From Anaerolineae bacterium (lineage in GTDB: Bacteria; Chloroflexota; Anaerolineae; Aggregatilineales; Phototrophicaceae), in NCBI GenBank assembly GCA_022822545.1, contig JAJEBE010000027.1, positions 1 through 64,000 on the forward strand: a stretch of DNA of 64,000 nucleotides, written 5' to 3'. Each line of letters opens with the position of its first letter. Position 1 is the first letter of the stretch. The notes under the pieces are model-generated. The model made no database searches and had not been told where the DNA came from. It was given only the letters and a program-made list of their open reading frames with translations. Positions 1 through 64,000 of the stretch are shown here, in pieces. A program made the position numbers and the translations under genes.

Positions 1-389
1 CGCTCGCGCAGGGCGCCGTCTTCGGGGAAGAGCCCGTAAAATTTGTGATTCGGGCAGAGATTGGGGTGGCCGTTTTCGCAGAGTTCACAGCGCCAGCAGG
101 GCACGGCCGGCTCGACGGCGACCCGTTGCCCCACTTGCAGCGGCTGATGCTCGCCATCCAGGGCGTCGGCGCCGACGGCAGCGACCAGCCCCATAAATTC
201 ATGCCCCAGGATAAATGGCTCGCTGGCGATGGTGTAGCCGATGCGTCCGGTCTCGTACATGTGCAGGTCGCTGCCGCAGAGGCCGACCGTCTTGATGCTC
301 AGCGTGACTTCGCCGCGCCCGGGCGGTGGCGGGGCGGGCTCGGCAGCGATGCGGATGTCGGTTGGTCCATGCAGTCGCGCGACTTGCAT
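1..389 (-). CDS. Zinc-dependent alcohol/polyol dehydrogenase, N-terminal part (runs off the window)
   Basis: Reading the minus strand from an ATG at 389 gives an open frame to the window edge of about 129 residues. It has the GroES-like half of a medium-chain dehydrogenase: the catalytic-zinc motif CGSDLHMYE near residue 37, GHEFMG near residue 60, and a structural-zinc cluster C-x2-C-x2-C-x7-C (CWRCELCENGHPNLC) near residue 100. The family oxidises secondary alcohols of sugars or polyols with NAD(P) (sorbitol, idonate or threonine dehydrogenase types). The nucleotide-binding half lies outside the window, so the substrate cannot be narrowed. It resembles the complete dehydrogenase at 60133-61284 (same CGSDxHMYE context). 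It is separated from the binding-protein array upstream by a terminator, so it probably has its own promoter. Confidence 0.85.
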   Translation of the reverse strand, partial: MQVARLHGPTDIRIAAEPAPPPPGRGEVTLSIKTVGLCGSDLHMYETGRIGYTIASEPFILGHEFMGLVAAVGADALDGEHQPLQVGQRVAVEPAVPCWRCELCENGHPNLCPNHKFYGLFPEDGALRE

Positions 390-441
390 TGATTTGTCCT
401 TGCGCGTGTTTGCCTCGCATATCAATCTAGCATCATCACGC

Positions 442-480
442 GGAAACAAAAAGAGGGCGATCTATCGCGACCGCCCTTTG
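442..480 (-). terminator. Rho-independent terminator after the first binding-protein gene
   Basis: On the minus strand a 9-bp stem (arms 469-477 and 454-462, one G-U pair, 6-nt loop) is followed by CTTTTTGTTT. It lies about 30 bp past the stop at 510 and would end the whole binding-protein array before the dehydrogenase at 389. Confidence 0.75.
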
Positions 481-509
481 TTGCTTCCTGAGGTTATTGC
501 CTGCGACGG

Positions 510-1697
510 CTAGTCCCGCGCCGTTCCCAGGGTCGCTTGCTCTTCGGCGATGCGCTCTTCTGTGCACTCGAGCTCGGCAAGATGCGCGGCGTCGTCCGCC
601 ATGCGCTCTTCCAGCGACATCTCCGGCAAGCTGGGCGGCTGGCTGAGTACACTGAGCTCTCCGCCCTCGATGACCATGACGGCTGAATCCATTATGGAAT
701 CGGCAACGGTAATCCCAAATTCTTCAGCCGTATCGAGATTGACAGCCACGCCGATGTTCACCCGGGAGCTGATCGCGGTCCTGCTGATATCCAGCGTGCC
801 GTCAATATAAGCGGCGATCATCCGCCCGACATTCACGCCTTCGCCGTAGAAGTCATCAAAACCCGCGCCGACCACCGCGCCATGATGAATCATGCGCGGG
901 GACACGCCGAAGACGGGAAGATCGTAATCTTTGGCCACGCTAAGGACGGCCGGTATACCCCTCGACTCGGTATAGCCGGCGCCAATCATCAACATGTCAA
1001 CGCCTTTGTCGGCCAGGCTGGCTGTCGCCTGGGGCAGATCGGCGGCCGATGCGATGGAGGCGACTTCAACCGTTAAGCCGAGCGCTTCCGCGAATTCAGT
1101 GATCTGACTGACGCCGTAAACGCTTTGCGTTTGGGCCGGATCAACTATCGTGCCGATGGACTGAACATCGGGCATCTGGACTTGGGACAAAGCCACATAT
1201 TGCTCGTAAGGTATCGGCATATGCGTGCCCGTCACATGAGGCATCTTGATGCATGGGGAATCAGCGATGCCGGCGGAATAGGGAGCGCTGACGATGGCGA
1301 AGAACATCGCTGGCGGGTCATCCATATCTTTTGTGATGTTTGCCGTAATCTGCGTGACCGGCGTTGAAAATGTCAGCAGAATATCGGCGCCGCGATCCAG
1401 CGCTTTCTCCACCATTGTGTTTACGTTGGTGACGTCGCTGGCGGCGTCCAGCCAGAAAACATTGATGCGCTCGCCGTTCAGATCCAGGTTCTCATCCAGC
1501 AATTCCCGCTCGGTTGGCGATATCAACTCGCGAGCCTGCAATATATCCCATATGCCCGGTTTGGTGATATCTTCCGTACCGGTGGACCGATAGCGCAGGA
1601 AGGCGATTGTGGGCTTGTCATCATCTTGGGCCAGCGCCGCCGGTGCGGCGAGCAAAAGCGCCGCTATCAGAAGTCCGATCAGTATTCTTGTGTACAT
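510..1697 (-). CDS. ABC transporter substrate-binding protein, array copy 1 (ABC_sub_bind family)
   Basis: A 395-residue secreted binding protein of the ABC_sub_bind (Pfam PF04392, TrpX-like) type, the last of five tandem paralogues served by the permease and ATPase at 7244-9096. The first ~23 residues form a Sec signal (MYTRILIGLLIAALLLAAP...ALAQ) with no lipobox cysteine. Mature landmarks shared with the other copies are KPTIAFLRY at the N-terminus, DRGADILLTFSTPVTQIAANIT (first lobe), SPCIK near residue 150, and a C-terminal helical tail ending LECTEERIAEEQ. The ATG at 1697 has a GGAGG 8 nt upstream. This is the most divergent tail of the five. The family carries aromatic amino acids or other small solutes; the ligand is not readable from sequence. 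Confidence 0.88.
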   Translation of the reverse strand: MYTRILIGLLIAALLLAAPAALAQDDDKPTIAFLRYRSTGTEDITKPGIWDILQARELISPTERELLDENLDLNGERINVFWLDAASDVTNVNTMVEKALDRGADILLTFSTPVTQITANITKDMDDPPAMFFAIVSAPYSAGIADSPCIKMPHVTGTHMPIPYEQYVALSQVQMPDVQSIGTIVDPAQTQSVYGVSQITEFAEALGLTVEVASIASAADLPQATASLADKGVDMLMIGAGYTESRGIPAVLSVAKDYDLPVFGVSPRMIHHGAVVGAGFDDFYGEGVNVGRMIAAYIDGTLDISRTAISSRVNIGVAVNLDTAEEFGITVADSIMDSAVMVIEGGELSVLSQPPSLPEMSLEERMADDAAHLAELECTEERIAEEQATLGTARD

Positions 1698-1757
1698 ATC
1701 TTAATCCTCCGTCTTTGGCTGTTCTCATCGACAAGCGCGCCTTAGATGACGCGACTG

Positions 1758-1777
1758 GTCTCATCATATCATGAAAG
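1758..1777 (-). promoter_or_regulatory. Dyad upstream of array copy 1, degenerate form of the site at 3051-3070
   Basis: GTCTCAT-CATATC-ATGAAAG matches the copy-2 dyad TTTTCAT-CATACC-ATGAAAA at a similar distance (about 60 bp) upstream of the start codon. The arms are less perfect (TCAT/ATGA core). The intervening leader is also conserved between the two genes. Confidence 0.4.
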
Positions 1778-1785
1778 CGCTCGCG

Positions 1786-2988
1786 CTACTCGTCCGCTCC
1801 AGCCAGAGCCGCTTGCTGCTCGGCGATCATCTCGGGCGTACATTCTAGCCCGGCGAGGAATTCCAGGTCGGCGGCGCGGCGTTCTTCCAGGGATATATCT
1901 TCCAAGAAGGGATTCACCTCGGGTAGCCCGGGTGTCACGCCTTCGCTGCTCTGCCCGTCTTCTACCACGAAGTCCGCCACCGCCAGCAGTTCTTGCGAAA
2001 TCTCTGTTTCCTGAGCGGCCGCCACATCCAGATTCACCCCCACGCTCATGTCGGATTGCAAATTGATGCCGGCGGAGGCGATGTCGATTGCGCCCTCCAA
2101 ATGCGCGATCAGCATCCGCGCTGCGATGACGCCTTCCTTGAAGTAGCTGTAGACGCCGGCGCCGATCGTCGCGCCGCGATAGACGGCATTCCCGGCGGTA
2201 TACATGACGGGCAGGCCATGTTCGTTCGCGACTTGTATGATGGTTGGCAGGCCAGCGGCGACCGTGGCTTCTGTGGGAAGAATGAAGGCTTCTATGCCTT
2301 TGCTGACCAGTCCTTCAGCCGCAAGAGTCAAATCGGCGGTCGATACGATTGAGGCGCTTTCGACCTGCAAGCCCAGCGACTCGCCAATGGCCGAGATTTG
2401 GCTCGCGCCGAAGACGCCACTGGGTTCATTGGAGGTGAAGATCGTGCCCACCACTTGCATATCGGGGTTTTGCAGAAGCATCAGGGGGACAATGCGATCG
2501 TAAGGCGCCAGAAACTGAGAACCGGAGATGTGTGCGGGTTTGATGCAGGGCGCGTCAGCGATGCCGGCGGCATAAGGGTTGGACACGACGTTGAAGATCA
2601 CAACGGGCGGGTCTTCCATATCCAGGGTGGCGTTGGCGGCAATTTGCGCCACCGGCGTGGTAATTGTTATCAAGGCATCGGGGTCTCTATCTAGGGCGTC
2701 GCGCACCATGAGATTCGCGAAGCCGATGTCGTAAGCGGCATCGCCCCAGATGATGTTGATGCCTTCGCCCTCGAGGTCTTGCCGCTGGTCCAATACAGCG
2801 CGCTCCTCCTGATCAATATAGCCATAGGCTTGCAGCATATCAAGCGTGCCCTTGACCGACAGGTTGACGTTGGAATGATAACCGAAAGCCAGAATGGCGA
2901 TCGTGGGCTTGCTATCATCTTGAGCCAACGCCGGTGCGGCGAACGAAAGCGCCGCTATCAGGAGTCCAATCAGTAATTTTGTATACAT
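1786..2988 (-). CDS. ABC transporter substrate-binding protein, array copy 2
   Basis: A 400-residue paralogue with a Sec signal (MYTKLLIGLLIAALSFAAPALAQ) nearly identical to copy 1, including the start of the mature chain QDDxKPTIA. The body has DALITITTPVAQIAAN, DAPCIKPAHISG near residue 150 and a tail ELEERR-type helix ending LECTPEMIAEQQAAL. Mature cysteines number exactly two, as in all copies. The ATG at 2988 is preceded by AAGGATTAAGAT, the same leader as copy 1, so the duplication that made copies 1 and 2 included about 60 bp upstream. Only 88 bp separate it from copy 1 with no visible terminator, so the two are probably co-transcribed. A long leader with two dyads precedes it. Ligand unknown. 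Confidence 0.88.
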   Translation of the reverse strand: MYTKLLIGLLIAALSFAAPALAQDDSKPTIAILAFGYHSNVNLSVKGTLDMLQAYGYIDQEERAVLDQRQDLEGEGINIIWGDAAYDIGFANLMVRDALDRDPDALITITTPVAQIAANATLDMEDPPVVIFNVVSNPYAAGIADAPCIKPAHISGSQFLAPYDRIVPLMLLQNPDMQVVGTIFTSNEPSGVFGASQISAIGESLGLQVESASIVSTADLTLAAEGLVSKGIEAFILPTEATVAAGLPTIIQVANEHGLPVMYTAGNAVYRGATIGAGVYSYFKEGVIAARMLIAHLEGAIDIASAGINLQSDMSVGVNLDVAAAQETEISQELLAVADFVVEDGQSSEGVTPGLPEVNPFLEDISLEERRAADLEFLAGLECTPEMIAEQQAALAGADE

Positions 2989-3050
2989 ATCTTAATCCTT
3001 CGTCTTTGGCTGTTTTCATTCGACAAGCGCACTTCAATGCAAGGCCAATG

Positions 3051-3070
3051 TTTTCATCATACCATGAAAA
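3051..3070 (-). promoter_or_regulatory. Operator-like inverted repeat upstream of array copy 2
   Basis: TTTTCAT-CATACC-ATGAAAA has perfect 7-bp arms and a 6-bp centre. It lies about 60 bp upstream of the ATG at 2988. A related dyad sits at the same place upstream of copy 1. I know of no named regulator for it. Confidence 0.45.
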
Positions 3071-3131
3071 CAGACGCGAATTGCGAAGCTGATGACGGCA
3101 AAATAGGGTAACAAATTTTATGTGATATTGC

Positions 3132-3150
3132 ATCTGATTTTATATCAGAT
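3132..3150. promoter_or_regulatory. Second perfect dyad in the copy-2 leader
   Basis: ATCTGAT-TTTAT-ATCAGAT has perfect 7-bp arms around an A+T centre. It lies between the copy-3 terminator (3200-3221) and copy 2. It could be a protein-binding site or a weak stem-loop; no run of T follows on either strand to make it a terminator. Confidence 0.4.
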
Positions 3151-3189
3151 TTACCGATACTGAGGTAAGCGACTATTTCTGCTCGGTAT

Positions 3190-3222
3190 TAAAACAACAG
3201 GACGGTTGTCAGGAACCGTCCT
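3190..3222 (-). terminator. Rho-independent terminator after array copy 3
   Basis: On the minus strand GGACGGTT-CCTGAC-AACCGTCC (stem 3200-3207 with 3214-3221, perfect 8 bp, 6-nt loop) is followed by TGTTGTTTT. It begins 23 bp after the stop at 3245. The loop is identical to that of the terminator after copy 4. Confidence 0.75.
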
Positions 3223-3244
3223 TCAGCTTAATTGTTTGTCTTGG

Positions 3245-4447
3245 CTAGCTGTCGGTGGCGTCAAGCTGTGCTTGCTGCTCGGCGATCATCTCGGGACTAC
3301 ACTCCAGCGCGGCCAGGAATTCCAGGTCAGCTTCGCGGCGTTCCTCAGCGGACATCGCTTGCGGATTCGTGGCGGCATCATCGACGTCAGCGGCCATGCC
3401 CGTGGATCTTTCCCCGTCTTGAATGAGGAAATTCGCCATCGCCAGCAGGTCATCCGAGATTTCCAAGCCTTGCGCAGCCGCTGTATCCAGGTTTATCGCC
3501 ACCCCAAAACTGCGTGACTGATTGATGCCGATGTCGGCGATATCGACATCGCCGCTGAGATAGGCATTCAGGATGCGAGCCGCAATCACTCCCTCTTTGT
3601 AAAAGCTGTGGAAACCGGCGCCAACGGTCGCTCCGCGATACACTTGCTGGATGATCGGCGCGTACAGCGGTACGCCGTATTCCGCTGTCAGCCCTACCAG
3701 GACGGGCGTGCCTTGCAGTGTCAATGGGTTGATGACAAGAACGATGGCTTCCACGCCCTTGCCCAATAGACTCTCCGCCGCAACGTTCAGGTCCGCCGCA
3801 GTAATGGCAGATGCTATCTCGACCGTCAAACCAAGCGATTCGCCAATCTTCGTGATGATCTCAGCGCCGACAAGGCTAGTCGGTTGATCTGGCGATACGA
3901 TGGTGCCGATAACTTTAATATCCGGATCCTGAACCAAAACAAGCGGCACATAATCTGCAAAGGACATCAAGGGCTGCGTACCCGTGACATGATTCGGCTT
4001 GACGCAGGGGGCGTCAGCAATGCCGGTGGAGAAGGGCGTCGTGACCAGACTGAAGAGGATCGCCGGCGGGTCTTCCAGGTCACGGGTTGCCGAGACAGCG
4101 ATTTGCGCCACTTGCGTCGTGACGGTGACCAAGACATCGGCGCCTTTGTCCAGGACATCTTCCACGATCAGACTGACCGCTGACAGATCGAAACCGGCAT
4201 CGCGGTACAAGAGATTGATGCTTTCGCCTTCGAGATCATAGGACTCATTCAAGGCGGCGCGCTCCGCGGCGGTCAGATAGCCGTAAGCCTCAAGAGAATC
4301 GAGAAGTCCGTCGGTAGCTGCTGTGACTGGAGCGGTGCCGGCGTAACGCAGAAAGGCAATCGTCGGCTTGTCATCTTCACCTGCTACTGTCAGGGGCATA
4401 AGCATAGCCAACACCATTGCTGCGATTAACACCAGATGCTTGTACAT
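3245..4447 (-). CDS. ABC transporter substrate-binding protein, array copy 3
   Basis: A 400-residue paralogue. I chose the ATG at 4447 (MYKHLVLI...) because GAAGAGG lies 6 nt upstream; an in-frame TTG at 4453 would add only two residues. The signal peptide is MYKHLVLIAAMVLAMLMPLTVAG. Family landmarks are KPTIAFLRYAG, DKGADVLVTVTTQVAQIA, DAPCVKPNHVTGTQ and a tail EERREADLEFLAALECSPEMIAEQQ. It is bounded by terminators on both sides (3200 and 4562), so it is probably an independent transcription unit with its own A+T-rich promoter region. Exactly two cysteines occur in the mature chain. Ligand unknown. Confidence 0.88.
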   Translation of the reverse strand: MYKHLVLIAAMVLAMLMPLTVAGEDDKPTIAFLRYAGTAPVTAATDGLLDSLEAYGYLTAAERAALNESYDLEGESINLLYRDAGFDLSAVSLIVEDVLDKGADVLVTVTTQVAQIAVSATRDLEDPPAILFSLVTTPFSTGIADAPCVKPNHVTGTQPLMSFADYVPLVLVQDPDIKVIGTIVSPDQPTSLVGAEIITKIGESLGLTVEIASAITAADLNVAAESLLGKGVEAIVLVINPLTLQGTPVLVGLTAEYGVPLYAPIIQQVYRGATVGAGFHSFYKEGVIAARILNAYLSGDVDIADIGINQSRSFGVAINLDTAAAQGLEISDDLLAMANFLIQDGERSTGMAADVDDAATNPQAMSAEERREADLEFLAALECSPEMIAEQQAQLDATDS

Positions 4448-4561
4448 GCGCAACCTCTTCCTGATTATTTTTGAGATTATGTCTTATATTATATATATTA
4501 TTGAATACTTACAGGATATATTGATCATTATATGCATTTATGTTTTGGCGTCGAAACAAAA
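4448..4561 (-). promoter_or_regulatory. A+T-rich promoter region of array copy 3
   Basis: This 110-bp stretch is far richer in A+T than its surroundings. On the minus strand it holds several TATAAT-like hexamers (around 4483-4500 and 4528) just after the copy-4 terminator. I cannot assign one -35/-10 pair with confidence. Confidence 0.4.
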
Positions 4562-4585
4562 GGGCGGTTGTCAGGAACCGTCCTT
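4550..4585 (-). terminator. Rho-independent terminator after array copy 4
   Basis: On the minus strand GGACGGTT-CCTGAC-AACCGCCC (stem 4576-4583 with 4562-4569, one G-U pair) is followed by TTTTGTTTCG. It starts about 35 bp past the stop at 4619 and shares stem and loop with the terminator at 3200-3221. Confidence 0.75.
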
Positions 4586-4618
4586 CGGTTTAGTTGCTTA
4601 CTGGGATATTTGTCTTGA

Positions 4619-5830
4619 CTAGCTGTCGGCGGCGTCTAGTTCCGCCTGCTGCTCAGCGATCATTTCCGGCGTACATTCAAGCGCGGCCAGGAAGGCCAGG
4701 TCGGCGGCGCGGCGCTCGTCGAGCGTCATTTCCGGCAGCTCAGTGCCAACTTCGGGCAAGTCGGGCGTGACTCCTTCAGTGCTTGCCCCATCCCTAATCG
4801 TCCAATCCGCCTTTGCCAGCAATTCGTCGGCGATCTCCACGCCTGCCTCCGCCGCCGCATCGAGGTTGATCGCGACGGTGAAGCCGGGCTTTAAGTTGAC
4901 GCTCAGACGCGAGATATCGATATCGCCGTTGAGATGACCGATCAACATGCGGGCGGCAATGACGCCTTCGCGATAAAGGCTATAAAAGTCGGCGCCCACG
5001 GTCGCGCCGCGATAGACATGTTCCGCCACGATGGAAAAGACCGGTATCCCGCCGTGCTCCTCAGCAGTGCTTACAATCGCGTCCAATCCGATAGATGTGG
5101 TATAGCTGGCGGGCAGGGCGATCGCCTCAACACCTTTGCTAATCAGGCTCGCGGTCGCCAAAGACAAATCCGCCACTGCGACAACCGGAGCCACTTCGAC
5201 CCGCACCCCAAGTTCGCCGGCAAGTTTGCTGATTCGTTCCGCGCCGAATACGCTATTGGGTTCAGCCAAATTCACGATTGTGCCAACCACCTTCATATCC
5301 GGGTCCTGCACCTTCAGCAGCGGCACAAACTCATCGTAGGGTATATTGGTCTGCGTACCGGCGATGTGGCTGTCTTTGATGCAAGGGGCGTCGGCAATGC
5401 CAGCGAAATAGGGAGCGGTGACGATAGCGAAAATAATAGCCGGCGGGTCGTCCATTTGGCGCGTGATGTTGGCGGCGATCTGGGACACAGGCGTTGAAAG
5501 CGTCAAGAGCGTATCGGCGCCCCGGTCCAGCGCATCCTCCACCATTATGTTCGCCGTCGGAATATCAAAGTCCGCGTCGCTATAAATGACATTAATGCGC
5601 TCGCCTTGCAGGTCTTCGGCTTCGTCCAGAATGGCGCGTTCTTCCGCATTGACCATGCCATAGGCTTCAAACATATCCAGAATGCCTTTTTCGGCCAAAG
5701 CCGTAAGGGTCGTGCCGCCGTAACGCAGGATAGCGATTGTAGGTTTGGCATCATCTTGCGCCAGCGCTGGCGGCAGAATTGAACACAGTAGTGCAATAAC
5801 CACCAGCAATAACAAGATGCGCTGTAGCAT
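4619..5830 (-). CDS. ABC transporter substrate-binding protein, array copy 4
   Basis: A 403-residue paralogue. The signal peptide MLQRILLLLVVIALLCSILPPALAQ contains one cysteine, but its context (LLCS, well before the AxAQ site) does not look like a processed lipobox. The mature chain begins DDAKPTIAILRYGG, with DRGADTLLTLSTPVSQIAANIT, DAPCIKDSHIAGTQ and a tail DERRAADLAFLAALECTPEMIAEQQAEL. The ATG at 5830 follows GGAAAG. It is 101 bp downstream of copy 5 with no terminator between, so permease, ATPase, copy 5 and copy 4 may form one operon ending at the hairpin near 4570. Ligand unknown. Confidence 0.88.
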   Translation of the reverse strand: MLQRILLLLVVIALLCSILPPALAQDDAKPTIAILRYGGTTLTALAEKGILDMFEAYGMVNAEERAILDEAEDLQGERINVIYSDADFDIPTANIMVEDALDRGADTLLTLSTPVSQIAANITRQMDDPPAIIFAIVTAPYFAGIADAPCIKDSHIAGTQTNIPYDEFVPLLKVQDPDMKVVGTIVNLAEPNSVFGAERISKLAGELGVRVEVAPVVAVADLSLATASLISKGVEAIALPASYTTSIGLDAIVSTAEEHGGIPVFSIVAEHVYRGATVGADFYSLYREGVIAARMLIGHLNGDIDISRLSVNLKPGFTVAINLDAAAEAGVEIADELLAKADWTIRDGASTEGVTPDLPEVGTELPEMTLDERRAADLAFLAALECTPEMIAEQQAELDAADS

Positions 5831-5931
5831 GACGTTTACTTTCCAAGGGCTATTTTATGGATACCTACCATCTTCATTGTATACGAATGCAGCGATTAAG
5901 GAGGCTTGACCGGCATTTGCCATTGTCTGGC

Positions 5932-7119
5932 TCATTCGCCCTCCAGCGCTGTTTGTTGCTCGGCGATTATCTCCGGCGTACATTCAAGCGCGGCGAGGAA
6001 TTCGAGGTCAGCGGCGCGGCGCTCGTCGAGCGGCATTTCCGGCAGGGCGATCTCGACCTCGGGATACTGGGCGGAGACGCCTTGCTCCGTCTCTCCGTTC
6101 TCAACGATATAGGCCGCGCCATCCAGCAGAGCTTGGGAAATCTCGACATCTTGCAAATCGGCCGCGTCAAGATTGACGGCGAAGGCGAAGTCATCGCTCT
6201 CGTAGATGGCGGTGTCCGCGATGTCGATATCGCCGTTGAGATGCGCGATCAGCATATTTCCGGCGATAGCGCCTTGTTTGTAGAGGCCGAAGAAGCCGCC
6301 GCCGATCGTGCCGCCGCGATAGGCGTTCTGCGGCGCGGAGAAGAGGACCGGCAGCCCGTAGTCATAGGAGAGGGACAAGAGCAGTTGAAAGCCTTGGAAG
6401 GTGAAGATGGGGATGATAATCGCCTCGGCGCCCCGGTTCGCCAGCTTATCGACCGCTTGATACAAATCCGGCGTCACAACGATGGACTCGGCTTCGACGG
6501 TCAAGCCGAGGGACTGACCGATTTCACTAATCCGCGCGACGCCGACTTCGCTGGCGCGCTGCTGCGGCGAATAGATGGCGCCGACCACTTTCATGTCCGG
6601 ATCCTGCATCAGCAGCAGGGGCACGATGTCTTCATAGTTGGTGACGGGCACGGTGCCGGTGACAAAGTCCGGTTTGACGCAGGATGTTTCCGCCACGCCG
6701 GTGATATAGGGTCCCGAAGTCACGGTGAAGATCAGCTTGGGCGGGTCGATAAATTCGCGGATGGCATAATAGGCGATCTGTGTCATTTGCGTCGTGAATG
6801 TGACCAGGACATCAGCGCCTCTGTCGATGGCTCGCTCGATGATGACATTGGCTTCGGTTCGATCAAAGAGGGCATCGCCATAAACGATATTGATATTCTC
6901 GCCTTCGATGGACCGCTCCTCATCCAGCAGCGCGCGTTCTTCTTCGTTGATGAAACCGTAGACCTGCAACATATCCAGGATGGCTTTTTCCGCCAGGGCG
7001 ACGTTGCTGGAATCGCCCCATTTCAAAAAGGCCACCGTCGGCTTGTCATCGCCTTGCGCGCCTGAAGCGGGAACGATTAGCAAAGTGATAACGATGACCA
7101 GCAGCGAAGCATTTTTCAT
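5932..7119 (-). CDS. ABC transporter substrate-binding protein, array copy 5 (next to its ATPase)
   Basis: A 395-residue paralogue, the copy closest to the transporter genes and so probably the ancestral partner. Sec signal MKNASLLVIVITLLIVPASGAQ; mature start GDDKPTVAFLKWGD. It carries DRGADVLVTFTTQMTQIA, ETSCVKPDFVTGTV and the tail DERRAADLEFLAALECTPEIIAEQQ. A strong GAGGAGG lies 9 nt before the ATG at 7119. In the central lobe it has a GGTIGGGFFGLYKQG segment where the others read GATVGAxFxSxYKEG, which may mark a different ligand pocket. It follows the ATPase gene by 124 bp. Confidence 0.88.
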   Translation of the reverse strand: MKNASLLVIVITLLIVPASGAQGDDKPTVAFLKWGDSSNVALAEKAILDMLQVYGFINEEERALLDEERSIEGENINIVYGDALFDRTEANVIIERAIDRGADVLVTFTTQMTQIAYYAIREFIDPPKLIFTVTSGPYITGVAETSCVKPDFVTGTVPVTNYEDIVPLLLMQDPDMKVVGAIYSPQQRASEVGVARISEIGQSLGLTVEAESIVVTPDLYQAVDKLANRGAEAIIIPIFTFQGFQLLLSLSYDYGLPVLFSAPQNAYRGGTIGGGFFGLYKQGAIAGNMLIAHLNGDIDIADTAIYESDDFAFAVNLDAADLQDVEISQALLDGAAYIVENGETEQGVSAQYPEVEIALPEMPLDERRAADLEFLAALECTPEIIAEQQTALEGE

Positions 7120-7243
7120 TGCGTTGAACCTCCTCGTTCAGGATTCAACAGGCGTCATTCTCTATCCGATTTTCTTTGACGTACCGCTTCTCCGCATAAT
7201 GTCGGGCATGTTTGCCCGGCGCGGAGACTCGACCGCCAACGGC

Positions 7244-8038
7244 CTAACTGAGCAACTGCGCGTCGGAGAGTTCGGTCCCGTCTTGCAAGGAATGGAAACG
7301 GTCAATCAGGTCCGCAGGTTTCAGGTTCTTACGCTCTTCTCCGGCGATTTCAAATACGATCCGGCCCCGATTCATCATGATGACGCGATCGCCCAAATCA
7401 CAAGCTTGCTGCATACTGTGCGTGATCATCACGACGCAGAGATCCTGCGCCTCCGCCAGTTGTTGCGTCAGCGAAATGACCTGCTCGGCCGCGTTGGGGT
7501 CCAGCGCCGCCGTATGCTCGTCCAGAAGCAGCAGTTTCGGCTTGACCAAGGTCGCCATCGCCAGCGTGATCGCCTGCCGCTGCCCGCCGCTGAGCAGGGC
7601 GACATCGGCGTCCAGGCGGTGCTCCAGGCCCAGTTGCTGCCGCCCCAACTGCTCGATGAACCAGGCTTCTTCGCCCGCCTTCACATCGCGGCGAAAACCG
7701 GCTCGGCGTCCATGAATCGCCGCCAGGGACAAGTTCTCGCGGATCGTCAAGCCCGGGCAAGTGCCCAGGCGCGGGTCTTGAAAGACGCGGCCGATATCAT
7801 GCGAGCGGCGATACTCGGGCCAATGCGTGATGTTCCGCCCATCCAGCTCAATGTGGCCGGCCTTGGGTTCCACCGCCCCCGATATCACGTTGAAGAGCGT
7901 GCTTTTGCCGGCGCCGTTGGAGCCGATGACGGTGACGAACTCGCCTTCATCCACGAACAGGGACAGGTCCTGCAAGGCGCGCACTTCATTCGGCGTGCCT
8001 TCGTTGAAAATTACCGATACATGATCGAGTGAAAGCAT
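7244..8038 (-). CDS. ABC transporter ATP-binding protein for the TrpXYZ-like importer
   Basis: A 264-residue ATPase that powers import through the adjacent permease. In order: Walker A GSNGAGKST (about residue 38), Q-loop VFQDP, signature LSGGQRQ, Walker B LLLLDEHTAALDP, and H-loop ITHS. I chose the ATG at 8038 (MLSLDHV...) rather than an upstream TTG because AGGG lies 6 nt before it, overlapping the permease stop at 8047-8049. The 8-nt gap and shared ribosome site suggest translational coupling. Spacing of motifs and length match the ATPases paired with ABC_sub_bind binding proteins. Confidence 0.9.
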   Translation of the reverse strand: MLSLDHVSVIFNEGTPNEVRALQDLSLFVDEGEFVTVIGSNGAGKSTLFNVISGAVEPKAGHIELDGRNITHWPEYRRSHDIGRVFQDPRLGTCPGLTIRENLSLAAIHGRRAGFRRDVKAGEEAWFIEQLGRQQLGLEHRLDADVALLSGGQRQAITLAMATLVKPKLLLLDEHTAALDPNAAEQVISLTQQLAEAQDLCVVMITHSMQQACDLGDRVIMMNRGRIVFEIAGEERKNLKPADLIDRFHSLQDGTELSDAQLLS

Positions 8039-8046
8039 AGTCAACC

Positions 8047-9096
8047 CTAGCTGCTGTGTCTTTGTCGGTAGCTCTTCCAGCGGCCATAGAGCGTCGGCGC
8101 GCCCAGCGCGGTCAAGACGACCAGGGCGCTGACGAACTGGATATCGGTTGTGGGCAGGTCAAGCGCGCTGAAGATCCAGGCGCGGGAAATATCGAAGATC
8201 AACATGCCCGCCGTCGCCGCCGCCAGGAATTGGCCCACCGACCGCGGACGCAGCAGCACCTCGCCGATGATCACCGCCGCCAAGCCGCGCACGATCAAGC
8301 CGAAGCCCAGGCTCACATCGGCGAAGCCGAACTGCTGCGCGACCAGCGCGCCCGCGATGCCGGCCAGTCCGTTGGCCGCCATCAAGCCAAGCGCGATCAT
8401 CAGATTGTGGTTCAAGCCGGTGGCGCGGACCATCTGCGGGTTTTTGCCGGTCGCGCGTATCGCCAGGCCAATCTCCGAGCGCAAGAACCAATACAGTATG
8501 ACCAGCACAATGATGACGATGGCGCCGAAGATCATGATCTCGAGCAAGTTGGTCGATTGCCGGCGCATTTGATCGCCGAATTGCTCCACCAGCCAACTGC
8601 GAAAATCGCGCGAGTAGCGGCTAATCAGCGTTTCTTCGCCCAATAGCGGCACATTGCTTTTGCCGCCCATGATGTGCAGGGTGACGGTATAGGCGGCTGT
8701 GATGACGATAATGCTCGCCAGCAAACCTTCTATCTTGAAAATGATATCGATAAGCGCCGTGGCCAGGCCGGTCAGCGCGCCTGTGACGAAAGCGGCCAGG
8801 ATCGCGACTTCGGGGCTTTGGCCGCCGACGATGAGCACGGCGCAGGTGGCCGCGCCGATGGGAAAGGCGCCATCCACCGTCAAATCGACAAAACCCAGAA
8901 CGCGGAAGGTCAAGTAAACGGTGACGCCCGCCAGACCATAAGCCAGCCCTTGACCGATCGCGCCGATATTCACATTGCCAAGGGACATGATAAGGGCGAC
9001 GACCGCCGCCACGACCAGACCGCGCAGCAGAAAGCGCAGGTTTCCACTGCTGCTTCTCCCGGCTTGGCTATCGGCTGAAGAAGCTGCTGCAGCCAT
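8047..9096 (-). CDS. ABC transporter permease (BPD_transp_2 type)
   Basis: A 349-residue inner-membrane permease, first gene of the importer operon. A short Ser/Ala-rich cytoplasmic N-terminus (residues 1-20) precedes about eight to ten hydrophobic segments. Landmarks include VYLTFRVLGFVDLTVDGAFPIGAA, typical of permeases that partner ABC_sub_bind proteins, and the cytoplasmic loop LAIRATGKNPQMVRATGLNHN where the ATPase docks. The ATG at 9096 is the first plausible start. It forms the channel through which solute from any of the five binding proteins would pass. Confidence 0.9.
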   Translation of the reverse strand: MAAAASSADSQAGRSSSGNLRFLLRGLVVAAVVALIMSLGNVNIGAIGQGLAYGLAGVTVYLTFRVLGFVDLTVDGAFPIGAATCAVLIVGGQSPEVAILAAFVTGALTGLATALIDIIFKIEGLLASIIVITAAYTVTLHIMGGKSNVPLLGEETLISRYSRDFRSWLVEQFGDQMRRQSTNLLEIMIFGAIVIIVLVILYWFLRSEIGLAIRATGKNPQMVRATGLNHNLMIALGLMAANGLAGIAGALVAQQFGFADVSLGFGLIVRGLAAVIIGEVLLRPRSVGQFLAAATAGMLIFDISRAWIFSALDLPTTDIQFVSALVVLTALGAPTLYGRWKSYRQRHSS

Positions 9097-9152
9097 AAGC
9101 GCTTTGCTCCGTTGATTGTCGCGTCACAGGTAAAATCATTTAGTTAATGTCC

Positions 9153-9181
9153 AGTATACACTACGACCTTTTAGCCAACAA
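9153..9181 (-). promoter_or_regulatory. Likely promoter of the importer operon
   Basis: On the minus strand TTGTTG (9181-9176), 17 bp, then TATACT (9158-9153), about 57 bp upstream of the permease ATG. The -10 matches 5 of 6 consensus bases, the -35 only 3 of 6. Confidence 0.4.
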
Positions 9182-9362
9182 ATGCGCTCGCGGGTCACTG
9201 CTCCGCCGGCTCGATATTGGCGAAGTGCAGCGGGAACTCTACTCGCGCTTGGAATTTGCGCGCGCTGGGATGATGCCATATCGCCTCCGCTACAGCGTTA
9301 GCTCGCAGGTATGGTAAAATTGGGCTTCCACACGAAGATGTTTGAGTGTCAGGCGAAGCGCT

Positions 9363-10466
9363 GTGGTTGAGAAACGGCCGATTGACAAATTGACCATCAA
9401 GGGCTTCAAAACCCTGCAAGATGTGGAGCTGGAATTGGGCCAGCTCAATGTGCTCATCGGCCCGAATGGCGCTGGGAAGAGTAATCTGATTTCTTATTTT
9501 GATATGCTGCGGCGATTGGTTGAGGAAGACCTGCAGATTTGGGTAGTACAACAGGGTGGTTCGGACCGTATTTTGACTTTCGGGTCAAAGACAACGTCTA
9601 AACTCGAGTCAAAGATTCATTTTGGTCCGAACGCGTATCAGTTCTCTTTGGTTCCCGCCCCAGAGGATAAGCTGGCGTTTAGAGATGAGGTTGTCTCTAT
9701 GCCGAGCAGACCCCAATCTGTTATTGGGTTAGGCCGAGGACACTTAGAAGCGAATCTGAAGTCGCAGACGCGTCAAGTTTGGGAACTGCCGCGTCAGGCA
9801 GATTACTGCTATGCGTCCATATCTAGCTGGAGAGTCTACCATTTTCATGACACTGGCCCTACAGCACGCGTCAAGAAGGCACACGATTTGCGCGATAATC
9901 AGACTCTTCACGTGGATGCCGCTAATTTGGCCGCATACCTTTATAGAATGCAGCACGAATATCCTCACATTTACCAAGAGATTATCGACGCCGTACAACA
10001 AGCCTTGCCCTTTTTTCGCGACTTTATGTTGAAGCCTGAAGCGAACAATGCCCATGCACATAGTATTTTGCTAAGGTGGCGAAACAGATACGACTATGAG
10101 CCATTCTTGGCGGATCAGTTGTCGGACGGCTCAATCCGCTTTATTTGCCTGGTAACAGCGCTCAAGCAACTGGATCCGCCAAGAACTATAATCTTTGATG
10201 AGCCGGAACTTGGCCTTCATCCCTATGCACTAACATTGTTGGGCTCGCTCTTTGACTCGGCTCCAGAAGAAATGCAGATAATTGTCGCCACCCAATCGGT
10301 TTCGTTGGTTGACGAATTCTCTGTTGATGACTTGATTGTGGTCGAACTCGAAGACGGTGTGTCCACTTTTGAACGCCTCGACGAAAGCCAATTCAACGTT
10401 TGGCTGGAAGACTTCTCCGTAGGCGAATTGTGGGACAAGAATGTACTCGGAGGGGGCTTGCCATAG
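9363..10466 (+). CDS. AAA-family (AAA_21 / RecF-SMC-like) ATPase, partner of DUF4276
   Basis: About 367 residues with the layout of OLD/RecF-like ATPases: beta-strand LTIKGFKTLQDVELELGQLNVLIGPNGAGKSN at the N-terminus (Walker A GPNGAGKS near residue 33), LSDGSIRF as the signature-like loop, Walker B IIFDEPELGLHP near residue 285, then ATQSVSLVDEF. There is no nuclease domain of its own. I chose GTG at 9363 (AGG 9 nt upstream); an in-frame TTG at 9342 would add seven residues. The stop overlaps the next start by one base. AAA ATPases paired with a DUF4276 gene are common in bacterial genomes and by analogy to AbiL and PARIS may be anti-phage systems. Base composition is lower in G+C than the flanking transport genes. 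Confidence 0.85.
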   Translation: MVEKRPIDKLTIKGFKTLQDVELELGQLNVLIGPNGAGKSNLISYFDMLRRLVEEDLQIWVVQQGGSDRILTFGSKTTSKLESKIHFGPNAYQFSLVPAPEDKLAFRDEVVSMPSRPQSVIGLGRGHLEANLKSQTRQVWELPRQADYCYASISSWRVYHFHDTGPTARVKKAHDLRDNQTLHVDAANLAAYLYRMQHEYPHIYQEIIDAVQQALPFFRDFMLKPEANNAHAHSILLRWRNRYDYEPFLADQLSDGSIRFICLVTALKQLDPPRTIIFDEPELGLHPYALTLLGSLFDSAPEEMQIIVATQSVSLVDEFSVDDLIVVELEDGVSTFERLDESQFNVWLEDFSVGELWDKNVLGGGLP

Positions 10467-11143
10467 TGCTTAGACTGAACATAGTCTGCGAAGGTCCGAC
10501 GGAGTCAAGGATTGTAAAAACAATTCTAAGTCCTCATTTGGCGGCGTTCAACTTGGGTGTTCGTGCCCCTAGGATAGGCACTTCGGGCAAAAAGGGCGGA
10601 GCTGTTACGCTGAAGAGGCTTCGTGAGAACGTTAGGGATTGCCTTCTTCAAGACCGAAGTTCGTATTGCACGACATTCGTGGACTTTTACGGTATAGACG
10701 GTGACTTTCCGGGTAAGAAAGAAGCGGGAAGAAAATCGAATTTGCCGGACAAGCAGCGTGTAGTCTGTCACGCGTTCGCGGACAGACTAGCGCAAACTCT
10801 GGATGAAGGACCGATGCAGCGGTTCATTCCTTATGTCCAGATGCACGAGTTTGAAGGTTTGCTGTTCAGCGATCCGAGCCAACTAGCGGTTGCAATAAGG
10901 AGGCAGGACTTGACTCAGAAGCTTTGGGCGATCCGTCATGAGTTTCCGACCCCAGAACATATAAATGACAGTTCAGTCACTGCGCCGAGCAAACGACTTC
11001 AAGCGCTGATTCCTCGATACCGGAAAGTCCAGGAAGGCGAACGCGCCGTTAGGGCGATGACATTGGCTATTATCCGCCAAGAATGCCCGCTCTTTGACGC
11101 CTGGCTCGCCAAACTCGAAACTCTTCCCCCACTCCCAACCTAA
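10466..11143 (+). CDS. DUF4276 family protein (Toprim-like), coupled to the AAA ATPase
   Basis: 225 residues. I chose the GTG at 10466 because GGAGGGGG lies 10 nt upstream and the codon shares its G with the ATPase stop TAG (overlap TAGTG), a tight coupling. Visible family signatures: CEGPTESRIVK at residue 8, FVDFYGIDGDFPG near residue 70, PYVQMHEFEGLLFSDP near residue 120. The glutamate in EGPTE and the acidic FVDFYG segment are placed like the metal ligands of Toprim nucleases; that catalytic role is my inference. Function in the family is not established. Together with the ATPase it makes a two-gene cassette between unrelated transporters. Confidence 0.82.
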   Translation: MLRLNIVCEGPTESRIVKTILSPHLAAFNLGVRAPRIGTSGKKGGAVTLKRLRENVRDCLLQDRSSYCTTFVDFYGIDGDFPGKKEAGRKSNLPDKQRVVCHAFADRLAQTLDEGPMQRFIPYVQMHEFEGLLFSDPSQLAVAIRRQDLTQKLWAIRHEFPTPEHINDSSVTAPSKRLQALIPRYRKVQEGERAVRAMTLAIIRQECPLFDAWLAKLETLPPLPT

Positions 11144-12942
11144 ACCCCCCAAATAAGCGCCAGACCCAGCAGCATCGTCAGAAGCGTGACGACCGTCATG
11201 CCGACGCCGATCTTGAAGAAGTCGCTGAATTTGTAGCCGCCGGGTCCCATCATCAGAATGTTGACCGGGTGGGAAATTGGCGTGATGAAGGCCAGCGAGC
11301 AAGCCATGGCGACCGCCACCGCCATTGCGCGCGGGTCGATGCCCATTTGCAGCGCGGCTTTGATGGCGATCGGACCGACCAGCAGCGGTGTTACTTGGCC
11401 GCCGATGACTTGTACGACCAACATCGTTAGCAGGGCGATTGCCGCAAACAGCAGAAGCGGGCTGGCGTTCATAAGACTCAATTCCAAGAACGCGCCGATG
11501 CGATCAGCCAAGCCGGTCTCCGTGATGGCCAGACTGAGGGGCAGCATGCCAGCCACCAAAAAGATCGTCCGCCAGTCCACCGCCGTGTAGAACTGCTCCA
11601 TCCTCAGGCAGCGCGTGAGAACCATGGCCGCCGCCCCCGCCAGCATGGCAATGGGCAAGGGCAGGATATTCAAGAAGGAGAGCGCCAGGACCAAGGCGGT
11701 GATGCCGACGGCGTAGGGCGCTTTGCGGCTTTCAATGGCTTGCGCCGAGTATTCGCCGGCCGGCAAGATGAAATTGCTGTTCTGCGACAGGTTTTGAATG
11801 TCTGAGGATTGGCCGACGACCAGAATCGCATCGCCGACTTGCAGCGGCATCTTGCGGACATCGGTGTGGAAGCTCTGCCCGTCGCGCCAAAGCGCCATCG
11901 CCAACAAGCCCGCGTCGCGGTTGAGCTTCATTTGGGAGAGCGTCCTGCCAATGGCATTAGAACGGGGCGCGATCATGATCTCAATGGGTTCAATCGGCAA
12001 TTCTCCCGCGACCGCCTGCGCGCCACCCTCGATTAATTCGATGCCCCAAGCCAACAGTTGCTGGAGTCGCTCTTCGCGCCCGACAATCAACAGCTCATCG
12101 GCGGGGTAAATCACTTGAGTCGATTTGGGAATGGTGATCGTCTCTCGTCCGCGCCAGACAGCCGCCACCGTCAAACCCAACTCGGCATTGATATCGCTTT
12201 CCTGCACGGTTTGGTGAGCGAGGCGGGAACCAGGCAAGACGCGCACCAGCCACATCCGGTCCGCCAACTCATAGGTATCGTGCAGGTCGTCTTGGTCGAA
12301 GGATTGTGTCAGCAAAGCGCGACCGGGCAGCAAGCGCCGGCCGAAGAAAAGCATGTAAAGCAAACCCGCCGCCACAATCATGCCGCCCACTGGCATGAAA
12401 TCGAACATCCCTAAACCAGCGATGCCTTGCGCAATCAGCAGCTCGCTCATCAAGATATTGGCAGTTGTGAAATAAGTCGCCATGCCGCCGACAGTGACGC
12501 CGAATGCGAGCGGGATCATCAGCTTGGAGGCGGAGACGCCGCTATCGCGCGATACCTGCAGGACAGCCGGCAACAGGACCGCTCCCGCCGCCACGTTGTT
12601 CATCAGCAAGGAAACAGCCGCCCCCGCCATCATGACCAGGGCAATCAGCTTCGCCTCGGAGCCGCGCCCATAGGCTTGCAGCTGCCGCGCCACCCACTGC
12701 ATGACGCCCGTCTGCTCTAGGCCGCGGGTGATCACGAGCAAGCCGATAATGGTGATGACCACTGAACTGCTGAAGCCGGAAAGGGCGTCGCTGGCGGGCA
12801 CTAGCCGGGTCAGCGCGACCATGAGCAGGACGAGCAAGGCGATGAGATCGATGCGCAGCCGCGTGAAGGCGATCAGGGCGAGCGTGACGGCGATGATGCC
12901 GATGACGGTGAGTTCGGGGATTGTGAGGGCAGCAGTGTTCAT
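11140..12942 (-). CDS. SLC13/DASS-family anion permease with RCK_C (TrkA-C) domains
   Basis: About 600 residues. Two transmembrane halves flank two cytoplasmic RCK_C-type domains: residues ~1-200 hold about six helices including LLMNNVAAGAVLLPA, residues ~210-380 are hydrophilic with two repeated folds (WLVRVLPGSRLAHQTVQESDIN and IMIAPRSNAIGRTLSQMKLN), then more helices follow. This architecture is known in transporters of sulfate or other divalent anions and dicarboxylates (SLC13 family). I prefer the ATG at 12942 (MNTAALTIPELTV), where the conserved hydrophobic start lies; an in-frame ATG at 12978 adds 12 residues without a ribosome site. It converges on the DUF4276 gene, with stops overlapping by 4 bp. 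Confidence 0.87.
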   Translation of the reverse strand: MNTAALTIPELTVIGIIAVTLALIAFTRLRIDLIALLVLLMVALTRLVPASDALSGFSSSVVITIIGLLVITRGLEQTGVMQWVARQLQAYGRGSEAKLIALVMMAGAAVSLLMNNVAAGAVLLPAVLQVSRDSGVSASKLMIPLAFGVTVGGMATYFTTANILMSELLIAQGIAGLGMFDFMPVGGMIVAAGLLYMLFFGRRLLPGRALLTQSFDQDDLHDTYELADRMWLVRVLPGSRLAHQTVQESDINAELGLTVAAVWRGRETITIPKSTQVIYPADELLIVGREERLQQLLAWGIELIEGGAQAVAGELPIEPIEIMIAPRSNAIGRTLSQMKLNRDAGLLAMALWRDGQSFHTDVRKMPLQVGDAILVVGQSSDIQNLSQNSNFILPAGEYSAQAIESRKAPYAVGITALVLALSFLNILPLPIAMLAGAAAMVLTRCLRMEQFYTAVDWRTIFLVAGMLPLSLAITETGLADRIGAFLELSLMNASPLLLFAAIALLTMLVVQVIGGQVTPLLVGPIAIKAALQMGIDPRAMAVAVAMACSLAFITPISHPVNILMMGPGGYKFSDFFKIGVGMTVVTLLTMLLGLALIWGV

Positions 12943-13028
12943 ATCCAGGAGTATAACCGTGAGCGGACGGAATGGCATTGGGCGCGGGTGGCGTATTCGT
13001 GCTGCGGAATGAGGTAAGTAAAAGGTGG

Positions 13029-13085
13029 GCGGAGTATGGAAAAGAGTGGACAGAGTATGGGAAAAGAGGGTGCTGAGTATGGCTG
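13029..13085. repeat. Three phased copies of GAGTATGG upstream of the anion permease
   Basis: GAGTATGG occurs at 13032, 13053 and 13075, at 21- and 22-bp spacing, with partly conserved flanks (GGAAAAGAG). On the minus strand they read CCATACTC about 90-140 bp upstream of the permease start. The helical phasing suggests a direct-repeat regulator site, but they could be a degenerate tandem repeat. Confidence 0.4.
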
Positions 13086-13354
13086 GAGACAGACAAAATT
13101 GCTAAATATATCGATACAGTATGGATAAGGGCGACTATCTGGGCAGTTTTTTGGATTTTTCGTTTGAGATAGGCATGCTTGTGATTGACATAAAGTTGGC
13201 GTGACTGTGAATTGGAAGATGATCATAGATTGAAGTGTAGCAGATATTTTGTGCGAATGGGCGACCAAATGTTCGCGTATTAAGGTCTAATTTTCTCGGT
13301 CGCTCGCGAGTTAGGTCATGGCTCATACAAAATAGCTATCCCATTAGCACCGAA

Positions 13355-13435
13355 TTTTGTAAGAGCGACATAGTATGTCGCCCGCAGCTTCTAATGTACA
13401 CACATTCGGGCGACTTGATAGGTCGCCCCTACGAG
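13355..13435. repeat. Dispersed palindromic repeat, family A (two-arm copy)
   Basis: Left arm AGCGACATAGTATGTCGCCC and right arm GGGCGACTTGATAGGTCGCCCC are each inverted repeats, separated by about 25 bp. GGCTCATACAAAATA, found beside two other copies, lies just upstream at 13319. The rest of the 12979-13597 gap shows only the phased repeats at 13029-13085 and no convincing ORF. Confidence 0.75.
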
Positions 13436-13597
13436 TTGTGATGAAGTTTTAGCGGCGGAAATGGCGGGGTGGATGACCGAGGGTGAGCGACCGGCGCGGC
13501 CAGAAAGATTTTGCTCCCCCGCGCGTCAGGGGAAGCGGCGCTTGAATTAGACTGGGGCTGCCGATATAACAGTGGCGAATTGTGAAAGGACGGGAAC

Positions 13598-14983
13598 ATG
13601 ACCAAAGTCACATTTATCGGCGCGGGCAGCACGGTATTCGCCAAGAATCTGATGGGCGATATCTGGAGTTATCCGGAATTGGCGGACGCGACGATTTGTT
13701 TGATGGACATTGACGAGAAGCGCCTGGGGCAATCGGCGCAGGTGGCGCGGCATATCATCGGGGCGCTGGGCAATAATCCAATAGTCGAGACCACTACCGA
13801 CCGGCGTGAAGCCTTAAGCGGCGCGGATTATGTCGTCTGCATGATTCAGGTCGGCGGCTATGAGCCGGCGACGGTGATCGACTTTGAGCTGCCGAAGAAG
13901 TATGGCTTGCGGCAGACGATCGGCGATACGCTGGGCATCGGCGGCATCATGCGCGGCTTGCGCACGATACCGGTGCTGATAGATATCGCGAAGGATATGG
14001 AGGCGATCTGCCCGGGGGCGCTGCTGATCAATTACGCCAATCCGATGTGCATGAATCAGTGGGCGCTGAGCCGGGCGAGCGGTATTCGAACGGTGGGCTT
14101 GTGCCATAGCGTGCCGGGCACGGCGCATGAGCTGGCGCGGGATATCGGCGTGCCTTATACGGACATCAATTATTTGGTCGCCGGCATCAACCACATGGCT
14201 TTCTACCTCAAGTTCGAGCGGCGCGGCACGGGCGAAGATTTGTATCCGCTGATCGCGCAGGTGGCGGAGAACGGGGGCGCGCCCAAGTGGAACCGCGTGC
14301 GTTATGAGATGTTCAAGCGCCTGGGTTATTTCGTGACGGAATCGAGCGAGCATTTCAGCGAGTACGTGCCCTATTTTATCAAGGAGAGCGCGCCGGAATT
14401 GATCGAGCGGTTCAACATTCCGCTGGACGAATATATCGAGCGCTGCAAGGCGGGCATCGTGAGTTGGCAACTGCTGGAGAAAGCGGAAGCCGAGGGACGT
14501 ATTCCCGAAGAAGCGGAGATCATGGCGGCGCTGGAGGGGATCAATCCCATGCACAAAGAATGGACGGTGCGCAGTATCCGCAGTTTGAAGGAGGTGGAGC
14601 GCAGCGTCGAGTATGGCTCGCTGATCATCCATAGCATGGAGACGGGCGAAGCGCGGACGATTTACGGCAATGTGCCGAATGATGGCGTCATCGATAATTT
14701 GCCCGACGGCTGCTGCGTCGAGGTACCGTGCCTGGTCGACGCGAACGGGATTCAGCCGACGCGGATCGGCGAGATTCCGCCGCAACTGGCGGCTTTGATG
14801 CGGACGAATGTCAATGTGCAGGCCTTGACGGTGGAGGCGGCGCTGACGGGCAAACGCGAGCACATCTATCATGCGGCGATGCTGGATCCGCACACGGCGG
14901 CCGAGTTGACGCTGGATGAGATTTGGGCGCTGGTGGATGAATTGATCGAGGCGCACGGGGCATATTTGCCGGCCTACCGGTAG
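13598..14983 (+). CDS. Glycoside hydrolase family 4 (alpha-galactosidase / alpha-glycuronidase type)
   Basis: 461 residues, the usual GH4 length. GH4 enzymes are cytoplasmic, need NAD and Mn(II), and cleave glycosides by an oxidation-elimination mechanism. Visible: Rossmann motif FIGAGSTVFAKN at the N-terminus, NYANPMCMNQWA near residue 145 with the catalytic-region cysteine, GLCHSVPGT with the metal-binding histidine near residue 168, and GINHMAF near residue 200. No signal peptide. The ATG at 13598 follows AGGACGGGAAC. The CHSVPGT form suits the MelA-like and alpha-galacturonidase/glucuronidase branches; the sugar-acid genes downstream favour a uronic-acid glycoside but do not prove it. The sister GH4 lies at 25112-26542. 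Confidence 0.88.
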   Translation: MTKVTFIGAGSTVFAKNLMGDIWSYPELADATICLMDIDEKRLGQSAQVARHIIGALGNNPIVETTTDRREALSGADYVVCMIQVGGYEPATVIDFELPKKYGLRQTIGDTLGIGGIMRGLRTIPVLIDIAKDMEAICPGALLINYANPMCMNQWALSRASGIRTVGLCHSVPGTAHELARDIGVPYTDINYLVAGINHMAFYLKFERRGTGEDLYPLIAQVAENGGAPKWNRVRYEMFKRLGYFVTESSEHFSEYVPYFIKESAPELIERFNIPLDEYIERCKAGIVSWQLLEKAEAEGRIPEEAEIMAALEGINPMHKEWTVRSIRSLKEVERSVEYGSLIIHSMETGEARTIYGNVPNDGVIDNLPDGCCVEVPCLVDANGIQPTRIGEIPPQLAALMRTNVNVQALTVEAALTGKREHIYHAAMLDPHTAAELTLDEIWALVDELIEAHGAYLPAYR

Positions 14984-15006
14984 GATATTTTTTCACCACA
15001 GCCGCT

Positions 15007-15140
15007 CGCAAGTCGCAACTTGGCTCACACAAAATAATGAACTCTAAATAGTGAGAATGTGTAGGGGCGACCAACCTGGTCGCCCGTCGCAGCGATAAGA
15101 AGCGTTTTCGGGCGACTTGATAAGTCGCCCCTACACATTC
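15007..15140. repeat. MITE-like family A repeat with perfect 17-bp terminal inverted repeats
   Basis: GAATGTGTAGGGGCGAC at 15055-15071 is exactly inverted at 15124-15140. Inside are two internal stems (GGGCGACC...GGTCGCCC and GGGCGACTT...AAGTCGCCC). Beside it at 15022-15044 lies a segment also found at 52438 and in part at 13319. Another neighbour (CTCGCAAGTCGCAACTTGGC, near 15005) occurs inverted near 30181. No ORF inside. Confidence 0.8.
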
Positions 15141-15175
15141 TGACATGATTGGATACGAATATTGGTGGGTTCCTT

Positions 15176-15203
15176 AAAAAAGCGACACAGAGGGCACAGA
15201 GAA
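15176..15203. repeat. Dispersed repeat, family B (CACAGAG type)
   Basis: Purine/C-rich ACACAGAGGGCACAGAGA. Related strings occur at 16070-16106, 18541-18577, 55340-55380 and 57946-57976, always outside or at the edge of genes. Confidence 0.55.
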
Positions 15204-15214
15204 ATAGGGTCACG

Positions 15215-16057
15215 TCAGAGCAGGTGGCGCGGGGATTGCAGGGTGTCGCGGTCGGTTGTGATGACATAGTCGCAGTCGCGGATGTGGGTGACCGGGTAGT
15301 CGTCGCCGGGCGCGCCGAAGAGGGCGAGACGCAGCACCGTATTGGCCCAGTCGAGATTGATGCCGTTGCGGCAGTAGAGGCGGATGCGGCGGGCGGCCAG
15401 GATTTCTTTCATGCCGATGGTGTAGGCGTGGCGCGGGAAGCCGGCGAGGTTGCCGCCGACCCCGGCGCGGATGGCGTTGATTGTCACGGTGAAGTCGTTG
15501 AGGCGGACCACCCGGCTGGGCAGTTGGCTGACGCCGCTTTCGGGTTCGTTGAAGGCGATGTGGCCGTGGATGCCGATGCCGCCGTAGCAGGCGTCGATGC
15601 CGCCGATGCCGTCAATGAGCGCGGGCAGGGCGTCGATATTGGTCTGGTCGGGGAAGATGACTTGGGTTGGATTGAGCGCGAGTTCGGGGCTGAGCGCGTC
15701 GAGGAATAGAGCTTGGGCGATGCCGCGGAAACTCAAGGGATGAGAGCGGGGCAGGGCGGCGCCGTCTTCGCCGCAGTATTCGTCCATGAAGAAGAAGTGG
15801 CAGTTTGTCAGCGATGCGCGCGAGTCGTTGAGCAGGCGGGCGAGGATGGGGTAGTGCCCGGTGGGCCCGACGGGCAGGATGAGACGGGTGGGATTGCCGG
15901 CGCGGTTATTGTCGCGAATCTCGCGGTGGATGGATTCGGCCAGATGCCGATGCAGGTCGGCAATGGTATCGCAGACGACGAGGCGCTGGCCGGCCGCGTC
16001 GATGACCTGTTGCGGACTGAGTTGATTGAACTGGCGGATTTCGTCTTTGCGATTCAT
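15215..16057 (-). CDS. Glucosamine-6-phosphate deaminase-like protein (NagB/RpiA fold)
   Basis: About 280 residues. NagB converts glucosamine-6-phosphate to fructose-6-phosphate and ammonia. Visible motifs: LILPVGPTGHYPIL (phosphate loop; NagB usually has GSTP), CHFFFMDEYCGE near residue 97 with the catalytic-region aspartate, GGIGIHGHIAFNEPES near residue 168 with the HGHIAFNEP histidine/glutamate, and TIGMKEIL. I chose the ATG at 16057; an in-frame upstream ATG adds 12 residues that look non-conserved. No strong ribosome site. It stands alone on the minus strand inside a plus-strand catabolic region. The altered phosphate loop leaves room for a related amino-sugar substrate. Confidence 0.82.
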   Translation of the reverse strand: MNRKDEIRQFNQLSPQQVIDAAGQRLVVCDTIADLHRHLAESIHREIRDNNRAGNPTRLILPVGPTGHYPILARLLNDSRASLTNCHFFFMDEYCGEDGAALPRSHPLSFRGIAQALFLDALSPELALNPTQVIFPDQTNIDALPALIDGIGGIDACYGGIGIHGHIAFNEPESGVSQLPSRVVRLNDFTVTINAIRAGVGGNLAGFPRHAYTIGMKEILAARRIRLYCRNGINLDWANTVLRLALFGAPGDDYPVTHIRDCDYVITTDRDTLQSPRHLL

Positions 16058-16069
16058 ATTGGGATATTT

Positions 16070-16106
16070 ACCACAAAGGCGCGAAGGGCACAAAGATCAC
16101 AAAGGT
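16070..16106. repeat. Family B repeat upstream of the NagB-like gene
   Basis: ACCACAAAGGCGCGAAGGGC followed by ACAAAGATCACAAAGG, an A/C/G-rich cousin of the CACAGAG repeats, directly upstream of the start codon at 16057. Confidence 0.45.
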
Positions 16107-16202
16107 TTTGCAGGAGCGACTCGCTGAGCCGCCCACCGACGCGCAGGAGAGACTTGCACGCGACCTTATAGTTCACCTACAGTTTGACGCCGAGAGTATG
16201 CC

Positions 16203-17027
16203 ATGCGGACAATAATTTTTCGTGATGATGATACCAGCTATTTCACGACGCCGGGGCGTTTGGAGGCGGTGTATGGGCGGGTATGGGAGGCGGGCTTGCC
16301 GGTTTGTCTGGCGGTGATCCCGGAGGTATTCGGCGATACGCGGGTCTATTGGACCGATGGCAATCCCCATGATCCGGGCATCCCGCCGGCGTATCGCGGG
16401 ACGGAGCGCTCCTACTCGATTTTGGAGAATGCCGAGCTCTGCGCGTTTTTGAACGAGAAGGCGGCGGCCGGCTTGGCCGAGATTTGCCTGCACGGCTATA
16501 CGCATACCTTCTACGAATTCATCACGCACGATCGGCCGTTGATTCGCAAGAAACTGGCTGAGGGCGCTGCGCTGCTGGAGCGGGCCTTCCCGGCGGCAAG
16601 CATCAAGACCTTCGTGCCGCCCTACGACCGGATATCGCCGGCGGCGCTGCGTGAGCTTATCGAGCGCGGTTTCCACATCAGTACAATGTCGCTGAATCTG
16701 GCGCCGCTGCCCGACTTGCCGCAGATTGCCGGTTTCGCCGCCGGGGAAATCCGCCGGGGGCAGGCGCTTTATGTCTGCGATGATTATCTGTTCACGTACA
16801 AGCGCTTGCCGGCGGAGTCGCTGGTCTTGGCGCGGGCGGCGCTGGCGCGGGCGGGGCTGACCATCGTCAGCAATCATTACTGGATGTTTTTTCACCCCTG
16901 GCGGGATACGCCGAATGCGGCGGATATGATGGCCTGGAATGCTTTTCTGGACGAGGTATTGGCGGCGGAAGGACCCGCGGTGATGAGCTTCTCAGGATAT
17001 GCCGGGCGCGCATCCGCCAGTGAATAA
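16203..17027 (+). CDS. Polysaccharide deacetylase-like protein (DUF2334/NodB-fold)
   Basis: 274 residues. The NodB fold removes acetyl groups from sugars or peptidoglycan using a metal held by an aspartate and two histidines. Visible: FRDDDTSYF at residue 6 (the catalytic/metal aspartates), LHGYTH near residue 98 (two histidines spaced as H-x3-H), and VPPYDR near residue 140. No signal peptide or membrane segment, so it is predicted cytoplasmic, unusual for a peptidoglycan deacetylase and more consistent with deacetylation of imported sugars. The next gene starts 69 bp downstream on the same strand. Substrate not readable. Confidence 0.78.
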   Translation: MRTIIFRDDDTSYFTTPGRLEAVYGRVWEAGLPVCLAVIPEVFGDTRVYWTDGNPHDPGIPPAYRGTERSYSILENAELCAFLNEKAAAGLAEICLHGYTHTFYEFITHDRPLIRKKLAEGAALLERAFPAASIKTFVPPYDRISPAALRELIERGFHISTMSLNLAPLPDLPQIAGFAAGEIRRGQALYVCDDYLFTYKRLPAESLVLARAALARAGLTIVSNHYWMFFHPWRDTPNAADMMAWNAFLDEVLAAEGPAVMSFSGYAGRASASE

Positions 17028-17096
17028 AGCGCTGGCGGTCTGGTATACTGGCGGGCATTCTCGCAATTGAAAGCGATGGGCTAGGAAGGAAGAGAG

Positions 17097-18515
17097 ATGG
17101 CCTGCAAGAATTTGATCGGCGGCGAGTGGCGCGGCAGCGATGATGTTTTGGAAGTGCGCTTTCCTTATGACGGCAGCTTGGTCGGCGCGGTATCAATGGC
17201 GAGCGCGGCCGATATGGAGGATGCGATGGCGGCGGCGGTCGCCGGCTTTGAGCAGACGCGGGCGCTGCCGAGTTATCGCCGCTCGGAAATTCTCGAGAAT
17301 ATGGGGCGGCTGCTGCGGGAGCGCTTTGACGAGGTGGTCGAGGCGATGATCCTCGAAGGCGGCAAGAACCACAAGACGGCGGTCGGCGAGACGACGCGGG
17401 CGCTGGAGACCCTGAAGGTCTCGGCGGAAGAAGCGCGGCGCATCGGCGGCGAAGTCTTCAGCATCGACTGGACGGCGGCGGGGGTGAACCGTCAGGGTTT
17501 CACGCGGCGTATGCCGATCGGCGCGGTGCTGGGCATCACGCCCTTTAATTATCCGGTGAATCTGGCTTGCCACAAGATTGGCCCGGCGATCGCGGCGGGC
17601 AACAGCATCATCATCAAGCCGGCGGAGAAGACGCCGCTGTCCTCGGTGATTCTGGCGGAGATCGTGCTGGAAGCGGGCTATCCGCCGCAAGCATTCAGCA
17701 TGCTCAACGCCTGGGGACCGGATACGGAGATGATGGCGCTGGATCCGCGAGTGGCGATGATCAGCTTCACGGGCAGCGCGGCGGTGGGCTGGATGTTGAA
17801 GAGCAAAGCCGGGCAAAAGAAGGTGACGCTGGAGCTGGGGGGCAACGCCGGTGTGATCGTGCATAGCGATGCCGACTTGGCGGATGCGGCCGGGCAGGCG
17901 GCGGCCGGCGGTTTTGCCAATGCCGGGCAGAATTGCATCTCGGTGCAGCGTCTGTTGATACAGCGCGATGTCTTTGAGGATTTTGCCGATCTGTTCGTGG
18001 ACGAGGTGCGGGCGCTGAAGGTGGGCGATCCGCGCGATCCCGAAGTGGATATCGGTCCCATGATCAGCGAGCGGGATGCCGAGCGGGCGGAGGCCTGGGT
18101 GCGGGAGGCGCAGCAGGCGGGCGCGTCCCTGCTTTATGGCGGCGCGCGAGAAGGCACGATGTTCCCGCCGACGGTGATGACGGAGACGGCGCCGGAGATG
18201 CGGGTGAATTGCGAGGAGGTCTTCGCGCCGGTGGTGACGCTGAGCGCGTATGATGCCTGGGATGAAGCGGTGGCGACGATCAACGACAGTCCCTACGGCT
18301 TGCAGGCGGGCGTCTTCACGAATGATGTCAAGCGGATCATGGATGCCTGGGAGCGGATAGAAGTCGGCGGCTTGCAGGTGAATGGCGTCTCGACCTTTCG
18401 CGTCGATCACATGCCCTACGGCGGCATCAAGGCGTCGGGCTATGGGCGCGAGGGGATCAAATACGCGATTGAGGATATGACGGATTTGAAGCTGATGGTG
18501 GTGAACTTGGGGTAG
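17097..18515 (+). CDS. NAD(P)-dependent aldehyde dehydrogenase
   Basis: 472 residues, usual ALDH length. It oxidises an aldehyde to the acid (or acyl-CoA). In order: PFNYPVNLACHKIGPAIAAGN near residue 142, KPAEKTP, FTGSAAVGW near residue 222, the general base LELGGNAG near residue 247, the nucleophile GQNCISVQR near residue 280, and EEVFAPVV near residue 376. LGGNA in place of the common LGGKS/LGGSD resembles glyceraldehyde- and lactaldehyde-type and methylmalonate-semialdehyde-type branches. The ATG at 17097 follows AGGAAGGAAGAG. Followed 72 bp later by a sugar-isomerase-like gene, with a family B repeat between. Confidence 0.9.
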   Translation: MACKNLIGGEWRGSDDVLEVRFPYDGSLVGAVSMASAADMEDAMAAAVAGFEQTRALPSYRRSEILENMGRLLRERFDEVVEAMILEGGKNHKTAVGETTRALETLKVSAEEARRIGGEVFSIDWTAAGVNRQGFTRRMPIGAVLGITPFNYPVNLACHKIGPAIAAGNSIIIKPAEKTPLSSVILAEIVLEAGYPPQAFSMLNAWGPDTEMMALDPRVAMISFTGSAAVGWMLKSKAGQKKVTLELGGNAGVIVHSDADLADAAGQAAAGGFANAGQNCISVQRLLIQRDVFEDFADLFVDEVRALKVGDPRDPEVDIGPMISERDAERAEAWVREAQQAGASLLYGGAREGTMFPPTVMTETAPEMRVNCEEVFAPVVTLSAYDAWDEAVATINDSPYGLQAGVFTNDVKRIMDAWERIEVGGLQVNGVSTFRVDHMPYGGIKASGYGREGIKYAIEDMTDLKLMVVNLG

Positions 18516-18540
18516 CTCTTTAACGTATAGGCACAGCATC

Positions 18541-18577
18541 GTTGACCACAAAGACACAAAGACACGACGAACACAGA
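18541..18577. repeat. Family B repeat between aldehyde dehydrogenase and isomerase-like gene
   Basis: GTTGACCACAAAGACACAAA followed by GACACGACGAACACAG. It occupies most of the 72-bp spacer and supplies the leader of the next gene, which has no clear ribosome site. Confidence 0.5.
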
Positions 18578-18587
18578 AAAGTTGACT

Positions 18588-19955
18588 ATGACGTACATGT
18601 ATCCGACTCACATGTATCCACCTGACATAAGCATCGGCTTCGTGCCTATCGCTCGGCCGACATTTGATTTGGGCCTGGCGCGCGATGTGACGGCGCGGGT
18701 TTATCAGCGCATCTGCGCTATCCAATACGATGTGGTTGGCTCGCAGGACCTGGTCATGGACGCCAAAGCGGTCGAGGCGCGGATCGCCGAACTGGCGGCG
18801 GCTGATGTGGACATGGTCTTGCTGTTGCAGGCGTCCTTCGCCGACAGCACGATGGTTCTGGAACTGGCGCAGGCGGTTGATGTTCCGCTGCTGCTCTGGG
18901 CGCTGCCCGAGGCGCAGGTGGGCGGCCGGCTGCGCATCAACTCCTTCTGCGGCATCAACCTGGCGGGTCATGGCTTGCGGCGGGCCGGCATCAGCTACGA
19001 CTATATCTATGCCGAGCCGGGGGACCGTGCCGCCTCAGACAAGCTTCGCGATTTCGCAAAGGCGGCGGGCATCAAGCGGCGGCTGCATGAAACGCGCATT
19101 GGCCGGCTGGGCGAGCATCCGGACGGCTTCGACACCTGTCGCGTGAACCATGAGGCGCTGAAGTCACAGCTGGGCGTCGAGGTGGCGCAGTTCGAGCTGG
19201 CGCCGTTTTTCGCGCGGGCGCGCGCGGCCGATGCCACAAGAGTAGCGGCGGTTGAGGCGGATTTGGCGGCGCGGCTCGCGAATTATCACGACATGGAAAC
19301 CGATGCCACGAAAGGCACACTTGGCGCTTATGTGGCATTGGATGAACTCGTCAGTGAAGAGAACCTGAGCGGGATGGCGCTGCGCTGCTGGCCCGAGTTT
19401 TTCACCGATCTCGGTTGTTCGGCTTGCGGCGCGATGTCGCTGTTGAGCGATGCGTTTACACCGAGCAGCTGCGAAGCCGATGTCAACGGGACGATCACGC
19501 AATTGATCTTGCAGTGGATCAGCGGAATGCCGACATTTGGCAGCGATATTGTCGCCTTCGACATCGAGGCGGATGAGGCGACCTTGTGGCACTGTGGCTT
19601 GGCGCCGCTTTCGATGGCCGATCCCGAAGCGCAGCCGGAGGCGACGATACATTCCAATCGCGAGAAGCCGCTGCTGATGCAGTTTCCACTGAAGCCTGGG
19701 CGGGTCACGGTCGCGCGTTTGAGCGAGGCGACGGGCGAGTTCCGGCTGGTCATCGGCGGCGGGGAAATGCTTAAAGCGCCACCGGCCTTCACCGGCACGA
19801 GCGGCCGCATCCGCTTTGATTCGGGCGCGGCGGCCGTAATGGATATAATCATGCGCGAGGGATTGGAGCATCATGTCTCGATCGCTTATGGCGATCATCA
19901 GGGCGCGCTGGAAGCGCTGGCGCGGCAATTGCGAATGCCTGTTTTACGCCTGTGA
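18588..19955 (+). CDS. L-fucose/L-arabinose isomerase-like protein
   Basis: About 455 residues. Sugar isomerases of this fold interconvert aldoses and ketoses with a divalent metal. Visible: CEADVNGTITQL near residue 303, the LWHCG histidine near residue 337, and GLEHHVSIAYGDHQGALE near the C-terminus, which together match metal- and substrate-binding segments of the FucI/AraA superfamily. N-terminal Rossmann-like half includes VDMVLLLQASFADSTM and INSFCGINLAGHGLRR. I chose ATG 18588 (TTG 18582 is also in frame; a further ATG lies at 18597). No ribosome site is evident. The protein is shorter than classical FucI (~590) and close to the fucose-isomerase-like family of ABC-linked sugar clusters. 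Confidence 0.78.
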   Translation: MTYMYPTHMYPPDISIGFVPIARPTFDLGLARDVTARVYQRICAIQYDVVGSQDLVMDAKAVEARIAELAAADVDMVLLLQASFADSTMVLELAQAVDVPLLLWALPEAQVGGRLRINSFCGINLAGHGLRRAGISYDYIYAEPGDRAASDKLRDFAKAAGIKRRLHETRIGRLGEHPDGFDTCRVNHEALKSQLGVEVAQFELAPFFARARAADATRVAAVEADLAARLANYHDMETDATKGTLGAYVALDELVSEENLSGMALRCWPEFFTDLGCSACGAMSLLSDAFTPSSCEADVNGTITQLILQWISGMPTFGSDIVAFDIEADEATLWHCGLAPLSMADPEAQPEATIHSNREKPLLMQFPLKPGRVTVARLSEATGEFRLVIGGGEMLKAPPAFTGTSGRIRFDSGAAAVMDIIMREGLEHHVSIAYGDHQGALEALARQLRMPVLRL

Positions 19956-20029
19956 CATTTGGGCGATAATGGCGGGGCGGTCGTGAAGATCGCAGTTTTT
20001 CGTAAATCTGTAGAAGAGGAGAACACAGA

Positions 20030-21325
20030 ATGAAACGCGTTACCACGTTATTCTTGCTCATCGCGCTTCTGCTGTCGCTCGGGGCGGCCGCGCTGGCGCA
20101 AGACATGGTCGAGATCGAATTCATGTGCTATGAGAACGGCAATGAATGTTCGGTTTATGATGACTTGCTTAGCCGCTTCAGTGAAGACAATCCCGGTATC
20201 GCGGTTGCGGTCAATACCGTCCCGTATACCACCGTGCGTGATCAATTGCGCGTGCAAGTCGAGGCCGGTCAAGCGCCGGATATAGCGCGCATCACCGATT
20301 TCGCCGGCATGGCCGGTTTCTACCTGGACCTGCGTCCGCTGATGGAAGATCCGTCATTGATGGAAGATAACTTCCCGGCGGCGATTCTGGAAGCCTTCCG
20401 TACCGATGATGACATGAGCGGTCTTTACGGCTTCCCCGATGCGGCTACTGTCACCGCGCCTTACGTCAACGGGACACTATTTGAGCAGGCTGAGGTCGAT
20501 ATGCCGAGCGATGTCATGGACGAGCCGAGTTGGGAAGATTGGCTGGCGGCTTTGGACGAGGTCGCGAGCGCGACCGGCGTACAGTATTCGATGGCGATCG
20601 ACAACAAGGGCCATCGCTTTGCCGGTCCGGCGATGAGCCTGGGCGCCGACTTTTTCGATGAAGACGGCAACTTCGACCTGGAAGACGACGAAGGCTACCG
20701 CGCCTTTGCCATGATCCTCAAAGACCTGATCGACGCGGGCAAGTCCCCGGCCGAGACCTGGCTGGGCACGAGCCAATACACCGGCGCGCAAGATTACTTC
20801 ATCAATGTCGAGGCGGTGATGTATTTCAGCGGCAGTTGGCAGATCGGTCGCTTCTCGGCTGATATCGGCGATGCCTTTGATTGGATAGTCGTGCCGAATC
20901 CTTACGGGCCCGGCGGCAGCACGGGCGTCGCTGGTGGCGCGGCTCTTGTTGGCTATGCCGCGACGGAACATCCAGATGAAGTGGCCATGGTTATGGAATA
21001 CCTGATGCAGCCGGAAATCTACGGCGAGTTTTCATCGCGGACGCTGGGCATCCCCGGCCACAACGCGGTGGCGGAGATGGGCGTCGACTATCCATCAGCG
21101 ACCCCGGCTGTGGCGGCCGCGTTGAATGGCTTCGCGTCTGAGGTGCCGAAGCTGCAAGATCAGGCGGTGGCGCTGAATCCGCATCCGCTGGCTTTCGCCT
21201 ATTACGATGCGTCGAATACGCGGCTGGCGCAGTACTTCGCCGGCGAGTTGACGCTGGACGAGGCGATGTCGCGCTTGCAGGAGCAACTTGACGAGGCGGC
21301 GGCCAATATGGCGGCTGGCGGCTAG
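20030..21325 (+). CDS. Carbohydrate ABC transporter binding protein (SBP family 1), first of a tandem pair
   Basis: 431 residues with Sec signal MKRVTTLFLLIALLLSLGAAALAQ and no lipobox cysteine. Family 1 extracellular binding proteins deliver oligosaccharides to MalFG-type permeases. Visible: mature start MVEIEFMCYENGNECSVYDDLLSRF, QAPDIARITD, GLYGFPDAATVTAPYVN, PSWEDWLAALDEVA, GSWQIGRF, and VPNPYGPGGSTGVAGGAALVGYA. The cysteine pair in CYENGNEC is shared with the next gene and probably forms a disulfide. The ATG at 20030 follows GAGGAG. It starts a run with a second binding protein and a fused permease; no ATPase gene is nearby. Confidence 0.9.
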   Translation: MKRVTTLFLLIALLLSLGAAALAQDMVEIEFMCYENGNECSVYDDLLSRFSEDNPGIAVAVNTVPYTTVRDQLRVQVEAGQAPDIARITDFAGMAGFYLDLRPLMEDPSLMEDNFPAAILEAFRTDDDMSGLYGFPDAATVTAPYVNGTLFEQAEVDMPSDVMDEPSWEDWLAALDEVASATGVQYSMAIDNKGHRFAGPAMSLGADFFDEDGNFDLEDDEGYRAFAMILKDLIDAGKSPAETWLGTSQYTGAQDYFINVEAVMYFSGSWQIGRFSADIGDAFDWIVVPNPYGPGGSTGVAGGAALVGYAATEHPDEVAMVMEYLMQPEIYGEFSSRTLGIPGHNAVAEMGVDYPSATPAVAAALNGFASEVPKLQDQAVALNPHPLAFAYYDASNTRLAQYFAGELTLDEAMSRLQEQLDEAAANMAAGG

Positions 21326-21395
21326 GGCGAGCTTGAGCAGAACGCGGGGCAACCTTCTTGCGGGCTTGCCCCTGCGTTGGAGCAGTTGTGACATG

Positions 21396-21430
21396 TGGGC
21401 GGCTCACAGAGTCGCCCCTGCAAGGCTTGT
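21396..21430. repeat. Family A repeat arm between the two binding-protein genes
   Basis: GGGCGGCTCACAGAGTCGCCCC followed by TGCAAGGCTTG. It shares the CTCACAGAGTCGCCCCT core and the CAAGGCTTG tail with the copy at 43812-43848, 22 kb away. Confidence 0.7.
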
Positions 21431-21465
21431 CCGGCGCTCCATTTGGAATAGCTGGCGGAGGAAAG

Positions 21466-22749
21466 ATGAAAAGGCCGTTTTTCTTTATTTTGCCCATTGT
21501 CATGAGCATGGCGATCTTGGCGTCAACAGCGGCGCAAGGGCCGGCGGCGCTGCGTTTTCTGTGTTTTCAAGACCGCAACGAGTGTGATGTTTATGCCGAT
21601 TTGCTGGCGCGTTTCTCGGAAGAGAATCCTGATATCAGCATCGCCGTGGAAGTGGTCGCCGAGTCCGAGATTCATCAAAGGCTTGCGGCAGAAGTGGAAG
21701 CGGGCGCGCCGCCGGATTTCGCGCGAGTAAGTGACCTGGATGTCTTGGAAGGGCGCTATCTCAATTTGCGTCCGCTGCTGCCCGATCCGGAATACTTATA
21801 CCAGAGCTTTCCCGACGAAATAATCTTCCGTTCCATGAGCAGCTATTTTCAGGATATCGGCCTCTACGGCTATCCTGACGCGGCAAAGGTGGTCGCGCCC
21901 TTTGTCAACCTGTCCCGTTTTGAAGAGGCGGGGGCGCTCATTCCCGGCGCTGGCGAGGAAGTTGCCAGTTGGGATGATTGGCTGGCTGCGCTGGACGAGG
22001 TCGTGAGGACTACGGAGGCTGCTTACGCGCTGTCGGTGGACAACAAAGATCATCGCCTGGTGGGTCCAGCAATGAGCTTGGGCGCGGATTACTACAACAA
22101 TGGATTGAGCTCGGCCGATCTTGACGGCTTGCGTGATTTTTTAGTGATCCTCACTGAGCTAATGGAAGACGGCAAGACGCCGACTGATACCCTGCTCGGC
22201 ACAGGCAAATCGCAGGAATACTTCGTCCGCGGCGAAGCGCTAATGTACATCTGCGGCAGTTGGAAAGTAGAAGAAGTGGCGGCCCAGGTCGGCGATGCAT
22301 TCGAATGGGCAATCGTGCCCAACCCGGCCGGGGCGGGCGGTAGCACCGGTGTTGCCCAATTAACTGGACTTGTGGCTCTTGCCGGGACAACACAGCCGCA
22401 AGCGGTCGCCAAGGTTTTCGAATATCTCTCGGGGCCGGTGGTATCCACTGAGTTTGCGGCGCGGACGCTCACCATCCCCATAAACGAGAGCATCGCTCTT
22501 CGCGCTATCGACTATGATACGGAGGATCCTGTTGTCGCTGCGGCGCTGAGCAGCTTCGCCCGGGAAGTGCCGAGGCTTCAGACTCAGGCGATAGCGCTGG
22601 ACTTGGATCCTTTGGCGCCCGTCTACTATGAAGCGTCAAATACTTATCTGCGGCAGTATTTCGCCGGCGAGTTGACGCTGGAAGAGGCGCTTTCGCGCTT
22701 GCAGGAAGCAATTGCCGCAGCGGAAGATAATATGTATGCCGAGGGATAG
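21466..22749 (+). CDS. Carbohydrate ABC transporter binding protein, second of a tandem pair
   Basis: 427 residues, a clear paralogue of the preceding gene. I chose ATG 21466 (GGAGGAAAG just upstream; signal MKRPFFFILPIVMSMAILASTAAQ); a longer in-frame extension would be coded by a repeat. Shared blocks: CFQDRNECDVYADLLARFSEENPDI, APPDFARVSD, GLYGYPDAAKVVAPFVN, SWDDWLAALDEV, SVDNKDHRLVGPAMSLGADY, VPNPAGAGGSTGVAQL, QYFAGELTLEEALSRLQE. The N-terminal cysteine pair is kept. Divergence elsewhere suggests two ligands for one permease. It lacks the extra negatively charged loop (EDGNFDLEDDEGY) seen in copy one. Confidence 0.9.
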   Translation: MKRPFFFILPIVMSMAILASTAAQGPAALRFLCFQDRNECDVYADLLARFSEENPDISIAVEVVAESEIHQRLAAEVEAGAPPDFARVSDLDVLEGRYLNLRPLLPDPEYLYQSFPDEIIFRSMSSYFQDIGLYGYPDAAKVVAPFVNLSRFEEAGALIPGAGEEVASWDDWLAALDEVVRTTEAAYALSVDNKDHRLVGPAMSLGADYYNNGLSSADLDGLRDFLVILTELMEDGKTPTDTLLGTGKSQEYFVRGEALMYICGSWKVEEVAAQVGDAFEWAIVPNPAGAGGSTGVAQLTGLVALAGTTQPQAVAKVFEYLSGPVVSTEFAARTLTIPINESIALRAIDYDTEDPVVAAALSSFAREVPRLQTQAIALDLDPLAPVYYEASNTYLRQYFAGELTLEEALSRLQEAIAAAEDNMYAEG

Positions 22750-22859
22750 TTCTCTCATCGCCAAACACCCTGCCTTATATGGACAGAGAGGTTTTGCGTC
22801 TCAGCCGGTGAAAGCTTGCTTTACAGTGGTGGTGAACTCAGGGCGCAATTGGCAGTATC

Positions 22860-24980
22860 ATGAACCGACTCATCGAAAGTTTCGTCAGCGTATTTGACGG
22901 GCTGTTCAACCGCATACAACAATTCACTGGCGTGACGGGTATGGCTTATGTCTTCGTCGCGCCGAATATGCTTGTTTTTTCTGTCTTTGTGCTTTTCCCC
23001 ATGCTCTTCAACTTCGTCTACACCTTCACCGGCAGCGACAAACTCTTCCTCAATCAGCGGCCCTACGTCGGCGCGGCCAATCTGGAGCGGCTCTTCGACT
23101 GCGGTGATTTCCTGCGGCCGGCCACCTGCGATGAGGATTTGTTTGCGTCGGCGGTTTTGAATACGGCCGGCTTTGTCGTCACGCAAGTGGCGGTGATGAT
23201 CGGCGTGTCGCTGATGACGGCGGTGGTGCTGAACGGGAAGATACGGGCGCGCGGTTTTTTCCGCAGCGTCTTCTTTTATCCGGTCCTGCTTTCGCCGATT
23301 GTGGTGGCGCTGATCTGGCGCTGGATGCTGCAGGAGAATGGCTTGTTCAACGCTGTTATTGTCAGCTTGGGCGGGGAAAAACTGCGCTTCCTGACCGACC
23401 GCAACTGGGCGCGCTTCTGGGTGGTGATGGTCAGCGTTTGGTCGCTGATGGGCTTTTACACGTTGATCTTGCTGGCGGGTTTGCAGGCGATCCCGGCTGA
23501 TCTATACGAAGCGGCGGCGATTGATGGGGCGAGCAGTTGGCGCGCCTTCCGTTCGATCACGCTGCCATTGCTGGCGCCGACGATGCTGGTGGTCATCGTT
23601 TTGTCGACGATACGGGCGGTGCAGATCTTTGATGTGGTCTTCGCCTTCACCGGCGGCGGCCCGGGCTCGGCGACCTTGTATGTCGTGCATTACATCTACA
23701 ACAACGGTTTCGCCAGCCCCTTCCGCGAGTATGGCTTGGCGGCGGCGACCTCGCTGGTGATGGCGGCGGTGCTGATCGTGCTGACGGTGATTCAGATCCG
23801 CGTGCAGGGCACGGGCCTGGAAGAGGAGGAAGAAGGCAAGGCCAAGGGTCTCCCCTTGCCGGACGCCGGTGGCCTGCGCGATGGCTTGACGCGCGCCTTC
23901 AATCCCGTCTTCGAGTTGTTGCAAGCGGCGATTGACGCTGTGGGCAATGTGCTGGGCTGGCTCTTCAGCACGGCGCGGCGCCGCGCTTTCTTCACCTATG
24001 GTTATCTGCTGCTGGGTGTGGTCGTGATGTTCGGCCCGGTGCTTTGGCTGGTGATGTCCTCCTTCAAAAGCTCGGGCGATATTCATCGCTTTCCGCCGCG
24101 CTTCCTGCCTTATCATCAGGAATTGGCGGAAGTCCCCGGTTATGATAAGCCGCTGCCGGTATATAACGTGCGCCTCGAAGACGGGTCGCCGGCGCAGCTC
24201 GCGCAGATACGGCGCGTCGGCCTGGAGGCGCAGATGATCAACCCGGCCGACCCGGAAGCGGCTGTCATCAAGGTCAAGCTGAACGAGCGCGAGCCGATCG
24301 AGAGTGTGCGCTTCAGCTTCGATAATTACGCGCGGGGCGTCGAGAGTTTCAACTTCTGGCGCTATCTGGCGAACAGCGTGACGGTGACGGCGGCGGCGAC
24401 GATCCTGACGCTCTTCGTCAACAGCATGGCGGCTTTTGCGCTGAGCAAGTATCGCTTCCGCGGGCGGGGTGTCATTTTCATGCTGATCATCAGCACGCTG
24501 ATGGTGCCGCTGTCGGTGATCCTGGTGCCGGCTTTTCTGCTCATCACGGCGCTGGGCTGGAATAATCAATTGATCGGCATCATCATCCCGACGATTGGCA
24601 CGCCGACGGGCGTCTTCTTGCTGCGGCAATATATGCTGACGATCCCGGACGAATTGCTGGATTCGGCGCGGATTGACGGGGCGAGCGAGTGGCGGATTTA
24701 CTGGCAGGTGATCTTGCCGCTGGCGGCGCCGGCGCTGGCGGTGCTGGCGATATTCTCGACGATTTGGCGCTGGAATGATTTTCTCTGGCCCAAGATCGTG
24801 ATGACGCGCGATGAGATGTTCACGCTGCAAGTCGGGCTGGAGACCTTCCAGGGCGATTTGACCATGCAGTGGGATTTGATTTTGGCGATGACGGTCTTGA
24901 CGGCGCTGCCGATCACATTTGTCTTTGGCTTCTTGCAGAAGTACATCACGACCGGCATCGCGACTACGGGCATGAAGTAG
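22860..24980 (+). CDS. Fused carbohydrate ABC permease (MalF-MalG in one chain)
   Basis: 706 residues holding two complete MalF/MalG-type permease domains that are normally separate proteins. Domain 1 (residues ~1-320) ends with the EAA loop EAAAIDGASSWRAFRSITLP near 220 and continues to IQIRVQGTGLEEEEEGK. A linker of about 60 residues follows. Domain 2 (~375-706) has the second EAA loop DSARIDGASEWRIYWQVILP near 600. Between its first and second membrane segments sits a hydrophilic insert of about 100 residues (RFPPRFLPYHQELAEVPGYD... to ESFNFWRYL), on the outer face by topology. No stop or frameshift interrupts it. It follows the two binding-protein genes by 110 bp; its ATPase must be encoded elsewhere. 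Confidence 0.9.
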   Translation: MNRLIESFVSVFDGLFNRIQQFTGVTGMAYVFVAPNMLVFSVFVLFPMLFNFVYTFTGSDKLFLNQRPYVGAANLERLFDCGDFLRPATCDEDLFASAVLNTAGFVVTQVAVMIGVSLMTAVVLNGKIRARGFFRSVFFYPVLLSPIVVALIWRWMLQENGLFNAVIVSLGGEKLRFLTDRNWARFWVVMVSVWSLMGFYTLILLAGLQAIPADLYEAAAIDGASSWRAFRSITLPLLAPTMLVVIVLSTIRAVQIFDVVFAFTGGGPGSATLYVVHYIYNNGFASPFREYGLAAATSLVMAAVLIVLTVIQIRVQGTGLEEEEEGKAKGLPLPDAGGLRDGLTRAFNPVFELLQAAIDAVGNVLGWLFSTARRRAFFTYGYLLLGVVVMFGPVLWLVMSSFKSSGDIHRFPPRFLPYHQELAEVPGYDKPLPVYNVRLEDGSPAQLAQIRRVGLEAQMINPADPEAAVIKVKLNEREPIESVRFSFDNYARGVESFNFWRYLANSVTVTAAATILTLFVNSMAAFALSKYRFRGRGVIFMLIISTLMVPLSVILVPAFLLITALGWNNQLIGIIIPTIGTPTGVFLLRQYMLTIPDELLDSARIDGASEWRIYWQVILPLAAPALAVLAIFSTIWRWNDFLWPKIVMTRDEMFTLQVGLETFQGDLTMQWDLILAMTVLTALPITFVFGFLQKYITTGIATTGMK

Positions 24981-25021
24981 ACTGAGGGTATTCATCACAC
25001 ATAAGCGCCGCAAAAGGGCAG

Positions 25022-25111
25022 ACATGTAGGGGCGATATATCATATCGCCCGTCGATATTATGGCGAACATTTGAGGCGGTTCATTGAGTCGCCCGCAGTT
25101 TATTACAGGGC
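25022..25111. repeat. Family A repeat running into the GH4 start
   Basis: TGTAGGGGCGATATATCATATCGCCC-type left stem, then GAGGCGGTTCATTGAGTCGCCC and TTACAGGGCTTG. The last bases supply both the AGGG and the TTG used as the likely start of the GH4 gene at 25112. Confidence 0.7.
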
Positions 25112-26542
25112 TTGTTTGAGTTGCGGTACGAAAACCGTGTTGACCCCCCCAAAATCGTCGTCATCGGCGCGGGCAGCGCGATCTTCGGCTTGGGCGCGCT
25201 CTCGACCATCATTCAGCATCCGGCCATGAAGGGCGCGGAACTCGCGCTCTGCGACATCAACGCCGACGGCTTGGCGGTCATTCATCAACTCGCCGAGATC
25301 ATGAACCGCGCTTGGGACGCGGAAATGACGATCACTAGCTCGACCGAGCGGCGCGACCTGCTGCCCGGCGCGCACTTCGTGCTGGTCTCGATTCAAGTTG
25401 GCCAGCGCGAGACGGTCTGGGAGCAGGATTGGCGCATCCCGCTGAAGCACGGCGTCCGGCAGCCCTACGCCGAGAACGGGGGACCGGGCGCCTTCGCCCA
25501 TACGGCGCGCAACCTGCCGCTGATTATGGCGATCGCGCGCGACATGGAAGACCTCTGCCCCGATGCCTGGTGCTTGAATCTGGTCAACCCGCTGATCCGC
25601 CTCACGACGGCGGTGCATCGCTACAGCAAGATCAAGGTTCTTGGACTGTGCCATCAACTGCTCTGGGGCTATACGATGGCGGCGGCGGTCCTGGCCGATC
25701 GCTGGGGGATCGCCGTGCCGGATGGCTTCCACGTGCATACGGACGCCGACAATATGCCGGCATTCTTGTCGGTAGCGGGGGAGGCGGTGAAGCACCTCGA
25801 CATCAAGGCGGCCGGCATCAATCATTTCAGCTGGGTATACGAGATCCGCGACAAACATACCGGCGAGGACTTGTATCCGGAGTTGCGCGAGCGCTGGCTG
25901 AAGCAGTATCGGCGGGACTTCGAGCCGCTTAGCCGCGAGGTCTTTGAGATTTATGACATGATGCCGACGGCCGGCGACAGCCATCTCTGCGAGTATCTGA
26001 CCTGGATCAGCGATCCGGTGGCGCAGCCCTGGCGCAAGTACGATCTCAAGTTGCAAAGTTGGGAGGGCAACCGGCGCCGGCGCGCCTATCGGGACAAGCT
26101 GGCGCGGGATATCGTGGCGGGCTGCGAAGATGTGAACGCGCTGCGTGATTTGTCGCGGCACGGCATGCTGGACGAAGGCATCCCGGAGATGGTGGAAGCT
26201 GTGCATTATGACCGCCCGTATCAGCATCCGCAGTTGAATATCCCCAATCGCAGTTATATTCCGAACCTGCCCGAAGCCGCGATCGTCGAGGTGCCGGGCC
26301 TGGTGAGCCGGGCGGGCTTCGTAGGCGAGCGTTTTTCGCCTTTGCCGGCGCCGATCGCGGAGATGTGCCGGCGGGAGCTGGCCTTGAGCGAGCTGGTTGC
26401 CGAGGCGGCCCTGACGGGCGATCGCGAATTGTCGCTGCGGGCGCTGCTGTTGGATCCGATGGTGACGGATATTGACAGCGGGCGGGCAATCCTTGATGAT
26501 TTGTTGGCGGCGAATGCGAAGTATCTGCCGCAGTTTGATTGA
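25112..26542 (+). CDS. Glycoside hydrolase family 4 (second paralogue)
   Basis: 476 residues, NAD/Mn-dependent cytoplasmic glycosidase. Rossmann motif VVIGAGSAIFGLGAL near residue 13, NLVNPLIRLTTAVHRY near 160, GLCHQLLWGYTMAA near 180 (metal histidine in LCHQ), AGINHFSWVYEIRDK near 235, and HLCEYLTWISDP near 290. Differences from the first GH4 (NPLIRLTT for NPMCMNQW, CHQLLWG for CHSVPGT) indicate another specificity; the cysteine of the NPMC position is missing here. No ATG precedes the conserved start; TTG at 25112 (AGGG upstream, within a repeat) or TTG at 25121 must serve. It is followed after 18 bp by the UxaA small-domain gene, so an operon for uronate or galactoside breakdown is likely. 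Confidence 0.85.
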   Translation: MFELRYENRVDPPKIVVIGAGSAIFGLGALSTIIQHPAMKGAELALCDINADGLAVIHQLAEIMNRAWDAEMTITSSTERRDLLPGAHFVLVSIQVGQRETVWEQDWRIPLKHGVRQPYAENGGPGAFAHTARNLPLIMAIARDMEDLCPDAWCLNLVNPLIRLTTAVHRYSKIKVLGLCHQLLWGYTMAAAVLADRWGIAVPDGFHVHTDADNMPAFLSVAGEAVKHLDIKAAGINHFSWVYEIRDKHTGEDLYPELRERWLKQYRRDFEPLSREVFEIYDMMPTAGDSHLCEYLTWISDPVAQPWRKYDLKLQSWEGNRRRRAYRDKLARDIVAGCEDVNALRDLSRHGMLDEGIPEMVEAVHYDRPYQHPQLNIPNRSYIPNLPEAAIVEVPGLVSRAGFVGERFSPLPAPIAEMCRRELALSELVAEAALTGDRELSLRALLLDPMVTDIDSGRAILDDLLAANAKYLPQFD

Positions 26543-26560
26543 AGCTGGGAAAGGCATGAC

Positions 26561-26875
26561 ATGAAAAAAGTATTCGTGGTATACGCCACCGACAACGTGG
26601 GCACGGCGGTGCTTGAGCCGATACAAGTTGGCGATCACGTCAGCTGCAACGGCGAGCGCAGCGACCTGGAAGTCATCGCGCAGGCCAATATCGCTTATGG
26701 GCACAAGATCGCCCTGATGGACATCGCCGCCGGCGACACGGTCCTCAAATACGGGCTGAGCATCGGCTCGGCCAGTTGCGAGATCAAAGCCGGCGACCAC
26801 GTCCACACGCATAATGTCGAAAGCAATCGCGGCCGCGGCGATCTGGCTGAGCGCAGCGCCGTCGCGACTGAATAA
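26561..26875 (+). CDS. Altronate/galactarate dehydratase, small SAF-domain subunit (UxaA N-terminal)
   Basis: 104 residues forming only the SAF domain that is fused to the N-terminus of classical UxaA. Motifs: VYATDNVGTAVLEPIQVGD, IAYGHKIALMDIAAGD, and HVHTHNVESNRGRGDL at the C-terminus. Together with the next gene it should dehydrate a hexonate (altronate, galactarate or a related acid) to a 2-keto-3-deoxy acid. GGGAAAGG lies 9 nt before the ATG at 26561. The split form is well known in many bacteria and archaea. An 88-bp spacer holding a palindromic repeat separates it from the large subunit. Confidence 0.88.
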   Translation: MKKVFVVYATDNVGTAVLEPIQVGDHVSCNGERSDLEVIAQANIAYGHKIALMDIAAGDTVLKYGLSIGSASCEIKAGDHVHTHNVESNRGRGDLAERSAVATE

Positions 26876-26881
26876 TAACAA

Positions 26882-26948
26882 TATAGAGGCGACTGACGGG
26901 CGCTGCCGGCGGCCAGTGTCTGCGCCCTTGTAAGTCGCCCGCAACCAT
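26882..26948. repeat. Family A repeat between the two dehydratase subunit genes
   Basis: AGGCGACTGACGGGCGCTGC and a right arm CCTTGTAAGTCGCCCGCAAC. It fills the spacer inside what should be a two-subunit operon, ending just before the AAGGAGAAC ribosome site of the large subunit. Confidence 0.65.
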
Positions 26949-26963
26949 CACAAGGAGAACACC

Positions 26964-28136
26964 ATGTCAGAATTTATGGGCTATCATCGCCCGAACGGCG
27001 ATGTCGGGATACGCAATCATCTGCTGATTTTGTCGGGCACGGTTTATGCCAACGGCGTCTGCGAGCGCGTGGCCGATACCATCCATGGCGCCGTGCCGAT
27101 CGTGCATGCCAACGGGCGCTGCCAGGTGGCGCCGGACCTGCGCGTGACGCGGCGCTTTTTGGCGGGCACGGCGATGAACCCGAATGTGGGCGCGGTGGTT
27201 ATCATCGACCACTTCAAAGAAGAAGGCATGACCGCTGAGGACCTGGCCGCTGATATCGCGCCGACCGGCAAGCTGATCGCCACGGTGAACATCCGCGGCG
27301 AGGGCGGCTTCATCAGCGCGGTGGAGAAGGCGACGCGCTATGCGCAAGACTTCGCGCGGCAGATCAGCCTCTACCGGCGCGCGGCGGCGCCGATGAGCCA
27401 GATCCTCTTCGGCACCGAATGCGGCACCTCCGATACGACCTCGGGCTTGGCGAGCAATCCGGCCAATGGTTTGGCGGGCGAGATACTCATCGCGCAAGGC
27501 GGGCGCATGTTGATGGCGGAATGCACCGAGTGGATGGGCTGCGAGAATTGGCTGACGGAGAAAGCGGCCAGCCCGGCGGTGGCGGAAGCGATCGTGGCCG
27601 GTGTGCAGCACATGGAAGCGCGGGCTCTGGCCAGCGGCGAGGACATCCGCGGCTCCCAGCCCACCGGCGACAATATGGCCGGCGGCTTGACCACCATCGA
27701 AGAGAAATCCATGGGCGCGGTCAAGAAGATCGGCGACAGCCCCATCATCGAATACTTGGAAATCGCCGAAGCGCCGACCAGGACCGAGCCGGGCAATTAT
27801 GTCATGTATGGACCGGGCATGGGCGCGGAGAGCATCAGCAGCATGGCGGCGGCCGGTTGCCAGGTGCTGACCTTCTGCACCGGCGGCGGCCACACCTCCA
27901 ACCATCCTATCATGCCGACCATCAAAGTGACCGGCAATCGGGGTTCCTACGAGTTGATGCGCGATACGGTCGATGTCGATGTCAGCGGCGTCTTTGTCGA
28001 TGAGATTACTTTGGCGGAAGCCGGGCGGATCGTCTATGACGAGGTGGCGCGCGTCTGCAACGGCTACCTGACCAAATCCGAGGCGCTGCGCGATAACAAC
28101 AGTTTCGCCATTCATCGCGTGGGACCGAGCATTTAG
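26964..28136 (+). CDS. Altronate/galactarate dehydratase, large subunit (UxaA C-terminal domains)
   Basis: 390 residues matching the catalytic part of UxaA/GarD-type dehydratases. Visible: GYHRPNGDVGIRNHLLILS at the N-terminus (typical GYxRxDGRxGxRN block), HANGRCQVAPD, FGTECGTSDTTSGLASNPA near residue 150, EWMGCENWLTEKA near 190, GDNMAGGLTTIEEKSMGAVKK near 235, and the cysteine-bearing TFCTGGGHTSNHPIMPTIKVTGN near 310. The family uses Fe(II) or Mn(II). The ribosome site AAGGAGAAC precedes the ATG at 26964. The keto-deoxy product would be handled by DapA-like enzymes such as that at 62422-63333. Confidence 0.9.
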   Translation: MSEFMGYHRPNGDVGIRNHLLILSGTVYANGVCERVADTIHGAVPIVHANGRCQVAPDLRVTRRFLAGTAMNPNVGAVVIIDHFKEEGMTAEDLAADIAPTGKLIATVNIRGEGGFISAVEKATRYAQDFARQISLYRRAAAPMSQILFGTECGTSDTTSGLASNPANGLAGEILIAQGGRMLMAECTEWMGCENWLTEKAASPAVAEAIVAGVQHMEARALASGEDIRGSQPTGDNMAGGLTTIEEKSMGAVKKIGDSPIIEYLEIAEAPTRTEPGNYVMYGPGMGAESISSMAAAGCQVLTFCTGGGHTSNHPIMPTIKVTGNRGSYELMRDTVDVDVSGVFVDEITLAEAGRIVYDEVARVCNGYLTKSEALRDNNSFAIHRVGPSI

Positions 28137-28204
28137 CGCCCGAAATAAACCCGCCGAGTTTTGCAGGGCTTGATTGTTGTTGCAGCCGAACCCCCAAAAT
28201 ACGC

Positions 28205-28276
28205 GCGTAGGGGCGAGCCACCGGGTCGCCCGTTACATCGCCATTTTGCATTTGGGCGACTCTTGAGTCGCCCGCT
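28205..28276. repeat. Family A repeat (two-arm copy)
   Basis: GTAGGGGCGAGCCACCGGGT followed by CGCCCGTTACATCG, then TTTGGGCGACTCTTGAGTCG and CCCGC. CAGGGCTTGATTG, the tail seen in other copies, lies 40 bp upstream at 28163. Confidence 0.75.
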
Positions 28277-28413
28277 TGCAACATCCGCTACCTGTCATCC
28301 TTCGCATGACTAACTTGGAATTACTGCGATGGCGGCAGGCGGCCGGGGGCGGCTGAAACGAGCGGCAGGCCCGCGATTTTCGCCACGCCTCAAAATCGCC
28401 GCGCTCAACCCTT

Positions 28414-28440
28414 GCATTTCAGAACACCTGTGCTATAATA
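28414..28440 (+). promoter_or_regulatory. Extended -10 promoter inside duplicated element copy 1
   Basis: TGCTATAAT (extended -10, TGn plus perfect TATAAT) at about 28431-28439, with TTGCAT 16 bp upstream as a weak -35. It is conserved exactly at 57558-57566 in copy 2, with TTCCAT as the upstream hexamer. Confidence 0.6.
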
Positions 28441-28469
28441 GCTCTAATCCCAACCAACTGAGGACCGCC

Positions 28470-28751
28470 ATGCCCAAAACCAGATACTTCTCAAACCCTG
28501 AAAAAACCCAGGCCATGGACCGGCTCAAGTTTCATCACGACATCAACGCCCCCCACCTGCTTACAAGCATCATTCAGCCTACCCATCGCCGCTGGCGCAA
28601 AAACCTGCCCCGCCGCCAAAATGCGACTTTGTCCGAAAAGAGTTTTCCCTTGTCCGACAAACGGACAATGTCGGCTAAATTCATAACTAATAAACAACTA
28701 TATAATAATCCAAATCTTACTCCCGATCCCTCCATTCAACCGCCAGCATAG
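28470..28751 (+). CDS. Small uncharacterised protein of the duplicated element (copy 1)
   Basis: 93 residues, not recognised. The ATG at 28470 has GAGG 6 nt upstream and a strong promoter 30 bp before it. N-terminus MPKTRYFSNPEKTQAMDRL aligns with the copy-2 product (MPNTGNFSDREKRRAMDLL), sharing about 15 of 27 residues including AMD, H-x-D and NA. Both then contain QNATLSEKSFxLSDKRTMS, coded by the TTGTCCG array. Indels between the two copies add up to a multiple of three before that block, so the frame is kept, which favours translation. C-termini differ and look low-complexity (Asn/Pro-rich). No membrane segment or signal. It could equally be an incidental ORF in a regulatory or mobile repeat. 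Confidence 0.4.
   Translation: MPKTRYFSNPEKTQAMDRLKFHHDINAPHLLTSIIQPTHRRWRKNLPRRQNATLSEKSFPLSDKRTMSAKFITNKQLYNNPNLTPDPSIQPPA
28629..28668. promoter_or_regulatory. Phased TTGTCCG array in element copy 1
   Basis: TTGTCCG at 28629 and 28650 (21 bp apart) and inverted CGGACAA at 28662, which pairs with the second as a 7-bp stem with a 5-nt loop. Order and spacing are identical in copy 2 (57732, 57753, 57765) although the spacer bases differ. Confidence 0.5.
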
Positions 28752-28873
28752 AATTCGGAATATGTCCTGTATCCTTGAAATTCACCACTCCCGCGCCCCG
28801 GCGGGCTGTGTCTACGCGCGCCCTGTGGTTAAAATAAGTCCTAATACCTTCCGACAGGCTACACGAGGGCAAC

Positions 28874-30007
28874 ATGAAAATCACGGATGTCAAAGTTTAT
28901 CTGGCGCGGGAATGGCGCACTTTCTGCTTTGTCGTCGTCGAAACCGACGAAGGCATCAGCGGCATCGGCGAAGCCGGCATCACCGGCCGCGAGCTCGCCG
29001 TGCGTGGCGCCATCGAACACTTCCGCCCCTTGCTCATCGGGCAAGACCCCTTCCGCACGGAGCACATCTGGCAACTGCTCTTTCGCGGCGGCTTCTTCCC
29101 GGCGCAGCGGATCTTGACCGCCGCCATCGCCGCCATCGACATCGCCCTCTGGGATATCAAGGGCAAAGCGCTCGGCGTCCCCGTCTATGACTTGCTCGGC
29201 GGACGCGTCCGCGACCGCGTCCTCACTTACAATCACAACGGCGGCGACACCGTCGAAGAACTGGTCGAATGCTGCCAGCGCTCGCTGGACGAGGGTTGGA
29301 AGGTGCTGCGCTGGGGCTTGGCGCATAAACCCGGCGATATCCTCGAACCCGATGTCGCCGTGCGCGACGCCATCAAAGAATTCGAAGCGCTGCGGCTGGC
29401 GCTGGGCGACGAGATCAAGCTCGCCATTGATGTACACACCCGGCTGAATATGGCCGATTCGCTCTGGCTCTGCCAGGAAGCGGAACAATACCGCCCCTAT
29501 TTCATCGAAGATCCGCTGCGGGTCGAGAATGCGCAATCCTACCGCCACTTGCGCAGCCGCACCACCGCGCCCCTCGCTGCCGGCGAACAATACAACTCCA
29601 AATGGGAATTCCGCCAGGTCATTGAAGAAGAGTTGATCGATTACGCCCGCATCGATCTCTGCATCTGCGGCGGGCTGACCGAAGCCAAGAAAATCGCCGC
29701 CATGTGCGAGACGCACTACATCGAGTTGGCAGTGCACAACCCCATCGGACCAGTCGCCACCGCCGCCTTCCTGCATCTCTGCCTGTCCGTGCCCAATTGC
29801 GCTGTGCAAGAGCTGCCGCGCCGCCCCGGCGAGAGCCTGCCCGATCTCGTGCTCAACCAGCCGGAATGGGAAGACGGCTACCTGCTGCCGCCGACCGCGC
29901 CCGGCCTGGGCATCAACTTTGATCCCGAAGCGCTAGGCAAATATCCTTTCAGTATGGGCGAGCTCAAGCACCTGCGCCGGGCTGACGGCTCGGTGACGAA
30001 TTGGTAG
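28874..30007 (+). CDS. Enolase-superfamily sugar-acid dehydratase (galactonate/mannonate dehydratase-like)
   Basis: 377 residues of the mandelate racemase/muconate lactonising type. These enzymes use Mg to abstract the proton alpha to a carboxylate; the DgoD-like branch dehydrates aldonates to 2-keto-3-deoxyaldonates. Visible: N-terminal cap MKITDVKVYLAREWRTFCFV, IAAIDIALWDIKGKALGVPV near residue 85, metal ligands in LAIDVHTRL (Asp, with a following His) near 194, FIEDPL (Glu) near 218 and AAGEQ (Glu) near 243, and the catalytic histidine region LAVHNPIGPVATA near 295. GAGGGC precedes the ATG at 28874. Followed by an SMP-30 lactonase, a sensible preceding step. Exact aldonate unknown. Confidence 0.87.
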   Translation: MKITDVKVYLAREWRTFCFVVVETDEGISGIGEAGITGRELAVRGAIEHFRPLLIGQDPFRTEHIWQLLFRGGFFPAQRILTAAIAAIDIALWDIKGKALGVPVYDLLGGRVRDRVLTYNHNGGDTVEELVECCQRSLDEGWKVLRWGLAHKPGDILEPDVAVRDAIKEFEALRLALGDEIKLAIDVHTRLNMADSLWLCQEAEQYRPYFIEDPLRVENAQSYRHLRSRTTAPLAAGEQYNSKWEFRQVIEEELIDYARIDLCICGGLTEAKKIAAMCETHYIELAVHNPIGPVATAAFLHLCLSVPNCAVQELPRRPGESLPDLVLNQPEWEDGYLLPPTAPGLGINFDPEALGKYPFSMGELKHLRRADGSVTNW

Positions 30008-30070
30008 AATGGACGCTTGCAGCGTACAGCTATGGATCCGCAGAATTTCACCCACAATCCCGTCGTAATC

Positions 30071-30147
30071 TGTAGGGGCGACCTATCAGGTCGCCCGCAA
30101 ATGCGCATTACAGGAGCAACGGGCGACCCACCGGGTCGCCCCTACCA
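30071..30147. repeat. Family A repeat (two perfect stems)
   Basis: TGTAGGGGCGACCTATCAGG then TCGCCCGC as the left stem; GGGCGACCCACCGGGTCGCC then CCTA as the right stem, 27 bp between. Terminal TGTAGGGGCGACC and GGTCGCCCCTAC are inverted relative to each other, as in the 15055-15140 copy. Confidence 0.78.
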
Positions 30148-30247
30148 ACGTTCTTGTCATTGGATATGACGTATGGCGCGGCCAAGTTGTGACTTGCGAG
30201 CGACTCTGGTTAAACTGAACTGAATTGGTGTAGACAGGAAGGCGAAA

Positions 30248-31120
30248 ATGAGCGACGTAAAACTGGTATGGGAAATTCCGGCGATTCTCGGCGAAGGTCC
30301 CGTCTGGGTTGAGGCGGAAAACGCGGTCTACTGGGTCGATATCTTCAGCAACAAGGTCCACCGCTATGCTCTGGCGGACGGCGGCAAAACGACCTGGACC
30401 TTCGACTTTGAAGTCACCAGCTTGTCTCCCCGCGCAGGCGGCGGCTTCATCGGCACCATCAAAGACGGCTATGCCTGGCTCAACTTCGATGTGCTCTCGG
30501 CGCAGCCGATCGTCCTGCCGGAAGCGGACCAGCCGAACAACCGCTTCAACGACGGCAAGATCGATAACAGCGGGCGCTACTGGGCCGGCACGATGGACAT
30601 CGGCCAGATCGACGAAAGCGGCTCGCTCTACCGCCTTGATCCCGACTTGACGGTCCAGCAATGCGATACCGATTACATCATCTGCAACGGACCGACATTC
30701 AACCTCGACAACAGCATCATCTACCACACCGACAGCATCAAACGGAAGATCTACGCTCTCGATATGGCGTCGGACGGCGACCTCAGCAACAAGCGCGTCT
30801 TCGCCCAGTTCACGCGGGAGGACGAGGGCGTGCCCGATGGCATGACGGTCGATAGCGAAGACTGCGTCTGGGTGGCGCATTTCGGCGGCGCCCGCATCAC
30901 GCGTTATTCGCCGGCCGGCGAGATCTTGCAAGCTGTGCCGCTACCCGTGCCGAATATCACGAGCTGTACTTTCGCCGGCGCCGAACTGGACACGCTCTAC
31001 ATCACTACCGCCAGCACCGGCATCCCCGAGGCGGACGCGGACAAGTATCCGCTGGCGGGCAGCTTCTTCAGCTGCCAGCCGGGGGTGAAAGGGACGCCGA
31101 CGCCGCTTTTCGCCGGTTGA
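30248..31120 (+). CDS. SMP-30/gluconolactonase-family sugar lactonase
   Basis: 290 residues, a six-bladed beta-propeller that hydrolyses aldonolactones to aldonates using one divalent metal. Metal ligands are visible: ILGEGPVW (Glu, residue ~16), NNRFNDGKIDNSGRYWAGTM (Asn ~98 and NDGK), ICNGPTFN (Asn ~147), and GVPDGMTVDSEDCVWVAHFGG (Asp ~199). The C-terminus is typical (FSCQPGVKGTPTPLFAG). GGAAGG precedes the ATG at 30248. The last 52 bp overlap the 3' end of the convergent glycosyltransferase gene. A decayed second copy of this gene's final 30 bp lies at 32441-32470. Its likely partner is the aldonate dehydratase just upstream. Confidence 0.9.
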   Translation: MSDVKLVWEIPAILGEGPVWVEAENAVYWVDIFSNKVHRYALADGGKTTWTFDFEVTSLSPRAGGGFIGTIKDGYAWLNFDVLSAQPIVLPEADQPNNRFNDGKIDNSGRYWAGTMDIGQIDESGSLYRLDPDLTVQQCDTDYIICNGPTFNLDNSIIYHTDSIKRKIYALDMASDGDLSNKRVFAQFTREDEGVPDGMTVDSEDCVWVAHFGGARITRYSPAGEILQAVPLPVPNITSCTFAGAELDTLYITTASTGIPEADADKYPLAGSFFSCQPGVKGTPTPLFAG

Positions 31121-32336
31121 GCAAGCGCATGATGCCGTAGGCGGCCATAACGGCCAGCAGGGGCGTAACCATGACTCGAGCGCGACTGTCGAAACTGGCG
31201 GTGGCGACCAGCAAGGTGCCCACCAGAAAATACGCGCAGGGAAGCAGCAGAAAGAACGCGACGGCAATCTGCCGCTGCTTTAGCAGACTGAGCAGTCCTG
31301 CGGCGCAACAAAACAGCAGCGTCGCGTTCCAGACAATCGCAGTCCAAAGCGGCCAATGGCTTACCGGAAACAGCGCTCGATACACGCCTATCGGAATTGT
31401 TAAAATGTAGTGCAAAGGATATCGTTGGAAGATGTCAAGGGCGATATCCGTCATCGCCCCTGCCTGTTCCGATGTGCTGGCAAGATGCCGATGACGCCAG
31501 TTTGCCGTGATGTTTTCTACGTCATTGCCGAGGCGCTCCTCAACTCGCATGGCCAATTCCGCGTATACATCGTCAATATCTTCACCGGTAGCCTGATGCA
31601 AAACTGATGCCGCGCGCACATACAGAAGTTGAAACGTACCGGCGCTGGAGAAACTGGGATTATTGAAATAGACGCTGTTGTGCTGGCTCCACAAGTTTAG
31701 GACCACAAGACCAACTGCCGCCATGGCAGCCACAGCCGGGAGGCGCCAGCGCATGTGAGAAAACAAGAGCCATAATCCCATGGGAATCCACAGCAGGTAG
31801 GCCGCGGGACGTGTCAGGGCGGATAGCATGATGAAACCGCCAGACAGGAATCCATATATAGCGGCTGATCGTATTGTTTCCGCCTTTCTCACGAAGAGCA
31901 AACCTGCAAAAGCGAGCGCCAACCAGAAATCCGCCATGGCGTCCGCCCGTAATACCGAGGAGGCTCGTATGCTTGTCGGATCAAGAACCACGATGAACGC
32001 GGCTAGCAAGGCGAATTCTTTTGAGAGTTTGAGCTGTCGTCCCAAAAGGTAAGTCAGCGGAACGATCGCAATACCTAGCGCGATATTGGCCGCGATGACC
32101 AGTAAGGGCTGAATGCCTAAAGCCGCGACCATCAGTGAATACACAGGCGGCCGCTTCATGTATAGGCTGTTTGTAAAAGCGAGGTCCCCGTTCAAGATAT
32201 CCCGCGCCGCGTTGCGATATGACACGAAATCGTCGAGGTTGTATTTCTGCAAAGACGGCTCGTAGATCGCTACCGCATAGGCAATCCTTAAGACCAATCC
32301 AATGAGCGTAATACCCATAAGCGCGCGGCGCTGCAT
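31068..32336 (-). CDS. Integral-membrane glycosyltransferase (ArnT/PMT, GT39/GT83-like)
   Basis: About 422 residues with roughly ten hydrophobic segments. Such enzymes transfer a sugar from a polyprenyl-phosphate donor on the outer face of the membrane. Visible: YNLDDFVSYRNAARDILNGDLAF near residue 30, where the conserved acidic residues (DD) of the first loop sit, then YMKRPPVYSLMVAALG (R-P-P-x-Y, typical of the family) and SVLRADAMADFWLALAFAGL. The ATG at 32336 has GGAG 9 nt upstream; an ATG at 32351 is in frame. Its C-terminal codons (RRKAASASLSPPAGS) are coded antisense to the SMP-30 3' end, suggesting the gene arrived by insertion and took its stop from old sequence. Codon use looks less G+C-rich than neighbours. 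Confidence 0.75.
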   Translation of the reverse strand: MQRRALMGITLIGLVLRIAYAVAIYEPSLQKYNLDDFVSYRNAARDILNGDLAFTNSLYMKRPPVYSLMVAALGIQPLLVIAANIALGIAIVPLTYLLGRQLKLSKEFALLAAFIVVLDPTSIRASSVLRADAMADFWLALAFAGLLFVRKAETIRSAAIYGFLSGGFIMLSALTRPAAYLLWIPMGLWLLFSHMRWRLPAVAAMAAVGLVVLNLWSQHNSVYFNNPSFSSAGTFQLLYVRAASVLHQATGEDIDDVYAELAMRVEERLGNDVENITANWRHRHLASTSEQAGAMTDIALDIFQRYPLHYILTIPIGVYRALFPVSHWPLWTAIVWNATLLFCCAAGLLSLLKQRQIAVAFFLLLPCAYFLVGTLLVATASFDSRARVMVTPLLAVMAAYGIMRLLNRRKAASASLSPPAGS

Positions 32337-32408
32337 ACCATGTGACTCCATACCTGAGACGGGGTCAATTATATCGCGTCTGATACAAACCTGTTGGGAT
32401 TGTTTCGA

Positions 32409-32470
32409 TGCCAGGGTTCAACCACAAGCCGGCGCTGACAGGGGCGCCAACGTCGCTCTTCGCCGGTTGA
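32409..32470 (+). pseudogene. Remnant of an SMP-30 gene 3' end
   Basis: Read in frame it gives PGFNHKPALTGAPTSLFAG and a stop, matching the end of the intact lactonase (QPGVKGTPTPLFAG). The last 30 bp (32441-32470) match 31091-31120 at 26 of 30 bases. The two copies flank the glycosyltransferase gene exactly 1350 bp apart. Confidence 0.65.
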
Positions 32471-32499
32471 GATACGCGCATACGGCGCGCAAGCTGCGG

Positions 32500-32540
32500 A
32501 CGATACAACAGACCCCGCCTCTTTTGGAGACGGGGCCAAG
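32500..32540 (-). terminator. Rho-independent terminator after the LysM protein gene
   Basis: On the minus strand CCCCGTCTC-CAAAA-GAGGCGGGG (about 32512-32536, one G-U pair) followed by TCTGTTGT. It lies about 50 bp past the stop at 32588. The remainder of the 32337-32587 gap holds the SMP-30 remnant and nothing else I recognise. Confidence 0.65.
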
Positions 32541-32587
32541 TTTACATGACGCTATAGCGAGCGATTCTGTCAGAAAACCGCCGACAA

Positions 32588-35035
32588 TCATCCCTTGCGC
32601 GGTACCAGGTCCACACATTTCTCGTGCGGAATGATGAGCTCTTGCCCGACCGACAATTGGTCGTCGCGCAAGAGACTGTTGAAGCTGGAAATCTCTCGCA
32701 CTGTCATATCATACTGAATGGCGATGCGGAACAGATTCTCGCCGTCACTGACGACATGGATGCATTCGGGCGACGGCGTCGGCGTCGGCGGGACGGGAGT
32801 CGCGGGCGGCTCTGGCGTGTCTTCTGGCTCCGGTGTGTCTTCTGGCTCTGGCGGCTCTGGTGGGTCTGGCTGCAGTGGCGGTGGCGGCGCCTTCGGATAT
32901 TCATAAGCGCCGATGTCGCAGTTGCCGTATTGCGGGCGGTCGGTAAAGGGTTGATCATCCAGCAAACAGTACATTGGATCGGCATTGTCAATCGCCGGGC
33001 TGCCCCATTGCAGCGGGTGATGCGGCGGATTGCCGGTGAGTCCGCTAATCATGGCATCAGTCATCCCTGTAGCCTGCGCCTCGGCGATTACCACCTGCGC
33101 CTGCGCCTGGATCTCAGCGCCATCGGATGGGGCTGCTTGGCTCTCCGCAGGTTCAGGCGTGCAAGACCCATCCTGGATGAAGTTGCCGGAGAACTCGATA
33201 ATGATGTTGGGGTTGGGGCCGCTGTGGCAATCGCCGCCTTTTGCGCTGTCGGTAATTAGCGTATTGCGTATCTTGAAGTTGCCCGTCCAGCCGATTATGG
33301 CAATGCCGCCGCCTTGTTCTTCCGCCGAATTGTATGCCCAGGTCGTGTGGGTGAGAGTCACGAAAGAGCTGAATGAACTCAGGCCGCCGCCTTCTCTGGC
33401 GCTGTTGTTGCTGAATGTGCTGTTGGTGATGTTAAGGGTGGTTTCGCTGCTTTCGATCGCGCCGCCTTCGTCAGACTGATTTTCGACAAAGGTGCTTTTG
33501 TTGATGTCCACGATTCCGCCCGCGGTTTTCAAAGCGCCGCCGTCTTCGGTAGCCATGTTTTTCTTGAAGGTAGCGCCCACTATGTCCAGCGTGTGCAGGC
33601 CGGTTGAACTGATGAAGTAGACGCTGCCGCCGTGGCTTTTTACGGTCATGTTCCCGCTGAACTCGGTGTCGGCAATATCAACATCGCTGTCGATGGCGTA
33701 GATGCCGCCGCCGATGTCATTGGCTTTGCTATCCTTTATCGTGCTGTCGCTGACGCTCAATGAACCGCTGTTGACATAGATCCCGCCGCCCACGGTCGAA
33801 GCCAGACCTTTGGTAATGGTCAAATCATTCACGCTTAACTGACCATCAACTACCATGAAAACGCGGTGTTTGGCATCGCCGGAGATGGTATGGCCGTTGC
33901 CCTCGATTTGAACGCGGCTCGTTATCGACGGCAATGGCGCCGTCAGGGTGACATTCTTCTTCAGCAAGATGATGTCGTCGCCGGTGACGGGCGGAGTAGC
34001 CGTGTCATCCGGGTCGGCGCCAGTCTCGCAATCGTCGTTGCCATCGCTGTCGCCGCTCTCTTCGACCTGGGCGTTGCCATTGGCGGAGCGGATCGCGTTC
34101 GCCAGGCTGCAATTGTCGTCCACTACGATGACACAGGCCAGCGGGACGTTCGTCGTAACTGTCGGAAGAGTCGTCGTGCCGGACAGCGAATCCACCTGCA
34201 CACTGGTGATCTGGCCGCAATACTCAGCGCCAACGACCCAGGACGCTTCGGTCGCGTTCGGTTCAGCAGTGTTTTGAGCGCTGTCAGTATCGTATTGGGG
34301 GGTCCAGCGCGCCGTCGTAACGGTTTGATCGCCGCCGCTCAGCGCGCAGCGCAGTACATGCTGGCCGTTTTCAACCGTGTTTTCACAGCTTACGGATAAG
34401 GTGTCAGCTGTCTCCGGCGCGCACTCAAGCGTAATGGTGGTTTCAGCCGTCGGAATAACTGAATCGTCGGCCTGCGCTTCCACCTGGACAGTTGTGCTCT
34501 GGCCGCAATATTCATCGGCGATGACCCATGTCGCTGCCGGTCGGGATGTTGTTTGAGCGTATTGAGCCTCAAAACTGGGCGTCCATAGCGCTGACGTGAC
34601 AGTTAGATCGCCGGCGTTCGCCGTGCATTGCAGGATGTCGTGGTTGTCGCCGGTCTGCATCTCGCAGCTTACCGATACAAGGTCGACGCGGACAAAATCT
34701 GACATATCGCTCCGATCATCGCCGCGAATGGCTTTAACCCGATAGGTGTAGCGTTCACCGGGCGTGGTGGCGCTGGTATCGGTGTAGCTGGTTTCGCTGC
34801 TGCCGGTGTTATCCACCAGGGTACTTAGCTCGGTTTCGCCCAGCCCGGGACGGCGACGCAAGATTTCATAACCGTCTACCTGCCCGGCCGGCGCGGTCCA
34901 ACTTAAAGTGACGCCCTCGGCGCTGACGCTAGCCGATAAATCGGTCGGGGCAGATAGCGCTGGGGTTTGCTGCGCCAGGACAAAACTCTGCGGCACAACA
35001 AAAAAACAGACGATTAGACACAGATAACGTAACAT
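32588..35035 (-). CDS. Secreted Fn3 / beta-helix / LysM surface protein
   Basis: About 815 residues. I chose ATG 35035 (AGGAG 8 nt upstream) giving signal peptide MLRYLCLIVCFFVVPQSFVLAQ. Then: an Fn3 domain (~25-120); two homologous ~90-residue repeats beginning LVSVSCEMQTGDNHDILQC and LSVSCENTVENGQHVLRC, each with WTPxxxxxxAQ and a YCGQ-T motif; CSLANAIRSANGNAQV, the common opening of right-handed beta-helix domains; helix rungs with repeated GGGIYV, GGAIES, GGGLSS (~400-610); a closing CDIGAYEYP; a Pro/Glu/Thr linker (PEPEDTPEPEDTPEPP); and a C-terminal LysM (HVVSDGENLFRIAIQYDMTVREISSF...) bracketed by cysteines. LysM binds peptidoglycan or chitin-type glycans, so it is probably wall-attached. 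Function unknown, perhaps polysaccharide binding or lysis. Confidence 0.82.
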   Translation of the reverse strand: MLRYLCLIVCFFVVPQSFVLAQQTPALSAPTDLSASVSAEGVTLSWTAPAGQVDGYEILRRRPGLGETELSTLVDNTGSSETSYTDTSATTPGERYTYRVKAIRGDDRSDMSDFVRVDLVSVSCEMQTGDNHDILQCTANAGDLTVTSALWTPSFEAQYAQTTSRPAATWVIADEYCGQSTTVQVEAQADDSVIPTAETTITLECAPETADTLSVSCENTVENGQHVLRCALSGGDQTVTTARWTPQYDTDSAQNTAEPNATEASWVVGAEYCGQITSVQVDSLSGTTTLPTVTTNVPLACVIVVDDNCSLANAIRSANGNAQVEESGDSDGNDDCETGADPDDTATPPVTGDDIILLKKNVTLTAPLPSITSRVQIEGNGHTISGDAKHRVFMVVDGQLSVNDLTITKGLASTVGGGIYVNSGSLSVSDSTIKDSKANDIGGGIYAIDSDVDIADTEFSGNMTVKSHGGSVYFISSTGLHTLDIVGATFKKNMATEDGGALKTAGGIVDINKSTFVENQSDEGGAIESSETTLNITNSTFSNNSAREGGGLSSFSSFVTLTHTTWAYNSAEEQGGGIAIIGWTGNFKIRNTLITDSAKGGDCHSGPNPNIIIEFSGNFIQDGSCTPEPAESQAAPSDGAEIQAQAQVVIAEAQATGMTDAMISGLTGNPPHHPLQWGSPAIDNADPMYCLLDDQPFTDRPQYGNCDIGAYEYPKAPPPPLQPDPPEPPEPEDTPEPEDTPEPPATPVPPTPTPSPECIHVVSDGENLFRIAIQYDMTVREISSFNSLLRDDQLSVGQELIIPHEKCVDLVPRKG

Positions 35036-35382
35036 CAGGAAAACTCCTACTGTTAACAAGCATCATCGCAAGCCCCCGAGCGACAAAGGGGACTTTGCAA
35101 GGTCATATTAGCATGGTTGCAAAAGCGCCGCTTGAATAATGCTGGGCAAAGACTATTTCGCGCCTTTCCGCGCATTTTTGACCAATATAATATATTTCGC
35201 ATGATTCATCGTCACAATTTCCCGCCTCAGCAATGTTGATACTCAAGCATACATAGGGCGGCACTGTGATGTCCTGGACGACCCAAGGGCCGCCCCAACA
35301 AAACCTGAGGCAACACCCTTCCCCCGCCCCACGCGCCCGCTTATCATTAACTTGGATAATCGCGGAACTGACGAAAACAATC
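35036..35382. other. Divergent intergenic region with no recognised element
   Basis: About 350 bp between the divergent LysM-protein and fusion genes. It is locally A+T-rich around 35180-35200 (ATATAATATATT), so promoters for both may lie here, but I cannot pair -35 and -10 boxes. ORFs crossing it lack ribosome sites and recognisable features. Confidence 0.4.
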
Positions 35383-38300
35383 ATGCTCACGATGGAAGAC
35401 AACATCCGCCCGCCCTTCTCAAGCGATGACGCCAAGGCTATCGCGCAGCAGCATTACGCCCTCACAGCCACAGCCATAAAACCGCTGCCATCCGAGCTTG
35501 ACCGCAACTTCCACATCCAAACCGATGCCGGCGAGCAATTCGTACTCAAGATCGCTCACAGCAGCGTCTCCCATTGCGTCCTCGACTTGCAGACCAAGAC
35601 CCTGCGCTACCTGCGCGCTGCGATGGATATATTCCCCGCCGTGGTTGCGGCGAAGGACGGCGCCGACGCGATTGACATCCGCGCGGCCAATGGCGCAGCT
35701 TACCGCGCCCGCCTGCTGACCTACATCGAGGGCCTGCCGCTCAGCGATTTCCGCCCGCACTCGGAGGCGCTGCTCGCCGATATCGGCGCGCGGCTCGGCC
35801 AGCTTAGCGCCGCGATGCAACACTTTGGACACGCCGAAAAGCGGCTGAGCTACCGCTGGAATATCGGCAATCTCAAAAACGTGGGGGGATACGCCGTCGA
35901 CCTGCCGCCGGCCAAAAAGGCGCTGCTGAATCACTTCCTGCGCCTGTACGCCGACGAGGTCGAGCCCGCCCTGCCGACCCTGCGCCACAGCCACACTTAT
36001 AACGACCCCAACGACAGCAATATCCTCATCCGCGCCGCCGGCTCCGAAAGGCCGCGCGTCGCCGGCCTAATCGATTTCGGCGATATGGTCTACGGGCCGA
36101 CGATCGCCGACCTGGCTGTCGCCCTCGCTTATATCATGATGGGGAGCAAGCGTCCGCTGGACAAAGCCGCCCCTGTCATCAGCGCCTACCACCGCGCCTT
36201 CCCGCTCAGCGATGACGAAATTCGCCTGCTCTATCCGCTGATCGCCGCTCGCCTCTGCCTGAGCGTCTGCATCTCCTGGCATCAGCAGCGGCAGGAGCCG
36301 GACAATCGCCACCTCAGCATCAGCGAAAGCGGCGCTTGGGACCTGCTGGCGGCACTGCGCGATATTCACCCGCGCTACGCTCATTACCGCTTCCGCGCCG
36401 CTTGCGACTTGCCCGCCTGCCCGGGTACGGCGGATATCATCAAATGGCTAGAGTCTCAATCGTTCGCGCCCATCCTCGGCTTTCCTTTGACAGCGGAAAA
36501 TAGCCAGCTGCTCGACTTCGGCATGAGCAGCCGGCTGCTGGCGCAAGTCAGCGATCTGACCGACCCGCGCGCATACGAGGGGCCGATTCGCGCTCAACTC
36601 GGCGCCGGCATCATCGGCATCGGCTATTACAACGAAGTCCGCCCGATTTACCTGGCTGACATGTTCGCTATCAATCATCACGAGCGGCGGACGGTTCATC
36701 TCGGCGTCGACCTCTTCGCCCCGCCGGGCACACCGGTCTACGCGCCGCTGGCTGGCGAAATCCATAGCATCGCCGATCTCGCCGGCGAGCAAGATTACGG
36801 ACCGACGCTGATCCTCAAACATACAAACCCGAGCGCGAATCTCCGCTTTTACACGCTCTACGGACATCTCTCGCCAGAGATACTCGATCGCTGCGCAGCC
36901 GGGCAGAAAGTGGCCGCCGGCGACCTCATCGCCCACATCGGCGACTGCCCGCGCAACGGCAATTGGGCGCCGCACCTGCATTTTCAAATTATCAGCGACA
37001 TGCTCGATTTCAACGATACCTTCCCCGGCGTCTGCTCGCCAAAAGGGCGCGACCTCTGGACCTCGCTCTCGCCCGACCCCAATCTCATCTTGCGCCTGCC
37101 CTACTCCCTCGAGCCGCCACCGAAGACAAGCGCCGCCGAGCTGAAGTCAAGGCGGAAAGCGTCGCTCAACCCGTCGCTCAGCCTCTCTTACCAGCAGCCG
37201 CTGAAGATCCTGCGCGGCTACCTGCATCATCTCTATGACGAAGACGGCTTGGCCTACCTCGATTGCGTCAACAATGTGTCGCATGTCGGGCACAGCCATC
37301 CGCGCATCGTCCACGCCGCGCAAGATCAGATCGCCCGGCTCAACACCAACACCCGTTACCTGCACGATACCATTGTGGAATACGCTGAGGCTTTGAGCGC
37401 AACCCTGCCCGCTCCGCTCTCGGTCTGCTTCTTCGTCAACAGCGGCAGCGAGGCGAATGAACTGGCCCTGCGCCTGGCGCAAGCCTACACCGGCGGCAGA
37501 GACATCATCGTCATCGACCACGCTTACCACGGCCATACATCAGCGCTGATCGACATCAGCCCCTACAAATTCAAAGGACCTGGCGGGGCAGGCAGAAGCG
37601 CGCATGTTCAAGTCGCCGAGATGCCCGATGGCTTTCGGGGCGCCTGCCGCGGGTTTGATACGCAAGCCGGCGAATTCTACGCCCGTTCGGTCGCCGAAAA
37701 GATCGCCGCAATTCAAGCGCGGGGAGCGCAGCTATCCGCCTTCTTCGCCGAGGGCATCATGGGCTGCGGCGGGCAGATGCCCTTGCCGGCCGACTACCTC
37801 GCGCAGGCCTATTCTATGGTTCGAGAAGCGGGCGGCGTCTGCGTCGCCGATGAGGTGCAGACCGGCTTCGGCCGGGTTGGCGCGCGCTTCTGGTCCTTCG
37901 AGCTGAGCGGCGTCCGGCCCGATATCGTGACCATGGGCAAGCCGATGGGCAACGGCCATCCCATCGGCGCGGTCGTCACCACCCCCGAAATCGCCGCCGC
38001 TTTTGATACCGGCATGGAGTATTTCAACACCTTCGGCGGCAATCCGGTCTCCTGCGCTATCGGCCTGGAAGCGCTGCGCGTCATCCAGGACGAAGGCTTG
38101 CAGCGAAACGCGCTGGAAACAGGCGCCTACTGGATGGAGCGCCTGAACGCCCTAAGCGCCGACTATCCGATCATCGGGCAAACGCGCGGCGCCGGTCTCT
38201 TCCTCGGCCTCGACCTGATCCGCAACCGCGACACGCTTGAACCGGCCGACTGGGAAGCGGCGCACATCGTCGAGCGCCTGAAGCGGCGCGGTATCCTCGT

Positions 38301-38427
38301 CAGCACCGAAGGCCCCGGGCACAACGTGCTCAAGCTCAAGCCGCCGATTATCTTCCGGCGCGAGCATGTCGACCTGTTTGTCGATGTTTTGGCAGAGGTG
38401 CTGGCGGATACGGTGTTGCAATTCTAA
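35383..38427 (+). CDS. Kinase - M23 peptidase - class III aminotransferase/phospho-lyase fusion
   Basis: About 1014 residues, three domains. (1) Residues ~10-340, APH/hydroxylysine-kinase-like: [15 protein letters not shown] (catalytic Asp/Asn region) and GLIDFGDM (metal Asp). (2) ~400-560, M23 (LytM) fold with full zinc set: [20 protein letters not shown] (H-x3-D) and APHLHFQ (HxH). (3) ~590-1010, class III PLP enzyme: [34 protein letters not shown], and the PLP lysine in [12 protein letters not shown] near 852. Domain 3 resembles AGXT2L phospho-lyases, which cleave phosphoethanolamine or 5-phosphohydroxylysine; domain 1 could make that phosphate ester. The M23 role is unclear. No signal peptide. 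ATG 35383 is the best start (35392 also possible); ribosome site weak. Confidence 0.85.
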
Positions 38428-38456
38428 TAGCGCATTGGTTGTTGCATTTATTTCAC

Positions 38457-38475
38457 TTATTGCGTTTATTGCGTT
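38457..38475. promoter_or_regulatory. Tandem 9-bp direct repeat before the toxin-antitoxin pair
   Basis: TTATTGCGT is repeated head to tail, immediately upstream of TATGAT (38478-38483), a plausible -10 box. The location fits an autoregulatory operator for the HTH protein. Confidence 0.4.
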
Positions 38476-38515
38476 TGTATGATAAACTATCTCTCGGTGT
38501 GACTGGAGGTGAGAA

Positions 38516-38962
38516 ATGCTCAAAAACTACGTGCCGCCTGAAGACAGTGAACGCGAAATAGCCATCGACGCCGCCGCGAATCTAACATTGCCGCAAGATG
38601 GCACTGAATCTCTCAAATACTTCATCTACGATTCGCTGAAAGAAGAATCGATTGAACTGCCCACAAGCGCCGTCGTAATCTTGAGCGACATTCTTTCGCA
38701 TATGTCACGTGGGCACGGCATCACAGTTTTTCCGCGCTTGGCGGAATTAACGACAATGGAAGCAGCCGATATCCTCAACGTTTCACGGCCCTATGTCATA
38801 AAGCTCTTGGATGAGGGAGCGATACCCTATCGCTTAGTGGGCAAGCATAGACGGATTCCTCTTGCGGCCGTAATAAACTACAAAAACAGAATCGATCATG
38901 AGCGAGAAGCCATACTCGATGAAATGGTAGCGGAAGCAGAAGAACTCGGCCTGTATGGTTGA
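38516..38962 (+). CDS. Excisionase-type HTH antitoxin
   Basis: 148 residues. N-terminal ~80 residues are acidic and helical; the C-terminal half has a MerR/Xis-like DNA-binding domain: LTTMEAADILNVSRPYVIKLLDEGAIPYRLVGKHRRIPLAAVINYK. Strong GGAGGTGAG before the ATG at 38516. The stop overlaps the start of a PIN-domain gene by 8 bp, the arrangement of a type II toxin-antitoxin operon in which this protein would bind and neutralise the nuclease and repress the promoter. PIN toxins paired with this HTH/excisionase antitoxin type are common. The pair sits between two housekeeping-like enzyme genes and shows lower G+C. Confidence 0.82.
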   Translation: MLKNYVPPEDSEREIAIDAAANLTLPQDGTESLKYFIYDSLKEESIELPTSAVVILSDILSHMSRGHGITVFPRLAELTTMEAADILNVSRPYVIKLLDEGAIPYRLVGKHRRIPLAAVINYKNRIDHEREAILDEMVAEAEELGLYG

Positions 38963-39536
38963 TTCGCGGTACCATACGGCGCTGCTCGATTCCAACATCC
39001 TCGCTTCTATCACGTTGACTGACGTTTTCGTCCAGCTTGCTGTAGATGACGTGTACCGCGCCAAGTGGACCGCCGATATTCACCGAGAATGGATTGCAGC
39101 CGTTCACACGTTCCGTTCAAATATCAAGCACGAGAGATTAGAACGCCGCCGCCGCCAAATGGATGCAAAGACGCGTGACGCACTGGTGTTGGGTTACGAA
39201 GGCCTCATTGGCGGCTTATCACTGCCAGATTCTAACGACCGCCATGTCTTGGCAGCCGCAATTGTCGGGAACTGCGATCTAATTGTCACAAAGAATCTCA
39301 AAGACTTTCCCAGCGGGATTCTCGTTAGTCACGGGCTCAGCGCAAAACACCCGGATACCTTTCTCTCCGAACTATTAGATCACGATAGGCTGACGTTCTG
39401 TGAATCTATCCGTAAAGTGAGAATTCGGGCTACAAATCCACCCTTTACGGTCGATGAATTCTTGAGAAAACTGTCAAATGAAGGACTAGTTGAGACCGTT
39501 GCCATGCTGCAACTCTGTACTGACCTGATTTGCTAG
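38955..39536 (+). CDS. PIN-domain ribonuclease toxin
   Basis: 193 residues. PIN toxins cut RNA with a cluster of acidic residues. Visible: ALLDSNILASITLTDVF at the N-terminus (first Asp), HREWIAAV (conserved Glu), SLPDSNDRHVLAAAIVGNCDLIVTKNLKDFP near residue 92 (DxxDRH and the last Asp). The C-terminal ~65 residues (FLSELLDHDRLTFCESI onward) form an extra helical region seen in the longer PIN toxins of this antitoxin group. Translationally coupled to the antitoxin by an 8-bp overlap. The 39537-39647 gap that follows shows nothing definite. Confidence 0.85.
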   Translation: MVDSRYHTALLDSNILASITLTDVFVQLAVDDVYRAKWTADIHREWIAAVHTFRSNIKHERLERRRRQMDAKTRDALVLGYEGLIGGLSLPDSNDRHVLAAAIVGNCDLIVTKNLKDFPSGILVSHGLSAKHPDTFLSELLDHDRLTFCESIRKVRIRATNPPFTVDEFLRKLSNEGLVETVAMLQLCTDLIC

Positions 39537-39647
39537 TGATAAGCTAGACCTCGAACCTTCAAGTCACAATCCGCAGCATGCCAAAGTTTACCGTTTTGAG
39601 TACAGTTTTCAGAAGATCCGAATAAGCAATGTGAGAGATACAAACCC

Positions 39648-41243
39648 ATGACCCAACCCAACCTCCCCGCCGGTATCCAAATCCTCGGCGATATGCAGCC
39701 CGACTATGACTCCATCCTCACGGCCGACGCCATCTCCTTCCTCGCCGATCTCGCCCGTCGCTTCACCAAACGCCGCGACGAACTGCTTCAAGCGCGCGAA
39801 GAACGTCAAACCGCCATCGACGGCGGCGCGCTGCCCGACTTCCTGCCTGAAACCGCCGCCGTCCGCGACGATCCAAGCTGGCGGGTCGCCCCCGTCCCGG
39901 CTGACTTGCAAGACCGCCGCGTCGAAATCACCGGCCCCACCGACCGCAAAATGGTCATCAACGCCCTCAATTGCGGCGCCAAAGTCTTCATGGCTGATTT
40001 CGAAGATGCCAACGCCCCCTCCTGGGACAATATGATCCGCGGCCAAATTAACCTGCGCGATGCTGTCGACCGCTCCATCACCTTCACCAATCCCGATGGC
40101 CGCTTCTATCAACTCAACGAAGAAACGGCCACGCTGCTGGTCCGCCCGCGCGGCTGGCACCTCGATGAAAGCAACTTCGTCGTCGATGGCGCCGCCATCC
40201 CGGCCGGTCTATTCGATTTCGGTCTTTATTTCTTTCACAACGCCCAGCCCGCCCTCGAACGCGGCAGCGGTCCCTATTTCTATCTGCCCAAGCTGGAAAG
40301 CCACCTGGAAGCGCGGCTCTGGAACGATGTCTTTGTTTACGCGCAGGACGCCCTCGGCATCCCTCAAGGCAGTATCAAAGCCACCGTCCTCATCGAAACC
40401 ATCCTCGCCGTCTTTGAAGCGGAAGAGATCCTATACGAACTGCGCGAGCACTCGGCCGGCTTAAACTGCGGCCGCTGGGATTACATCTTCAGCTACATCA
40501 AAAAACTGCGCAACCACGCCGAATACCTGCTACCCGATCGCGCCCAGGTCACCATGACCGTGCCCTTCATGCGGGACTACACGCTGCATGTTATCAAAGT
40601 CTGCCACCGCCGCGGCGCTCACGCCATGGGCGGCATGGCGGCGCAAATCCCCATCCGCGACAACCCCGAACGCAATCAAGCCGCGCTGGACAAGGTCCGC
40701 GCCGATAAACTGCGCGAGGCGAAAGAAGGCCACGATGGCACCTGGGTCGCCCATCCGGGCTTGGTGCAGATCGCCATTGAAGTCTTCGATGAATATATGC
40801 CCGCCGCCAATCAGCTTGACAAGCAGCGCGAGGATGTGGACGTCTCCGCCGCCGACCTGCTGACGCCGAGCGCGGGCGATATCACCGAAGACGGCGTCCG
40901 CCTCAACCTGAAAGTCGGCATCCAATACCTGGAAGCCTGGCTGGGCGGCAACGGCTGCGTCCCCCTGTACAACCTCATGGAAGACGCCGCCACCGCCGAA
41001 ATCAGCCGCGCCCAGGTCTGGCAATGGCTGCGCCATAACGCGATCCTCGCCGATGGCCGTCCGCTGACGCTGGCGCTATACAGCCAACTGCTGGAAGAGG
41101 AGATGGACGCCATCCGCGGCGAAGTCGGCGCAGCCCGCTTCGATAGCGGCCGCTTTCAACTGGCGATGCAGCTCTTCGACGAGATGATCCGCGCCGACGA
41201 TTTCAGCGAGTTTCTCACCCTGCCAGCCTATAAATATTTGTAA
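39648..41243 (+). CDS. aceB: Malate synthase A
   Basis: 531 residues, the length of the A-type enzyme, which joins glyoxylate and acetyl-CoA to malate. Visible: [23 protein letters not shown] near residue 105, RPRGWHLDE near 165, [22 protein letters not shown] near 210, [42 protein letters not shown] near 245 (catalytic/metal Glu, GRWDYIFS), and [14 protein letters not shown] near 325. No isocitrate lyase lies in the window, so it may serve either the glyoxylate shunt or the disposal of glyoxylate from sugar-acid or glycolate breakdown. The stop at 41241-41243 touches a palindromic repeat arm. Confidence 0.95.
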
Positions 41244-41270
41244 GGTCGACTCATTAAGTCGCCCGCAAGC
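41244..41270. repeat. Family A repeat arm between convergent malate synthase and MFS genes
   Basis: GTCGACTCATTAAGTCGCCC. On the minus strand it reads GGGCGACTTAATGAG and supplies the last codons and stop of the MFS gene (ending LRAT), leaving only 10 bp between the two genes. Confidence 0.65.
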
Positions 41271-42477
41271 CCCTTGCCCGGCGCGCGACAAACCAAAAGG
41301 CCGCCAGCGACAGCAAGACCATCGCCACAATTACCAGCAGGCCGCTGTCATAGCTTCCGCTCTCATCGCGCAAGCGCCCGACCAGCCAGGGACCCAGCGC
41401 CGCGCCGATGCCGAACATGCCGCCCATCAGCCCATTGATGAAACCCAAGCCCTGCCCCTGAAAGGCATCGCTCGCCAGCGCCGTCGATTGACTGCTGCGC
41501 GTCCCCTCGCCCAAGGCCATAAAGGCGGCGAACAGGATGAGGACAGCCGCGTTAGCCGCCGCCGGCAGCAGCGCCAGCATAGCCGCCGCGCCCAGCAAAC
41601 CGGCCGCGCCAATCGTGAAGGCCTGCGCCCGCCCAAAACGGTCGGAGACCCAGCCCAGGGCGATGAAACTGCCGCTCGTCAGCAAGCCGGCCAAACCGAC
41701 CACAGTCGCCGCGGTCGCCCGCTCGACGCCGGCCGCTTCCATGGCCGCGACCTGATGCACGGTCAAGCTCCGCACCGGCCCCAAAGCCGTCAAGCCCACC
41801 AGCAGCAACGCCCAGAAGACCGGCTGCCGCAGCAGCATCCGCCAGGCGACTCTTTCGCTCCGCGCCCCCGCCCGCTGACGCAGCCCGGCCGGTGGTCGCC
41901 GCAAGCCAAGGACCATCAGCGGCAAGAGGACAATGAGACAGACAAGCGACAGCGCCAGATAAGCGCCGCGCCATTCCAGCAGCGTGATCAACCAGTTTGC
42001 CAGCGGCACGAAGACCAGCGCGCCCAGGCCCGTGCCGGCGAAGGCGATGCCGATAGCGCGCCCGCGCTGCGCCGGCGCCGTCCAACCTGCCACGACCGAG
42101 GCTACCGGTCCCAAGCCGGTGATGCCCAGCCCGCAGCCTTCAATGACGCCGTAGGAAAACAGCAGATCCGTCAGCGAGGTCGCCCGGCTGCTCAGCCAGA
42201 GGCCGGCCGCCATCAAGAGCACGCCCAAGCCGAAGACCGGGCGCGGACCGTAACGATCCAGCGCGAGCCCGGCCAGCGGCGCGGTCAAGGCGAAGAAGAG
42301 CATGTTCAGGCTGAAGATCGCCGCTGAGGCTTCGTTGCTCCAGCCCTCGGCCAGGACGAACTCGGCGAAGAAGACCGAGAAGGACAGGCGAATGCCGAAA
42401 ATGATGAATAGCGACAGCGAGCAGACGACTACAATCCGCGCGGCGGGGCGGAAATGGTCTACGGGATCCTGTTTCAT
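41254..42477 (-). CDS. MFS transporter (monocarboxylate/oxalate-formate-like)
   Basis: 407 residues with 12 predicted membrane helices. Typical MFS loops are visible: GLALDRYGPRPVFGLGVL (loop 2-3, the D-R-x-G-x-R/K motif) near residue 70, and the second-half counterpart GWVSDRFGRAQAFTIG near 275. The long first helix followed by SVFFAEFVLAEGWSNEASA resembles the monocarboxylate porter / OFA group, which would fit export or import of lactate or oxalate-like acids and the neighbouring lactate-racemase-like gene. ATG 42477. Only 20 bp separate it from the LarA gene upstream on the same strand, so they are probably co-transcribed. Substrate inferred from context only. Confidence 0.85.
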   Translation of the reverse strand: MKQDPVDHFRPAARIVVVCSLSLFIIFGIRLSFSVFFAEFVLAEGWSNEASAAIFSLNMLFFALTAPLAGLALDRYGPRPVFGLGVLLMAAGLWLSSRATSLTDLLFSYGVIEGCGLGITGLGPVASVVAGWTAPAQRGRAIGIAFAGTGLGALVFVPLANWLITLLEWRGAYLALSLVCLIVLLPLMVLGLRRPPAGLRQRAGARSERVAWRMLLRQPVFWALLLVGLTALGPVRSLTVHQVAAMEAAGVERATAATVVGLAGLLTSGSFIALGWVSDRFGRAQAFTIGAAGLLGAAAMLALLPAAANAAVLILFAAFMALGEGTRSSQSTALASDAFQGQGLGFINGLMGGMFGIGAALGPWLVGRLRDESGSYDSGLLVIVAMVLLSLAAFWFVARRARGLRAT

Positions 42478-42497
42478 TATGCGGTTGCTTGTGCTTA

Positions 42498-43760
42498 CTA
42501 TGGCGAGCGCAACACCGGCATCGTCGAATTCGCCGCCGGCATCACCCCAATCCGCGCCGAGTGCGGCAACCCTGCCAGCGCGCGGTCAATCGCCGTCTGC
42601 AAATCCGGCGCCGGCTCCAGCAGCAGCATCCGCACAAAGTCATCGTCCAACTCCGATACCAGCATGGTCTGAATCCGGGAGGCGTCCCGCGAGACTTGAA
42701 AGGCTTTGTGACGCCCCACCTTGAAGCCCTCACGCGCAAAGCGTTCGAAGACATCTTCGTGGCTGCGTATCCGCGAATCACGCATCCAATCCTCGTATTC
42801 CCGGTTGCCGCTGCCTTCGGGACAGGCGGCGCAGAGAATCATCTGACCGCCTTCGCGCGTCGCCAGCGCGGCATGAGCCATGCCTTTCTGCGCCTGATAC
42901 AGGTTGATATCTTTCGGATGCCCGCCCGGCGAGACGATCATCAAATCGAAGAGCGCAGCCACCGGCGCTTGAAAGAGCGCGCGGGCCGCCGGAATCCCCG
43001 CCTCAAGCACCGCAAAGGGGTCGCCGGAAGAGGCTTGGACGATCTCTTTATCGCGATTCAAGATGGCATTCACGGCAAAGTCGATGCCGATCATGCGCCC
43101 GATTTCTTCGACATCCTGCCGCGCCGGATTCCGCGCATATTCGCCCAGGCGCGCCCCAGCTTTGCGCATCATCGCGTGATTGTGGTTGATGGTCGGCAAG
43201 CCCGCCAAGCCAATCGCCGCGCTCTTGACTCCGCCGGAATATCCCTGAAACTGATGCGGCTCGATATTGCCAATGACAATGCGATAATCGGCCGCCATGT
43301 AGTCGCTGTTGATGAAGACAGGCGTGCCGCGCGCCGTCTCGCCCAGGCGCGTCAGATTCTTCTCGTCGATCGCGTCGTGGCAGACGACGCGATAAGCATC
43401 CAGGACCTCGGACGGCAGAATATTGCTGTATTCTTCCGGCGTCATGCGCGGATGCGTCCCGGTGGCGATGATGAACAGCACATCTTGATCGCGGACGCCG
43501 GCATGGCGCAGCCCGTTTAAGATCGGCGGCAGCAGATGTTCATGCGGCACGGGCCGTGTCTTGTCGTTGATGGCGATGGCCACGGTCTGGCCGGCGCGCG
43601 GCGGCTTGACCTCGCCGAGAGGATTGTAGACGGCTTGCCGGGCCACTGCCGCCGGGTCATCCGCGGCCGGTTGCGCCCGCGGCCGCACATACTCCGCCGC
43701 ATAGCCCGCAGGCAGTTGGGCATTGATGTGTCTATTGCCGTAGGGCAGCCGAAGGCGCAA
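42498..43760 (-). CDS. larA: LarA-type nickel-pincer racemase (lactate racemase family, DUF2088)
   Basis: 420 residues. LarA enzymes use a nickel-pincer nucleotide bound to a lysine to interconvert alpha-hydroxyacid epimers. Visible: AINDKTRPVPHEHLLPP near residue 70 (substrate arginine), IIATGTHPRMTPEE near 105 (catalytic histidine), NIEPHQFQGYSGGVKSAAIGLAG near 168 (second histidine and the cofactor lysine), and HNHAMMRKAGARLG near 200. The cofactor-synthesis genes larB, larC and larE are not in the window. The LarA family covers many hydroxyacids, so the substrate could be a sugar acid rather than lactate. Downstream is an MFS permease likely to carry the same acid. Confidence 0.87.
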   Translation of the reverse strand: MRLRLPYGNRHINAQLPAGYAAEYVRPRAQPAADDPAAVARQAVYNPLGEVKPPRAGQTVAIAINDKTRPVPHEHLLPPILNGLRHAGVRDQDVLFIIATGTHPRMTPEEYSNILPSEVLDAYRVVCHDAIDEKNLTRLGETARGTPVFINSDYMAADYRIVIGNIEPHQFQGYSGGVKSAAIGLAGLPTINHNHAMMRKAGARLGEYARNPARQDVEEIGRMIGIDFAVNAILNRDKEIVQASSGDPFAVLEAGIPAARALFQAPVAALFDLMIVSPGGHPKDINLYQAQKGMAHAALATREGGQMILCAACPEGSGNREYEDWMRDSRIRSHEDVFERFAREGFKVGRHKAFQVSRDASRIQTMLVSELDDDFVRMLLLEPAPDLQTAIDRALAGLPHSARIGVMPAANSTMPVLRSP

Positions 43761-43811
43761 GAGCGAGGTCCTTTCGTGGAGCGTAGGTGTACAAGGATTA
43801 TTGCTGAGAAT

Positions 43812-43848
43812 GCGGACGACTCACAGAGTCGCCCCTACAAGGCTTGAT
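43812..43848. repeat. Family A repeat arm upstream of LarA, next to the IS remnant
   Basis: GACGACTCACAGAGTCGCCC then CTACAAGGCTTGATTG. The core matches 21403-21430 almost exactly. It ends about 5 bp before the IS-derived ORF. Confidence 0.7.
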
Positions 43849-43853
43849 TGGTA

Positions 43854-44510
43854 TTAGCAGATCAGAGTTTGCATCGCTCCATCTGGTCTACCACAGGCGC
43901 GATTAAGCCATATGGCAGCGATGTATGCCGTCATTTTGGTAGCGAGTCTGGCGAGCATACCATCTTCACTGTGGGCATTGACGCGATGCAAGTCAAATGT
44001 TTGAGTGAGTCTGGCAATAGCTGTTTCGATAATTTGCCGATGCTTGGCAAGCCAGGAGCCTTTCTTGCGTGCCCTGTCACCCTTCCGGTTTTTCGAAGGC
44101 GGCGCAATAACAGTGACATTATATTGTTGTTTCCAATGGCTAATCCAGCGCAGCCCATTGAAGTCGCCATCTGCCAGCACCGTTAAATTACGGTTTTGTC
44201 CGACTGTCATGGCCGTCCTGAAGGCTTCCTGCGTTGGTATGTAGCGATATTTGTAGGCTCTATGCTTGGGCAATTCTGGTTCGATCAGGCGCATCTGGCC
44301 TTGGCGACTGCTCAGTAGCGCCTCCAGCATCCAGCGATCATCCATGTTGGCAATGCCTGCCAACCAACCGGTAATGACGCCCTTTTCCGTTGTGCAGAGC
44401 AAGAGTTGCTCGCCGTAATACCAGCCTCCATGATTGCCGCCGCGACCTTTCTTTCCGAAGAGCCAATGGCGATCATGGCTGATGGCTTGGCCCAGACTAC
44501 AATGCGGCAA
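43854..44510 (-). pseudogene. Truncated DDE transposase (IS remnant, IS982-like)
   Basis: An open stretch of about 218 codons without a proper start (first in-frame codon usable is TTG). The residues match the C-terminal two-thirds of an IS transposase: WYYGEQLLLCTTEKGVITG, NMDDRWMLEALL, VLADGDFNGLRWISHW (an acidic D-x-D segment), and KHRQIIETAIARLTQTFDLHRVNAHSEDG, where the glutamate fits the last E of the DDE triad. The N-terminal part, with the first catalytic Asp, is missing, and I find no terminal inverted repeats. It abuts the GH16 stop (44540) by about 30 bp, so the insertion or deletion end falls just beyond the glucanase gene. IS family assignment is tentative. Confidence 0.72.
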
Positions 44511-44539
44511 TGCGCTTGTTGGTGTTGTCCTGAAGATGT

Positions 44540-47275
44540 CTACTCTGCCTTCAGCTGATATACGCGAACATAATCCACCAGCATCTCCTGCGGGAAGGTT
44601 GTCGTCTCATCGGGCACGCCGGGCCAATACCCGCCGATCGCAACGTTCATCAGCAGGAAGAAATCGTGATCGTAGACCCATTGCTTGCTGTCCAGGTCGT
44701 TGAGGCTGATCAGGTTGACCAACTCCCCATCGACGTACCAGCGAATGACATGCTCGTCCCAATCGATGGCGTAGACATGGAAGCCCTCGTCGAAGTTGAC
44801 ATCGGCGCGATAAACATGCCCCAGGTTATCGGCGCCGCTGTAGCCCGGACCGTGCAGCGCGCCGTAGACCACGTTCTTCTCGCCCACATTCTCCAAGATG
44901 TCGATCTCGCCACTTTGAGGCCAACCTACTTCGGGAAAGTTCGCGCCAAGCATCCAAAAGGCGGGCCAAATGCCCTGCCCGTTGGGGATGTTGATCCGCG
45001 CTTCCACGCGCCCGTAAGTGAACTCAACTTTATCCTGCGTGATGCAGCGCGCCGAAGTATAGAGGCACTCGCCATAATGGCAGCTTGACCCGTCCAGCGT
45101 CTCTTCGATCGCAGTGATGACCAGGTTGCCGGCGCCATCATGGGCGGCGTTTTCGACGCGGTCGGTGTAATACTCGAGTTCGTTGTTGCCCCAGCCGTGC
45201 CCGCCGATTTCGCAGGTCCAGTTGCCGCCGTTGATAGGCGCGCCGGCTTCCGCCTCGAATTCATCCGACCAGAGCAACTCCCACTCGCGCGAATCCCAGC
45301 CGATGCTCTCGTCAATCTCGACTTCCGTGACGATCGTCGGCGCAAAAACGCTTACTTGGCTGGCGTCCTCGACGACAACTGCTTCCACGTTATCGAGGTA
45401 GGCGGTTCTCGCGCCGACATTGGCCGGGAAGCCAAAGGCGAAGCCATTGATCGCGTCCAGATTGAAGCCATCGTCCGGCGCCCCGCCCGGCTGCCAGTCG
45501 CTGCGCCGCTGGAAATACGCGAAGGGGATGGTGAACTGCTGCCAGCCGGCGTAATCGTCGAGCAGGTGGTAGAAGAAGCGCTCGGCGCTATCGGCATTGT
45601 TTCCAGGCGCGCGATTGTCGAAGATTTCGATTTGGATGATTTGCCCGGTGTCGTTGCCATAGAGCCAGAAGCGCAAGGCGTTGTGGCCGGTCCAGTCCTG
45701 GCTCGCCCAACCCACGCCATCGGTGAAGGCATAGGTGAAGCCGCCCCAAGCGCCAATCTCGTAGTCGACGCGCAAGATTTGGTCGTGCGCCGTCGCCTCG
45801 GGCCGCGCCAGCGCGGTGAAAGGAATCGCCTGCGTAATGCCGATGACGGCATTGCCAGTCGAATCGCCCCAGGGCACAAAACCGATATCCGCGCCATCCG
45901 CCTGTTTGACCAGCTTGACGCCGTCTTCAAAGTCGGCGATCAGCAGCGGGTCGGCAAAAGGCATCGGCGCCAGCAAAGCTTCGTTGAGCGCGACTTCCAC
46001 AAGTTGCGCCGGCTCGGGCGCTGCTTCCGCCTGTTCTTCAATTGGCGTCTCCGCTTCCGGCAGGCTCACGCCAGCTAGGAAGACCAATTGCACGTCATCA
46101 ATGACGGCGAAGGCTTTCCCCGTGCCAGCCGGGAAGCCGAAGGCGTAGCCCGATACCGCGTTCAGGTTCAAGCCGTCATCAGGCGCGCCGCCCGGCTGCC
46201 AATCGCTGCGCCGCTGGAAATCGCTGAAGGGAAACTCAAGCTGTTTCCAGCCGAAAGAATCGTCAGTGAAGCGGATGAACCAGCGCTCGGCGGTATCGCC
46301 GTCCATCTCCGGATTGCGATTGTCGAAGATCTCCAACTGGACCTCGGCGCCCGTGTTAAAGCCGAGGAACCAGAAGGCGATGGCGTTGTACTCGCGCCAA
46401 TTCTGGCTCGTCCAATTTTCGCCGTCGTTGAAGACGTGCGTGAAGCCTCCCCAAGCGCTGATGTCGTAATTGACCGTCAGCGCGGTCGAGAGCTGGCCGC
46501 TGCGGCTGGCTTCCGACAGGCTTAATGTGACGTTGCCCGGCGCATCGCCCCAGGGGGCAAAGCCGATATCGTTGTTGAAGTTGTCCTGCGCCAGGAAGAG
46601 TTCATCCATTTCAAAGTTGTCCAGGATCAGCGGGTCGACGCCCAGGGTCGCCAGCTCCACATCGTCCAGATAGGTGGTCTGGGAACCGGCGCCGGCCGGG
46701 AAGCCGAAGGCATAGCCCGAGACCTTGTTCAAACCCAAGCCATCATCCGGCGCGCCCCCGGGCTGCCAGTCGGTTCGTCTTTGGAAGCTGCGGAAAGCGA
46801 TGGAGAATTCTTGCCAGCCTACGTAATCATCGGCGATGCGATAGAACCAGCGCTCGGCGCTATCGCCGTTTAAGTTGGGGTTGCGATTGTCAAATATTTC
46901 AACCTGCACCATCCCGCCGGTATTGTTGCCATAGAGCCAGAAGCGCAGCGTGTTGTACTCCGTCCAGTCCTCGCTGATCCAATTCTCGCCATCGGTGAAG
47001 GCATGCGTGAAGCCGCCCCAGGCGCCGATATCATAATTGATTTCCAGCACCGATGAGGTGGACCCGTCCCGTTCCATTTCGGCAAGGCTGAGAGCGACAT
47101 TGCCGGCGACATCACCCCAGGGCGCGTGCCCAATCGCGTTATTGTATTCGTCGCGCCCGGCGAAGACTTCGTTCGTTTCAAAGTCGTCGATAGGCCGTGT
47201 CGCCGCGTCTTGCGCCTGCGCCAGCCAGGGCAGCGAAGCCACCAGCAGTATCAGAATCAGTTTTCTTATGGTCAT
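44540..47275 (-). CDS. Secreted GH16 beta-glucanase with three N-terminal carbohydrate-binding repeats
   Basis: 911 residues. Signal MTIRKLILILLVASLPWLAQAQ, then three ~200-residue modules (about 27-215, 218-400, 450-635), each with the blocks GAWGGFTHAF, EDWTEYNTLRFWLYGNNTG, VEIFDNRNP, AERWFYR, FQRRxDWQPGGAPDDG and GYAFGFPA; they resemble CBM11/CIA30-type jelly-roll glycan binders. The C-terminal ~260 residues are a GH16 domain: ELLWSDEFEAEAG, GHGWGNNELEYYT, GIWPAFWMLG, and the catalytic SGEIDILENVGE (E-x-D-x-x-E) near residue 790, then FHVYAIDWDEHVIRWYVDG. GH16 enzymes cleave laminarin, lichenan, agar or similar; the ELEYYT and EIDILE forms favour beta-1,3(4)-glucan. It is 228 bp downstream of the permease genes; that gap shows no clear element. 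Confidence 0.9.
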   Translation of the reverse strand: MTIRKLILILLVASLPWLAQAQDAATRPIDDFETNEVFAGRDEYNNAIGHAPWGDVAGNVALSLAEMERDGSTSSVLEINYDIGAWGGFTHAFTDGENWISEDWTEYNTLRFWLYGNNTGGMVQVEIFDNRNPNLNGDSAERWFYRIADDYVGWQEFSIAFRSFQRRTDWQPGGAPDDGLGLNKVSGYAFGFPAGAGSQTTYLDDVELATLGVDPLILDNFEMDELFLAQDNFNNDIGFAPWGDAPGNVTLSLSEASRSGQLSTALTVNYDISAWGGFTHVFNDGENWTSQNWREYNAIAFWFLGFNTGAEVQLEIFDNRNPEMDGDTAERWFIRFTDDSFGWKQLEFPFSDFQRRSDWQPGGAPDDGLNLNAVSGYAFGFPAGTGKAFAVIDDVQLVFLAGVSLPEAETPIEEQAEAAPEPAQLVEVALNEALLAPMPFADPLLIADFEDGVKLVKQADGADIGFVPWGDSTGNAVIGITQAIPFTALARPEATAHDQILRVDYEIGAWGGFTYAFTDGVGWASQDWTGHNALRFWLYGNDTGQIIQIEIFDNRAPGNNADSAERFFYHLLDDYAGWQQFTIPFAYFQRRSDWQPGGAPDDGFNLDAINGFAFGFPANVGARTAYLDNVEAVVVEDASQVSVFAPTIVTEVEIDESIGWDSREWELLWSDEFEAEAGAPINGGNWTCEIGGHGWGNNELEYYTDRVENAAHDGAGNLVITAIEETLDGSSCHYGECLYTSARCITQDKVEFTYGRVEARINIPNGQGIWPAFWMLGANFPEVGWPQSGEIDILENVGEKNVVYGALHGPGYSGADNLGHVYRADVNFDEGFHVYAIDWDEHVIRWYVDGELVNLISLNDLDSKQWVYDHDFFLLMNVAIGGYWPGVPDETTTFPQEMLVDYVRVYQLKAE

Positions 47276-47503
47276 CGCGTTTCCTCTTAATCGAATGCTA
47301 TAGTCTGATGAATTGAGTCGTTGGTCCGTAGCCCTAGGATCAGAACCATTCCGCCAGTGACGCGTTTTCCTCCAGATTCCGCGCTAGTCCCGCGCGGATG
47401 CGCCGCCTGTTTCATCCGGTCCTGCTTTCCCTTTGGCATATCGCGCCTAAGTGCTGGCGGCCCTGGGGAATTTGCCGAAGCCGCGCCGCCCGTTTTATCA
47501 GCG

Positions 47504-48574
47504 TTACTTGTCAACACCGGTGACCACGATTCCCTGGATGAATACGCGCTGCGCCAGGAAGAAAATCAACAGCGGCGGGATCATCGAAATGACCGCTGCC
47601 GCCAAGATCAGCTGCGTCTCCGTGCTGTACAGGCCGTTGAATTCCGTCAAGCCTACCGTGATCGGGTTGGCATCGCGATTGCCCGCCAGATAGATCAGCG
47701 GTCCGAAGAAGTCGTTCCAGGCGAAGAAGAAGTGGAAGAGCGAGACCGCCGTCAAGGCTGGAACCGCCTGCGGCAAGATGACCGATACGAAGGTGCGAAC
47801 GCGCCCAGCGCCATCGATTTGCGCCGCTTCTTCCATTTCGCGCGGAATCGTCAGGAAGTACTGGCGTAGCAGGAAGATATTGTAGGCATTGCCGAACATT
47901 GCCGGCACGATTAGCGGCAGCCAGGTCCCCCCCCAGCCCAGAACATTGACAAAGAAGGCGTAGGTCGGCACCAGCGTCACCGCCGGCGGCAGCACAATCG
48001 TGCCGATCATGACCATGAAGAGCACGTTCTTGAAGGGGAAGTTGAAGCGGGCGAAGCCGTAGGCGGCGCAGGACGAGGCGGCGACGGTGCCGAACATCGT
48101 CACGAAGGCGTATATCAGCGTATTCGCCAGCAGCCGCGCGAAGTCGATCGTCTCCCACGCGCGCGGATAGTTGTCCCATTGCACATCAAACTCGCGCACC
48201 GGCTCCAGTTGCCGCCAGTTGCCTTCCCATTCAATCACCCCAGCGGCCGGATTGGCCGGGTCGATAAACTCGCTCGCTCGCCGGCCCTTCTTGACCAGCG
48301 CCCAATGGCGAATGCCGGACTCAGTCGGGACTTGCAGCACATCGTAGTCATCGCCCTCGTACTCAAAGTTGATTGCGACAGCGGGCCAAACCGGCGCGCC
48401 CGGGTCGGAGGTCTGCGCCTTTGTCTTCAGCGATGTGATGACCCCGTATGCCATCGGCATCAAGTAGACCGCCAGGACTACCAGCGCGAAGAGCGTCACT
48501 GCCGCTTGCAGCAGGAGATCGCGCCGTCTTTTGGACAGTTCGTATTCCGTATAGTTCTTGCGTTTCGCGGCCAT
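47504..48574 (-). CDS. Carbohydrate ABC permease, MalG type, with large extracytoplasmic insert
   Basis: 356 residues. The start is ATG 48574 (MAAKRKNYTEYELSKRRRD), with GGGGAG upstream and one base shared with the preceding stop (TAATG). Six helices; EAA loop EEAAQIDGAGRVRTFVSVILPQ near residue 260. Between helix 1 (VVLAVYLMPMAYGVITSLKTKAQ) and helix 2 it carries an insert of about 80 residues (SDPGAPVWPAVAINFEYEG... RAWETIDF), larger than in E. coli MalG and placed like the insert in the fused permease at 22860-24980. Works with MalF (48574-49563) and the binding protein at 49653. The final residues RVFIQGIVVTGVDK are typical MalG ends. Confidence 0.9.
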   Translation of the reverse strand: MAAKRKNYTEYELSKRRRDLLLQAAVTLFALVVLAVYLMPMAYGVITSLKTKAQTSDPGAPVWPAVAINFEYEGDDYDVLQVPTESGIRHWALVKKGRRASEFIDPANPAAGVIEWEGNWRQLEPVREFDVQWDNYPRAWETIDFARLLANTLIYAFVTMFGTVAASSCAAYGFARFNFPFKNVLFMVMIGTIVLPPAVTLVPTYAFFVNVLGWGGTWLPLIVPAMFGNAYNIFLLRQYFLTIPREMEEAAQIDGAGRVRTFVSVILPQAVPALTAVSLFHFFFAWNDFFGPLIYLAGNRDANPITVGLTEFNGLYSTETQLILAAAVISMIPPLLIFFLAQRVFIQGIVVTGVDK

Positions 48575-49563
48575 TATCTGTTCTCCCCGGCGTAATACAC
48601 CCAAAAGCGGCCGGACCAGAACAGTAAGACGGTGATGGCAAGGCCGATGATGAACATGAACCATGCCAGCGTGGCGCCGTAGCCCATATTCTGGAATGTG
48701 AAGGCCTGCTTGTAGAAATACACCATGTAGAAGTTGGTTGTGCCTTCGGGATAGCCGCTGCCCAGATTCAGCACCCAGGGAACGATGAAATACTGTAGCA
48801 GCCCGACGACGCTCAACACCAAATTGTAGAAAATGACCGGCGTGACCATCGGCACGGTAATAGACCACAATTGCCGCAGCCAGCCCGCTCCATCAATCGA
48901 CGCTGCTTCATACATTTCCGTCGGCACGCCCTGCAAACTCGCGAGGTTAATCAGGATGGCGTTGCCGATGCCCCAAAGCCCGATGAAGGTATAGGCGAGG
49001 TAGATGAGGTTCGGGTCATCGAGCCAGCGCAAACCATCCATGCCCACGGCGTGAATGCCCGTCAGCTCGATCATCTGGTTGAGCCAGCCCGTCTGCGGAT
49101 TCATCACCCGCGACCAGATCAGGATGGCGGCGATCAGCGGCACCATAGTCGGCGCGTAGAAGAGCGTCCGCATCACATTCCGCCCCATCAGATGCTTCGA
49201 ATTGAGCAGCACCGCCAGCAGAAAGGCTGACACCATCCCAATAGGCAGCGAGATGAGGGCGAACTTGAAGGTGACGAACAGCGTCTCCCAGGTATTAGGA
49301 TCGCGCGCTAGCATCCGCACCCAGTTTTCCAAACCGACAAAGCGGGCTTCATCTGGGGCGGACAGGGTAAAATCGTAAAGCGAAAACAAGAAAGAAACGA
49401 TCATCGGCGCAAAGTAGAAGAGAGCAAATCCAATCAGCCACGGGCTTAGAAAGATCAAGCCCCACTTTGCTTCGTCCCGCTGCGCCCCAGTTAGCCGAAA
49501 CGCGGCGCGAAGACTCCACTTCGCCTGGCCGCGCGCCGTGCCAAATTCAGTAAACATATCCAT
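48574..49563 (-). CDS. Carbohydrate ABC permease, MalF/UgpA type
   Basis: 329 residues, six helices after an N-terminal cytoplasmic stretch of about 35 residues (FGTARGQAKWSLRAAFRLTGAQRDEAKW). EAA loop PTEMYEAASIDGAGWLRQLWSITVP near residue 215. Followed by MalG with a one-base overlap and preceded by the binding-protein gene 89 bp upstream. The set LacI-SBP-MalF-MalG-GH16 on one strand points to uptake of beta-glucan oligosaccharides. No ATPase gene is attached. Confidence 0.9.
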   Translation of the reverse strand: MDMFTEFGTARGQAKWSLRAAFRLTGAQRDEAKWGLIFLSPWLIGFALFYFAPMIVSFLFSLYDFTLSAPDEARFVGLENWVRMLARDPNTWETLFVTFKFALISLPIGMVSAFLLAVLLNSKHLMGRNVMRTLFYAPTMVPLIAAILIWSRVMNPQTGWLNQMIELTGIHAVGMDGLRWLDDPNLIYLAYTFIGLWGIGNAILINLASLQGVPTEMYEAASIDGAGWLRQLWSITVPMVTPVIFYNLVLSVVGLLQYFIVPWVLNLGSGYPEGTTNFYMVYFYKQAFTFQNMGYGATLAWFMFIIGLAITVLLFWSGRFWVYYAGENR

Positions 49564-49652
49564 GACAGGTACCCTTCAACCAACACTGCCGGGTTGAGCT
49601 CGGCGGCGAACTCATGCACCACCGCCGAGCGCTAAACTGCCGTCAGGACGCT

Positions 49653-51044
49653 TTACATCGCCGCGTCAAAAATGGCTTGCAGGTCATCCCGCAACGAATC
49701 AAGCGCGGCGTCAATGTCTTCGTCAGCGTTGTTGTCGACCAGCTGTCCATATTCGTTGTAGCGCGCGCTCGCTTCCAGGAAGCTCGGCATGCCTTCTTCG
49801 TGATTCGGGTTATCGGGATGCTGCAAACCTGCCAGCACCACATCCCAATTCAGGTTCGCCCAGTCGACGCCCGGGTAAGCTTCGCTCTGCACGGCGACGG
49901 TGCGTTCGATGAAGTCGTCCTGCAGGCTCAGGCGCGCCGGCATGCCGCCGTAGAGGCTCGTCAGGTCGGCCGCGCGTTCGCCCAGCAGGTAGGTCAGAAC
50001 TTCAAAGGCCGCGTCCGGGTTTTCGCTGCTGTTCATGATCCCAAAGGTATCGGCATGCAGCTTGGCCGTGGTGACGCCGTTGTGCGAAGGCACCGGACCG
50101 AAATTCCAACTTGCGTCCAGATTCGCCGTGCCCCAGCCCAGGAACCACAGGTGAATTGTGATCATGCCCATATTGCCGGTATCGAACCAGTTGGCGCTGC
50201 CGCCGCCCATGATCTCGCTGCCGCTGTAGACCGCGTTCGGCATGAAATAGTCTTCCCACATCGCCGCGTGATACCAGTGCTCGGCTTCGCGCCAGACATC
50301 GGGGATGACCGCACTGCCGTCGGCATCGATAAAGTTGGCGGAGCCGAAGAGCGTCGCGCGACCGCGGACATCGCTAAATTGCGTGCCGTAGCCAAACTGC
50401 ACGATATTGCTCGTGTCGAATTCATCCATCGACGCGTCGTTGCCGTTGATATCGACCGAAAGCAGTTTTGCCACCTCTGACAAGGTATCGATATTCCACT
50501 CGTGTTCATTGCCTTCCCAATCCGTGTAAGATTCGCCGTAGCTGCTTGGCGGATAGGGAATGCCACCCTCGTCAAAGAGGTCGACGTTGTACATCAGGAA
50601 AGAGGGGAAAACTGCAAAGGGAATACCCAGCTGTCCTTCACCCTCGACGCGATAGAAATCAATCAGCGCCGGGTCAAAGTCGCTGAGATCGTAGCTGTTG
50701 GCTTCGATCAGCGAAGTTAGATCGAGCCAGGCGCCGGGGAAGGAGGCCCGACCGCGGATGCCCATTGGACCAACGATATCGGGCGCGTTGCCCGCGGCAA
50801 TCTGCGTGCTGAGGACGTCGTACGCTTGCGCGTTATCGACGATTTCCAGCACCAGCTCGATGCCATCCTGCGAGGCGTTGAAATCGGCCACGATTTCTTC
50901 CTGTGCGGCGACAAGTGGCGCATCTGTCCCGGCGCCTAGCCCCACATACCAGCGAACACGGACCCGGTCTTGAGCCTGAGCCATGCTGACTGCCATTACA
51001 AGCAGCAGCAGGACAAGCAGGGTGATCAGTTTTGTGTTACGCAT
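49653..51044 (-). CDS. Carbohydrate ABC transporter binding protein (SBP family 1) of the glucan locus
   Basis: 463 residues. Signal MRNTKLITLLVLLLLVMAVSMAQAQ, no lipobox. Mature body: RVRWYVGLGAGTDAPLVAAQEEIVADFN, GNAPDIVGPMGIRGRASF, PFAVFPSFLMYNVDLFDEGGIPYPP, WYHAAMWEDYFMPN, and LTSLYGGMPARLS near the C-terminus, the layout of sugar-oligomer binders. Start ATG 51044 with AAGGAG upstream. The leader holds two dyads (51091 and 51121) that look like LacI-family operators, so expression should depend on the regulator encoded next door. It is not close to the binding-protein pair at 20030-22749, so a distinct ligand is likely. Confidence 0.9.
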   Translation of the reverse strand: MRNTKLITLLVLLLLVMAVSMAQAQDRVRVRWYVGLGAGTDAPLVAAQEEIVADFNASQDGIELVLEIVDNAQAYDVLSTQIAAGNAPDIVGPMGIRGRASFPGAWLDLTSLIEANSYDLSDFDPALIDFYRVEGEGQLGIPFAVFPSFLMYNVDLFDEGGIPYPPSSYGESYTDWEGNEHEWNIDTLSEVAKLLSVDINGNDASMDEFDTSNIVQFGYGTQFSDVRGRATLFGSANFIDADGSAVIPDVWREAEHWYHAAMWEDYFMPNAVYSGSEIMGGGSANWFDTGNMGMITIHLWFLGWGTANLDASWNFGPVPSHNGVTTAKLHADTFGIMNSSENPDAAFEVLTYLLGERAADLTSLYGGMPARLSLQDDFIERTVAVQSEAYPGVDWANLNWDVVLAGLQHPDNPNHEEGMPSFLEASARYNEYGQLVDNNADEDIDAALDSLRDDLQAIFDAAM

Positions 51045-51090
51045 TTCTCACTCCTTAGATTACTTAAACATCCGGCGCAAAGTGTTTTGT

Positions 51091-51136
51091 TTGAAATATG
51101 TTTCAATATCACAAAGCATATTGAAACAGATCTCAA
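51091..51136. promoter_or_regulatory. Two LacI-type operators upstream of the glucan-locus binding protein
   Basis: TTGAAA-TATG-TTTCAA (51091-51106) and TTGAAA-CAGA-TCTCAA (51121-51136), starts exactly 30 bp apart. They fit TTGARA-N4-TYTCAA together with the perfect site at 52323-52338 near the regulator gene. The A+T core in place of the usual central CG is a variation. Confidence 0.65.
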
Positions 51137-51196
51137 ATTGGACTGGAAGAAATTTGTCAGTGGCTCACCTCCTGGCTCATTGGTAATCGAGCGCTT

Positions 51197-52216
51197 TTAG
51201 CTAACCGCGCCGCTGCTGGCGCGGATGACCAACTCGACAGGCAAAACGATATGGCGGGCCGGCGCCGGCGATGTCCGCACGATGTCGATAAGCGTCTCGA
51301 CCGCGAGCGTCCCCGTGCGGTAAATCGGCTGGCGCACGGTGGTCAAGGGTGGATCGGCGCTGGCGGCGAGCGGCATATCGTCAAAACCGACCACGGCGAT
51401 ATCCTTCGGCACCTTCAGTCCGCGATCGCGAATAGCGCGGATGGCGCCCAGAGCGATGGCGTCGGAATGGGCGAAAACGGCTTCCGGCTGTCGCTCAAGC
51501 AGGGCGCGCATGGCGTCATAGCCGCCGGCCTCGCTGAAGTCGCTGACTTCGATCAAGCTTTCGTCGATGGGCAGGCCGCGGTCCGTCAGAGCCTGGCGGA
51601 AGCCGGCATCGCGGTGGGCGCCGGCGACGTTGTGCGCGGTCGCCAATTGGCCGATGCGGCGATATCCGAGCTGGATCAGGTGGCTGGCAGCCAGATAAGA
51701 GCCGGCTTCATTATCGACATCGACATAACTGATATCGGCGGCGCTGGCTTGCAGCGGGCGGCCGATTTGGACGAAGGGTATTTCGTATTCTTGAATCTTG
51801 CTGACAAAGGTGCTTTCGATGGTATCGGCGGTGACGACAAGGCCGTCGATCATGCCGCTGGCGACGATTCGCTGGCTCGTCTTCTCTTCTTCTTCGAGTG
51901 TCTGAAACAGGAAGAGCGCCGGCGTGTAATCATGTTGATTGCAGGCGTGGGAGATGGCTTGAATGACCAGAGGATAATAAGGATCGGCGAAGGCGGATTG
52001 CATCAGGCTCGGCATGACCAGGCCGAAAACGCGGGATTGGCTGGAAGCCAGGGAGCGGGCGGCCGAGTTGGGCTGGTAGCCGGTCTGGCGGATGACATCT
52101 TCGACGCGCTGGCGGACAGCCGGGCGAATATTGGGATGACCGTTTATGACGCGCGAAACGGTCGAGCGCGATACGCCGGCGATCTGTCCGATTTCTTCCA
52201 GGGTCAAGCGCTTCAT
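51197..52216 (-). CDS. LacI-family transcriptional regulator of the glucan locus
   Basis: 339 residues. N-terminal HTH and hinge: [55 protein letters not shown]; then the periplasmic-binding-like sensor with [124 protein letters not shown]. It probably represses the SBP-MalF-MalG-GH16 genes until a glucan-derived sugar binds. The ATG at 52216 follows a CTGGAAGAA-poor, GGTAACATG leader with a partial operator (52237-52246) 20 bp upstream. Orientation and operator positions suggest autoregulation. Confidence 0.92.
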
Positions 52217-52234
52217 GTTACCTTGCCTAAAGTT

Positions 52235-52338
52235 TGGGAGCGCTCCATCAGTGTGTCCGCTGCGATGAGAGCTTGGATTGCCCGATATGAAGAAAGACTA
52301 ATGGTCAGCCTGTTTCAAGAATTTGAGAGCGCTCTCAA
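52235..52338. promoter_or_regulatory. Operator sites in the LacI gene leader
   Basis: Perfect 16-bp palindrome TTGAGAGCGCTCTCAA at 52323-52338 and a half-degenerate GGAGCGCTCC at 52237-52246. The first has the central CG of classical LacI/GalR operators and shares TTGA(A/G)A half-sites with the pair at 51091-51136. Confidence 0.7.
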
Positions 52339-52437
52339 TATCTATGAACAGTATAACCAGTGTTCGCGCGGCTGTCAACAGGCAAATGGAGCGGAGAGAG
52401 TGGCGACTATCGAAGGGTTGCGCTGCTTGCCGAGTTT

Positions 52438-52545
52438 CACACAAAATAATGAACTCGCAACACAGTGGATATGCGGGCACGAGCTATTAGCTCGCCCGTC
52501 GATGTCGTGGTATACACGGGCGACCGGTCAAGTCGCCCTAGGCTG
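52438..52545. repeat. Family A repeat upstream of the LacI gene and downstream of GH3
   Basis: Starts with TCACACAAAATAATGAACTC, shared with 15025-15044, then two stems: GGGCACGAGCTATTAGCTCG plus CCC, and GGGCGACCGGTCAAGTCGCC. It ends about 15 bp past the GH3 stop at 52560. Together with the operators it accounts for most of the 52217-52559 gap. Confidence 0.72.
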
Positions 52546-52559
52546 CAAGCGCCGTTATT

Positions 52560-54311
52560 CTAATACGTCAAGCCAAAACCATACTCAAAGAGCGGATCGG
52601 CCGAGTCTTGCGGGACATCGGGGCGCTGGGCGCGGACCGTCGCCATCGTCGATGGCAATTCGAATGGCAGCTTGGCGCCGGGCTTGAAGCGGCCAAAGAT
52701 GATATCGAGCGCGGCCGCGTCGCTGGCGCCGAAGTTGGCGACCAAGCCGGCGCTGGCTTCGGCAATCTCGGGAATGACGGCGGCCCGCTCAAGGTAAATA
52801 TCAACGATGGTCGGCGTTTGCGCCATGATCGAGAGTATGCGGCTGAGCTCCGGTTCCTTGAAGTCGAGATCGCCTTGATGAAAGAAGTTCTCCAAAAAGG
52901 TGCTCGAGCGCGGCTCAAAGGGCGTACTCAAGCGCAGGATGGCGAAATCGGCGTCGGCGGGGTCATCGACGATATCGCCGTATTGCGTGGCGATTTCCGG
53001 CTTGATGTTCTCGATGTAGATTTTCGGTCTGCCTTTGAGCGGCATCCCCCCGTCATTCTTGAGCAGGACGATGGACTTGCGTTGGGCGAGGTCGCCGGCG
53101 GCGCGGAAGGCGGGGTTGCCGGCGATGTTGGCCGCGGCGGTCTCGTCGACATAACGATTTTCGAACAGGCCGAGGCGGAATTTGTCGCGCAGCAAACGAC
53201 GTACGCTGATATCGAGGCGCGCCTCGCTAACTTGACCAGCCCGCGCCAAGTCGACGAGCGCCTCGGGGCAGGCTTCGCCGCCGAATTGGTCAATGCCGGC
53301 ACCCAGCGACTTGATGATGCGCTCGCCCAGGCTGAGATGCTCAACGCCCCAGGCGCGCGCGGGGAAGGGGGTGCCGGCCAGTTCGGCATCGCTGAGCGTG
53401 CCCCAATCGGTGCAGACGACGCCGTCAAAGCCGTACTTCTCGCGCAGCAGTCCGGTGATGATGCCCTTGTTGAAGGCGAAGCCGACCTCTTCGTGCTCCG
53501 TGCCAACGGGCATACTGTAGTACGGCATGATCATGGCGGTGCCGGCTTCGAAGGCGGCTTCAAAGGGCAGCAGGTGATACTCGAAGTTGTCACCCGGGTA
53601 GACCTGCTCGCGCCCGTATTCGAAATGTGAATCTTCGCCGTCTTTTTGCGGTCCGCCGCCGGGGAAATGCTTGGTCATGCAAGCGACGCTCTCGGCGCCA
53701 ATTTTCGCCCCCTGGAAGCCGCGGATGTAAGCCGCGGTCAATTTTGCGGCCAGTTGGTTGTCCTCGCCGAAGGTGTGATTGATCCGCGCCCAGCGCGGCT
53801 CGGTGGCCAGGTCGACCATCGGATGCAGGGCGGCGCGCAAGCCGACGGCGATGTATTCCTGGCGGGCGATATCGGCGAAGTCTTCGACCAGGCTGGCATC
53901 GCGGGCGGCGGCCAGGCCGGGCGGCTCGGGCCATTGTGAGAAGGCGGCGGTGGCCATGAAGGCGCCGGGATTGTCGTCAAAGCCGTGGCGCGGATCGGTG
54001 GAAAGCGTAATGGGTATGCCCAGCCCGCGCGATTCGGCGATCTTTTGCAACTGGTTGACCCAAGCGGCTATGTGTTCGGCGCCGGCCGAGCCGACGAGGT
54101 TGAAATGGGTCATGTTCTTTTCCAGCATATCGCCTAGCGACGGCCAGCCGAAGGCGCTGGCAGCGAGGTTGAATTCGCCATCGGGCGCGACCATCACCAT
54201 CGTGTGGAACATCATGCCGGCTTTCTCTTCTAGCGACATGCGAGAAAGCAAGTCTTCCACCCGCTCGTCGATCGGTCGGCCGGGATCTTGGTAGGGCAGG
54301 TGGTCGGTCAT
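52560..54311 (-). CDS. Glycoside hydrolase family 3 (beta-glucosidase type)
   Basis: 583 residues, cytoplasmic by absence of a signal peptide. Layout: (beta/alpha)8 domain with DERVEDLLSRMSLEEKAGMMF, PITLSTDPRHGFDDNPG near residue 103, ACMTKHFPGGGPQKDGEDSHFEYGRE near 205, and the nucleophile FDGVVCTDWGTLSD near 305; then the second alpha/beta domain with AQRKSIVLLKNDGGMPL and NFGASDAAALDIIFG. The C-terminal Fn3-like domain of larger GH3 enzymes is missing, and the chain ends PLFEYGFGLTY. It should release glucose from imported beta-glucan oligosaccharides made by the GH16 enzyme. Follows the SDR gene by 43 bp on the same strand. Confidence 0.93.
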   Translation of the reverse strand: MTDHLPYQDPGRPIDERVEDLLSRMSLEEKAGMMFHTMVMVAPDGEFNLAASAFGWPSLGDMLEKNMTHFNLVGSAGAEHIAAWVNQLQKIAESRGLGIPITLSTDPRHGFDDNPGAFMATAAFSQWPEPPGLAAARDASLVEDFADIARQEYIAVGLRAALHPMVDLATEPRWARINHTFGEDNQLAAKLTAAYIRGFQGAKIGAESVACMTKHFPGGGPQKDGEDSHFEYGREQVYPGDNFEYHLLPFEAAFEAGTAMIMPYYSMPVGTEHEEVGFAFNKGIITGLLREKYGFDGVVCTDWGTLSDAELAGTPFPARAWGVEHLSLGERIIKSLGAGIDQFGGEACPEALVDLARAGQVSEARLDISVRRLLRDKFRLGLFENRYVDETAAANIAGNPAFRAAGDLAQRKSIVLLKNDGGMPLKGRPKIYIENIKPEIATQYGDIVDDPADADFAILRLSTPFEPRSSTFLENFFHQGDLDFKEPELSRILSIMAQTPTIVDIYLERAAVIPEIAEASAGLVANFGASDAAALDIIFGRFKPGAKLPFELPSTMATVRAQRPDVPQDSADPLFEYGFGLTY

Positions 54312-54353
54312 TTGTCTAGTCCTCGATTGAGATGCAAGTAACGCAGCAAGCGC

Positions 54354-55136
54354 CTATATCGAGCGCGCGGCGCCGCCATCGACGCGCAGAGTGGCGCCGG
54401 TGATGTAACTCGCAGCCGGCGAAAGCAGGAAGGCCCCCGCCGCGCCGAAGTCGTCGATCGTGCCGTAGCGCCCGAGCGGAATGCCCGCCAGGCTGCGCTC
54501 CCGCACTTCTTCAATGCTGATGCCCAGCTTCTGCGAGGAGACGGCGTCGAGCTGGGCGACGCGGTCGGTATCGATCCGGCCCGGCACCAGATTGTTGACG
54601 CGGATGCCATCCCCCGCCAACTCATCGGCCAGCGTCTTGACCAAGCCGGCCACGCCAGCGCGCATCACGGTGGATAGCGCCAGCCGCGGGATCGGCTCGC
54701 GGACGGAACCGGAGGTCACCGTGAGGATGGAACCACCGTCTTTCATGTGCGGGATGCTCAGGCGAATCATGCGGGCGCTGCTGAGCAGGGTCAGCTCGAA
54801 AGCGGCCTGCCAATCGGCGTCGTCCAGTTCCTTGACGGTCTTGGCGGGTGGACCGCCGGCGTTGACAAGCAGGCAATCGACCACCCCCCAGGCGGCGACG
54901 GTCTTGTCGACCCAGGCCTGGATATCGCTAAGTTGGCGGACATCGCAGGCTGTCGCCAGGGTATCGACGCCATAGTCGTCAGCGAGCGTCTGCGCGGCGG
55001 CCGCGACATCGCCGGCGCTGCGGCTGCAGAGCGAGACCTTGGCGCCTTCGGCGGCGAGCGCTTTGGCGACGCCATAACCCAAACCTTTGCTTGAGGCCGC
55101 CACCAAGGCGACTTTGTCTTTCAATCCCAAATCCAT
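54354..55136 (-). CDS. SDR-family oxidoreductase lacking the classical Tyr-Lys pair
   Basis: 260 residues. Start ATG 55136 (GAGGGAAGAAACA upstream). NAD(P)-binding motif VALVAASSKGLGYGVAKALAAEG at the N-terminus, LLVNAGGPPAKTVKELDDADW near residue 85, and SGSVREPIPRLALSTVMRAGVAGLVKTLADELAG near 145. Where most SDRs have Tyr-x3-Lys, this one reads LSTVMRAG, so the Tyr is replaced and Arg stands near the Lys position. This LS-x3-RAG form is a known atypical SDR subgroup often annotated as 3-oxoacyl-ACP reductase. Whether it is an active dehydrogenase is uncertain. Followed closely by GH3, perhaps one transcript. Confidence 0.85.
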   Translation of the reverse strand: MDLGLKDKVALVAASSKGLGYGVAKALAAEGAKVSLCSRSAGDVAAAAQTLADDYGVDTLATACDVRQLSDIQAWVDKTVAAWGVVDCLLVNAGGPPAKTVKELDDADWQAAFELTLLSSARMIRLSIPHMKDGGSILTVTSGSVREPIPRLALSTVMRAGVAGLVKTLADELAGDGIRVNNLVPGRIDTDRVAQLDAVSSQKLGISIEEVRERSLAGIPLGRYGTIDDFGAAGAFLLSPAASYITGATLRVDGGAARSI

Positions 55137-55339
55137 TGTTTCTTCCCTCTTGTGGCTATGCCGGAACAATGGCTGGGATTATAGCGCTTGCGACGCGATT
55201 GTTCAGCGGTCATTGCCAAGGCAATCGCATCAAAATCATTATGCGCCCTGTGCCCCGTAGAATTACGACAATGTACGAGCGGCGAGCCCGAGCCGCCCCC
55301 GCGCCATTCGACATAACATAAACGCAAACACAGTAAACT

Positions 55340-55380
55340 TCTCTGTGCCCTCAAATTAACTCTGTGAACTCGGTGGCAGA
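55340..55380. repeat. Family B repeat between SDR and histidine kinase genes
   Basis: TTCTCTGTGCCCTCAAATTA then ACTCTGTGAACTCGGTGGC, the complement-type form of CACAGAG. The rest of the 55137-55385 gap has no recognised element. Confidence 0.5.
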
Positions 55381-55385
55381 AACGC

Positions 55386-56639
55386 TTATTGCGGCAGGGT
55401 GAAACTGAAGGTCGTCCCGTGTGATTTGACGCTGTCCGCCCAGATGTTGCCGCCATGCGCTTCGATGAAACCGCGGGCGATCGCCAGGCCCAGGCCGGTG
55501 CCGCGCGCGCCATCGTCATCGCGAGCGCGCGATCCCTCGCCGCGGTAGAAGCTCTCGAAGAGACGCGGCAAGACATCTTCCGAGATGAAGGAACCGCTGT
55601 TGTGGATCTCGATGCGGACTTCGCCCTCGCCCCGCCAGGCGCTTAAGGTCACAGTGACGCCGGTATCGGCATATTTGATGGCGTTATCCACCAGGTTGGT
55701 CAAGACGCGCTGGATTTTGTCCGGCGCCATGGTGATCATATCGACATCGTCGGCGACCTCGCCGACCAGCGTGACGCCATGTTGCTTCGCCTTCGCTTCC
55801 ATGCTGCCGAGCGTATCGGAGATCAAATCGCGAATTGACGCTTGCTGCAAGTCCAGCTTGAGATGCCCCACATCCAGTTGCGCCAGCTCGAATAGGTCGT
55901 CGATCAAGCGACTGAGATGCTCGATTTCGGCGCGGCTGTTATCGAGATAGCGTCCCACCGTCTCCTCATCATCGACGACGCCATCGAGGATCGCCTCGAT
56001 CATGACTCGCAATGACGTCAGCGGGGTGCGCAGGTCATGAGAGACCCAGGCGGTCAGATCGCGGCGGGTCTGCTCCAGTTGACGCTTCTGCTCTTCGACC
56101 TCTTGCAGGTTGCCCGCCATGTTATTGAAGGTATCAGCCAGTTGGGCGATCTCGTCATTGCCGGAGATTTTGAGGCGGACGGTGAAATCGCGGCGGGCGA
56201 GGGATTGGGTGGCCTCATGCAATTTGCTCAGGCGGTCGGTCATAGTCTTGGAGGCGAAGAAGCCGATGGTCAGCGCCGATAAGCCGGCGAAGACCAATAA
56301 GACCGAGGTGAGGCTGAGGTAGTGATTTTCGATGAAAGTGAAGCGGGCGATCACCCAGACATTCAGGAAGATCATCAGCACCAGCAAGGCGATGACCATC
56401 CAGACTGCCCAGCGCAAACTGCGAAACCACTCGAGGATGCCCAGGCGGTAAAACGTGAAGGACAGCAGGGATGTCATGACGCCGGTCATGGTCATGAAGG
56501 CGACCAACTGCTGCACCTCGCTGCCGGGCAAATCGAACATGATCAATTCGCTGAAGAGGGTGCCGGCGATAGGGATCACCAGCACCACCAGGAATATCAG
56601 GACGGGATTCCGCGATAGCTGCTGGTAGACGCGCGCCAT
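55386..56639 (-). CDS. Sensor histidine kinase (HAMP, HisKA, HATPase_c)
   Basis: 417 residues. Four hydrophobic segments in the first ~140 residues with short loops, so the sensor may be membrane-embedded. HAMP around 140-195 (DRLSKLHEATQSLARRDF...), dimerisation/phospho-acceptor SHDLRTPLTSLRVMIEAILDG near 210, N-box LVDNAIKYADTGV near 325, and G-box GTGLGLAIARGFIEAHGGNIWAD near 390. On signal it autophosphorylates at the histidine and passes phosphate to the regulator encoded 14 bp upstream. Stimulus unknown. Confidence 0.93.
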   Translation of the reverse strand: MARVYQQLSRNPVLIFLVVLVIPIAGTLFSELIMFDLPGSEVQQLVAFMTMTGVMTSLLSFTFYRLGILEWFRSLRWAVWMVIALLVLMIFLNVWVIARFTFIENHYLSLTSVLLVFAGLSALTIGFFASKTMTDRLSKLHEATQSLARRDFTVRLKISGNDEIAQLADTFNNMAGNLQEVEEQKRQLEQTRRDLTAWVSHDLRTPLTSLRVMIEAILDGVVDDEETVGRYLDNSRAEIEHLSRLIDDLFELAQLDVGHLKLDLQQASIRDLISDTLGSMEAKAKQHGVTLVGEVADDVDMITMAPDKIQRVLTNLVDNAIKYADTGVTVTLSAWRGEGEVRIEIHNSGSFISEDVLPRLFESFYRGEGSRARDDDGARGTGLGLAIARGFIEAHGGNIWADSVKSHGTTFSFTLPQ

Positions 56640-56653
56640 AATACTTGCTCTCT

Positions 56654-57382
56654 CTAATTTTCGGCCGGCGCTTCGAATTTGTAGCCGACGCCCCAGACCG
56701 TCTGCACATAGATCGGCTTGCTCGGGTTCGGCTCAAGCTTTTCCCGCAGGCGCCGCACATGCACGGTCACGGTGCTCTCATCGCCGTAGAATTCGTAGCC
56801 CCAAACGTTGTTGAGCAATTGCTCCCGCTTGAAGACCTGCCGCGGATGCCGCAGGAGGAACCAGAGCAGGTCAAATTCCTTGGCTGTCAACGAGACCGCT
56901 TTGCCGTTGACGCTGACTGAGCGGCTGCGCGGATCGACCAACAGGCCGGCGTATTCCAGCGGTTGCTCGCTTTCGTTTTCCGGCGGGGACGCGCGCCGCA
57001 GGACCGTCTTCACCCGCGCCACCAACTCGCGCGGACTGAATGGTTTGGTCACATAATCATCGGCGCCGAGCTCCAGGCCGGCCACGCGATCGACTTCGTT
57101 GCTGCGCGCGGTCAGCAGGATGATCGGGATATCGCCATCGGCGCGCAAGGGATTGTGCTCCGATGCGCCCCTCAAGCGCCGCGTGATGGAGAAACCGTCA
57201 ACCCCCGGCAGCATGATATCCAGGACGATCAGATCGGGTGGACCCTCCTGCAGAATGGAGAGGGCCTGCGGTCCAGTCTCGGCTTCAGTGACTTGGAAGC
57301 CTTCCAGTTCCAGATAACGGCGCACGACTTCGCGTATAGTCCGCTCATCATCGACCACCAGGATCTTGCGTTTCTTGGACAT
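56654..57382 (-). CDS. OmpR/PhoB-family response regulator
   Basis: 242 residues. Receiver domain: KILVVDDERTIREVVRRYLE (acidic pocket), LIVLDIMLPGVDG (phospho-acceptor Asp near 55), ILLTARSNEVDRVAGLELGADDYVTKPFSPRELVARV (conserved Thr and Lys). C-terminal winged helix: VSLTAKEFDLLWFLLRHPRQVFKREQLLNNVWGYEFYGDESTVTVHVRRLREKLEPNPSKPIYVQTVWGVGYKFEA. First gene of a two-gene operon with the kinase. An insert around residue 75 (RRLRGASEHNPLRADGDIP) is slightly longer than usual. Targets unknown. Confidence 0.95.
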   Translation of the reverse strand: MSKKRKILVVDDERTIREVVRRYLELEGFQVTEAETGPQALSILQEGPPDLIVLDIMLPGVDGFSITRRLRGASEHNPLRADGDIPIILLTARSNEVDRVAGLELGADDYVTKPFSPRELVARVKTVLRRASPPENESEQPLEYAGLLVDPRSRSVSVNGKAVSLTAKEFDLLWFLLRHPRQVFKREQLLNNVWGYEFYGDESTVTVHVRRLREKLEPNPSKPIYVQTVWGVGYKFEAPAEN

Positions 57383-57540
57383 ATCCGCCTGCCAGTTCCC
57401 CCAGCGCTTAATGCTCTGTATTCTAGCTTAATTTGTATTTCTATCCGAAATGTTACTTGGCTGTTATCCGCCCGGGCGGGGGAAACGAGCGGCATGCCCA
57501 CGATTTTCGCCGCGCCTCAAAATTGCCGCATTCAGCCCTT

Positions 57541-57567
57541 CCATTTCAGAACACCTGTGCTATAATA
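57541..57567 (+). promoter_or_regulatory. Extended -10 promoter inside duplicated element copy 2
   Basis: TGTGCTATAATAGCTC, identical to copy 1 over the whole -10 region, with TTTCAGAACACC conserved upstream. It reads toward the small ORF and the M20 peptidase gene. Confidence 0.6.
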
Positions 57568-57596
57568 GCTCCAATCCCAACCAACTGAGGGCCGCC

Positions 57597-58076
57597 ATGC
57601 CTAATACCGGAAACTTCTCAGACCGTGAAAAACGCCGCGCCATGGACCTCCTCAATATCCATGACGACTTCAACGCCTTCTGCCCGCTTGCAGGGTCAGC
57701 GTATCCGTCGCCGCTGGCGCAAAATGCGACTTTGTCCGAAAAAAGTTTTTCTTTGTCCGACAAACGGACAATGTCATATATAGCCCTAACACACATCAAC
57801 AATCTGATATCCTCGCGTTTACTCCCGACCCCTCCATTCATCCGCCAACAAATCCCAACGCCGCCCGTAAAGACTCCCATAACGCCAATAGCGACGAAAG
57901 TGGCGAATGCCATTGATATGACAACTTCGACCTTGCCATCCGAAAACCTCTGTGCCCTCAGTGTCTCTGTGGTGAATTCCCCCAGCCTGGAATTCGGGAT
58001 ATGTCCTCTATCCTTGAAATCCGCCACTCCCGGATATCTTCGTGGCGGAAAAACTGACGGCATTGCGTTAAGATGA
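57597..58076 (+). CDS. Small uncharacterised protein of the duplicated element (copy 2)
   Basis: 159 residues, not recognised. ATG 57597 with GAGG upstream. The first 27 residues (MPNTGNFSDREKRRAMDLL...) and the block QNATLSEKSFSLSDKRTMS align with the 93-residue copy-1 product. The C-terminal ~85 residues are Thr/Pro/Ser-rich and partly coded by a family B repeat (ENLCALSVSVVNS), so the true protein may be shorter or the ORF may be degenerate. It ends 35 bp before the M20 peptidase start. Confidence 0.35.
   Translation: MPNTGNFSDREKRRAMDLLNIHDDFNAFCPLAGSAYPSPLAQNATLSEKSFSLSDKRTMSYIALTHINNLISSRLLPTPPFIRQQIPTPPVKTPITPIATKVANAIDMTTSTLPSENLCALSVSVVNSPSLEFGICPLSLKSATPGYLRGGKTDGIALR
57732..57771. 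promoter_or_regulatory. Phased TTGTCCG array in element copy 2
   Basis: TTGTCCG at 57732 and 57753 and inverted CGGACAA at 57765: the same 21-bp phase and 5-nt loop as in copy 1. Confidence 0.5.
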
Positions 58077-58111
58077 TGGGCAAGACCAACACATAAGGCG
58101 GAGGCGAAAGC

Positions 58112-59491
58112 ATGACCGACACAATCCAGAGCGCAATCGATTACATGCAGGAGACGCGGGACCGGATGATGGAGGATTACAAGGCGCTGCTGCGCTTCCC
58201 TTCCATCAGCGCCGACCCGGCCTACGCCGATGATGTATGCGCCTGCGCCGACTGGATCGTGAGCCAGTTGGCTGCGATGGGCTTTGAAAACTGCGAAGCC
58301 ATCGCCACGGAAGGCTTGCCGGTGGTCTACGGCGAGTGGCTGAAGGCCGGCGCCGATAAGCCCACCATCCTCGTCTACGCCCACTACGATGTGCAGCCGG
58401 TTGATCCCCTGCCGCTTTGGAATTCGGAACCCTTCGAGGCTGTCATCCGCGACGGCAAGATCTTTGCCCGCGGCGCCAGCGACAATAAAGCCGGCGTCTG
58501 GGGCAATCTCAAGACATTCGAGGCGCTGCTGCGCGCCAACGGGACCTTGCCCGTCAATATCAAGATCATGTTTGAAGGCGAAGAGGAATCCGGCTCGCCC
58601 AGCATTGAAGCCTTCGTCGAGGCGAACAAAGAACGGCTGCGCGCGGATGTCCTGCTGAATTGCGATGGCGACTTCGCGCCGGCTGATCCGAAACTCTATT
58701 ACGGCGGGCGCGGCATGGTCACTGCCCAGGTTCGAGTCAGCGGGCCGGCAGCCGATATCCACTCCGGTCTCTACGGCGGTCTGGTGCAGAACCCGCTTCA
58801 TGTCGCCGGAGCGATCATTGGCTCCTTCCATGACGCGGCGGGACGGATTCAACTGCCGGGCTATTACGATGATGTGATGGAAGCTGCGCCGGCCGAAAAG
58901 GATCGCATTGAAGCGGGGTTCCAGGCGGACTCACTGTTGGAAGGCGCCGGTGTCGACTGCTTTTGGGGAGAATCGATCGCGCCTGCTTCCGAGCGCGCTA
59001 CTGTTTACCCTACGCTTGATATCGTCGGCATGTGGGGCGGTTACCAGGGACCCGGCATCAAAACGATAATCCCGGCCGAAGCCGGCTTCAAAATCACCAT
59101 GCGGCTGGCGCCGGATCAAGATCCCCGCGCCATCTCTCGGACGCTCAAGGATTACGTAGAAAGCTTCGCCACCGATACCGTTCAAGTAGAATGCAAGATT
59201 GGCGAAAACGCTTGGTACTTCCAGCTCGAGACGGAGGGACCTTGGCTGGAGGCGGTGCAATCGGCGATTGAAGAGACGGTGGGGCTGCGGGCGCAGCTTG
59301 TGCGGACGGGCGGCTCGATTCCCATCCTCGGCGTCTTCAACCGGCTGATCGGCTTGCCGATTACGGCTTTCGCCTTTGGCCATGGCGAGGGCATCCACTC
59401 GCCGAACGAATACCTGGAGATCGACACCTTCTTCACTTCGCTGGAGGCGGCGGCGCGCCTGTATCACAATTTGGGGGAAGTTGCTGGCTGA
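58112..59491 (+). CDS. M20-family dipeptidase/metallopeptidase
   Basis: 459 residues. Two-zinc aminoacylase/carnosinase-type peptidase. Visible: FPSISADPAYADDV, ILVYAHYDVQPVDPLPLW near residue 90 (first zinc histidine and Asp), GRGASDNKAGVWGNLKTFEAL near 128 (bridging Asp), MFEGEEESGSP near 157 (catalytic Glu-Glu), NCDGDFAP near 190, the lid-domain DIHSGLYGG near 218, and FGHGEGIHSPNEYLEIDTFF near the C-terminus (last histidine). GGAGG before the ATG at 58112. No signal, so it cleaves dipeptides or N-acyl amino acids in the cytoplasm. Its upstream region is the duplicated element. Confidence 0.93.
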   Translation: MTDTIQSAIDYMQETRDRMMEDYKALLRFPSISADPAYADDVCACADWIVSQLAAMGFENCEAIATEGLPVVYGEWLKAGADKPTILVYAHYDVQPVDPLPLWNSEPFEAVIRDGKIFARGASDNKAGVWGNLKTFEALLRANGTLPVNIKIMFEGEEESGSPSIEAFVEANKERLRADVLLNCDGDFAPADPKLYYGGRGMVTAQVRVSGPAADIHSGLYGGLVQNPLHVAGAIIGSFHDAAGRIQLPGYYDDVMEAAPAEKDRIEAGFQADSLLEGAGVDCFWGESIAPASERATVYPTLDIVGMWGGYQGPGIKTIIPAEAGFKITMRLAPDQDPRAISRTLKDYVESFATDTVQVECKIGENAWYFQLETEGPWLEAVQSAIEETVGLRAQLVRTGGSIPILGVFNRLIGLPITAFAFGHGEGIHSPNEYLEIDTFFTSLEAAARLYHNLGEVAG

Positions 59492-59855
59492 GTTGCGCGT
59501 TATGCGATAGACCGCGCTGGCGCCTGGCGCCCGTTTTTCTTATGTAGATCTGACGCTCTTCCGCGCTACGGAGACCTTTTTGCCGTGTTCTACGCTATGA
59601 ACGACAAAAAGGATTCTCTAATGACAAAGAAAGCGCAGATTTCACACAGTCGCCCGCTTGAACGAGACTTCGTATATCGTATGGCGGCGCCCTTTTCCTT
59701 TCTGGATATCTTTGCCTATCTCCGTCTTGGCGGATCGGCTGGGGCAAATGACACCATATCTCAACGTGAGGATCTGGAGTTCTTTGGCTATCGCAAATGG
59801 GGCGCCGCGCGTTCTCGGTCCGCGTGAATCGGAAGGCGCAAGCGGGACCGGTTCG
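59492..59855. other. Intergenic stretch without a supported gene
   Basis: About 360 bp between convergent genes. It contains GTCGCCCGCTTGAACGAG-like residue of a family A repeat near 59648. A short ORF (59585-59827, 80 codons) has no ribosome site and no recognisable features, so I do not call it. Confidence 0.5.
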
Positions 59856-60077
59856 CTAAATCAGCAAACCCAGCGCCACGAAGGCGATCCCCAGCAAGGC
59901 GAAGACCAGCGCCGAACGCTGCGTCTTGGCGTCCCAGGCTTCGGTGCGCTCAGGATTGTCCTTGCGCCAGCGCGGCTCCATTGAGTACAGCCGCCAGACG
60001 ATATCCCGCCGGAAGGCGCATAAAACAGCCAGCAGCCAGAAGGCCACTCCGCCCAGTATCAGTATGCCGTCACCCAT
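59856..60077 (-). CDS. Small two-helix membrane protein (DUF6199-like)
   Basis: 73 residues: helix 1 ILILGGVAFWLLAVLCAF, a basic/acidic loop with WRLYSMEPRWRKDNPERTEAWDAKTQRSA, and helix 2 LVFALLGIAFVALGLLI. The pattern of a WRL-x3-W loop with a D/E-P-T/S motif between two helices is seen in DUF6199-type proteins of unknown function. Only 55 bp after the dehydrogenase gene on the same strand. Start ATG 60077 without a strong ribosome site. Confidence 0.55.
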   Translation of the reverse strand: MGDGILILGGVAFWLLAVLCAFRRDIVWRLYSMEPRWRKDNPERTEAWDAKTQRSALVFALLGIAFVALGLLI

Positions 60078-60132
60078 TCGCGCTTCGCTTTCAGTTTCCT
60101 GCGCTCTATTCTGTATCCTCGGCGGTTAATTC

Positions 60133-61284
60133 CTAATTCGGCTGCAAGATGATCTTGGCGTCTTCGCGGCTTTCCAGGCGTTTGAAGGCGGCCACCGCAT
60201 CATCCAGCGGCAGGCGCGCGCTGACCATCTTGCGCATGTCGATCCTGCCCGCCGCCATCATGCGGATCACCTGCTGGAAGGGTCCGCCGGCGTGCCCGAG
60301 CGAACCGGCATACTGCACCCCCATGCGCTTGTAGGCGACGATCGGTACTGTCGGGTTATCGCCGCCCATGCCGATATCAATGATGGAAGCGTTCACCGCC
60401 AGGCAGCGGTCGAGCGGCTCGATGGTCTGATCGGCGAAGCCGGCGCATTCCACGACGTAGTCGACGCCGCGCCCGAGCGTATGCTCCATGATGGCGGCGT
60501 CCAGATCAATGCCGATGGGATCGAGCGCGGCTGAGGCGCCCATATTCATGGCGATCTCGCGCCGGCTGGCCGAGGGATCAAAGACGAGGACGCGCCCGGC
60601 GCCAGCGGCGATGACCAACGCTTCCGCCGCCAGGCCGATAGGACCGGCGCCGAAGATGGCGACATTGTTGCCCGGCTGCCAGTTGTGCAGGCGGTTGAAT
60701 AAGCCTTGATAGGAGACGCCGGTCGGCTCGACCATCGCGCCCATGACCAACGCCTCTTCTTCGCCGTATTGCTCGGCGATCTCGTCCAGCTTCCAGCAAT
60801 ACTTCGCGCGCACGGGCAGGTATTGCGCCATCGCGCCGGGGATGGTGAAACCTGTCTCTTCAATGTCCAGGCAGTGATTGACGAAGCCGCGGCGGCAGGC
60901 GGTGCATTCGCCGCACCATTGAATCTCCTCGACCGCGACCAGATCGCCGACATTTACGCCTTTCACTTCCGAGCCGACCTCGACGATGCGGCCGGCGTAC
61001 TCATGGCCGATGATATTCGGCGTGTGCACCAGGCCCGGATAAACCATGTAGCCATCGGCGCCGGCTTCGTACATGTGCATATCCGAGCCGCAGATGCCGA
61101 CGGCGGCCACGGCCAGCATGGCTTGATCGGGCTTCAGTTCGGGATCGGGCACATCGCCAAGCTCGATGCGCGGCGCTTTCCAGGTCATGTTGGCGTTGCG
61201 CGGACGGCGCTTTTCCCGTTCTTGCTCGGTCAAGTCGTAGCCGGGCTTTGGCGCCCAATCCGCCGTCAATGTCAGTGCTTTCAT
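60133..61284 (-). CDS. Zinc-dependent alcohol/sugar dehydrogenase (medium-chain)
   Basis: 383 residues, complete. MDR enzyme oxidising a secondary alcohol with NAD(P). Catalytic zinc: VGICGSDMHMYEAG near residue 65 and IGHEYAGR near 92, with EP in MVEPTGVSYQGL near 190; structural zinc cysteines CGECTACRRGFVNHC near 120; cofactor loop FGAGPIGLAAEAL near 210. An N-terminal extension of about 35 residues (DWAPKPGYDLTEQEREKRR) is unusual for the family. Lies 33 bp after an RmlD-like reductase gene on the same strand. Related in its zinc sites to the partial gene at 1-389. It probably acts on a sugar or sugar acid feeding the divergent DapA/ALDH pair. Confidence 0.9.
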   Translation of the reverse strand: MKALTLTADWAPKPGYDLTEQEREKRRPRNANMTWKAPRIELGDVPDPELKPDQAMLAVAAVGICGSDMHMYEAGADGYMVYPGLVHTPNIIGHEYAGRIVEVGSEVKGVNVGDLVAVEEIQWCGECTACRRGFVNHCLDIEETGFTIPGAMAQYLPVRAKYCWKLDEIAEQYGEEEALVMGAMVEPTGVSYQGLFNRLHNWQPGNNVAIFGAGPIGLAAEALVIAAGAGRVLVFDPSASRREIAMNMGASAALDPIGIDLDAAIMEHTLGRGVDYVVECAGFADQTIEPLDRCLAVNASIIDIGMGGDNPTVPIVAYKRMGVQYAGSLGHAGGPFQQVIRMMAAGRIDMRKMVSARLPLDDAVAAFKRLESREDAKIILQPN

Positions 61285-61317
61285 GCTCGGTTTCCTTCGT
61301 GATTGATTCGGCTCTCT

Positions 61318-62286
61318 TTAGTTTGCGCTATCGTGAAAGGCATCCCACTGCGCTTTGAAATCGCGCAGTCCGTCCCGGACATTATAAGTCCGGCGGCCCA
61401 AAGCCCGGCAGGTCTTTTCGTTGCTGCTGACGATGCGGAAGGGGATGCGAATGTGCCGGTAACGATCCAGCACAACCGGGTCGGTCGCCACGGGTACAAT
61501 CAGCGTCCGGTCGACTTGAAAGGTATCGGCGAAGTGGTAAGCGAATTGCAGGCGGCCCACCGGCTCGCTGCCCCAGCAATGAAAGATGCCGTTTTCGTCG
61601 TGCTCGGCCAGGCGCAGCAGCATCTCCGCGCCGTCGGAGGCCAGGGTGGGATGCGCTATATCGTTGACCTTGGGTCCGGTCCAGATTTCGGCGATCAGAC
61701 CCCGCGATAGCTGGTCCACCACATAATTGCCCAGGTCGAAGCCGACATCGTTTTTCTTGCGCAGGAGCGATGGACTGCTGTAGTTGATGCCATAAATGCC
61801 GGCCAGGCGCCCGATGCCATAGCTCAGGCCCGCTACGCCCATGATGTCGCGCTCGCAGACCGCTTTCATGAAGCCATAGTAGAGCACGGGCATGGGCGGC
61901 GAGTCTTCATCCACCAGCGGCTGCCGCCCGTCGAAGACCCAATCGGAGGAGACGAAGACATAACGCGCGCCGACTTCAGCGCAGGCTTGGGCGAAAGCGA
62001 GGTTGCCCGCGACCGTCGCCTGCCAGGCCGCGGCGCGATTGGCATCCATATAGGGATGATCGAGGATGGCGGCGCAGTGAATCACGACATCGGGCTGGTA
62101 GCGGCCTATGGACACGCGCACGGCATCGGTATCGGCCATGTCCAGCGGGTCCAGTTGGTAGTCGACCTCCCATTCGGGCGGCGGCCCGTATTGCGCGGCG
62201 ATGATCTCGATGTCGCCTCGCTCCCGCGCCAGCCGGATGATATTGCCGCCGACCAGTCCCGTGCCGCCCGTGATGTATAATCGCAT
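61318..62286 (-). CDS. RmlD-like NAD(P)-dependent sugar epimerase/reductase
   Basis: 322 residues of the extended SDR type. Rossmann loop YITGGTGLVGGNIIRLARERG at the N-terminus; VVIHCAAILDHPYMDANRAAAW near residue 70, which resembles dTDP-4-dehydrorhamnose reductase (RmlD); YVFVSSDWVFDGRQPLVDEDSPP near 108; and YYGFMK, the Tyr-x3-Lys catalytic pair, near 135. RmlD proteins act in nucleotide-sugar synthesis, but in catabolic clusters similar proteins act as sugar or uronate dehydrogenases. The divergent neighbour suggests catabolism. ATG 62286. Confidence 0.83.
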   Translation of the reverse strand: MRLYITGGTGLVGGNIIRLARERGDIEIIAAQYGPPPEWEVDYQLDPLDMADTDAVRVSIGRYQPDVVIHCAAILDHPYMDANRAAAWQATVAGNLAFAQACAEVGARYVFVSSDWVFDGRQPLVDEDSPPMPVLYYGFMKAVCERDIMGVAGLSYGIGRLAGIYGINYSSPSLLRKKNDVGFDLGNYVVDQLSRGLIAEIWTGPKVNDIAHPTLASDGAEMLLRLAEHDENGIFHCWGSEPVGRLQFAYHFADTFQVDRTLIVPVATDPVVLDRYRHIRIPFRIVSSNEKTCRALGRRTYNVRDGLRDFKAQWDAFHDSAN

Positions 62287-62333
62287 CCGCCCCTCCCATG
62301 CCGCCCGTCTTCACTCGCGAACCGAGACCCGCG

Positions 62334-62362
62334 TTGCAGCCAACCCGCTAAACATATATGAT
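62334..62362 (+). promoter_or_regulatory. Promoter of the DapA-like / aldehyde dehydrogenase genes
   Basis: TTGCAG (62334-62339), 17 bp, TATGAT (62357-62362), 60 bp before the ATG at 62422. The -10 matches 5 of 6 and the spacing is ideal. It is in the divergent region opposite the RmlD-like gene. Confidence 0.55.
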
Positions 62363-62421
62363 AGTCGCTGCGCTGTCAAACAGGCGCTATCGTTCCCCTG
62401 CTTAAGCCGAAGGAGCGCAGC

Positions 62422-63333
62422 ATGTTAGAGGGCATCGCCCCGATATTGTTCACCCCGTTCAAGGAGAATGGCGATATTGACGCCGACGGCCTGCGGAAGA
62501 TTCTGCGCTTCGAGCTTGATGGCGGCGTTCAGGCCATCGGCATCAACGGTTTCGCCAGCGAAGCTTATAAAATGGGCGACGCCGAACGGTTGGAGAATGT
62601 CGAGATTATCGCGAGCGAAATGGCGAAGGTCCGACCCTTGATCATCGGCATCGCGCCGAACAGCCTTGAATCCGCCATCAAGCAAGCGCGGGAGTTGGCC
62701 CGCTTTCATCCGGCCGCGCTGATGGCTCTGCCGCCGGCGACGATGGACAACGGCACAAGGTCTTTCGTGGAATTCTACGTGGCGCTGGGGGATGCCAGCG
62801 ACGTGCCGATCATGATTCAGCAAGCGCCGCATATCCCGATGTACCGCCATACCGAATTGCCGGCGGAAGCGCTCGCCGAAATCGCGGACCGCGCGCCGAA
62901 TGTGAAATACTACAAGATCGAAGGGCCCGGCTCGGCGCAGAAGATGCGGGCATTGGCGCCGATGCTGAGCGGCGACAAGCGCATGTTCGGCGGCGGCGGC
63001 GGCATCACTGCCCTTGAGGAACTGCGCAGTGGCGCGGGCGGCTTGATCCCCGGCGTCGGCTTCAACGAGATCTTCCTCGACGCCTGGGCGGCCTGGCGGC
63101 GCGGCGATGAGGCGGCGGTCGAGGGCATCATCAGCGGCGGCAATGACCTGGTGAAAGCGGTGTCCGGCTCGGGGCACGAGCATTCGCTGCACCTGCGCAA
63201 GCAGTTGATGAAGCGCTATGGTTACATCGGCAGCGCTTATGTGCGACAGCCGACCGTGAGCTTCGACGAAACTGCCTTGCCGGCTTTCTTTGCGATAGTT
63301 GACGCGCTCGACCTGCGCGTTGCCATGACCTGA
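62422..63333 (+). CDS. DapA-family aldolase/dehydratase (keto-deoxy sugar acid type)
   Basis: 303 residues, TIM-barrel class I lyase that forms a Schiff base on lysine. Visible: GIAPILFTPFKENGDIDADGLRKILRFELDGGVQAIGINGFASE at the N-terminus (family GxxxxTPF), QQAPHIPMYRHTELPAEALAEIA near residue 137, and the Schiff-base lysine in NVKYYKIEGPG near 163. The G-x-x-x-GE substrate loop reads GINGFASEAYKM. The adjacent aldehyde dehydrogenase makes a role as 2-keto-3-deoxy-pentonate or 5-keto-4-deoxyglucarate dehydratase (product alpha-ketoglutarate semialdehyde) more likely than lysine synthesis. GGAG upstream of ATG 62422. Confidence 0.87.
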   Translation: MLEGIAPILFTPFKENGDIDADGLRKILRFELDGGVQAIGINGFASEAYKMGDAERLENVEIIASEMAKVRPLIIGIAPNSLESAIKQARELARFHPAALMALPPATMDNGTRSFVEFYVALGDASDVPIMIQQAPHIPMYRHTELPAEALAEIADRAPNVKYYKIEGPGSAQKMRALAPMLSGDKRMFGGGGGITALEELRSGAGGLIPGVGFNEIFLDAWAAWRRGDEAAVEGIISGGNDLVKAVSGSGHEHSLHLRKQLMKRYGYIGSAYVRQPTVSFDETALPAFFAIVDALDLRVAMT

Positions 63334-63335
63334 CA

Positions 63336-63362
63336 ATTATAGGGGCGATCCGATGGCTCGCC
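63336..63362. repeat. Family A repeat arm between the DapA-like and aldehyde dehydrogenase genes
   Basis: TATAGGGGCGATCCGATGGC followed by TCGCCTA. A single short copy within the 50-bp spacer of an apparent operon. Confidence 0.55.
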
Positions 63363-63383
63363 TAAATATATAGGAGACCAACC

Positions 63384-64000
63384 ATGCCACTGACGGGACA
63401 AAACTACATCGCCAGCGAGTTATCGGCCGAGGGCTCGGACGTATTTTTCAGCGTCGACCCGCGCAGCAAGGCATCTGGCAGCCTGCCTTTCCATAATGCG
63501 ACGCGCGCCGAAGTCGACCGCGCCGTCGCCGCCGCTGTCGCCGCCTTCGGGGAAATCCGCCACTATCCGTCCAGCAAGATCGCGGGCTTCCTGGATGAAG
63601 TGGCGGAGCAGATCGAAGCGCTCGGCGATGACCTGCTGCATACTGCCGATAGCGAGACCGGCCTGGGCTTGCCGCGTTTGACCGGCGAGCGGGCGCGGAC
63701 GACCGGGCAGATCCGCGCCTTCGCGAACTTGCTGCGCGAGGGCAGCTACCTGCGCCCCATCATCAATACCGAGGGGCCGGGCCAGCCGGCGATCAAGCAG
63801 ATGCAATTTCCGCTGGGACCGGTGGCTGTCTTCGCCGCCAGCAATTTCCCCTTCGCCTTTGCCGTGGCGGGCGGAGATACGGCATCGGCCCTGGCGGCCG
63901 GTTGCCCGGTCGCGGTCAAGGCGCATCCCGGACATCCCGCCACATCCGAGCTTTTCGCGGTTGCGCTGAACGCCGCGGTCGCCGCGCAAGGTTTCCCGGC
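63384..64000 (+). CDS. Aldehyde dehydrogenase, alpha-ketoglutaric-semialdehyde type (runs off the window)
   Basis: First ~205 residues; the catalytic cysteine lies beyond the edge. ATG 63384 follows TAGGAGACCAACC. Visible: GQNYIASELSAEGSDVFFSVDPRSK, LHTADSETGLGLPRLTGERARTTGQIRAFANLLREGSY, and VAVFAASNFPFAFAVAGGDTASALAAGCPVAVKAHPGHPATSELFA (SNFPFAFSxAGGDTASALAAGCPVVVKAHPxHP is characteristic of the NADP-dependent alpha-ketoglutaric semialdehyde dehydrogenases). With the DapA-like dehydratase this would finish the non-phosphorylating oxidation of pentoses (Weimberg) or hexuronates/glucarate to alpha-ketoglutarate. Confidence 0.9.
   Translation, partial: MPLTGQNYIASELSAEGSDVFFSVDPRSKASGSLPFHNATRAEVDRAVAAAVAAFGEIRHYPSSKIAGFLDEVAEQIEALGDDLLHTADSETGLGLPRLTGERARTTGQIRAFANLLREGSYLRPIINTEGPGQPAIKQMQFPLGPVAVFAASNFPFAFAVAGGDTASALAAGCPVAVKAHPGHPATSELFAVALNAAVAAQGFP

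Follow-up and report, generated by a model that had tools for sequence, protein, structure and literature searches.

What are the two related elements that recur within the window, by which we mean the whole 64-kb stretch of Anaerolineae DNA analysed here, and from what do they derive? A repeat search returned an 84%-identical block of 219 nt (28347-28565 versus 57474-57692) and an 86%-identical array block of 71 nt (28617-28687 versus 57720-57790). Within the window, the array core TTGTCCGACAAACGGACAA is found at these two places and nowhere else. A sequence-only reading had described an extended -10 (TGTGCTATAAT), a ribosome site and an ATG as shared, together with the array and the closing block, and both copies have them all. 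Their features are collected in Table 1, where the left end of copy 1 was set by alignment against copy 2. The gap to the next gene, first given as 70-75 bp, is 81-82 bp when counted to the start codon (28792 to 28874, and 58031 to 58112).

Table 1. Features of the two element copies in the window.
Feature	Position	Strand	Description
Element, copy 1	28354..28792	+	~439 bp; terS-like relic, truncated; includes promoter, array and closing block
Promoter box CAGAACACCTGTGCTATAAT, copy 1	28420..28439	+	common to terS-terL loci as [TC]AGAACAnnTGTnCTA
Relic ORF, copy 1	28470..28751	+	93 aa
TTGTCCG array, copy 1	28628..28674	+	TTTGTCCG-n-TTGTCCGACAAACGGACAA-TGTCGG
Closing block, copy 1	28751..28792	+	GAATTCGGAATATGTCCTG...CACCACTCCC; right end; absent from parent gene
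Element, copy 2	57481..58031	+	~551 bp; ends uncertain by at most 3 bp; missing from the syntenic site in G013
Promoter box CAGAACACCTGTGCTATAAT, copy 2	57547..57566	+	
Relic ORF, copy 2	57597..58076	+	frame open to array; second half of HTH deleted; runs past element end
TTGTCCG array, copy 2	57731..57775	+	
Closing block, copy 2	57990..58031	+	right end

A separate dispersed intergenic repeat, GTAGGGGCGACTC...GTCGCCC...CATGACTAACTTGGAATTACTG (window 28255-28330, and elsewhere), is often found directly left of the elements, and many stand-alone copies of it exist in the sister species G013. At 510-7065 of the window, several paralogous ORFs, each ~400 aa long, stand in tandem (repeat families D3, D4 and D7, spacing 1.3-1.5 kb).

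Copy number and insertion of the family

Both copies are real, but the family is not limited to two: a DNA search of the assembly found about 26 members, 70-89% alike, in the genome of the window (G000), plus related forms. Members were also present in the sister G013 (MAG jk18x7bins.23), and in G009, G017 and G021; all genomes compared are draft MAGs. Genome-wide, 28 occurrences of TTGTCCGACAAACGGACAA with at most one mismatch were scored, compared to 0 for a reversed-pattern control, which rules out a chance array.

The flanks of copy 2 are joined in G013, window 56600-57480 corresponding to G013:C3:131225-132105 and 58032 onward to C3:130384-131223. Since the sister species thus has a clean empty site for the 551-bp copy, with pre-insertion sequence GGGCGGGAGGACATC, copy 2 is an inserted element. 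Its ends read 5'-GGGAAACGAGC...CACCACTCCC-3', matching as GGGA.../...TCCC only; a terminal inverted repeat, if any, is ~4 bp long at most, a target duplication is not clearly seen, and the junction has a 3-bp overlap, ambiguous with microhomology. There is no simple empty site for copy 1, because it stands at a rearrangement junction, its flanking genes lying ~15 kb apart and in the other orientation in G013. About half of the G000 copies occupy the same position as a G013 array locus. At two intergenic spots (L200/L327 and L203/L326), a window-type element is present in G000 and a different TTGTCCG-array module in G013.

The copies had been read as possibly a non-autonomous element, matching no described family, and both points held: there are ~26 copies, one with an empty site in the sister species, and no known IS/MITE or RNA family matched. 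A known IS/MITE or transposase origin was rejected for want of any match above cut-off; for the protein of the parent gene described below, the only hit of that kind was to HTH_Tnp_1, below threshold. No match was obtained in Rfam at gathering level for elements or arrays, meaning that a known structured RNA was rejected too. No defence gene was found for the family, no member in viral contigs, phage records or INPHARED, and no description of these repeats in the literature.

A TerS-like parent gene and its relic

Intact parent genes exist at G000:C49:101697-102341 (215 aa) and at C41. Both share the promoter with the elements, as well as the codons as far as the end of the array. The repeat retains roughly the first 90-105 codons of the parent, followed by an unrelated closing block, and residues 1-93 of the copy 1 relic ORF are 63% identical to the intact 215-aa protein at C49.

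Conservation was measured over 41 copies. The majority fraction was 0.92 in the array (gaps 0.1%) and 0.87 in the promoter; in the ORF it was 0.79 over codons 1-25 (11% gaps) and 0.63 over the second half of the HTH (25% gaps), a half which is deleted or frameshifted in most copies. Diversity was equal at the three codon positions (0.109/0.095/0.086), with no third-position excess. The proposal of a selected small protein does not survive these figures, and a portable small protein was rejected on the same equal variation and on the loss of frame in many copies. As first read, the frame is open from ATG to array in both window copies, but it is kept in just 34 of 56 loci, intact genes included. 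Because the HTH codons decay without third-position excess while promoter and array are kept, the small ORF is a relic, and the element proper is the promoter plus the array. We conclude from these sequence comparisons that the window copies are shrunken, non-autonomous, inserted derivatives of a stand-alone TerS-like gene.

The many broken ORFs would be expected of a plain repeat, but the promoter and the array are far better conserved than the ORF. In the plain-repeat alternative, an unrelated transposase would mobilise a MITE-like sequence, and the array would be conserved merely through young copies or shared recombination. The ~26 copies and the copy 2 empty site speak for it, and the closing block and adjacent repeats are indeed mosaics of other intergenic repeats. 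We hold it improbable nevertheless, given the near absence of a terminal inverted repeat (~4 bp at most), the lack of a clear target duplication, the conservation of array and promoter above that of the ORF lying between them, and the recurrence of this array type across the genus in sequence contexts unrelated to one another, where its words differ and track the resident genes (next section). The elements do resemble MITEs and REP-RAYT systems in being short, dispersed, non-autonomous and related to a gene elsewhere; unlike these, they have no terminal repeats, and the parent protein has no transposase or HUH domain.

The AlphaFold model of the protein consists of an HTH (helices 9-54), a disordered linker, a helical hairpin (101-157) and beta strands (172-179). 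It agrees with the TerS plan of N-terminal HTH, central helical hairpin and C-terminal segment (PMC9611059, PMC6854486). In most genomes of the genus, a third subfamily is encoded directly upstream of a large terminase (TerL), and profile comparison related it to the array-bearing sets with a probability of 99.2-99.4%. This TerL is genuine (PHROG_2, E 1e-37; Pfam Terminase_6N; 2400 phage records). As a related subfamily lies directly upstream of a genuine TerL, the array-bearing protein is homologous to TerS. No array-bearing gene adjoins TerL, and the TerL-adjacent terS genes have no array. None of PHROGs, Pfam and NCBIfam calls the array-bearing protein TerS, and Foldseek against the PDB returned nothing below E 0.001, Sf6 TerS appearing at E 3.8 only. 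We therefore term the protein TerS-like, and not a packaging TerS, as it is not beside TerL and matches no curated TerS family.

The terS-terL pair itself has host genes around it; in several species, an amidase or an M42 peptidase recurs next to it. In one annotated region, no capsid genes were found near it, the flanks being host metabolic genes. No terS-terL locus was detected in G000.

The promoter box provides a further link. [TC]AGAACAnnTGTnCTA is found with at most two mismatches upstream of 12 of 12 terS-terL loci, as in the window elements (two matches with at most one mismatch in the 64 kb), usually 7 nt after a degenerate GCGACC....GTCGC. The Gram-positive-type LexA site is GAAC-N4-GTTC, which we take the box to resemble; this likeness makes an SOS-type induction plausible. 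Between box and terS, 60-150 nt upstream of terS-terL (L418-L426), lies a conserved leader of ~75 nt, AGAGATGCCC...GGGCATCTCTTTT, which looks like a structured RNA and had no Rfam match.

Arrays and their words, inside genes and dispersed

In almost all TerS-like genes of the genus, the codons of the disordered linker, just after the HTH and before the oligomerisation hairpin, contain an array of inverted and direct copies of a 7-8 bp word W, laid out as W - 13 nt (A-tract/T-tract) - inverted W - ~4 nt - inverted W. The word W differs among paralogs (TTGTCCG, ATGTCCG, CTGTCCG, ATGGCCG, C(C/T)GCCG, CGATAG, CGTAG), and is TTGGCGC or TTTGCGC in a second subfamily of array-bearing genes; in arrays of the TTGTCCG class, the second site is direct rather than inverted. 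By direct reading, centre-to-centre spacings are ~20 and ~11 bp, near whole helical turns. The linker encoded by the array is disordered in the AlphaFold model (pLDDT below 50), leaving its DNA free to act as a site. In TerS-like genes of G021 and G009 (L408:162-1062 and L399), in-frame tandem CGGACACAACG repeats (peptide HGHNADAKALPQS) replace the palindromic array.

When 35 arrays were aligned, both sides had changed in 8 of 11 pairs, and the covariation score of word and inverted word was 0.201, compared to 0.070 after shuffling and at most 0.046 after sliding. Just 2 of ~334 paired cells were G-U, which favours DNA over RNA for the function of the array. Judging from this alignment, the array is a co-varying inverted-repeat DNA site. 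That it should instead be an RNA device, acting as a transcript hairpin (attenuator, small RNA or packaging RNA), would fit with the promoter upstream, with the covarying stems and with the good folding of A/C-word arrays as RNA (z ~ -4.5). We find this very improbable: in addition to the scarcity of G-U pairs, the second site of the TTGTCCG class is direct, both arrays in the window fold poorly (z -2.0 and -0.9), Rfam gave no match, and the words follow the DNA-recognition helix, as reported below.

Arrays also occur free of genes. A single pattern detected 11 of them in G004, 6 in G001 and 5 in G031, with 0 for the reversed-pattern control, and a covariance-model search scoring 150 first-look candidates per genome found them in at least 22 of 34 genomes. 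In the typical module, GCGACC-nnnn-(G)GTCGC is followed by 17-20 nt, then by a -10 (GCTACACT, for example), and finally by a leader and the array. Modules measure 0.1-0.7 kb, have host genes as neighbours, and most are without a working gene.

The dispersed words match the resident genes: CTATCG and ATTGCC modules besides TTGTCCG in G000, CTACGG in G029, GCCGCC in G002, G022 and G017, ATGTCCG in G031, CTGTCCG in G001, G004 and G018. With word classes assigned by eye, 19 of the 20 gene-word classes had orphan arrays in their own genome; permutations averaged 6.8 and never reached 19. Keeping one genome per likely sister group, so that relatedness was roughly controlled, the count was 12 of 13 (p ~7e-5). 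In G014, G032, G008 and G019, some orphan arrays have words for which the assembly contains no matching gene. Similar neighbourhoods carry different words in different species: upstream of amidase genes the word is ATGTCCG in G031 (L244) and TTGTCCG in G000, G013 and G014, and beside a fumarase-type gene it is CGGACAG in G001 and CGGACAT in G031. Over 25 genes, similarity of the recognition helix correlated with that of the word (r 0.61); the partial Mantel r was 0.50 given the C-terminal domain, and 0.50 given the preceding HTH segment, and no permutation came as high. Words that change with the protein from species to species suggest a self-recognising system, a TerS-like/array pairing which seems to have been described by nobody so far.

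Several modules are composite, with two arrays ~120 nt apart, ATTGCC-type then CTATCG-type (L312, L316, L320, L328, L329, L331, L353). On the minus strand of the window, at 12980-13280, a further promoter module has GCGAACATTTGGTCGC with GCTACACT after it, and then come direct repeats of the CCATACTnnGTCCAC type, which are also found at G000:C57:152363 (L318); this is possibly another word class.

Putative packaging sites or operators

The explanation that we prefer, and to which we give about an even chance of being right, is that the window copies are non-autonomous TerS-like derivatives and that the modules are recognition sites in trans, most likely pac-like. The HTH of a TerS-like protein would bind the array word within the protein's own gene as well as in the dispersed modules, each made of promoter, leader or relic ORF, and array. 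Once the shared promoter type is switched on, presumably by induction, the protein would mark these chromosomal modules for the TerL of the conserved terS-terL locus, or for that of a phage, and module plus neighbouring DNA would be packaged and spread, by a mode of insertion that is likewise conjectural. Binding of the arrays by TerS-like proteins and the packaging purpose are both inferred; what bears on specific binding is the co-variation of word and recognition helix. A pac-like role is the most natural reading because the pac site of P22 lies within its terS gene (PMC9611059). The conserved promoter counts against it, having no explanation in a module that is only a pac site. So do several of the results above: array-bearing genes are not beside TerL and the TerL-adjacent terS genes are free of arrays, curated families do not recognise a TerS and the PDB gave nothing below E 0.001, phage records and viral contigs yielded no member, the annotated terS-terL region showed no capsid genes, G000 gave no terS-terL locus, and some genomes contain orphan arrays whose gene is missing.

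In the main rival, the TerS-like proteins would be domesticated transcription regulators: packaging would have been lost, the arrays would be operators (roadblock or autoregulatory) placed after inducible promoters, and the modules would form the regulon. Promoter and downstream array are coupled in every module, the array-bearing genes have no TerL neighbour, modules close to amidase and fumarase-type genes are found again in other species, with a change of word, and of the 22 window-type elements for which a downstream gene was called, 17 precede a gene in the same direction. Against this, the genes after the modules are of many kinds and often possess a promoter of their own, placed between the array and the start codon, the presence of modules varies between sister species, and in most of them no ORF is left for the promoter to serve. 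We regard the operator reading as possible, though doubtful. The suggestion that the element is a portable promoter for the metabolic gene found no support.

Comparison with known systems helps to place the putative pac-like modules. P22-type terS genes share with the TerS-like genes the succession of HTH, helical hairpin and C-terminal part, and a site (putative here) in their own coding sequence (PMC9611059). In contrast to P22, the TerS-like genes are stand-alone and chromosomal, with no TerL beside them and with several paralogs per genome bearing different words; gene-free copies of the site number dozens, and these are inverted-repeat arrays, whereas P22 has one asymmetric site of 22 bp. 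The gene transfer agent RcGTA is similar in that a terS-terL pair is kept vertically in the host chromosome. Its TerS has no HTH and packages without specificity (PMC6854486), whereas the HTH and specific-looking sites are prominent here, and capsid genes are absent near the annotated terS-terL region. PICIs/SaPIs and PICMIs are chromosomal and SOS-type inducible, and certain PICIs redirect packaging through a TerS that they encode themselves; the modules differ from them in having no integrase, replication, capsid-remodelling or packaging-interference genes, the unit being one gene or none. Lambda O is a DNA-binding protein whose gene contains its repeated sites (the ori-lambda iterons), placed after the codons for the HTH and different from one relative to another. 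The TerS-like genes also carry repeated sites after their HTH codons that vary among relatives, but they are chromosomal paralogs, their sites are dispersed, and no replication role is known for them.

A wider proposal, which we advance tentatively and consider rather unlikely, is that of a chromosomal packaging network, in which stand-alone TerS-like proteins of several mutually distinct specificities, each with its dispersed promoter-pac modules, would feed a conserved terS-terL engine, GTA-like or borrowed from a phage. The modules would then be the smallest known packaging parasites.

Site recognition by TerS has resisted study because binding in vitro is weak and few pac sites are available (PMC9611059). 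Dozens of TerS-like proteins paired with paralog-specific words offer a recognition code that is ready for testing. If the arrays are operators, the TerS-like proteins would be a new family of terminases domesticated as regulators, with orthogonal regulons. Should the modules direct packaging, this whole uncultured Anaerolineae genus may use a dispersed, site-specific system to move chromosomal DNA, one that would be neither a prophage nor a classical satellite.
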